DNA of 37,811 nt from Priapulus caudatus (lineage: Eukaryota; Priapulida; Priapulimorpha; Priapulimorphida; Priapulidae): the NCBI RefSeq assembly GCF_000485595.1, contig NW_014577063.1:391883-429693 (forward strand), read 5' to 3'. Below, one piece after another: positions 1 through 37,811 of the stretch. Position 1 is the stretch's first letter; each line of letters starts with the position of its first letter. The notes under the pieces are model-generated. The model was given only the letters and a program-made list of their open reading frames with translations, made no database searches and had not been told where the DNA came from. A program made the translations under genes and the position numbers.

Positions 1-47
1 ACTACTACTAGTAGTAGTACTAGGTAGTACTAGTAGTAGTAGTAAAG
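1..47. repeat. ACT/AGT trinucleotide microsatellite
   Basis: The window opens with alternating ACT and AGT triplets. Because ACT and AGT are reverse complements, the tract can fold on itself. No coding signal is seen. Confidence 0.85.
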
Positions 48-111
48 TCTAAACTCAGACTAAAGTTGAAAAGAGGGTAAAAACAATGTCAATTATACTG
101 AATTAGAATAA

Positions 112-460
112 GCAGTGGATATTTAACCATATACGGCAGAGTATCCACTTCCGCTAAATATTGTACCGTACGCCACATTTGATTGTCTAGTATATTTATG
201 ACGTCATCAACATTACGTTCGAATCTACGTACGAACATAGCTATCTAGAAAACTTTTAGGTTCAAATCCCATTTATTTCTACACATTTGTAGCCCCGTTT
301 GATCATAGAAGCTATTTTTCGCGAACCACGTTTCTAAAAGAAACCTTTTGAACACGTTCATAATATATACACGTACATAAATATACTAGCCAATCAGAAG
401 TACTGTATGGTAAAATAGCGGAAGTGGATACTCTGCCGTATACGGTTAAATATCCACTGC
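112..460. mobile_element. MITE with about 45-bp terminal inverted repeats
   Basis: A 45-bp arm at 112-156 (starting GCAGTGGATATTTAACC) recurs as its reverse complement at 416-460, with about one mismatch. The roughly 260 bp between them are AT-rich and have no ORF. This is the form of a non-autonomous DNA transposon. Similar but offset flanks (TTAGAATAA before, TTAGATAA after) could be a decayed target-site duplication, but the fit is imperfect, so no superfamily is assigned. Confidence 0.8.
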
Positions 461-983
461 GATTAGATAACCAGCCTCAATGTCTTTTGGTTTTGTGGCA
501 CTGTAGTCAACATCCAGAAAATGTGTAGCAACCCTTAAAAAAAACAGTGCATTATACCATTGCGGCCATACATACACTGTATTATCCAAATCCAGAAGCT
601 TGTATTAAGCAGTAACTGATAGTTAGCTATAACAGTTGCACTAAAATAAAAACAATCATTGTGTATATAGTTAATATACACACAATATGCACCATTTATG
701 CCTGTTCACCCAGACACATTAAATTAATGTTCACAAAACAGTTCAATCATTAATTGCCATGTTAATAATTAATGTCGCAACTATTTTGTACGTGATCCAG
801 TTAGAAAATACCTAGAAATGTTGCTGTGCTGTGATGGTTAACGATATTCATTCTCTCGCACAAAGCCAGTTGTTGATGAAAACATTGGTGTCAATGCTGT
901 AATGAATAAAAATTTACAATTGATGTCTTTTCTTGTTGAATTTGTATAGAGTGCTGATGTAAGGATTTTGCTTTCACTTTCAG

Positions 984-1052
984 GTTATTGCCTTTGATGA
1001 ACTGAAAACGGACTACAAGAATCCTATTGACCAATGCAACAGTTTAAATCCA
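984..1052 (+). CDS. CNIH: Cornichon exon encoding the VIAFDELKTDYKNPIDQC region
   Basis: This exon has 69 nt (23 codons) in phase 0. It is preceded by a pyrimidine-rich tract ending CAG (981-983) and followed by GTATGT. It encodes the conserved luminal stretch IAFDELKTDYKNPIDQCN after the first membrane helix of cornichon. Confidence 0.93.
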
Positions 1053-3167
1053 GTATGTTTATAATTTTAGATTTACAGTGTTTCCCCTGGCCAAAAAAAG
1101 GTCTGTGAGGTGGTCAATTTTTTGTGTTTGCGCATTTCGAGGTCCTAGCAAAGTGAGCACAGCTAGGGGGGTCCAGGGGCATGACCCCCGGAATTTTTTG
1201 AAAAATGGTGCAATTTGGTGCATTCTAAGTGATTTTTGTCAGCGAGGTGGTGTTTTGGACAAATTTATGTGTGGCGGCTGAGAATTTGAGCGAGGCGGTG
1301 CGCCTCGCTCGTGTCAATGCAGGGGAAACACTGATTTATTCATTTTGTCTATAGCAGATTATTTTGTTGTTCTGGCTTATTATGTAACTAAGTCCCACAG
1401 CAACTGTGTTACTTTTGTTCGTATAACAAGATTTTGTCTTACATGGTGAGGTTAGGGTCATTGTGTAACTGGGTTATTGTCTTTGTTCCATTAATGATAT
1501 GTTAAATGCATATTATATTTTTCATGTGATTACAAGGTAAGCAATATTGATTAATAGGTAATTCCAACATATCTATTAATCATCTATTTTTTATCCTTTT
1601 CAGTTGGTGTTACCAGAATACATAATTCATCTATTCTTCAATCTTCTATTCTTATTTGCTGGAGAATGGTTCACTATAATACTTAACATACCTCTCATTG
1701 CATACCATGTACACAGGTAGGTAACTATTAATATTTAAGTGTGTGTGCGTGTGTGCATGTGTGTGTGTACGTATGTGTCTGTATATATATATATATATAT
1801 ATTACTTGTTGCTCAAAATAGGGGAAAAATACTCTTACAAGTGCTTATTGCTAACCATCTAGAGAGCACTGTAATCCATAGATATATGTCTCATACTGAA
1901 AGTTGAAATCACATATATACATGCCCATACATACATCTGTTTACTGTCAGAAGTTGTTGTATTTGTTTAGTCTGGCAAGGACACTGCAGTGGATAGTATT
2001 TACATTTAAATGCTACTGGTATATTTGGGTAATACTTTCCCACATGAAGATACAGGAGAGTGATGGGAGAATAAAATCTCCCTTTGTCTGTAACACAATT
2101 AAAATAACGGCAGTTACAAAGAATTAATGAACAAGAATTATTGCTGGGCGAGTCCTTCCGTTAGCCTATGTCCTTCAGGCATCCTCTCAGTAAGATTCTC
2201 TGATGCTTTGTGGCATTGCAAACTTTGGCAGTCGATGGGAGGAGGTACAATAACGTACCGAGCATGTGAACGTCTGTTTAAGCATGGCTATTATCGGCAG
2301 GTACTTGCACAGACCCGTCATGAGTGGGCCAGGTTTATACGACCCAACGACGATTATGAATGCAGACGAACTCTCCAGGTGCCAGCGAGAGGGTTGGGTA
2401 AAGATGGGCTTCTACTTGCTGTCGTTCTTTTACTATCTGTACAGGTAAGACATAGTCGGCAAAAGCGCAGGGTAGCAGCAGACGCTACATTGGCGTAGCT
2501 CTGCTTTGTCAGTATGCACAATGCAGTGGCGGATCTAAAGGGGGGGGGGGGGGGGAAAACCCCCCCCCCCTTCAGCCACTGACTAATGTTATGATACTAG
2601 TAAAATGGAGGGCACCCTAGCACCGCTTGCCTTCAGCACACCTTCACTCAAATATCACCCCCCTCCCCCCTCACCTCCTGAAAGCTAGAGCCGGCCCTGC
2701 AATCTGTGGCCATCTGGTGTAGTTTGTAATGGCTGTCGTGATTTATTAGCGGTCGGTTAGATGCAGCTCATAAAGAGTTACCAGTGTCTGGTCATTCCTC
2801 CTTGCTGCAGCATTCATAGTAGTAAGCCATAATAGCAGAGGGTAAGTGGCAGTAGCTGCAGTAATAGCAGTAGTAGCAGCAGTAACAGTAAAGTATCACT
2901 GTTAGGAACTACAGTAACAGTAGTAGGAGCAGTGTCAGTAACATTAGTAGTAGCAATAACAGGAATGGGAATATTAGCAGCAGTAGTAGCACTAATAGCA
3001 GTAGTGGCTAACAACAACAATAATCGTAAGAGGAGTTCTATCAGAAGGACCCATTAGATAAGCTCCGTTTCTCTGCAGTACTGTTTAGAAACATCGAAAC
3101 ATTCTATTAGATCAGCAATTTTCTCCATTCTACTTTCAGCATGATCTACGTTCTGGTTAGCGCCTAA
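984..3167 (+). CDS. CNIH: Cornichon family protein (CNIH), 3' part of gene, four exons
   Basis: Cornichon proteins are small multi-pass membrane proteins of the early secretory pathway. They act as ER cargo receptors for COPII export (TGF-alpha-like ligands, AMPA receptor subunits). Four exons, 984-1052, 1604-1716, 2301-2444 and 3140-3167, join in a continuous frame with canonical AG and GT borders. The product contains the family hallmarks IAFDELKTDYKNPIDQCN, LVLPEYIIHLFF, RPVMSGPGLYDPTTIMNA, a QREGW motif and a C-terminal FFYYLY-SMIYVLVSA followed by TAA. Hydrophobic segments lie in exons 2 to 4. The usual first exon (start Met and first membrane helix) is not visible and should lie before position 1, so the gene is partial. 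A possible AATAAA poly(A) signal lies near 3258. Family assignment is very sure; the paralogue (CNIH1-like or CNIH4-like) is not determined. Confidence 0.95.
1076..1333. mobile_element. hAT-like MITE with CAGTGTTTCCCCTG termini
   Basis: Fourteen-base inverted termini, CAGTGTTTCCCCTG at 1076-1089 and its reverse complement at 1320-1333, bound 258 bp in a cornichon intron. A CAGTG start is typical of hAT elements. The centre holds a hairpin-prone GGGGGTCC...GACCCCC stretch, also seen in opposite orientation near 4485-4510. No transposase is present and a clear 8-bp target duplication is not visible. Confidence 0.75.
1604..1716 (+). CDS. CNIH: Cornichon exon encoding the LVLPEYIIHLFF helix
   Basis: This exon has 113 nt after TTTTCAG and before GTAGGT. 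It encodes LVLPEYIIHLFF and the hydrophobic helix that follows (LLFLFAGEWFTIIL). It ends with two bases of an Arg codon completed by the next exon. Confidence 0.95.
1739..1802. repeat. GT then TA microsatellite
   Basis: Alternating GT/GC/AT dinucleotides pass into a pure TA run in the cornichon intron. Confidence 0.85.
2301..2444 (+). CDS. CNIH: Cornichon exon encoding the RPVMSGPGLYDPTTIMNA motif
   Basis: This exon has 144 nt, bordered by CAG and GTAAGA. It encodes the most conserved cornichon stretch, SRPVMSGPGLYDPTTIMNAD-like (here HRPVMSGPGLYDPTTIMNAD), then QREGW and a hydrophobic segment ending SFFYYLY. Both splice phases match the neighbouring exons. Confidence 0.95.
2524..2699. mobile_element. 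Short hAT-like MITE with poly-G/poly-C core
   Basis: The left end CAGTGGCGGATCTA and the right end (reverse complement CAGGGCCGGCTCTA) are imperfect inverted repeats of the hAT CAGNG type, bounding 176 bp in the last cornichon intron. Inside is a run of 16 G, AAAA, then 11 C (2540-2570), able to form a strong hairpin or G-quadruplex. Confidence 0.6.
2813..3022. repeat. Imperfect AGT/AGC trinucleotide tract
   Basis: About 200 bp of degenerate AGN triplets (AGT, AGC, AAC) lie in the last cornichon intron. The minus-strand ORF over it, rich in Thr and Leu, is a repeat artefact. Confidence 0.75.
3140..3167 (+). CDS. CNIH: Cornichon terminal exon (SMIYVLVSA, stop)
   Basis: After TACTTTCAG, this short exon completes the split codon and adds MIYVLVSA and a TAA stop (3165-3167). 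That is the usual short C-terminal tail of cornichons. At 28 coding bases it is easily missed by ORF finding. Confidence 0.92.
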
Positions 3168-4185
3168 AGAAGAGGCTCCACGCTGTTAGGAGCATGAGAA
3201 CAAGGCACAGCATCTGTTGGTGTTCTGCTCGCAAGATGTTTCCTACTTTCCCTTTGAAATAATAAATTTAGTTGTCCTGCCAGGGAGAAATACAGGCTCT
3301 GAGTTTGCGTTTAGAGGAAACTCGATTTGCACGATAATTTTTATTCTGGTCATCGTACAAGCCATTCTTCTTGCATAGCCAGTGTGTCATCATTTGAGCT
3401 CTATCATACTTGATTAACGGTAAGTGTTTGAGTGTAGGTTTGTGTGAACATCACGTGTGAGCAGCAAATGTAAAACCAAATCTAGCGATCACCTTTGCAT
3501 GTTTATTCCTCCGACGTGCTTTATTAAAATTAAGCACAAGAATAATGCTACCCAGCTTTCAGCATTATTGTATACTAAACCAAGAATAGAAAAGCATCAA
3601 TGAACTTATGTGGTAACAATAATTCTTCTGTAGTATTGGAAGAAAAGCTATATGGAAACGACCGTCCATTATAATTTAATTACTCCAGTTATCACACAGC
3701 TTGATGACAACGCTGTTAGTTAGTGCCAGTAAATGCAATAGAAATGCAAGTTGGGCTATTAAATTATTGTCTTTGAGCAGCTTTTATGTAGAACTCTTGA
3801 ACTGCTGTACTAGGTAAATAGCAGTAGCCTTAGAAGTTGATTCATGAATTTATGTCGATGGTATTTTCTTTGCATGCTAATCTTGAAACGTATTTTATAC
3901 AATAATATTACATGTCACTGTATCTATCACGTGTCTACATTTCGATTTCTTGGTACAATATAGCAAGATTCATATACAGAAGTTGGTTTAAAGAAATAAT
4001 ACATTTCTTTCTTTCTTTCTTGCCCTAAAATGAAAATATTAAATATTTAAATAAACAGCAGAAATCTATATTAGAATGGTAACTTTACGTAATAACAATA
4101 TCCGTTTTAATCATTGTTGAACAATCTTAATCATTGACTACCAGTGTAATACTGGCTACAGCCACTTTTGTTATGTAATCAATAC
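3168..4185. other. Downstream of cornichon, no gene recognised
   Basis: This stretch covers the cornichon 3' UTR (possible AATAAA near 3258) and then AT-rich intergenic sequence with a short CTTT run near 4009. I see no conserved exon or RNA gene. Confidence 0.5.
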
Positions 4186-4187
4186 AA

Positions 4188-4405
4188 ACTAGCTATTACC
4201 CGTCTCCAGCCGGGTTTGAGTGGGGTCTGATTTGAGGATGGCGGTTTAACCATTTATCTCTCACTTTTAGTTGAGGATGTATTTACAGTAAATATTGATA
4301 TGTAGACTTGAGTCATATATCAATATTTGTTTAAAAAAATTGTATCTAAATATATATAAAAACTGAAATTTTACCTTAAAATTACATACAATTTTCCAAA
4401 TAAAG
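4188..4405 (+). repeat. Dispersed repeat family A, copy 1
   Basis: About 215 bp from AGCTATTACCCGTC through CAGCCGGGTTTG to a run of AAAATTACATACAATTTT-like sequence are close to 10378-10608 in the same orientation. The divergence is a few substitutions and small indels, including an extra CGAT in copy 2. Class unknown; both copies lie within 6.2 kb. Confidence 0.85.
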
Positions 4406-4791
4406 GGAAATGGGAAAGGGAAATAAATCTCTCTCGCAAGACTCACCAGATTTCATCTCCAGACGTCTACCATTCAAAAATTTTCAGGGGGGCATGCCCC
4501 CAGACCCCCCTAGCATGCAGCGCGCCTACGGCGCTTGCTTTTTATTATCACTGAGGATTTTGTCCTTCTGTGCTTCTACTTTCTTAAGACCTGTGGGCGC
4601 CAGTGCATTGCACTGTGTGATATGTGTTGATTGACAAATGCTGGATGTACAGGAAATACCAGAAATCAAGTAAGTCATGTTTAGAAAAAAATTTAAGTTT
4701 TATTTTTAGATTTAGTATATCGCTGTAGGAAACAACCATTATGAACACTTACTATATTATAACAGCTAACACATAAACAGAAGTAACACTA

Positions 4792-4825
4792 TAAGAAACA
4801 AACTTCTGTTACAAAACTTATTAAA
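4792..4825 (-). repeat. U2 3'-flank remnant
   Basis: The sequence TAAGAAACAAACTTCTGTTA and what follows matches the 3' flank of the intact U2 gene (8353-8386) with about two mismatches. This shows that the adjacent U2 fragment comes from a genomic U2 repeat unit and not from a reverse-transcribed snRNA. Confidence 0.8.
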
Positions 4826-4827
4826 CG

Positions 4828-4929
4828 GTGGAGGTGGGAGTGCAAGCACTGACCTCACCTGCTGAAATCAGTTTAATATTCTGGTCCCCGGTAGGGGACG
4901 TATCAGATATTAAGCTGATAAGAACAGAT
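4828..4929 (-). pseudogene. U2 snRNA 3'-half pseudogene, cut at nucleotide 39
   Basis: Read on the minus strand, this matches U2 from nucleotide 39/40 (TCTGTTCTTATCAGC) to about 147. It includes stem-loops IIa/IIb and the GGTGAGGTCAGTGCTTGC stem of loop III. The first 38 nucleotides are replaced by the 3' end of the adjacent retrotransposon. The Sm-site region is rearranged (ATTTTTGG of the intact gene is gone) and stem-loop IV is deleted, so it cannot make a working snRNA. Confidence 0.93.
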
Positions 4930-7470
4930 TTCTGTTTGGGTAAGATTTTATTGAATGAACAATAATACACGTATGGCAGTTGTACAAAAATAAAAAATGA
5001 AATAAAATAATAAAATATGTTTAACTTTAAACAATAGACGTATTCTTAGATCACAGCAAGTTAAAAATCACTGTCCAGGGCAGCAGCGACAATCTTGGTC
5101 GTGCCCTGAATGGCTAGTAGACTGGACTTCTTCCGGAAGGTTGCTCAGGCTTTAGGGGGGATGTTGAGGTAGCCCGAGATGTTGTCATTGGCCTCTCTCC
5201 ATATGTTCCGGTCGTTCCAACGATGAGAGGGAGGACATTGCCGACATCTTCATATTTTCCTTTCTTTTCGGTGTGGGCACGCTCCATGTTGCTCGGCTCA
5301 TTGAACACCACCGCGACGTCAATGATATGGTGAGTCCGTCGGGGGTGTCTAGTTGTATGTCAGGGATGAGCCGGCTGCCGGGGGCTGCAGTCTCCACTCG
5401 GGGGTTAAGTCCAGCTGCATCGAGCGTGTCGACTACCGCCAACTTGACTGAGTCGTGGCGCTCAGTAATGAGCGGGAATGATGATCGGCAGCCCGAGATG
5501 ACGTGGGCTGTCGTTTCCAGCTCGGTAAGGCAGCGTCGGCAGGACTTGTCACTCAGAGTTGACCACGAGCTACCGCGCACTGGGAGGAGGCTGAGGCGCG
5601 ATCGATATAGGTGGCGCCAGTCCTCAAAAGACAAAGGTGTCCAGCAGGAGACCAGGTGGGACACCTCCTTCGGGTGGGGGTCCAGTGCGAGGCCACTCGC
5701 CACACGACCTTGGACAGGAAGGTCGGTAAACTTTGCTGTCCATCGTTGGTAGGCGGCGAGGCGGAGGGAGCGGACCGTTTTGGCCGACACTGCAGAGACG
5801 TCTTCGGCGAGAAGAAGCATATGATTGTCGCCGGATACATCTAATCTGCAGTGCAGCCTGGCGGCCGCGTGTCGTGCTCTCGTCCAGATGTTCGCGCCCC
5901 CGACAGCATGTCTGATCCTATAGAGACCTTCAGCGGTTGACCCCGACAGGAATTCCGAGAGGGGGAGGGGGTCCGGGGCATCTTCTCCTAGCGCTCTGGA
6001 CACTGTCTTCTCCAGCTGTGCCCGGGCAATCTCTCTGACGTCTGGGTCGGACGAGTCCAGCAGCTGGGCAGCCCGAGCCACGGTCCAGACATCAGCCTCC
6101 TGTGAGAGAGGGAGGATGCCTAAACCGCCGGCTCTGCGCTCTGCGTGGAGGAAGGCCTGCGATGAAGAGTCTGGAGTCCTCGTCACCGTGCGCAGGAAGG
6201 CTCTGATGTTCGTGTCCATGTCCTGTAGGAACGCCTTCTCCGTCCGTCCAGATGCCAGAGAGTGTGATAGAGAGGGGAGGAGGTGGCTGCGGAGGACCTC
6301 CATCTTTTGCCAGGGTGCCAACAGCGAGTCCTGTATCTTGGTGAGCCTTTCCGGAAGTGTTCGCGCAGGCCGGAACAGGAGTTTGCACCCTATGGGGATG
6401 CCTAAATAGGTTTCCTGTTCCCCCTGGCGAAGGCAACGGATGGGGACCCCGTAGAGCTTCAGGGCCCCATCATCCGTCTTCTGCTTCCCCTTCTCCAAGA
6501 CGAGGGAGGCGCATTTCACTGGGTTAAAGCGGAGGCCGAGTGTGGTTGCGGCCTGCGACACTCTATCCAGGGAGGTCTGCTGATCTTCCACTGAGCTCCC
6601 CAGCAGGGTGGAGTCATCGGCGTATGTGGTTGTGCGTAGGGTGCGTCCCATGAGCTGGAAGCCAGGTGCCGAGGGGTCCTTGGCCGCACGCAGGAGAGGC
6701 TCTGTTGCCAGGTTGAAGACGACGGGTGACAGGCCGTCGCCCTGCCGAACACCCGCGGTCGGTCGCATCCTGAAGGAGTCGTCGCCCGCCAGAAAGTTGC
6801 AGACCGAGTCCGTATATACGTCCAGGAGGACACGTCTCAGGTCTGCTGGAATCGGCAGGCTCTCGAAAAGATGGTGCAGTACTACCTCGGGGATTGAACC
6901 AAAAGCGTTCGACAGGTCTAGCCACGTGATGGCAAGGTCCCGTCTGTCTCGCCTGGCATCCTCGATGGCCGACTGTAGCAGATGTGTGTGCTCTTGGATG
7001 CTCCGGACGCCCGGAAGGAAGCCCTTCTGCTCTGGGGAGATCCAGCCTAGCTCGACCGCGACTCGCGTCAAGCGTGAGGCCAGAACTCCGGAGAAGAGCT
7101 TGTAGATGGTGGTGAGCAGGCTGATCGGTCGGAAGTTAGCCAGATCGTCTGTTGGCCCCTTCTTATGTACGTGGATCGTTCTGCTCACCTTCCAGGCGGC
7201 CGGGATCCCTAGACGGTGGACGGCACTCAGGATCTTCTCCATGAGGATACCTTGCCCGTCCACTGCGCGGAGGTGCCTATACTCCAGGCGGTCTGCTCCC
7301 GGTGCTGTATTGGAGGCCCGCTTCATACGGGCAGCTATTTCTTGGCGGGTCGGCGGTCCACTCAGGAGGTCTAGCTGTTCCCGGGATGGCGCCGTCCAGG
7401 CGCACGAGTCGAATGCGCGCCGAGCATGGTCTAGAGCCGCCGGTGACAACGCTGGCCTCTCGTACGTTAA
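4930..7470 (-). mobile_element. U2-targeted REL-type non-LTR retrotransposon (Utopia-like), 5' truncated
   Basis: This minus-strand element consists of a reverse transcriptase/endonuclease ORF (7449 to 5114), a 3' UTR of about 184 bp (5113-4930) with AATAAAAT near its end, and an exact junction to U2 nucleotide 39. Known biology: Utopia is a lineage of non-LTR retrotransposons with a restriction-like endonuclease (NeSL-type) inserting at a fixed site in U2 snRNA genes. The domain order seen here (RT, CCHC, REL) and the flank agree. The 5' end is missing or rearranged: no N-terminal zinc fingers are seen, and at 7471 the sequence switches to a duplicated internal piece. Clade placement is inferred from architecture and target. 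Confidence 0.88.
5114..7449 (-). pseudogene. Reverse transcriptase with CCHC and restriction-like endonuclease, one frameshift
   Basis: The product would copy element RNA at a nicked U2 gene by target-primed reverse transcription. RT blocks in order: APGADRLEYRHL (about residues 49-60), FRPISLL (106-112), QKGFLPGVRS (141-150), DLSNAFGS (178-185, catalytic Asp), GVRQGDGLSP (233-242), YADD (276-279, catalytic) and YLGIPIG (348-354). A CX2CX8HX4C zinc knuckle spans about residues 637-654. The REL endonuclease begins with PD at about 696-697, but the matching Asp (IIDVAVVF) and KKGKYEDV lie in another frame. One base appears missing near 5324, after codon 707. The second frame ends at TAG 5114-5116. 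The Met at 7449 is probably not the native start, since the family normally has an N-terminal DNA-binding region. Confidence 0.88.
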
Positions 7471-7597
7471 GCAGCGTCGGCAGGACTTGTCACTCAGAGT
7501 TGACCACTCTCAGACTTATCAGACTTGTCAGACAGTACATAGTTGAGACTGGGAGGAGGCTGAGGCGCGACCGATATAGGTGGCGCCAGTCCTCAAT
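7471..7597 (-). repeat. Duplicated endonuclease-region fragment fused upstream of the retrotransposon
   Basis: Two blocks, 7471-7507 and about 7549-7597, repeat 5530-5627 of the same element, the part coding EDWRHLYRSRLSLLP and CRRC. About 40 bp of unrelated sequence rich in CAGACTTATCAGACTTGTC replaces the short middle. The piece is in the same orientation, so the element appears to start with a copy of its own 3' coding region. Confidence 0.85.
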
Positions 7598-7603
7598 CAC
7601 TAT

Positions 7604-8352
7604 AAAGGGCCGGACACACTAGGCGATTAAATCGGTCGACTAAATCGGGCGACTAAATCGCCCGATTCTATCGCGCGAGTCGAGTGGACACACTAGGCGG
7701 GGGGTAATCGGGCGATTAAATCGCCGGTGAATAAGTCGTGCATGCATGTGCACGTAGACGTGCGTGCGTGCGTGCGTGCGTGTGCACGTACACTGATTAA
7801 ATCGGGTGACAAAATCGCTTAGATCAAAACGTTTTGATATTATTGGGCGATTTTGTCGCATTGCCCGATTGTACAATTCATCAGCCAATCAGAGTTGTTC
7901 AATGATACTGATGTAATAGCAATGTTTCATGTTTAGTATGTCATGTCATGTAATAGCGATGCACGCACGCACACACGCACGCACGCACGAACGTGTACCT
8001 GCGCACGCACGCACGTACGCACGCACGCATGCACGCAGGTGAACGTGCACACGCACGCAGGCACGTACGTACGCACACATGCACGCAGGTAAACGTGCAC
8101 ACGCACGCACGCACACACGCACACATGCAGGCACGGACGTGTACGTTCACACGCACGCGTGTACGCACGTGTAAGTGCACATGCACGCACGCACGCACGT
8201 GTACGTACGCACGCACGCACGTGTACGTGCACACGCACACATGCACGCACGCACGCACGCACGTATACGTGCACACGCACACACACACGCACTCATGCAC
8301 GCACGTTTACACACGCACACATGAATGCACGCACCTAGTGTATCCAGACCTT
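7604..8352. mobile_element. TIR-bounded element with ACGC-rich microsatellite core
   Basis: AAGGGCCGGACACACTAGGCG at 7604-7624 matches the reverse complement of 8332-8352 at about 17 of 21 positions. The left part holds repeated GATTAAATCG/CGACTAAATCG blocks and a second GGACACACTAGGCG at about 7686. From about 7740 it is nearly all GCAC/GTGC-type microsatellite; the long Thr/Arg/His and Cys/Val/Arg ORFs there are artefacts. It separates the intact U2 gene from the retrotransposon. It is probably a non-autonomous DNA transposon; no target duplication is clear. Confidence 0.65.
7740..8335. repeat. ACGC/GCAC microsatellite
   Basis: About 600 bp of CGCACGCACGTACAC-like repeats, interrupted only at about 7795-7935 by AT-rich sequence with further ATCGGGTGAC blocks. 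Confidence 0.9.
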
Positions 8353-8386
8353 AAGAAACAAAGTTCTGTTACAAAACCTATTAAAG

Positions 8387-8403
8387 CAACATGTCTTTTG
8401 ATT
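8387..8403 (-). promoter_or_regulatory. Putative snRNA 3' box
   Basis: On the minus strand, about 20-35 bp beyond the U2 3' end, is AATCAAAAGACATG. This resembles the metazoan snRNA 3'-box consensus (GTTT-N-AAA-N-AGA) that directs 3'-end formation through Integrator. Position and similarity only. Confidence 0.5.
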
Positions 8404-8423
8404 ATGTTTTTCTCCCCAAGGGG

Positions 8424-8611
8424 AGTGGGCCGATTCTGGAGGTACTGCAATACCAGACCAACCCGTGGAGGTGGGAGTGCAAGCACTGACCTCACCTCCC
8501 AATGCCAAAAATCAGTTTAATATTCTGGTCCCCGGTAGGGGACGTATCAGATATTAAGCTGATAAGAACAGATACTACACTTTGATCTTAGCCAAAAGGC
8601 CGAGAAGCGAT
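8424..8611 (-). ncRNA. U2: U2 spliceosomal snRNA, intact
   Basis: U2 snRNA pairs with the intron branch site in the spliceosome. The minus strand begins ATCGCTTCTCGGCCTTTTGG, has the branch-point recognition sequence GTAGTA (nucleotides 34-39), stem-loop IIa (CTTATCAGC...), loop IIb (GTCCCCTACCGGGGAC), Sm site ATTTTTGG, stem-loop III and stem-loop IV with TGGTATTGCAGTACCTCC. The length to the end of stem IV is about 188 nt, the usual animal size. An A is added before GUGUAGUA compared with human, as in insects. No disabling change is seen. The exact 3' end is uncertain by a few bases. Confidence 0.97.
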
Positions 8612-9004
8612 ACCTAACACTAATTAAACATTTCCAAAAATACCACGACACTCAGGTAACAGTCTGTGGTGACAAACTCCTCTGGTTCGTTTTACAAGAT
8701 TTAATTAAAGTCTTATTGACAATAATTATCTTCATCATCCTGCCGATAAAACGTCTATGGTATAGTAAAGTTATACAAAACATGCCGGAACGTTGCATAA
8801 CCAATTTAATGCCATCGCTAACAAAACTAAAAGGTGGGCACATGTTTCTATGAAACAGAGTATTCGCGTGACGTCAGTGTGGTTAAGGTTTTTGCATCAT
8901 TCCTTGATATACGAAAAGTCTGATGCGGAAGTTGATGATATGCGTAGTATGGAATATGACCATGTTGAACCACCAGCACCATCAACGCAGTATGCATTCA
9001 ACTC
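8612..9004 (-). promoter_or_regulatory. U2 upstream (promoter) region of the intact gene
   Basis: The first ~72 bp upstream of the intact U2 differ at only about four positions from the same interval upstream of the truncated U2 (9432-9503), and homology continues with indels to about 8985. A proximal sequence element would be expected about 45-65 bp upstream (8656-8676, ACTCAGGTAACAGTCTGTGG on the plus strand). This block is fully conserved between the copies. PSE identity is inferred from position. Confidence 0.7.
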
Positions 9005-9042
9005 ACTAATCTCTACTATAGTTAGTATAGTAGAGATCAGTG
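9005..9042. repeat. 38-bp near-perfect palindrome
   Basis: ACTAATCTCTACTATA and its complement TATAGTAGAGATCAGT enclose a six-base loop, with one mismatch. It marks the point where homology between the two U2 upstream regions stops. Confidence 0.8.
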
Positions 9043-9074
9043 ATTCAACTTCTGAGATACAGTAAAAACCCGCG

Positions 9075-9075
9075 N
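9075..9075. other. Single N (assembly ambiguity or gap)
   Basis: One N sits immediately before the 16-bp tandem repeat and between two U2 units. It may mark an unresolved join. Confidence 0.9.
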
Positions 9076-9187
9076 GTACTGTACTTTAGTAGTACTGTAC
9101 TTTGGTAGTACTGTACTTTGGTAGTACTGTACTTTAGTAGTACTGTACTTTGGTAGTACTGTACTTTGGTAGTACTGTACTTTATAG
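9076..9187. repeat. 16-bp tandem repeat, seven copies
   Basis: The unit GTACTGTACTTTGGTA (third-last position A or G) is repeated seven times to 9187; the last copy ends TATAG. The tract lies directly after the N. Confidence 0.92.
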
Positions 9188-9391
9188 ACTGTAGTTTGTC
9201 TACACTGTAGTCTGTAGTCACCAGCCTGTCTTCTTTCCAGGAAGCAAGATGTCTTGATGGCCTCCGGTGTGAACAGCAAATGACAATGACTCAGTGAAGA
9301 AAAGAAAATTTCAACTTACATAATGCTGTCTGTAGAACCAGTAGAGCCAGGGTGGATCCTTCCAGTGTGATTCATGGTTTGAACTACCACT
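9188..9391 (-). other. Sequence joined to truncated U2, candidate 5' end of a second U2 insertion
   Basis: This is unique sequence abutting the broken U2 5' half exactly at nucleotide 40/41. On the minus strand it starts AGTGGTAGTTCAAACC and runs into the 16-bp tandem repeats. By position it could be the 5' UTR of a U2-inserted retrotransposon. No coding similarity is seen, so this is inference from the junction alone. Confidence 0.4.
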
Positions 9392-9431
9392 ATACTACAC
9401 TTTGATCTTAGCCAAAAGGCCGAGAAGCGAT
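9392..9431 (-). pseudogene. U2 snRNA 5'-half fragment, nucleotides 1-40
   Basis: The minus strand matches the intact U2 perfectly from nucleotide 1 to 40 (ATCGCTTCTCGG through GTAGTAT) and then diverges completely. The break is at the same position as the start of the 3' half at 4929. The upstream U2 promoter-like region is retained (9432 onward), so this is a disrupted genomic U2 unit. Confidence 0.95.
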
Positions 9432-10030
9432 AGCTAACACTGATTAAACATTTCCAAAAATACCACGACACTCAGGTAACAGTCTGTGGTGTCAAACTCC
9501 TCTTATTGACAATAATTATCTAAATTGCAAAATTGCAAAATTGCAAAATTTCTATTTTCTTATCATCCTGCCGATAAAACGTCCATAGTAAAGTTATACA
9601 AAACATGTCGGAACGCTGCATAGCCAATTTATTGCCACGCTAACAAAACTAAAAGGTGGGCATATGTTTCCATGAAACAGAGTATCCGCGTGACGTCAGT
9701 GTGGTTAGGGTTTTTGCATTTTTTATTTTTTATTTATTTATTTCGATAATTAACAAAGCATACATTACATCGATAACAGCATAAATAAAACAAAAATGCA
9801 GCTAGAAAATTATCGAGGATGAAAACACAAAAAGCGTGGCTAACACACTTATTTCCATTGTGGTCCAACATAACATTGTACATTCTATAAACTATAGCAA
9901 ATATACCCACGATCCTTCCTTGCATCATTCCTTGAAAGTCCGGAAAGTCCGGAAAGTCTGCTGATGCGGAAGTTAATATGCGTAGTATGGAATATGACCA
10001 TGTGCAACCACCAGCACCATCAGCAGGCTG
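9432..10030 (-). repeat. Second copy of the U2 upstream region, interrupted
   Basis: This region parallels 8612-8985: TTTCCAAAAATACC, the GGTAACAGTCTGTGGTG block, AAAACATG...CGGAACG, the AACAGAGTAT...GCGTGACGTCAGTGTGG block and GCGTAGTATGGAATATGACC. It is interrupted by a short AAATTGCA tandem (9522-9550) and a LINE-like insertion (9720-9919). Two homologous U2 units in tandem imply a small U2 gene array. Confidence 0.88.
9720..9919 (-). mobile_element. 5'-truncated LINE-like insertion with TTGCAT duplication
   Basis: Exactly where the other U2 unit reads TTTTTGCATCATTCC, about 200 bp are inserted between two copies of TTGCAT (9714-9719, 9920-9925). On the minus strand the insert ends in ATCGAAATAAATAAATAAAAAA, an A-rich tail. 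Target duplication plus A-rich 3' end indicates insertion by a non-LTR retrotransposon. The family is unknown. Confidence 0.75.
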
Positions 10031-10067
10031 TATGCATTAAACTTCGGAGATAGCCGAGTTCGTGCGT

Positions 10068-10130
10068 GACGTGTACTGATGTCACGCGGATACTCTGTTT
10101 CATGGAAACATGTGCCGACCAAACTAAAAG
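10068..10130. repeat. Inverted copy of part of the U2 upstream region
   Basis: The block ACGCGGATACTCTGTTTCAT followed by GGAAACATGTG is the reverse complement of 8842-8880 and 9666-9705. The U2 array therefore ends in an inverted piece of its own upstream sequence. Confidence 0.8.
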
Positions 10131-10377
10131 CGTGTATAGCGCCATCTACCGTCACAAATTGTGATACATAATATACTATTATTAGACTATAGGCCGTACA
10201 CTACAAATGCATTCAAATATTGACTTTTGTGGTCCCCTCCTTGGCAGAACATGAAACATTGTTTAAAGTGTAGCTAATATGATGCCAATCACTATTCCAA
10301 CTTATCCCACTCGCGCAACATGCACACTTACCCACAATTCTTGCTCATATCAGGAGTGTATAATATAAAAACTTCTT

Positions 10378-10608
10378 GCTATTACCCGTCCTCCAGCCGG
10401 GTTTGCATGAGTGGGGTCTGATTTGAGGATGACGGTTTAACCATTTATCTCTCACTTTTAGTTGAGGATGTATTTACAGTAAATACTGATATGTAGACTC
10501 GATCGAGTCATATATCAATATTTGTTTAAAAAAATTGTATCTAAATATATATAAAATCTAAAATTTTAAGTTAAAATTACATACAATTTTTCCAAAAAAG
10601 AGAAATGG
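10378..10608 (+). repeat. Dispersed repeat family A, copy 2
   Basis: This is a close match to 4188-4405 from GCTATTACCCGTCCTCCAG to ACATACAATTTTTCC, same orientation. Confidence 0.85.
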
Positions 10609-10796
10609 GGTGATTTCATAGTACAATTTCACTTATATAGATATTATTTTTGAAAATATTCTGGTACGAAGCATCATTAATAAGACAAATTCTTTAAAAA
10701 AAGCAAAATGCATTGAGTAGTTTTGAAGATATATGTTCTTGCAAGTCAGTGGACGGCGGCGGGCAGGGTTACACCTCCCGTTGTCAAATATTTGCA

Positions 10797-11026
10797 CACA
10801 CGCATCACACACACGCGCGCACGCACGCACACACCGCATTCACACACACACGGGCATGCGCAGGCATAGCTCTAGTACTATAGCCCGCTTACATTGACTG
10901 CCGCTGGCACAATCACACGCGCACCCACGCACACACATACCAATTTACACACACACATACACGCACATGCACACGCACATGCACACGCACACACACGCAT
11001 ACATACATACCCCCGCACGCACACGA
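10797..11026. repeat. CA/CG-rich microsatellite block 1
   Basis: CACACGCACGCACACACC-type repeats with a 44-bp unique interruption. The order of submotifs (CCGCATTCACACACA, AATCACACGCGCACCCACGC) is shared with 11435-11596, suggesting a duplicated block. Confidence 0.85.
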
Positions 11027-11434
11027 AATTTCACTATCAGAAACACCTGGGATTGTGACAATAACACAGTATTTTCAATGGCTCCGTGGGCGCAGTCATG
11101 TTGGAGTCCTTAGCAACAACATATGTACAAACATAGCGTAGTACGGCTCTTTCGATTGGATTATTTACTTCGCTCTTACCGCATGCGTTGCAACGCGGGA
11201 CCTAATTGGACAATTCTCCGTCATTTTACTACGCGTTGTCGGTGAATATTATAATAAGCTGAATTTCCTAATTTTCCCGCAAAATTACTAAAAACCTTGC
11301 ATGCGGGCCTCAGACGTGGGATAAGATGAAAATCGTTGTTTCATATTTTCCCCTTTATTTACAAAAGATGTTCTGCCGGGGAGGGAATCACAAGATTGAA
11401 AGAATTACGGACAGGACGGCCTATAGTCTAATAC
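11027..11434. other. Intergenic, no gene recognised
   Basis: Unique sequence between the two microsatellite blocks. I see no conserved coding or RNA feature. Confidence 0.4.
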
Positions 11435-11596
11435 GCGCGCACGCACGCACACACCGCATTCACACACATACGGCCATGCGCACGCACAATCACACGCGCA
11501 CCCACGCACACACATACCACATTTACACACACACGGGCGCGCACACACATACACGCACACGCACACGCGCATGCACACGCCCGCACACGCATACAT
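11435..11596. repeat. CA/CG-rich microsatellite block 2
   Basis: This is a second copy of the block at 10797-11026, lacking its 44-bp interruption. ORFs over it (His/Thr or Cys/Val rich) are artefacts. Confidence 0.85.
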
Positions 11597-11970
11597 ACTG
11601 ACTCCGGGATGAGATTTTTCGGCGGATCCGCGGAAATCGGCGGATTTGACAGTCGCAGGGGTTAATTTTGTGAAACGTGAAATTCGTTGAGAAAATTGGG
11701 GGGGGGGTAAGAATGTAAAAATTGAAATTATACCTTGAACAGTACCTGACAGTAGACTGCCAGCGAAGTCAACAGCGGGTGTTACAGATAGCCAGCGTGT
11801 ACCGCGCCTGCCGCTAGTGCGTACGATGTAAGTCCGTCATGGCAAGCAGCGGTGCCGATTGATGTACGCGGGCGATCGATTGTTTCATGTCTATGGCGCG
11901 AAGCGATGTCGTGTGTGGAGCATGTTTATGACTGCGTAGGAGTGACGGGCGCCTGGGAGAGGCTGGATAG

Positions 11971-12082
11971 CCAATGTTAAATATGCAGCGACTAACGTAA
12001 ACCTGTTGCACGCTTACACTAATATTTATATATATATATCAGGAGTAGAGGTTAGGGAGGGATAATTCCCTATTATCTACTC

Positions 12083-12134
<52 letters not shown>

Positions 12135-12184
12135 CTGAATGACGCTAGCAACAGGTTTACGTTAGTCGCTGCATATAACATTGG
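11971..12184. repeat. Foldback: 38-bp inverted arms around a nested TA-rich palindrome
   Basis: The arm 11971-12009 (CCAATGTTAAATATGCAGCG onward) returns inverted at 12148-12184 with two small differences. Inside, TATATCAGGAGTAGA (12033-12047) and its complement TCTACTCCTGATATA (12076-12090) form a second hairpin, followed by a TA run. Confidence 0.88.
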
Positions 12185-12439
12185 AGTAATCATTCTGACT
12201 GATGATACGGTACGTGTGTTACATGGTGCGGTTCCGATGATACGGTGTGTTACATGGTGCGGTTCCGATGATACGGTGTGTTACATGGTGCGGTTCCGAT
12301 GATACGGTGTGTTACATGGTGCGGTTCCGATGATACGGTGTGTTACATGGTGCGGTTCCGATGATACGGTGTGTTACATGGTGCGGTTCCGATGATACGG
12401 AGTGTCAGACTGATGTCTGATTCAGAATGATTACTCCAA
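12181..12439. repeat. 31-bp minisatellite enclosed in an 18-bp perfect inverted repeat
   Basis: The unit GATGATACGGTGTGTTACAT followed by GGTGCGGTTCC is repeated: one 35-bp copy (12201-12235), five identical 31-bp copies to 12390, then a 12-bp stub. TTGGAGTAATCATTCTGA (12181-12198) and its exact complement (12422-12439) bracket the array, so it sits in the loop of a hairpin. Confidence 0.93.
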
Positions 12440-12844
12440 GATATAACGTAAATATCAGTTGACGTACGTGCTGGGCTTTAATTGCCGGGGTAACTTTACA
12501 TGTGGTTCTCATGCAGAACATCGTAGGAGTGAGTACCTTGCGTATAACACAGAGGGAATTATGATTAACGGTTTTATGTTTTAAGTAGAAGATAAATAAA
12601 TATATCGATGAGATCATATATTGTAATCATGCTGTCAGAAAAATCGGATTGATGTACCTATATAATTTTTCCCGCCGTATTATTCGAATTACTTAGAAAT
12701 TGACTGCTCATGGAAATGTCATTAACCCATCCAAATGTATACGATATATGCTACACGGTATGTTGATTAACACTTGATGAGTAGGCCTACTACAATTGAT
12801 TATGCAGAGCATGCGGAGCGGGTTTAGGGACTCCACACAAAGCA

Positions 12845-13135
12845 TTGTGAGGGGTTCCAGAACATGAGGAATGGGATTCAGGGGTTCCAGAACATGGGGA
12901 GGGGGATTCTGGGGTTCCAGAACATGGGGAGGGAGATTCGGGGGTTCCAGGACATGGGGAGGGGGATTAGCGGTTCCATGCAGAGTATGTGGGAGGTGGG
13001 TTACGGGTTCTACACAGAGTATGGGGAGATGGTTCAGAGGTCCCACAGAGTACGGGGAGCGGGTCTTAAGGGTTCTAGAAAGGGTATGTGGAGGGAGTTT
13101 AGGGGCTCCAAACGGTATGAAAAGGGTGGTTCAGG
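12845..13135. repeat. Degenerate about 30-bp G-rich minisatellite
   Basis: About nine imperfect copies of GGGGTTCCAGAACATGGGGA plus GGGGGATTC, drifting towards the right end. ORFs here on both strands are repeat-driven. Confidence 0.85.
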
Positions 13136-14940
13136 GATAGTATTATAGATTATGATAGTATTTATATTCTGTGTGTAATTTTGGAGTCTGTGGAGTCTCT
13201 GTTGGTCTCTTTTGGAACGGAAGAAAATTTATATATAGACATTGATATAAAAATCGATCACGTTTAGCACATGAGATATAAGGAGTAGTGGCTTTTATAT
13301 AGCTGCCATGTTTAATATCAAAGATCACCACCAGAGCTGGTTTGACTCAAATAGTTACATAACTTTTTTGATTCAGATGTAAACGTTTCCGAAATTCTAC
13401 AATCCTACAAAATATTTTAATGAAACATTTAATAATTCGGACACAGTAGACATGACTAACATTTTCAATGGTTATCAACGTATTTTTAATAATAATATAT
13501 AATCAAAATTAGTGGACAATAACAACCTTTATAAACCTTCAATTAACAAATACTTTCACTACTTTCACAATAGAACTTTCGCAATATATCAATATCAGCA
13601 TTTGAACTGTCAACGCTGTATAGCAACTGTTTTGAACTAAGGTTCATGGTGCAGTCATCATTTATAGAAACTGGTGGTTGTTTTATGACATGGTTTTGAT
13701 AGAAATAGTGAACAGGTACTTTCTATAGTTATGTAGGTGTAAACCTTTACAAAATATGAATTGATAAAGTACGAAAATCGAATTGGTGGTGCATGCTGGG
13801 ACTAGAAACGTTGACAAGGTACGCACCAACTACTAGCATGAACATATGTATACTAGTATACATATGTTCATTCTACTACTTTCACCAATCACCATTGATT
13901 ATGCAATGTGGGGGCAAATACGTTTTATCATAGTTTAAAGACTTACAATAGTTGCACACTTTTATTTTCTACACTTACTTCCCTTGCCTAAATTTTATAA
14001 AATTATTTACAGTGGGCAAATACATGCATCAGACCGTGACACAAATCAGCCTAGTTCGTTGAATTGTAAATCAATAACTGTATATTATACTCTCAAAACC
14101 TAACTGTGCGGTACGACAATTTGCATTCATGATGGAAATAGTGTACGAACGAAACCACTGATGCAGTTTCTTTGGTCACTTTAACCTTCGTGTGATTCAC
14201 CCATCCAGCTGTCACCAGCCAGATAATACAAATCAGTTGCATATTATAAGTTGACACCAAACGCACTCTATCTTCAGCATAAGTTATCGATAGCAGATCA
14301 TATTTTAACATACGTCAGGTTCTTCAGCAAATATTGTTACATAAAGAAGACATACCAGAGCGTGCAAGAAATTAACCCCATTAAAATTCCAATGGTGTCG
14401 AAAGAGGTGCAAATATACAAAATTATCTAAAAATGTAGTCAATATTTAATGATCTAATTTCACAATTTCATGATTTGGCAAAAAATAAACAATCATACAG
14501 AGACACCAGTTCGCGTTTGAGAGGGTCTTAGAGAGATTACTCGCAACGATCTGGAAATGCTTTAAAACAAGCAGCTAGGCTGGTAATGAGAAAGGCTATC
14601 ACTTTCCTATAGGAACCATACTTTTCTTCATCTCTTAATTGGCATTACCAGTCAATGGTTCCCTTGCAGTTATTTACAGTAGGATTAATTAAAGAATGCT
14701 GCAACGGGCAACATCTCTATTATTTAAGTTACCAAATGTTTTTTTGTCCAAATTCATCCCGTAGCAGACATTAAATTATCGCAATCTGGCTGCAGTTATG
14801 TAGACACTACCGCACACCGGTCACTGATGCAACTAGGAACATTAAACGCCTACATCAGGCCCATATCATTGATGTTTACCTGCAGTGTAGTGCCCACTGA
14901 CCTATGATTTAAAATAAATAACTTGAATATTTCAAGTCTA
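13136..14940. other. AT-rich intergenic stretch, no gene recognised
   Basis: Apart from the 34-bp palindrome at 13838-13871, I see no conserved exon, RNA gene or repeat structure here. The ORP gene's 3' UTR should lie at its right end. Confidence 0.4.
13838..13871. repeat. Perfect 34-bp palindrome without loop
   Basis: ATGAACATATGTATACT is followed immediately by its exact reverse complement AGTATACATATGTTCAT. Confidence 0.95.
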
Positions 14941-15046
14941 TCAGAATATATCAGGGCAGCCTGACCAATCCCTGTCCCAGTAGCATCTCTCTGTGGGCAG
15001 CCAATCTGGGACACCAGTGTGTGGGTTGGGTCCTTCTTTAAACCAT
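14941..15046 (-). CDS. OSBPL1A-like: ORP terminal exon (WFKEGPNPHTG...CPDIF, stop)
   Basis: This exon follows TTTTGCAG, encodes WFKEGPNPHTGVPDW then YWDRDWSGCPDIF, and stops at TGA (14943-14941). The aligned human OSBPL1A tail has the same GPNP, DW, YWDR and PDI anchors. Confidence 0.93.
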
Positions 15047-17686
15047 CTGCAAAAGGATAACATCTTCTCATAATAAATCAAATACAAAAGCTCCCTTACT
15101 TGTGACACCTATTTTGTATGTGAGGCTCATAGGCCCTACACAGATGCACAATGTAACACATACTTAGATGATATGACTTGTAACCCAGTCCTGCGGCCAC
15201 ACCATTATTACAACAACCCCACAACTGTTTAGCCTACACACAAAATCATTTCAATTAAATGTGCACGAGGTAAGTGCCCGATTGTACCGAACATATAGAT
15301 TTTAACAATATTCCAACCTGGTTTAGTTTGCTAATCGGAAAATAACTAACTCGGCTAGGCTCAATTATTATCACTTACTGTGCATACGAGACAACGTAGC
15401 TTTAGCTAAAGAGCACAGATTACCTAGTTGCTGATTTACTCATAAATTGGAAGGATGTATCATACCTATTGCACCAAACTTCCTTATTACTATGCATAAG
15501 CTTTCTTGTTGCTCTTTGTTTTTCCTCCAAAATCAATTTATTATCAGCAGCGCCATCTGAAACAAAATTAATTTGATTAGTTTGAAATTCGAATTACATG
15601 CTTTTGTTTCCTAACAGTTGTTTTTACTTTTTCCCTTAGTAAGATTATACTAATTAGGCTATGAAAATACTAGACCTGTTCATTTTAGGCATGGGTATAG
15701 CTTAGCACAATGCTTCTTAAACTGGTAAATGGTTCACCCAACGGTAAATGAAGTTATTTTGCGGTGAATGAAACTAGACCAAAAACGAAAGGAAATTTAA
15801 TCGCAGGTGAATGAAATTTCGTGATAAAGACTCAAGGGTGAACAACACTGAAATAGTTTAAGAAGCACTGGCTTAAAAAATATTATTGCAAACTGAAAGA
15901 CAACTATTGAGAAGACAAGCAAAAGTGATCGTGCGTAGGACTTGCAACGCACCGATGTCATTGGTATAACTTTGGTATGACATGGGTATAACTTAAAGAA
16001 CATGATTGCAAACTGAAAGACAACTATTGAGAAGACAAGCAAAAGTGAGCGTGCATAGGACATGCGATGCACCGAAGTCATTGGCATATAACTTTGGTAT
16101 GTCATTGGTATAACTTGGGTATGTCATTGGTATAACTTTGGTATGTCATTGGTATGACATGGGTATAACTTAAAGAACCTGATTGCAAACTGAAAAACAA
16201 CTATTGAGAAGACAAGCAAAAGTGAGCGTGCGTAGAACAAGCAAAAGTGAATGCGCATAGGACAAGCAAAAGGGAGCGTGCGTAGAATAAGCAAAAGGGA
16301 GTGTGCGCGGGACAAGCAGATGGGAGCGTGCGTAGAATAAGCAAAAGGGAGCGTGCGCGGGACAAGCAGAAGTGAGCGTGCGTAGAATAAGCAAAAGGGA
16401 GCGTGCGCGGGACAAGCAAAAGAGAGCATGCATAGAACCAGCAAAAGTGAATGCGCGTAGGACAAGCAAAAGGGAGCGTGCACGGGATAAGCAGATGGGA
16501 GCGTGCGTAGAATAAGCAAAAGGGAGCGTGCGCGGGACATGTAACGCACCGATGTCACCGTGCTCGAGTCGGCGTACGTCGTCGCGTAGCCGCGAGTCTG
16601 TCTGTGGAAGCTTCGCCCTCATCTCGTCCGTGAACTCATTCAGCGTCAGAGCAAACTCACTGAACAGATAAGCCTGCAATAGAAACCAGCAATGCGTTTC
16701 TGTCAACGCTATTCTCGTAACGTCAACATTAACATTAAGTGCTGTTGTCGCATTATCATTAGCATTAACTTTACGATGTTTCTGATAATGGCCATTAGGT
16801 TAAGCAGAAAACAAATTCAATTGGATCAAGCCAAACCATTATTTTTATACGGCGTGTGTGTCAACCACTGACAGTTGGGGGGTTGGCCTGTTACTAGCTA
16901 TGGTATGCTACAGCAGTTGGTCTGCACTGGGTCTTTCCTATCCAAGCACACTTTAGCAGGGATAAGACTTGCACCAACTGCAAACTACATTCCCTGCTGA
17001 AACATGCAAAGTGACTGTACAATGAAGCTCTGTTGCAGGCCAGGCATTCCCTCTAGTACTCTATGGACATTCAACTCTACTCACGATGACTCAATTTTTC
17101 ATGTAGAAAGCATAAATCTTATCTAATGTAATAATAGAACATGAACTGTGTGTGCTAAGTGGCAAATCAGAAACAGTATACAGATGTCAATATTTTCATC
17201 ACTTAGTGTCATGCAAATCCATTAATCAACTAATCCGAAGAACAGATGTTTGATACTTATATCACAATTCTACATGAATATCGAACCAAAATCTACGATA
17301 AGAAACTAGCAATTTTAGGTACCGCATGATATTTTCGCAAAACAATTCGTGTAGATCAATATTTACCTGCTCTGCATTTGGAGGCAGTGGATCCCGTCTC
17401 CATAGCAACTTTGCATTGGGGCACTGTGGAATGTCGGCTATCTGGCTATCTGACTCATCACTATATTTCGAGTGCTAGAGCGTAAAGGAAATACGTGGAA
17501 ATTATTAAAAACAGAAATTTGACTAACCTACATGATAACTTGGAGGCAGCATCACATGTGGCAGCATGACTTTTTTACGGATTAAATAAATATGAAAGTA
17601 ATGCAAAAGTTGACATATGATGTATGATGTAAAGCCATGAGTTTTATAGTAAATCATCAATCAGTTCATAATTTAATAATTTTGTT

Positions 17687-17723
<37 letters not shown>

Positions 17724-20700
17724 TAAGTTTTCATGGAGGATTACGGGCAAACGTGACTTTTAACACGAATAACGAATACATACTCGATGAGAATCTTTCT
17801 TCTTCGAATTATAAGATTCGTATGTTTTCACATCGGCACTGTACAGCGCACTCGTCCACTTGCCAAAGAGTGCAACCCTCTTTTCTTTTCTGCAAAGCAA
17901 ACATACTTATCTATCAGTATTATACGAAGCACCGGGCCGTTGTAGTTTACGCTGGTCGGTGCCGGTCGGTAATAGCCGGCTCTGGTGTTGGCCAACCAGC
18001 ACGCAGCTTTAAATAACATCCTTCTGACCGGCACAAAAATGACCAGGTTTGTGTAAAATTACCTTCAAAATAGTGAGCAATGTACAAATAATTACAACTG
18101 ATACACTTAGATTGAATTTAAAATACAACTCTGAGTTTAATCTCAACAATAATTATGCGTAATATCGTCATCTGATCACATCGTACAGCGCACAGTACAT
18201 GCAGTGTGGCTGGCTAAGCACCATGTTGCTATTATAATAATTTATGCATATGACACAATCACTGATATTAGCCGGCACTAAAATTGTCCTGGCTACAACC
18301 CTGATACCAACTATAATATGAATGACATACTTGTATTCGCAGAGATTTCCCAAGCATGCTACTTACTGATGACAATAATATAAATGAGGATGATATGATG
18401 ACAAAAATAATAATAAAAATGTTGTGCTAATAATGAATATTGTGGTATGCACATTGAAGACAGAAGGGAAACACCGAAAACACACCGTTAGAAGTAACTA
18501 GGCGTAGCTGAGACGACTGCAACTTTCCAATCTAATTAAGGACCACGACTTCCTCTCGCTTCTGCTATTCTAAGTTCGTTTTCATTGCCAATGCAGCTGC
18601 CGCTTGAACTCTACTTCACCCGTGCTTCCCAAGTTTAGCAATTAGCTCTACCGCGTAGAGTCTACGCGATGCAGTGAATCCCCACTGCTCATTGTAGCTC
18701 AGCTATAGGCAGATATTGATCGGCCATTCTCGCCACTACAGATACACGCGATGGCGGCACTACGCACGCACGCACGCAGCTCAGACAACAGCTACTACTT
18801 CACTCAAATCTATGCTAAACCACACGCTTTTTTCTCCGAAAACCTCCAAACATTCTATTGATTATAAATTTTTTTATGGCGTATTGATCATGGGTGGCTT
18901 CCGATGGCTTGTTAAAATGTCTAACAGGCACCGACAGCCCACAGGCAACCCGCGGTTAGCTCATAAACAGCACGCAAGTAGTCCACATTTAGGCTGGGAG
19001 CGTCTATGTCCCCCAGGGTACTGCCGGAACTTAACCTGGTACCAGAGCATAATAATAAATCAACGTGATTTATATGCTCTGCTGGTACTATCTAATATGC
19101 CGGACCGTACCTCGCCTACTCCACTAACGAGTCTAGAGAGTCGCCTACGCTTACTCCCTAACCCTAACCATATATCAGATAGTTACCAGGGTACGTTCCG
19201 GCAGTACCCTGGGGTACATAGACCCTATGAGCCATATAGGCTGTTCATAGAAACAAGTGAGAGGATTTGTTGTAGCTGCAGTCATGGCTTCTTCTAACAT
19301 GGGCATAGCCGACAGAAATATAGAATATAATATATGGATAAAAATATAGAATGAGCAGTGGAGGTTTTCACAATTTGCTCAGTCGATTTTTTGTAATGTT
19401 TAATTTTCTACCTTGCATAGACTAGATTTAATGACATAGCCCTGCAATGAGGGATACAACAAAGCCATCTGTATTCGAGATACGTTATTGTATCTGGGCA
19501 TGAAATTGCTCAAGGAATGTTATTATTACACATACGTTAATAATAGTGTTTATTTCACATTTCAAAACAAGAGATTGTATCTCAGAACATTTCTGACCCA
19601 TATAAACTGAACGCCTTCAAAACTCCTACCTCNNNNNNNNNNTCTCTCTCTCTCTCTCGCTCTCTCTCTTTGTCATCATACTTTTACTTAATGATCATGA
19701 ACGTGAAGGACATTTATTCTCTTGATGTTTTGATCGAGACCCTAAAATGTTTGCTAAACCTAAGCTTTAGATTCTTTCATGGCTGTGAGTAAGAAGAGGA
19801 GCTCTTCCTTGAATTACGAACCAGACAGCATATGTGGTCAGTGTTTTAAAACATCAAATGAAAACAAAAACGAATAGTCAAGTCACTCTTAACCACACGG
19901 TTGATATGCAAGCCGCTATCGCAGGTGGTACAACAGTCGGACATTTGAAGATTACAGGTTCTACAACTTATTTCAAGCTTATTCAACTTTATTCAAATTT
20001 CAGTCTAATCTCACAAATTATCCAGTAAGGATGTCTTTGCATGCTTATACACATAAGCCTACGATTAGCTGGGTAATTTATACATACAGTGGGTCCAGAA
20101 GTGCCTAAACAAATACTTCCACTCCATAAACAAATGGATGATTAATTGTCAACTACACCAGCTATGAGTCACATCCATGTCAGTAAGTACCCTACCTTAT
20201 TTACTTGCGTTATCATATACAGTAATATACATACAGTACATATAGTATATATATAGTTAACATATATACCTTGCCAATACATTGCTTGAGGAATGTCCAC
20301 ACACTAAAGTTATTTCTTGATATGGCTGGTGCCGGTAGTTTTTTCCTGCAAAACATCCAATTAAGAAAAGTTGCTGAAATAAAGATCCCCTTCTCCATTT
20401 TGTTCAACGTTTTTTTTTTATAGAATTACTTGTAATACGACATAGGACAATAGTAATGACAACAATAATCATTATAAATGAAAGTGTCAGTGACACTGTA
20501 GCTCACCTTGGGTGTGATAGAAGAGGGAGGGGGGATATATAAAGCAAGAGTATAATGGGAAAACTCCCATTATATAGCATATCTCCCATTATAATTATAC
20601 TCTTGATAATGATATATGCATAAGTTTTGATGCGAAAATAAATGTTTCAGATCTGAAAGTCTGAAATCTTGACGAGAGATGGCGCTACGCCAAAATGATC

Positions 20701-21374
20701 GCCATTTTGGTTTTCGAATATCGCGCAAATAAAAACAATAAAATATTCCAGTCAAATTAGTGTAACAAAAAATCTAAAACACAATATTACACGTATATAG
20801 GTATGATTGTAGAGTTGTGGACCAGTTAGACAAAATAAACGTAATGGGGCGTTGTCGTCTCTCCCATAGGAGTAACAACTGTTTTGGGGCTAGCCTTACA
20901 CATTCACATACCAAAATTTAACAAAATCGAATGAACTTAGATGGCCAATTTCAATTTTGATAAAAAGTGGGCGTGGCTCGAAAGTAGGTCGACTGGCGTG
21001 CTCCAAAATAGGAAGTTCAAATCTCTCCTATAGGCGTAACAACTGCATGCAATTTGAAACATGTGGGTCAAACGGTTCTTGAGTTATCGTTGACCATATG
21101 CAGACACTGAAATGCATAGTGAAATTGCCAAAAATCTACCTAATTTGCATAATTAAAAAAAAATCAAAACCTGTGTGATATGTTTTGGGGCCAGTCCTCA
21201 TTCATTCACATGCCAGAAATGAGCAAAATCCATTGAGCCTGAACTGACTTATGGCCATTTCCTCCACGGTTCCTGAGTTATCGTTGACCGTAGCCAAATG
21301 TTGACGGACGGACGTACGTACGACGGACGACGACCCATGGCAATAGCTCAGCTTGACGATGTCAAGGTGAGCTA

Positions 21375-21410
<36 letters not shown>

Positions 21411-21512
21411 TTCATGATGATGACAATAATATAAATGAGGATGATATGATGACAAAAATAATAATAAAAATGTTGTGCTAATAATGAATATTGTGGTATG
21501 CACATTGAAGAC

Positions 21513-21544
<32 letters not shown>

Positions 21545-24500
21545 CTATATAATATATATATGTATATATATATGTATATATATATATATACAGATGTTAT
21601 TTCTGATACATGAGAGATGCCTCTGGAAGCACTCACAGAAAGTGGTGCTATTGCACAAGCTATACCTTGCTATGTAAGACGAGTTAAATCAGTAAATTGG
21701 TAATAGATGGTCTACCTTTCATTGTAGATATAGCCATCAAGTTTGTGCAGGTCTTTGCCAAACCAACCAACAGGCCTAAAGTTGAGCGCTGCCTTGTGTC
21801 TAGTCCTTAGATTAGTGACTTGTAGTTGTCCTACCTGTAAGTGCCAAGGTTTACACCTGTTATGAAATACCTGTTATACGGTAGAAGTGATATTCGTTGA
21901 AAACATCAGGGAGATACTAGAAGCTATTCGTTTGTGTAGATTATTCACAAGCAGTGTTTGCTTTTTTACGTGTTGCGATATACAGGTCTCACACGCATGG
22001 TACCGTATCAAATTCATTTTACACGAGGAATAGGGGAGGAAGGAAGAAAACAGCTTCACAACAAACGCTAATATGTGCCTTCTAGCTCATAGAAAGGTAT
22101 TTAATAAAGACATAATTATAAATTTTTCATATTTTTCATGAAACCTGTTGCATACTAATAAATATAAATAAAGCAATTATGGTGGTTATAAAGGGCAATA
22201 AGGAAGGCAATAACCTTGAATTAAAAATGTATTTACATGTTGCATTTAAAAAATTCTCAAACCCAACGTCCATTAATTATAGTCGGCCAGAACGTAGTGC
22301 AACAACTTAGAACATATTTTTATACCTGCTCAATCCACATGTCTCCAAAAATTACATTATGGACTACGCAGTTGACATGGTTAAGCTGGTATACTTCATT
22401 TCGCCTGTGATCACAAACAAATTATTTTTAGCAATGCCAACAAAAATCAAGTACATAATGTCGTTCTTCAACGTGCCCCTCTCCAAAATACAATTTGAAA
22501 CAGGATATTTTTTAATGAGATTTAGAAGGTTAGAAGCCAATTAAGGAATGCATACTCAATCCTATATATATATATATATACGCCTAGAGAGAGCCCGAAA
22601 CGGGCATTACACAGAATAATAATGTAGTACAAATATCTATCATTATAAAGTTCATAGATCATCTTTTGTTCAAATTCTTTAGTCTTCGTTCACTTTTTTC
22701 TTTCATACTGTTTGATTCTCTTTATGTTAAAGCATTCACAAGCTGTAAGCACCACAACATTCCTCCACTGATCAAGAACATTACCACACCTCAGAGCACC
22801 TTTGCAGGTATCCTTATATCTCAATTTAGGGCAACCAACAGATCGGAATCCATTTGCTAGCTCGCTGTATAGGAGTGCCTTTGCTGGTCTGTCATTATCC
22901 ATTCTACAAACGTGGCAAAACCAACGCAGACAACTTCTAACTAGCTTCAACTCAATGTCTTCAACACCTGTTCTGTTCAGGACCTCCTCGTCACTGATGA
23001 AATGATCCCATTTAATATGCATGAATAAGCGCAGGTTACGTTGTTTTATTGTTCTCAGTTGTCGAACTTGATGATGGTACAGAGTCAAGGTTTCACTGCC
23101 GTACATCAGAAGTGGCATAAGACACTGGTTTTAAACTTTGACTTTAGTGTTTATTGTAAGGTCACGTGAGTTAAACACTTTGACGTAGTCGACCAAATGC
23201 ACATGTTGCTGCTTGGATACAAGCTGCAAGTTCCTCTTTCATAGAGCAGTAATTTGTTACATAGCTGCCAAGGTATTTGAAGCGGGTGACGTTCGCCAAC
23301 TTGGTGTCAGCTATGAAGAACTCGGCTTCAGTACCAATGCACATGGTCTCTGTCTTTGCAGTGTTAATAAGTAGTCCCATCTTTTTAGCAAGGTCGTTGT
23401 AAGCTGTGAGTAACAACTGTAGTCCCGCTGAAGTGTCACTGAATATGGCTATATCGTCTGCATATTGAGCCTCCCTGATGTACTCAGATCGTCTTTGACT
23501 TCAGTCTTCGAAGATCAAATAGATCACCATCATAGCGAAATCTGACCTTTACACTGCAGGTGTGCTTGATTTTCTTATAAGCAAGGCAAAGTAACTCAAT
23601 CCCTAACGTGCAGAATTAGAATAATTAATTAATTGCCATGGCAGCAGCGTGGGGTGTGTGTGTGAGCATCTGCTATATCTTGACTATACTACTACTGGTA
23701 CATATCTTGCCTGTGCACATAATAGCTATGTGTTGACTTACTCTGTAAGCTCAATCGTTAACTGTCCATCTGGATTAATTTCTATAGATTTTCCCCAAAA
23801 CTTCAACTTCGGATGCACAGAGCCTTGAAGTTTATAGCGTCCCGTTGTTGACTCGGCTTGGAGGGCGCTGATTGGTGGATGGTGGCTAACTTGCTCTAGC
23901 AACACCCGAAACCCATTGTCCAGCCTGCATATAGAAGAAACTGGTCATACAAGCAACAACAAAAAAGTAGCCATATTTAAAGTAACACTGATCACATAAA
24001 CAAACTGCAAATATTCAATCCTAGTACAATAATCATCGCTTTCAGTTTAATGATTGTTGTACGTAACTAGGATAGATACTTCTTAGTAGAGGTGAACTTG
24101 AATATACACTTCAATAAGATAGCCAGAATAGAAACATTTCTCTAATGTTACATGTGCCATGAGAATCACAAGATGGCTTCATCCTTGCACAAATTGCATG
24201 ATACCTCAAATAAAACGCTGTTTGTCACAAAATAAACCTATTAATCACATTTTAGAACATTAAAACTAAATATCAGTATATATATTACATATGTTCATAA
24301 TAATACATAATAAAGGACACAAGAATGCTAGTAAATATTACAAGAGTTGTGGTGCATGTTGGAAACTACATTATGTTTGTGTCAATTAAATAAGATAGAA
24401 AAGGGGGTCAGCACAATATATTTAATATGATTTTACTTCGCTGCCTGGAGATTAAGGCAACACTGACAAATTGACTCGAGTTTGCGTTTAACCAGTCCAA

Positions 24501-27500
24501 TTCAGCGTGGTATAATTTTGTGTACATAATCGTTTGGATCGGCCATCAATCAAACCCTGCTTGAGCAAGGGGAAATCCATCTGTCCATTAGTCAATAAAA
24601 ATACAGTACTGCAAGCCTGGAGTACGCGAGCAAAATTGTAATTTTTGAAATTGAATTTGATGTCGATATTCAAGTTATCTACTTTGTACATAGCATTGGG
24701 GGCGAAACTGTAGTGTTTTATTCTCCGTATAAGTGCTGGTTGTGGGTCGACCTTCAAAATTCGGAAATTAAGCATCCCTAATACGAAGCTCAAATAATTA
24801 CAGCACGACACTAACACACCTGATGCAGTGCCCATGTGAAATACACCACCAGACTAAACTGGACTAAATGTAAGAGCAGCTAGTGCGTTCCACATGATAG
24901 ATCAACGAGCAACAACAAAAATTCTTCACATCTCATAGATGGTCAAAGTGATAAGGCAGAAATGATATAATAAATATTACTTTAAATTCAATTTATTAAT
25001 TTCAATTAATATTAATAAAGGTAGAAATCTATATCATTTTTTTTTCAACAATACAGTCAACAACAGCTAGTAGTATCCGAGGCCACCGACACAATCAATA
25101 GCAATATCATATGTACCGTTCCAATTCGTAGGTTTCCCCCAGTAGTGGGTTGAATGGTTTCGCGAATCGTCCTTCACTTGAAGCTACCATGGATACGTAA
25201 TATGCTGTGACATACTGAAAACCAATGTAAACCACATTATTAAATAAACTAGGCAAAAAAGCAATTGCCGTGCACACACTGATAGACGATCCTATACCCT
25301 ACTTGTCACCCAACCTCCACCCACCCCTATACATCATTATGGGATTACCTCCCCGCAGAGGGCCCCCAAATTCCCATCCATGTCACAACCACCCAGCATC
25401 CCTCTACTTATGTCACTACTCCCAGAGCCTCTTTAATGTCTTTAATTACGTTTTTAATGTATTTACAGGCCTTTTTAATGTCAGCCACAGAAGAAACCAA
25501 GCCCTTCCTTCTGATCTCATTAAGTTCAACAGGATGCCCAGACGACCTTCGTCTCTCTATAGACAGCCCCAAGCAGCTGTACCGCCCCCCACCCCTAAGG
25601 CCCACTGCAAACCTAGCCTAACTCGAATTATCGTACCCCTAGCCACACATTGTGCACGCAAAAAATACCGGGGAGGCGAGCGATTTCGCTCCCGCAGCTT
25701 TCAAAGCGCTCTTGGTAACAACAATTACGATGAGCGAAAATTTGAATATACGCTGAAAAACGCTTTCCCGTGCCGCAAAACGTCTAGTCGTTCGAATTGT
25801 TCTGACCCGGAGACTCGAGACCCACCAAGTTATTCTGGGCACCATCTCTACCAAAACATGCCGGTCTCCTGCATGTTTTTATGACTGCTAACATAATATT
25901 ATTATTTTATATATGTCAGGAGGTCATCGAATGGGACTGGGCCCGAACCATGACACTGATCAACGTATCAAAGCTGTTAACTGATATCACTTTCTCAAAT
26001 CAGAAAGTGATGTCTTTTATTCAGTTAATACCTAGAAGCAAGCTGTATAACTGTATCTTACTGTTATAATTGGAATGTTTTGATGTATGTATGTTATGTT
26101 GTGAAAGCTCCGTCCGTTCAATCACAATAGCAGCCAATATTTATCAGAGGACATGAGTCCCGAGCACGTGTTGTAACTTAATACTGGATGAAAAACGGTT
26201 TGTCGGGTCTTAAAAAAGACACAAAAACACAAAAAAAAGTAAGCATTTCCTGAAAAGGTGGCCTGTTTTGTACTTCTGATTTGACTTTCGATTTCTTGTT
26301 TGCAACAGTTTCAATTTCGTTTTTTCTGAGTGTTCCTCAATGTCTGGTCTGTGATTGTCTGCAGATTTGTGTTAGCCCATAATTGTTAAATAGAATAACC
26401 ATTAATAATGATAGTTAATATTCGTATGCCTTATTTCCAATAGTTTCCCAGATGCATGTACAAGTTGAATTTCATAAGAGATATTTTTTTTGAAGTCTGC
26501 ATGCTGTACGTTGTACGGGTTCAGAGTGAGCACGATCCGATCACATTACGAGCTACATTAAAACATTTCTGTGTGGGTGTTTGTATTTCACTGTGTACTT
26601 GCCAAACATATGGTAATGTGTTTAACGTGTAAGCATGATTGACTTGTAGCTTTAGTATTGACAATTTCAACACAATAAAAAAAACAACATTTGTGGCAAC
26701 AAACTAAACTCTCCAGATACACCTTTACACATAACACTACTGCATCGGTAACACATGCATACATTCACTAAGGCCATGCGCCTTACGCGGGTTTCAGCTA
26801 GTTACTTATAAATTCTAGGCACTTGAACTTTTCGCCGGTTAATGTGCGGCACGCTTTATCTATGCATGTGGAACCGTGGACTGGCGGAGAAAAATCTAAG
26901 TAAACCTTACCAGAACTCCCCCGACATTCCTAGAGATTGAAAACACTTATTTTGACCAACTCTAATTGCGATTAAATGATATGCTTTTTAATCAATGTTA
27001 TCTTATTATACTATTTTTTTACTCCTGCTAGTAAGATACACGCGGACCACCCAATTTTGTGCAGTTCCTCTAGTCCACTAGATTTTCATCCGAATCCAAA
27101 TGCGGCGACTCGAAAACCTCTGCCGACGGCCCGGGCAACAAATCGCCTTCAGGGTGATGTGCACTTGCCTGTTCAGGGCAAGCAAGGTCTTTTTATTTAT
27201 TAGAATGCTATTAGGCATAATGAATTTTTGTTCCCCTTCCTTCATTGTATTCAATAATAAATCTGCCTTGCTGCGACGGATTTGAAGTGAAACATATTAT
27301 GCGATAGTACCAATCAGTGCGTGCAGTCAGATTTGTTACAAAACTATGAATACAGCACATGTAACCAGGCCTCGTGTGTTAGTCACCTTATGAATTGATT
27401 GTTGCTCTTGTCGATTATCGCCAAGCATAATCATGACTTCGTTTGTGAAACACGTTTACGATAATTAGGATCACATTTTTCTGATTCTGAGACATTTAAT

Positions 27501-28124
27501 CTAGCGCATCAAAATTTTGATATTTGCTGTATAATGTGAAATCAATCTATTTGCTATGAAAAGTAGCTCTGGCCAAGCCAAAATTAGCTCCCGTAAAAAT
27601 AAAATTACGCGAGCTCTTTTTTGTCATACAAAATCAAAAGGCTCTTCGTAAAAAAAGAAAGTAGTTTTAGGACTCATGGCGTGGATCGCACCTCTCCACA
27701 ATCAAAGACGATTCCAGTTGGCCTGCTACCTGTATTACTATCGACATAGATCATCAGTCCCACTGCAATACCTAGCCTAACTTGAATTATCGTACCCCTA
27801 GCCGCACATTCGTGGACACCCTCTCCCACAATTGAGCGTCAAATCAGCTTGCGTACCTGTATTCTATCGACAAGATCATCAGTCCCACTGCATACCTAGC
27901 CTAACTCGAATTATCGTACCCCTAGCCGCGTGGACCCATGATGCGTGGATGCCCTCTCCCACAATCGAGCGTCGAGTTAGCTTGCGTACCTGTATTCTAT
28001 CGACAGCATCATCACAGTCACACGCTTTATCCAGTAGGCTGATGTACTCCATCCCCTCGGCAAGCCGTTGGAGGAAGCTGAGCGGCTCGTTAAAGACAAC
28101 CGGCATCGTTATCTTGGACAATTC
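14941..28124 (-). CDS. OSBPL1A-like: Oxysterol-binding protein-related protein, ORP1/ORP2 type, complete ORD domain, ten exons
   Basis: ORP proteins move sterols and PI4P between membranes at contact sites. Ten minus-strand exons (28124-27990, 25214-25117, 23924-23742, 22404-22326, 21834-21716, 17889-17784, 17474-17367, 16673-16550, 15556-15466, 15046-14941) total 1149 nt, join in one frame, and encode 382 residues plus TGA. All borders are AG/GT. The ORD hallmarks appear in order: MPVVFNEPLSFLQRL, KPFNPLLGETYEL, EQVSHHPP (family signature), GSVHPKLKFWGKS, HNVIFGDMWIEQ, GWFGKDLHKLDG, LFGKWTSALYS, AKLLWRRDPLPPNAEQ, PQTDSRLRDD, LEEKQRATRK and a C-terminal YWDRDWSGCPDIF. The ending resembles ORP1/ORP2 (OSBPL1A/OSBPL2). 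The N-terminal part (ankyrin repeats and PH domain in long ORP1) is not found. The expected exon just before 28124 is instead at 20270-20345. Confidence 0.95.
15466..15556 (-). CDS. OSBPL1A-like: ORP exon (GAADNKLILEEKQRATRK)
   Basis: 91 nt between TTTCAG and GTATGA. It encodes the charged helix with EEKQRA, a conserved ORP segment near the C terminus. The first codon is split with the preceding exon (16550). Confidence 0.93.
15873..16549. repeat. Intronic tandem repeats carrying the ORP splice-donor sequence
   Basis: A 120-bp unit (TTGCAAACTGAAAGACAACT...) occurs at about 15886 and 16006 and partly again at 16182. Its end copies the ORP exon tail and donor (plus strand ACGCACCGATGTCA at 15947-15960, diverged at 16069-16080; the genuine one is at 16544-16557). 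From about 16200 to 16540 a shorter unit, GCAAAAGGGAGCGTGCGTAG plus AATAA, expands to about 14 copies. Confidence 0.88.
16550..16673 (-). CDS. OSBPL1A-like: ORP exon (AYLFSEFALTLNEF...PQTDSRLRDD)
   Basis: 124 nt after ATTGCAG, ending at GTGCGT. It encodes FALTLNE, LPQTDSRLR and RRLEHGDI, all standard ORD sequence. The reading frame stays open past the donor into an intronic minisatellite, which gives a misleadingly long ORF. Confidence 0.93.
17367..17474 (-). CDS. OSBPL1A-like: ORP exon (HSKYSDESD...AKLLWRRDPLPPNAEQ)
   Basis: 108 nt, phase 0 at both ends, donor GTAAAT. It encodes an acidic linker and then KLLWRRDPLPPNAEQ, the usual ORP strand before FAxxLNE. Confidence 0.92.
17690..17719. 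repeat. TA microsatellite
   Basis: TATATA run in the ORP intron. Confidence 0.9.
17784..17889 (-). CDS. OSBPL1A-like: ORP exon (RVALFGKWTSALYSADVKTYE)
   Basis: 106 nt between TTTGCAG and GTATGT. It encodes FGKWTSALYS, the conserved xxGKWT motif of the ORD. Confidence 0.92.
18367..18462. repeat. 96-bp perfect direct repeat, copy 1
   Basis: Identical to 21418-21513 over 96 bp (TGATGACAATAATATAAATG ... CACATTGAAGACA), diverging abruptly on both sides. Confidence 0.97.
19002..19222. repeat. Nested foldback element
   Basis: GTCTATGTCCCCCAGGGTAC plus TGCCGGAAC (19002-19030) is answered by its near-exact complement at 19195-19222. Within it, GTACCAGAGCATAATAATAA (from 19039) pairs with sequence ending at 19087. 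This is a MITE-like foldback. The 193-codon ORF from 18716 runs across it and is not supported as a gene. Confidence 0.82.
19633..19642. other. Assembly gap (10 N), followed by TC microsatellite
   Basis: Ten Ns are followed by a TC run to about 19670. This is an unsized gap inside the block bounded by the 96-bp direct repeats. Confidence 0.98.
20270..20345 (-). CDS. OSBPL1A-like: Out-of-order ORP exon (LPAPAISRNNFSVWTFLKQCIGK)
   Basis: 76 nt between TTTTGCAG and GTATAT. It encodes KKLPAPAISRNNFSVWTFLK then QCIGK, ending in phase 0. In ORP1/ORP2 this segment directly precedes ELSKITMPVVFNEPL, so it should lie upstream of 28124. Here it sits in the intron between the 21716 and 17889 exons. Splicing it in at that place would shift the frame and reach a stop in the next exon. 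I found no other copy in the window. It may be a misassembled true exon or a duplicated poison-type exon. Confidence 0.82.
20499..21374. mobile_element. Non-autonomous TIR element, about 876 bp
   Basis: TAGCTCACCTTG at 20499-20510 and its reverse complement CAAGGTGAGCTA at 21363-21374 bound the element. Near the right end is a GACGGACGGACGTACG tract and a terminal hairpin (CTTGACGATGTCAAG). A further inverted repeat (CAAGAGTATAATGGGA at 20545, complement near 20583-20604) lies at the left. No transposase is seen. Confidence 0.75.
21375..21417. repeat. GAT microsatellite
   Basis: An ATG/GAT run abutting the end of the TIR element. Confidence 0.9.
21418..21513. repeat. 96-bp perfect direct repeat, copy 2
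   Basis: Identical to 18367-18462. Preceded by a GAT microsatellite and followed by a TA-rich tract. Confidence 0.97.
21512..21592. repeat. TA-rich microsatellite
   Basis: TATATATGTATATA-type repeats following the second 96-bp repeat copy. Confidence 0.9.
21716..21834 (-). CDS. OSBPL1A-like: ORP exon (VGQLQVTN...GWFGKDLHKLDGYI)
   Basis: 119 nt between TTACAG and GTAGAC. It encodes the ORD strand with NFRPVGWFGKDLHKLDGYI. It joins in frame to 22326 upstream and to 17889 downstream. Confidence 0.92.
22326..22404 (-). CDS. OSBPL1A-like: ORP exon (NCVVHNVIFGDMWIEQ)
   Basis: 79 nt between TCACAG and GTATAA. It encodes the VHNVIFGDMWIEQ motif of the ORD. Confidence 0.93.
22690..23490 (-). pseudogene. 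Non-LTR (LINE) reverse transcriptase fragment, decayed
   Basis: Inside the ORP intron, the minus strand encodes EAQYADDIAIFSD (YADD catalytic motif), AKKMGLLINTAKTETMCI, FKYLGSYVTN, then in another frame PLLMYGSETLTLYHHQ and WDHFISDEEVLNRTGVEDIE. This order is typical of the C-terminal half of LINE reverse transcriptases. A frameshift near 23185 and an in-frame TAA near 23135 break it, and the N-terminal half is absent. Clade not determined. It is unrelated to the U2-targeted element. Confidence 0.87.
23742..23924 (-). CDS. OSBPL1A-like: ORP exon with the EQVSHHPP signature
   Basis: 183 nt between ATGCAG and GTAAGT. It encodes GFRVLLEQVSHHPPISAL and GSVHPKLKFWGKSIE. EQVSHHPP is the diagnostic ORP fingerprint; its His pair contacts PI4P in known structures. 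Confidence 0.97.
25117..25214 (-). CDS. OSBPL1A-like: ORP exon (FAKPFNPLLGETYELER)
   Basis: 98 nt between TTTCAG and GTACAT. It encodes KPFNPLLGETYE, the conserved lid and lipid-contact region of the ORD. The preceding segment YVTAYYVSMVASSEGRF is a little divergent. Confidence 0.95.
25597..25655. repeat. Stray copy of the ORP donor-region intron repeat
   Basis: CCCACTGCAAACCTAGCCTAACTCGAATTATCGTACCCCTAGCCACAC-like sequence matches the spacer part of the units at 27760-27930. It lies 2.2 kb away in the next intron. Confidence 0.75.
25885..27680. other. ORP intron, nothing further recognised
   Basis: AT-rich intron between the 25117 and 27990 exons. The ORFs here show no recognisable domain. 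Confidence 0.4.
27690..27989. repeat. Tandem duplication of the ORP exon tail and 5' splice site
   Basis: Three units of about 127-133 bp. Each contains, on the minus strand, TGTCGATAGAATACAG followed by GT (unit A with one inserted base and GTAGCA, units B and C with GTACGC). Donor GT positions are 27729-27728, 27856-27855 and the genuine 27989-27988. The spacer GATCATCAGTCCCACTGCATACC...CCCCTAGCCGC is shared by A and B. Confidence 0.9.
27990..28124 (-). CDS. OSBPL1A-like: ORP exon (ELSKITMPVVFNEPLSFLQRLAEGMEY)
   Basis: 135 nt, phase 0, acceptor CGTAG, donor GTACGC. It encodes KITMPVVFNEPLSFLQRLAE, the start of the ORD. No further upstream exon in correct order was found between here and the end of the window. 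Confidence 0.95.
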
Positions 28125-29078
28125 CTACGACAGAAAGACGAGCAGAGCATGTAAATCCGCAAACTATCGCACGCCCACAAAATCTTACTCATTACAGATC
28201 TCACTCGTACATTTCACACTTCCCAACTTCACACACACACACATAGAGTTCATTTCTGTCAAACATTATTTCAACTGGCACCATTTCTGGTATAAAAAAA
28301 ATAGTACAACAGGTATGCCAACTAAAAAAATATCTTTATGGAAAAAAACATTAACGAACATTAACATAACACAATTAAATCCGAAATAAAAAATTAACTG
28401 TTACCATTACGTCAATCTCTACACTGTGCAAGAAACGACTTGCACAGTTAACATAATGCGCTTTATATATGTACCCACTTTCTATAACCAAATCGTAGAT
28501 AGACAATATAAACTATATATATGTATAAGTATAAAATAAGTGAGTGGATTAAAGCTACTGCATACAGATGACAATTGCCATGCAGGCAGATTTCCATTTT
28601 TTGAAGATATAATGCTTCATGATCGCTACTTACACGAAGACGCTTCCATGCTATTTCTTTTCAGATGCTGTGACATTCCTGAGTCCTTTTCGCTCAGGAG
28701 AACCATGCTTGTCTGTATCGTTCATTCGACGCATAGAATCGCATAGACCGCAGCATTGGCACCGAGATAATCGAAAGTAGCCGAACATCGATGATAATAT
28801 AACACGCTGTCACAATGGCCGGGCGCTAGACGATGGCGACACCAGGGTCGAAGCGATCGGTACCATCCTCAACGTAGCAGGACACGCCATAAATCATTCA
28901 TCTGTTTCTACCACGTATGCAGCGCATCTACACACAGCAGCGCATCTAGCATACACACAGCACAGCACAGCGCAAGCACACACGCACACGTACGTCTTCT
29001 GAGTATGGCCGCGCTAAATCGATGAGCCGAGTGGGTGAGGCACTGGGTCTGTGATCTGCTGACGTTTGCCGGAGGCAT

Positions 29079-29113
<35 letters not shown>

Positions 29114-29693
29114 CAACTACACAGCCGCCGCAATCATTACTTGCGAGAAAATGCGAGCTAGCCACAACATTAATCGGAGCATGCTATGGTCTCTGTACGT
29201 ACCACTCATGCACGCACGTACCACGGGAGGAGCATAGAGCAGTCTTACAGCGGGGGCACTTTACATTACATGCATGGCGGGCGGATGGGCAGCCGATCAG
29301 GAAACCGAGCACAGGAACGATCGCATGTCCTCAATACGCCGTGACGTTGCGCGCTGACAATCACTCATATAGCGGCATAAGCCGCTATGCGCCCTACGGT
29401 ATTGTTCGCTACCTGTGCTATTGTTCGTTACCTACGCTATTATTGTACAGGCCAAACGTACCGCCACAGGTGATACGTTACGATACCTACGCAGCGATCG
29501 TACAGAACGAACTGGCATTTGTAGAGACAGGTGAGGAAAAATGAAGAAAGATCGAAAGATGGATAAACAACAGACAGACAAAAAAGGCTAATGTGTTCAT
29601 GATTAAATGATAGAATAGAATAATTCAATAGGTCGATTGCTAGCTAGCCACAGAGAGAGATAAAGCGCGCGCAAGCCGTACAGCCTATAGCCT
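28125..29693. other. No gene recognised upstream of the ORP domain
   Basis: This is where the preceding ORP exon (here found at 20270-20345) would be expected. I see a CAG run, ACGCACGT microsatellite near 28976-28995 and no convincing exon. Confidence 0.45.
29079..29113. repeat. CAG trinucleotide run
   Basis: About eleven CAG repeats. The Ser or Leu runs in overlapping ORFs come from this. Confidence 0.95.
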
Positions 29694-29789
29694 TGTACGC
29701 ATTCGGCTCCAGGCTTATTGGGTTTTTAGATTATGGATGTGCCATGAATATGACAACACTGTGATGTCATTGAGGCAGTTCAGGAATCC

Positions 29790-30285
29790 ATGTTTAACCC
29801 TCCTCTTGAGGTCAAAATGTTATCAGACACCTACTCTTCGCACGCAGTGGAAAGCACTTCATGGTCCTTTCATAAAGTGATAAAAATGGGTAGGTCAGCG
29901 CTTAAACAAAAAAGTTTTTCACTCTGTCCATATTAGGGCCATGTCCTCAGAAAATGCTCTGATATCTGACCTTTCCGCCACGCCTTTGAGCCTTGCCCGA
30001 ATATAAGAGCATAGGTCGCAGCCGTTAAGATTTGTGCCGCAATTCCGTATTCTCCTCATTACTAAGTTAAGGGAGAAATATTCCTCCTCCATTTACACAT
30101 CTGAACCTTTGACCCTTGACCCCCAAATTTGTCATCCTGAGTCCTTTTCACGATCCCCCCCCGACGTCCCGAATATCGTGACCGTACGGTCGAGCGGTTA
30201 AGATTTGTGCCCAACTGGCGGCGGAGCGGACGCACGATCATGCGATTCTACAAGCTGCATCTGACTTCGTCAGATGAGCTAAAAG
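29790..30285 (+). repeat. Repeat family B, copy 1 (inside duplication 1)
   Basis: From CCATGTTTAACCCTCCTCTT to a terminal hairpin CATCTGACTTCGTCAGATG followed by AGCTAAAA. Shares CGCACGC..GTGGAAAGCAC, CTTTGACCCTTGACC and AAGATTTGTGCC with the other three copies. Probably a non-autonomous transposon; no transposase. Confidence 0.75.
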
Positions 30286-31747
30286 ACGACACACTGTGGG
30301 CTACAAATTACAATATCCCTACTGACTCCGTGATTCAAATGAAAGCTTGATATTCATGATTATGCCACTCCATATTTTTCTCTCAATGAATGTAGTATAC
30401 CTTTTACTAATTCCAACACTGATAAAGTAACTTGGCTCTCAGCCTCTCACAGCTAGGCGGGCCTGCGGCAACTGTACACAGGCTATAGTACTAGAGCTAG
30501 GGTACTGCATGACCTAATATGTATAGTATCAAAAATATAGCTATGCAACGAATATATGGTCATCATATATCTAATACACAAACATATATGCCACTACTAT
30601 ACACATACATATGCTCATAATAATATACAAAATATCTGTGTAACAATACTCATTTACCATCTGTATAGGAACATGATAATCAGGGTATCACTATACCAGC
30701 TACCCTATGCACATTGCACACACTCCAAACATATTACCAAGTGTCCCTCCCCCTTCTTCCCTCCCTACCGCCACAAAGCTAATTAAGGAACAAATTAGTG
30801 TAACAAATTAGTGGAGACAACATAAGTGTAAGTGTTATGGTAGGTGCCAAAACACAACCTTGTATGAGCATGTAATTTCTTCTAGTTGAGGAACACGGCC
30901 AATAATAACATGATTGTGGTAAATGATTTAGTATAAATTTCCACTCCATCAACAATAATTCACAAACCAATGAAATGCGTGTAAGCGCAGGTAAAGGTGC
31001 ACTAATGAGTAATAGATCATTAGATGATTAGGTCAGGTGCATGGCACGCAAGACCCTGGTGACCTGGAGATAGTGGCGTACTGAATATCAACTTTTTACG
31101 CAAATGTGCAATTTGAATGTCGGAACAAGTGCCGGATGGAGCGGACAGCGCTCATCTTTACGGTCTACTGCGGTGACTCTGTGGTGGAGTGGCTGGCGAT
31201 TCTAGTAAAACCCTGTTAGTCCCAAATGTGTTCACATATGCGCCAAACAGTCGGAAGGCACAAGGATGGTATCAGGAACAACCCTCAAAGGAATGTCTTC
31301 GTTGGATCGTTATGAAAGTTGCCACGAGTGTGCGTGTACGTTTAAGTGTCTTAATATTAAGATGGAAGCTCCCATCGCACGTAGTAGCAACAACTATTTG
31401 CAAGACAGAATAGGTAAGGATTCATCCATTTAGCTACGCCAAGCCTACAGCCGAAATTAGAGAGCTGCCACCTGTAACTAATTAACGCAGGCAAAACTAC
31501 ACAGTACTTCACCACCACACATGCGCCACTGGCCAGTGGCCACTGGCAGTGGCTATAAGTTACATGTAAAACACTGACAGTACAGAATTCCATGGAAAAT
31601 TATACGATTTAAGGAAGCATAAACCGTTCTTCAACCCAATTTAGCTTTGGAAATTTCACTGTGACATTGTTAGCCTCATACATCCAGGCATGTATAGATT
31701 CTACTGGCAAACCCGGCAGTCAAATTCTTTCTAACAGTAAACAATTC

Positions 31748-32311
31748 CATGTTTAACCCACCTCTTGAGGGTCAAAGTTATCCGACACTTACTCTTCGCA
31801 TGTCACAGAAAGTACATTTTATGGTCCTTTCAACTAAAGCCATAAAAATGCTAGGGTCACCGCTGAAACAAAAAGTTTCAATCGCTCTGTCAGACCATGT
31901 CCTCAGAAAATGTCTAAATCTGCCCTGTGCCCATTGACCTTTGACCTGTGACCTCCAATTTCGGCACCAGTATGGCTTTTCCTACCATGATGCTATACAC
32001 CGACTATCACGAGCCCTAGGTCTAGCGGTTTAGATTTTGTGCCGCAATTCTGCATTTCCTCCCTATACCCTTAAGTTAAGGAGGGAATGTTCCCCCTTCT
32101 TTTACACCATCTTGACCTTTGACCTTTGACCCCCCAGCTTTCGACATCCCAACTCGGTTTTCGGGATTACCCCCCCACGCCCGAATATCGTGGACCGTAC
32201 GTCGAGGGTTAAGATTTGTGCCAAGTGTTGACGGACGGACGCACGGCGCACGCCGACGACGGACAATCATGCAAGCTACAAGCTGCATCTGACTACGTCA
32301 GATGAGCTAAA
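31748..32311 (+). repeat. Repeat family B, copy 2
   Basis: CCATGTTTAACCCACCTCTT to CATCTGACTACGTCAGATGA, with a GACGGACGGACGCACGG tract before the terminal hairpin. It is clearly diverged from copy 1 and so predates the segmental duplication. Confidence 0.75.
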
Positions 32312-32624
32312 AATTATTTGCTCGAAATTAGGTGTACACGAAACACGCTGCAGGTGAAAGTATATCAGCGCACAGTAGCGTGTTTTGGTCGCGTTCGTGA
32401 CCTTTCATGACCTACAGTAAGTAGGTCTATGCGTACCAGCTGCCTATTTTCGCCTACTGGTTTTATACAGGCGCATCTGCACCGCACTGACACACTCCAA
32501 CACACATGCGCGTTATAAAAACACGTTTTGCGCGGGATCGATCGTATAGACGCATCGATCGGATATGCGCCAAGATGCGGTCATACATATATATCATGAT
32601 TTATTACGATTTACATCATCATTA

Positions 32625-32748
32625 CACGTGTATCAAGAGTACATAATAGGAGATATATTATAACTCTACATATAGGAGAGACACACATAGGATTACATAT
32701 AGGACACATATAGGATTACATATTCTCCTATTATGTACTCTTGACGTG
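32625..32748. repeat. Foldback with 25-bp arms and ACATATAGGA repeats in the loop
   Basis: CACGTGTATCAAGAGTACAT..AATAGGAGA at 32625-32653 is complemented by 32724-32748. Its TATCAAGAGTA end resembles the TATCAGGAGTA palindrome near 12036. Confidence 0.82.
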
Positions 32749-32749
32749 T

Positions 32750-34640
32750 ATCCATGTCAAGACATTCCCGTTTGTATTAAACCGCGCCGAGCCAACGCCT
32801 ATACGTGCTCACCTAGTATACGTTCCCAAGGCCTTTATAATTTACCACGCTTGCTTTACTAAGAATCTGCATGTGCACCAATGTCTTTTCACATTCGTTA
32901 CCCGGTTTGCTCCGTGTACCTTGATCGTACGTGTTCGGTGAGTAAGTAGGAAGGAATTTGTTCAGGTAGTGACAGATATGTGTGTCGACACAACCAGAAA
33001 CATAGTTAAAGGTAGCGAAGCAAAGAACTCGATTGATTATAGACCGAATTCTAATATTTATTAGATGCAGTATAACGGCGCATAATACATTCATTGCCGA
33101 TGCTGTTCATAACAATGGATGTATATTAGGAGAACATAACATACACACAATATAAGGGCGAATATATGAGGCGTTTCTGATAATATTACACTGTATTATC
33201 TATGCTACCAATACCTTTTATGGCCTTTTTTTTCAGCACGTCAGACCCATAAATTGTCCCCTAAAAATGTTTATCCCCGGGCGGTATATATTCTATGCCG
33301 GCACGTGTGCTATACCTCAATACACTAACCTAATACTAGGAAAAATAAAAAACAATTTACCTGAACATAATCGAGAAGGCACTCTAGTAGTCGTATAGAG
33401 AGAGGTGTTACACTCACGCCATGCATACACTTATTAGTATTAAAAATTCAGGTGCCTACTTTGTATTACTATTAGTGCAGAATCATTTACATCGTAGCTG
33501 CACAACGTATATATAATATACTGGCCATTTAATTTAGCCACCAGCCAATCTTACTCTACAAATACTAGAACGCAGAACTAAACAAAAGCCTGACACACCC
33601 TATTCTTAGGCTACTACAGATTATTACAAGACACCACGAATTAATTAAACATAATTAAGTTAAGTCATTAAGACTTTAATTAACATGTTATTGTATAACG
33701 ACCATATACACATTGCGAGAATTTTAAACTGATTACTACATAGACAACCAGGATGTACAAGAACCAGTGAAGATCATGTACAACCCTCTGGCAATGACCA
33801 CTCTCTGTGTCCAATACCGAGGTTGGTCTAACACGTAAATACTGAAATGCACAAGTTTGTACGTTCATCCCAGAAAGACCCCTAACTAAGAAGAACGGAG
33901 AAAGATGAGAGAGACGTATACAGAAAATTTTTACTGACTGCAAAACCTCTTAATGCTGCCCCTAAATAGATACCAACAATAACTTATGCAGTCGGTCTAT
34001 TAAATTATCACGAATCTTGTAATCAGAAACAACATCAATGCCAGCTTTTAATGATACATTACTGAAATATAGTTTCGATGTGACACAAGCTAGTAATTGT
34101 TATGAAATGCACCACATTACCCCATTATGTGCACACTTAGATTAGAACTATCTATTTACATACATGAAATGTGCTTGAACTTTTCAACACGTTTTCAGTG
34201 AGTACATTCCAACGTTAAGGTAATGAACGTTTATAACCTATTATTACTTATATGACTCAACAATCGACAACGCACAGAATGTTATCACCCACTCCTTCTA
34301 TGCGATGTAAAAAATACCTTAGCTAATTATAACGCTGATGCCTGCAATAAATATGTACACGTCTATGTTATATAATCATTATAAACCTTCAGCAAATACC
34401 CGTGAACAATACTAAACGAGTAAAATTGTAACAAGAGCCGCAGAGCGTCTAAAGTCATCTGAGGTCTGTTGCTACAGTTATAAACGTAACATTTAAGTTG
34501 TGCGTAGTGACACCTTTGTTAGGCGCAGATATGCAGATACGCAGTTGCATACACATCATTTCAGCAACCTTCTGCATTCTGCATACCTCCCAAATCCCAT
34601 TGGTTGATACAAATCGCGTGTCTAAAACTCCTGTTTTATG
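32750..34640. other. Spacer between duplication copies, no gene recognised
   Basis: Mostly AT-rich unique sequence. The short ORFs here have no recognisable domain. Confidence 0.4.
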
Positions 34641-34650
34641 GTGTATTCTG

Positions 34651-34668
34651 ACCCTAACCCTAACCCTA
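34651..34668. repeat. Short telomere-like CCCTAA repeat
   Basis: Three tandem CCCTAA units (ACCCTAACCCTAACCCTA), 200 bp before the second duplication copy. Two more units occur near 19155-19167. Confidence 0.85.
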
Positions 34669-34814
34669 TTAAGAAAAATAAATAAATAATTGTTGTAAAA
34701 ATTATTTCTGGTTATTAAATTGTTGTAAATAAATCATGTAAATATTTGCGTTAAGTGGAATAAAATAGTTAAATGGATAATGATAGAAAAATACAGAAAC
34801 CAAGTAAATAATAA

Positions 34815-34887
34815 AAAATCAGATGGGATTCGATCCAACGACCTTTGAGCCGTGACACCTATGCTGTACGCATTCGGCTATCCAGGC
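34815..34887 (-). repeat. tRNA-like sequence (SINE head or decayed tRNA)
   Basis: The minus strand GCCTGGATAGCCGAATGCGT has an A-box-like TAGCCGAATGCG. Further on, GGATCGAATCC resembles a B box, followed by TTTTTT, a Pol III stop. The ends do not pair as an acceptor stem, so it is not an intact tRNA. A tRNA-derived SINE promoter is likelier. The left edge of the segmental duplication lies inside it. Confidence 0.45.
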
Positions 34888-34960
34888 TTATTGGGTTTTT
34901 AGATTATGGATGTGCCATGAATATGACAACACTGTGATGTCATTGAGGCAGTTCAGGAAT

Positions 34961-35459
34961 CCATGTTTAACCCTCCTCTTGAGGGTCAAAATGTTATCAG
35001 ACACCTACTCTTCGCACGCCAGTGGAAAGCACATTTCATGGTCCTTTCATAAAGTGATAAAAATGGTAGTCAGCGCTTAAACAAAAAAGGTTTTCACTCT
35101 GTCCATTTAGGGCCATGTCCTCAGAACAATTCGTTGATATCTGACCTTTCCCCCACTGCCCTTTGAACCTGCCGAATATAAGAGATGAGGTCGCAGCCGT
35201 TAAATTTGTGCCGCAATTCCGTATTTCCTCCTATTACCTAAGTTAAGGGAGAAATATTCCTCCTCCATTTACACATCTTGAACCTTTGACCCTTGACCCC
35301 CAAATTTGTCATCCTGAGTCCTTTTCACGATTCCCCCCCGACGTCCCGAATATCGTGACCGTACGTCGAGCGGTTAAAGATTGTGCCCAACTGTGGACGG
35401 ATGGACGGACGCCACGACATGCGATTCTACAAGTGCATCTGACTTCGTCAGATGAGCTA
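34961..35459 (+). repeat. Repeat family B, copy 3
   Basis: Counterpart of 29790-30285 within duplication copy 2. Ends with the same CATCTGACTTCGTCAGATG hairpin. Confidence 0.75.
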
Positions 35460-36922
35460 TAAAAGACACACACTGTGGCTACAAATTACAATATCCCTAC
35501 TGACTCCGTGATTCAAATGAAAGCTTGATATTCATGATTATGCCACTCCATATTTTTTCTCTCAAATGAATGTAGTATACCTTTTACTAATTCCCAACAC
35601 TGAAAAGTAACTTGGCTCTCAGCCTCTCACAGCTAGGGGGCCTGCGGCAACTGTACACAGGCTATAGTACTAGAGCTAGGGTACTGCATGACCTAATATG
35701 TATAGTATCAAAAATATAAGCTTATTGCAACGAATATATGGTCATATATATATCTAATACACAAACATATATTGCCACTACTATACACATACATATGCTC
35801 ATAATAATATACAAAATAGCTGTGTAACAATATCACTTTACCATCTGTATAGGAACATGATATCAGGGTATCCACTATACCAGAGACCCTATGCACATTG
35901 CACACACTCCAAACCATACCAAGTGTCCCTCCCCCTTCTTCCCTCCCTACCGCCACAAGCTAATTAAGGAACAAATTAGTGTAACAAATTAAGTGAGACA
36001 ACAATAAGTGTAAGTGTTATGGTAGGTGCAAAACACAACCTTGTATGTAGCATGTAATTTCTTCTAGTGAGGAACACGGCCAATAATAACATGATTGTGG
36101 TAAATGATTTAGTATAAATTTCCACTCCATCAACAATAATTCACAAACCAATGAAATGCGTGTAAGCGCAGGTAAAGGTGCACTAGAATAGATCATAGAT
36201 TGATTAGGTCAAGTGCATGGCACGCAAGACCTCCGTGGTGACCTGGAGAATAGTGGCGTACTGATATCAACTTTTTACGAAATGTGCAATTTGAATGTCG
36301 AACAAGTGCCGGATGGAGCGGACAGCGCTCATCTTACGTCTACTGCGGTGACTGCTGTGGTGGCGAGTGTGCGATTCTAGTAAAACCCTGTTAGTCCCAA
36401 ATGTGTTCAGACATATGCGCCGAAACAGTGGAAGGCACAGGGATGGTATCAGGAAACCTTACTCAAGGAATGTCATTGGGATCGTTATGAAAGTTGCCAC
36501 GAGATGCGTGTACGTTTAAGTGTCTTAAATTAAAGATGGAAGCTCCCATCGCACGTAGTAGCAACAACTATTTGCAAGACAGAATAGGTAAGGATTCATC
36601 CATTTAGCTACGCCAAGCCTACAGGCCGAAATTAGAGAGCTGCCACCTGAACTAATTAACGCAGGCAAAACTACACAGTACTATTCAACCACCACATGCC
36701 CACTGGCCAGTGGGCCACTGGCAGTGGCATATAAGTTACATGTAAACACTGGACAGTACAGAATTGCCATGGAAAATTATACGATTTAAGGAAGCATAAA
36801 CCGTTCTTCAACCAATTTAGCTTTGGAAATTTCACCTGGACATTGTAGCCTCATACATCCAGGCATGTATAGATTCTACTGGCAAACCCGGCAGTCAAAT
36901 TCTTTCCTAACAGTAAACAATT

Positions 36923-37500
36923 CCATGTTTAACCCACCTCTTGGAGGGTCAAAAGTTATCCGACACTTACTCTTCGCATGTCAGCAGAAAGTACATTTTA
37001 TGGTCCTTTCAATAAAGCCATAAAAATGCTAGCGGTCACCGCTGAAACAAAAAGTTTCAATCGCTCTGTCAGACCATGTCCTCAGAAAATGTCTAAATTG
37101 CCCTTGTGCCCCATTGACCTTTGACCTGTGACCTCCAATTTCGGCACAGTAATGGCTTTTCCTACCATGATGCTATACACCGACTATCACGAGCCTAGGT
37201 CCGTCAGCGGTTTAGATTTGTGCCGCAATTCTGCATTTCCTCCCTATACCTTAAGTTAAGGAGGGAATGGTTCCCCCTTCTTTTACACCATCCTTGACCT
37301 TTGACCTTTGACCCCCCAAACTTTGACATCCCAACTCGTTTTCGGATTACCCCCCCACTTCCCAGAATATCGTGACCGTACGTCGGAGCGGTTAGATTTG
37401 TTGCCAGTGTTGACACGGGACGGACGCACGGACGCCACGGACGACGGACAATCATGCAAGCTACAAGCTGGCATCTGGACTACGTCAGATGAAGCTAAAA
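36923..37500 (+). repeat. Repeat family B, copy 4
   Basis: Counterpart of 31748-32311 within duplication copy 2. The terminal hairpin has an extra G (CATCTGGACTACGTCAGATG). Confidence 0.75.
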
Positions 37501-37811
37501 ATTATTTGCTCGAAAATTAGGTGTACACGAAACACGCTGCAGCGGAAGTATATCAGCGCACAGTAGTCCGTGTTTTGGTCGCGTTCGTGACCTTTCATGA
37601 CCTACAGTAAGTAGGCGTATGCGGACCAGCTGCCCTATTTTCGCCTACTGTGTTTTCTTACAGGCGACATCTGCACCGCCACTGACACCACTCCAACACA
37701 CATGCGCGTTATGAAAAACACGTTTTGCGCGGGATCGATCGATATAGACGCATCGAATCGGCATAGCGCCAAGATGCGGCGTCATTACATATATATTCAT
37801 CTCTCTCCGAT

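Follow-up and report, generated by a model that had tools for sequence, protein, structure and literature searches.

A Utopia-like retrotransposon at one break site in the U2 snRNA genes of Priapulus caudatus

We conclude that a low-copy Utopia-type non-LTR retrotransposon very probably resides in the U2 snRNA genes of Priapulus caudatus (probability about 0.9 for identity and target). The pattern of break sites and the insertion at one locus, C1369, are the published Utopia signature (PMC4640811). The window that we analyzed is a 37,811-nt stretch of contig NW_014577063.1, from a genome whose COX1 is that of this species. As the initial annotation of this DNA had claimed, it contains an intact U2 gene with its own upstream region between a U2 5′ half that ends at nt 40 and a U2 3′ half that starts at nt 39, and the 3′ half adjoins the 3′ end of a non-LTR element of the restriction-like-endonuclease class.

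U2 units and element copy in the window

The intact gene (unit B) was recognized by the Rfam U2 model at 8420-8611 on the minus strand with 183 bits. All 188 nt agree with those of one C1 copy (100% identity), and the gene is probably functional. Its upstream DNA resembles that of the broken 5′ unit (unit A): window positions 8572-8897 match 9392-9719 at 85.5%, 8892-9003 match 9920-10043 at 79%, and the two units agree at 69 of the 72 nt adjoining U2. The conserved AATCAAAA in the 3′ flank of unit B we take to be 3′-box-like. By eye, the MITE-like element in this flank is bordered by a TAA duplication (7603-7605 and 8352-8354), past which the U2 flank continues for a few bases. Rfam scored the 5′ half (9351-9431) at 42.9 bits, below the gathering score of 46, and the 3′ half (4779-4951) at 54 bits. 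Because a genome search with U2 found the two halves with E values of 5.8e-12 and 9.9e-38, respectively, neither can be a chance match. The initial 65 nt of the 3′ half equal U2 nt 39-103 with no differences; it has otherwise decayed, with a 7-nt internal gap and an end at nt 147 of the 188. The tandem array that the initial annotation had proposed is weakly suggested by two units on the same strand and one relic, three units at most.

Table 1. Coordinates of U2 and element features in the window
Feature	Position	Strand	Basis or remark
U2-unit 3′ flank beyond the 3′ half	4711..4827	-	90.5% and 95.7% to two C1 3′ flanks
Decayed U2 3′ half, nt 39 to nt 147	4828..4929	-	Rfam, alignment, genome search
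Element 3′ UTR, AATAAAA, short A-rich end	4930..5060	-	junctions
Element body: RT, linker, zinc knuckle, putative restriction-like endonuclease	5061..7470	-	lower boundary approximate
Scrambled element 5′ end	7471..7596	-	repeats own 5530-5566 and 5579-5627, up to zinc knuckle
Terminal-inverted-repeat DNA element (MITE-like), CA-rich interior, in U2 3′ flank	7606..8351	.	by eye
Unit B 3′ flank with conserved AATCAAAA	8352..8423	-	95.5-97% to two C1 units
Intact U2 snRNA gene (unit B)	8424..8611	-	Rfam match
Upstream (promoter) region, unit B	8612..9059	-	sequence comparison
Small dispersed palindrome in unit B upstream region	~9000-9048	-	read by eye
Single N near joint of 5′ UTR piece and unit B upstream DNA	9075..9075	.	
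Element 5′ UTR piece with 16-bp repeats (~9076-9187)	9076..9391	-	84% match at C111
U2 5′ half, nt 1-40 (unit A)	9392..9431	-	identical to U2 nt 1-40
Upstream (promoter) region, unit A (broken 5′ unit)	9432..10043	-	aligned with C1 units

The element body matched Pfam RVT_1 (3.9e-22), and no Pfam model matched the endonuclease. R2 proteins in the PDB matched the element with a best value of 4.2e-40, and the similarity extends beyond the RT core into an R2-like linker. A zinc knuckle of the form C-x2-C-x8-H-x4-C is present in the element frame, and the predicted order of RT, zinc knuckle and putative restriction-like endonuclease is that of the Utopia architecture. By eye, a PD..D..K endonuclease signature can be read in locus C838; it is altered in C505 and C1369, and the frame is broken in C3. 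Since the 754-aa frame at 5185-7449 breaks within the endonuclease core and its N-terminal part is missing, it is not the natural protein. Utopia proteins carry one to three zinc fingers at the N-terminus; this end is absent from the window copy, and by eye C111 and C505 show a partial cysteine/histidine block. At its 3′ side (4930-5200) the window copy matches C838 at 89% over 271 nt. Between the repeated blocks of its own coding sequence at the scrambled 5′ end lies a filler of about 40 nt (7507-7547), which matched nothing in the window or in the eight compared loci. The window copy is dead: it is 5′-truncated, its endonuclease frame is broken and its 5′ end is scrambled.

The 5′ UTR piece lies apart from this body. 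Its counterpart in C111 also adjoins a U2 5′ half. Locus C111 extends into blocks that it has in common with C505, and in C505 these blocks are followed by the RT and by a U2 3′ half. The 10 kb examined at C111 itself yielded no RT. The N at 9075 is the only single-base N in the window. It stands where the 5′ UTR repeats end, and some 15 unassigned bases separate it from the DNA upstream of the intact U2.

One break site in U2 across the genome

Searching all 385 Mb of the genome with U2 returned nine matches, counts that are lower bounds in this gapped assembly: three full-length genes, three sequences beginning at nt 39 and three ending at nt 40-42. The six pieces represent 4 or 5 broken genes, as against three full-length ones. 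All six break within nt 39-42, so that the target lies directly after the GTAGTA at nt 34-39 (GUAGUA in the RNA), where the initial annotation had placed it. The 3′ region of the element occurs in four genomic copies, a count that leaves out C467 (a fragment) and C111 (5′ side only). Three of the four abut U2 nt 39, and the same element was found at all three of the 3′ U2 junctions. These results uphold the earlier reading of a Utopia-like, U2-targeting element. They also bear on U2-less copies, which had been named as possible counter-evidence: C838 alone, with the same 3′ UTR and no U2 behind it, is of this kind. Either the specificity is not absolute or the flank of C838 was lost.

Locus C1369 is the sole one with both sides of an insertion. 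There, U2 nt 1-39 is followed by a 5′-truncated element and then by U2 from nt 39 or 40 to 188. The insertion is near-blunt, with 0-1 nt duplicated and no target-site duplication. We observed no recognizable U2 promoter on this 5′ half. Over most of its length the 5′ UTR was found in two places, each time behind a U2 5′ half, and in C3 and C111 it was observed directly beside U2 nt 40 or 41. Its remaining matches were short and fell in the 16-bp repeats (C474), the palindrome or U2 itself. In C3 the 5′ side of the element adjoins the 3′ flank of an intact U2, with no U2 5′ half at that point.

An RT tree of 43 rows, 38 of them from the best 120 of 185 homologues, separated the element from R2 and from C37 with support of 100/100; its rows include no labelled Utopia, NeSL, R4 or CRE. 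The tree covers the R2 part of the RT comparison that the initial annotation had proposed. The element clustered with Daphnia and Elysia proteins in a set of 19 rows (100/99). Among prokaryotic and viral contigs there were no relatives with flanking DNA, and we found no report in the literature of Utopia in Priapulida.

Proposed insertion mechanism, probable local history and a possible mosaic copy

The element endonuclease would cut U2 DNA behind the branch-point recognition sequence, between GTAGTA and TCTG (about nt 39/40), and reverse transcription would start on the cut strand (target-primed reverse transcription). Reverse transcription begun in this way would give the precise 3′ ends that we observe and 5′ ends that are often truncated or scrambled, and template jumping may have caused the duplicated block at the 5′ end. 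Ordinary U2 pseudogenes beside unrelated repeats might be invoked instead, in view of the decayed 3′ half in the window. We regard this as highly improbable, given that the break site is common to all six fragments and that the same element stands at every 3′ junction. Moreover, RNA-derived pseudogenes would have neither the promoter-region DNA that accompanies the 5′ halves in C3 and C111 nor the genomic 3′ flank that accompanies the 3′ halves. We give almost no credence to the element being Keno, of the Tx1 group, even though its 3′ flanks are reported to be identical (Kojima and Jurka, PMC4640811). The endonuclease of Keno is reported to be of the apurinic type, whereas the element described here has an R2 match beyond the RT core, a zinc knuckle and the PD..D..K signature. 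Its C-terminus is of the restriction-like type; the N-terminal region, where an apurinic-type domain would lie, is missing from the window copy.

For the window itself, two U2 units, A and C, were probably hit, and the intact unit B between them was spared. Deletion would then have removed the element parts next to B together with the 3′ half of A and the 5′ half of C, possibly in part at integration; alternatively, those parts may be hidden at the N. We give this history of two hits, a spared unit and deletions somewhat less than an even chance. A single insertion into one U2, with the intact unit later placed inside the element by recombination or gene conversion so that 5′ UTR and RT part were separated, would explain why one 5′ half and one 3′ half surround the intact unit in the same orientation, and the non-overlapping 5′ UTR piece and RT part could derive from one element. 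It requires about as many joints, however, and in addition a complete unit, along with some 450 nt upstream of it, would have to be inserted; breaks at the same site elsewhere also show that repeated hits happen. We judge this single-insertion history rather unlikely. The single N at one rearrangement joint means that assembly may account for part of the local geometry: the N would hide a gap at the 16-bp repeats, and what is missing of element A, with its U2 3′ half, would lie in that gap. The position of the N at the end of repeats that are hard to assemble, about 15 bases from unit B upstream DNA, fits such a gap, as does one further single-base N among the loci checked. The C side, where the sequence from the intact U2 to the element contains no N, would still lack an explanation, as would the other loci, and we consider an artefact of this kind unlikely.

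Among the element copies, C505 appears to be a mosaic: its 3′ part and 3′ UTR are those of one subfamily and its 5′ part is that of another, with one main crossover. Together with the scrambled 5′ end of the window copy, this tentatively suggests that two U2-dwelling subfamilies exchange halves, which we think possible rather than probable. If so, template switching in target-primed reverse transcription would mix lineages that are restricted to a handful of target genes, which might explain the persistence of several lineages on so few U2 copies; the mosaic copy makes this a testable process. That only three full-length U2 genes were found against six pieces bears on how an element can persist when its essential target genes are very few.

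Comparison with known systems

Utopia, of the NeSL clade, has a U2 3′ flank from nt 39 and in arthropods inserts without target-site duplication (Kojima and Jurka 2015, PMC4640811); Priapulida are absent from its published host table (PMC4640811). The present element would extend this U2-targeting lineage to a new phylum, with both junctions seen in one genome. It agrees with Utopia in its restriction-like endonuclease class, in the U2 3′ flank from nt 39 and in near-blunt insertion, as in arthropods (PMC4640811). Low copy number, broken U2s at least as numerous as intact ones and some insertions outside U2 are likewise common to both, as is an intact U2 upstream of the inserted one, which is known from Phytophthora (PMC4640811). 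In contrast, the priapulid genome keeps U2 5′ halves beside the element, which were not found in Phytophthora but were found in other families (PMC4640811), and one priapulid copy is mosaic-like, apparently combining two subfamilies. The RT and linker are similar to those of R2 and the endonuclease class is the same, whereas R2 targets 28S rDNA, the priapulid element lies at U2 in three of four copies and the tree separates the two. The same Priapulus caudatus genome also contains an R2-type element at the canonical 28S site. Keno (Tx1 group) uses the same U2 site with an endonuclease reported to be of the apurinic type (PMC4640811), as opposed to the restriction-like type assigned here.

Break points of U2 copies

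The initial annotation had described a U2 array broken twice by a Utopia-like element, with a 5′ half terminating at nt 40, a 3′ half beginning at nt 39 and an intact gene between them, and sequence comparison agreed on all three points (Table). GTAGTA is nt 34–39 of U2. The first 65 nt of the 3′ half are identical to U2; its decay consists of an internal loss of 7 nt and the absence of anything beyond nt 147. The flank behind it matches those of two other U2 genes at 90.5% and 95.7% and is genuine U2-unit flank.

A search of the genome (385 Mb in 2952 contigs) with the 188-nt U2 as DNA query gave nine matches; such repeat counts are lower bounds, and the assembly contains gaps. Three were full length, one in the window's contig (C3) and two in contig C1, at 100% and at 99% with two single-base indels. 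Three others started at nt 39 (C505, C1369 and C3), and three stopped, as aligned, at nt 40, 41 and 42 (C3, C111 and C1369). By eye, these 5′ junctions lie at nt 40 in C3, nt 40 or 41 in C111 and nt 39 in C1369. Since three copies start at nt 39 and three end at nt 39–42, all six partial copies are broken at a single site, extending genome-wide the split at about nt 39/40 first noted in the window. The two C1 genes are divergent and ~9.7 kb apart (1650112-1650303 and 1659973-1660164); long runs of N separate and surround them.

Structure and affiliation of the element

The 754-aa frame contains an RT domain (RVT_1, 3.9e-22) followed by a zinc knuckle (CRRC...H...C), and its closest solved relatives are R2 proteins (best 4.2e-40). 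Past the knuckle, the C838 copy carries a PD..D..K endonuclease signature, read by eye, that is altered once each in C505 and C1369. The window frame is disrupted between PD and D and again near 5200, and therefore its tail is a run-on in the wrong frame. It also lacks a counterpart to the first 250-500 residues of longer relatives. The window copy is dead. Near copies are C3, C1369, C505 and C838, plus a fragment in C467. The element's 3′ region occurs in four copies, of which three (C3, C505 and C1369) continue into U2 nt 39 and one (C838) into other DNA.

The segment behind the window's U2 5′ half has one other long copy, in C111 (84%), likewise behind a U2 5′ half; its remaining matches besides U2 were a 60-base C474 match to repeats and matches to the neighbouring palindrome. 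C111 continues into two blocks common to C505 (74% and 77%), and C505 extends through RT as far as a U2 3′ half. Through this chain the segment is identified as 5′ UTR belonging to the element. In the 10 kb examined at C111, no RT was detected. C1369 has the order U2 nt 1-39, 5′-truncated element, U2 nt 39-188; insertion there was therefore near-blunt, like the arthropod Utopia pattern (PMC4640811).

R2 (PDB 9nl3) served as outgroup for an RT tree of 43 rows. The window copy grouped with C505 and C838 in one clade (100/100), nested in a 19-row set (100/99) that also contained Daphnia proteins, one protein from Elysia and some unnamed sequences. Proteins of insects and turtles were placed further out. 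Camponotus floridanus, Dendroctonus ponderosae, Pelodiscus sinensis and Daphnia, which stand behind several rows, are included in the Utopia host table of PMC4640811. With respect to the suggested RT phylogeny, R2 and the C37 element were set apart from the rest at 100/100, the rows being otherwise unlabelled by family. That a known U2-targeting lineage reaches a new phylum, Priapulida, is well supported. The assembly's COX1 (contig C2952) agrees with that of Priapulus caudatus at all 447 residues compared, ahead of Halicryptus at 93%. We found no report of Utopia in priapulids in the open-access papers searched; the one priapulid paper naming Utopia does so once, in the reference list (PMC5035012).

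The C37 element (locus L043, C37:291015-295370) is a second restriction-like-endonuclease element of this genome; at the canonical R2 site it passes into 28S rRNA sequence. The 28S begins at ~3855 of the locus, resuming at TAGCCAAATGCC (Rfam LSU, 478 bits). R2-like fragments of Priapulus caudatus have been reported, without boundaries in the available text (PMC5035012).

An apparently mosaic copy in C505

The most novel part of the finding is the C505 copy. C3, C838, C505 and C1369 were aligned, and gap-free sites were taken at which C3 equals C838 and C1369 differs, giving 271 informative sites where C505 agrees with one side or the other. Left of column 1131 (window ~6340) C505 agrees with C3 and C838 at 114/126 sites, and right of it with C1369 at 123/145. 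None of 2000 shuffles gave as good a single-crossover fit. The exceptions (12 left, 22 right) are partly clustered, including one run of six, and smaller exchanges are therefore possible. C505 thus looks like a mosaic of two element subfamilies with one main crossover, located at about 4294-4303 of its locus (L026, C505:67001-77000). Template switching during reverse transcription could produce such a copy, and so could recombination between copies at a later time, or gene conversion. An assembly chimera could also do so; the C505 stretch contains no N bases.

Local arrangement and history

Features of the window, U2 region in minus-strand order
Feature	Position	Strand	Remark
Upstream region A
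U2 5′ half	9392-9431	minus	U2 nt 1-40; own upstream region
Element 5′ UTR	9076-9391		316 nt
Single N	9075		then ~15 unassigned bases
Upstream region B
Intact U2	8424-8611	minus
Terminal-inverted-repeat DNA element	7606-8351		inside 3′ flank of intact U2, few flank bases past its end; ends AGGKCYGGAYACACTAGG, CA-rich interior, TAA duplication
Scrambled piece of element coding sequence, with filler	7471-7596	minus
RT part (754-aa frame)	5185-7449	minus
3′ UTR		minus
U2 3′ half	4828-4929	minus	starts at U2 nt 39
Repeat of ~230 nt (91%)	4189-4414, 10375-10609		either side of U2 region
Short RT fragment	23243-23464	minus	matches an ant protein among the listed homologues at 39% identity (74 residues)
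Direct duplication of ~3 kb	29674-32594, 34848-37796		92.7% identity, internal repeats

The rearrangement, though of interest, is not securely established. We prefer a history of two hits with the intact U2 unit between them, followed by deletions. The initial annotation had offered two hits plus a surviving unit or one split insertion; the intact unit does lie between the halves, but this singles out neither history. The single N could alternatively hide a gap. Template jumping may have produced the scrambled block, which duplicates part of the element's coding sequence. A similar arrangement is described in Phytophthora, where an intact U2 lies upstream of an inserted U2 with its 5′ fragment missing (PMC4640811).
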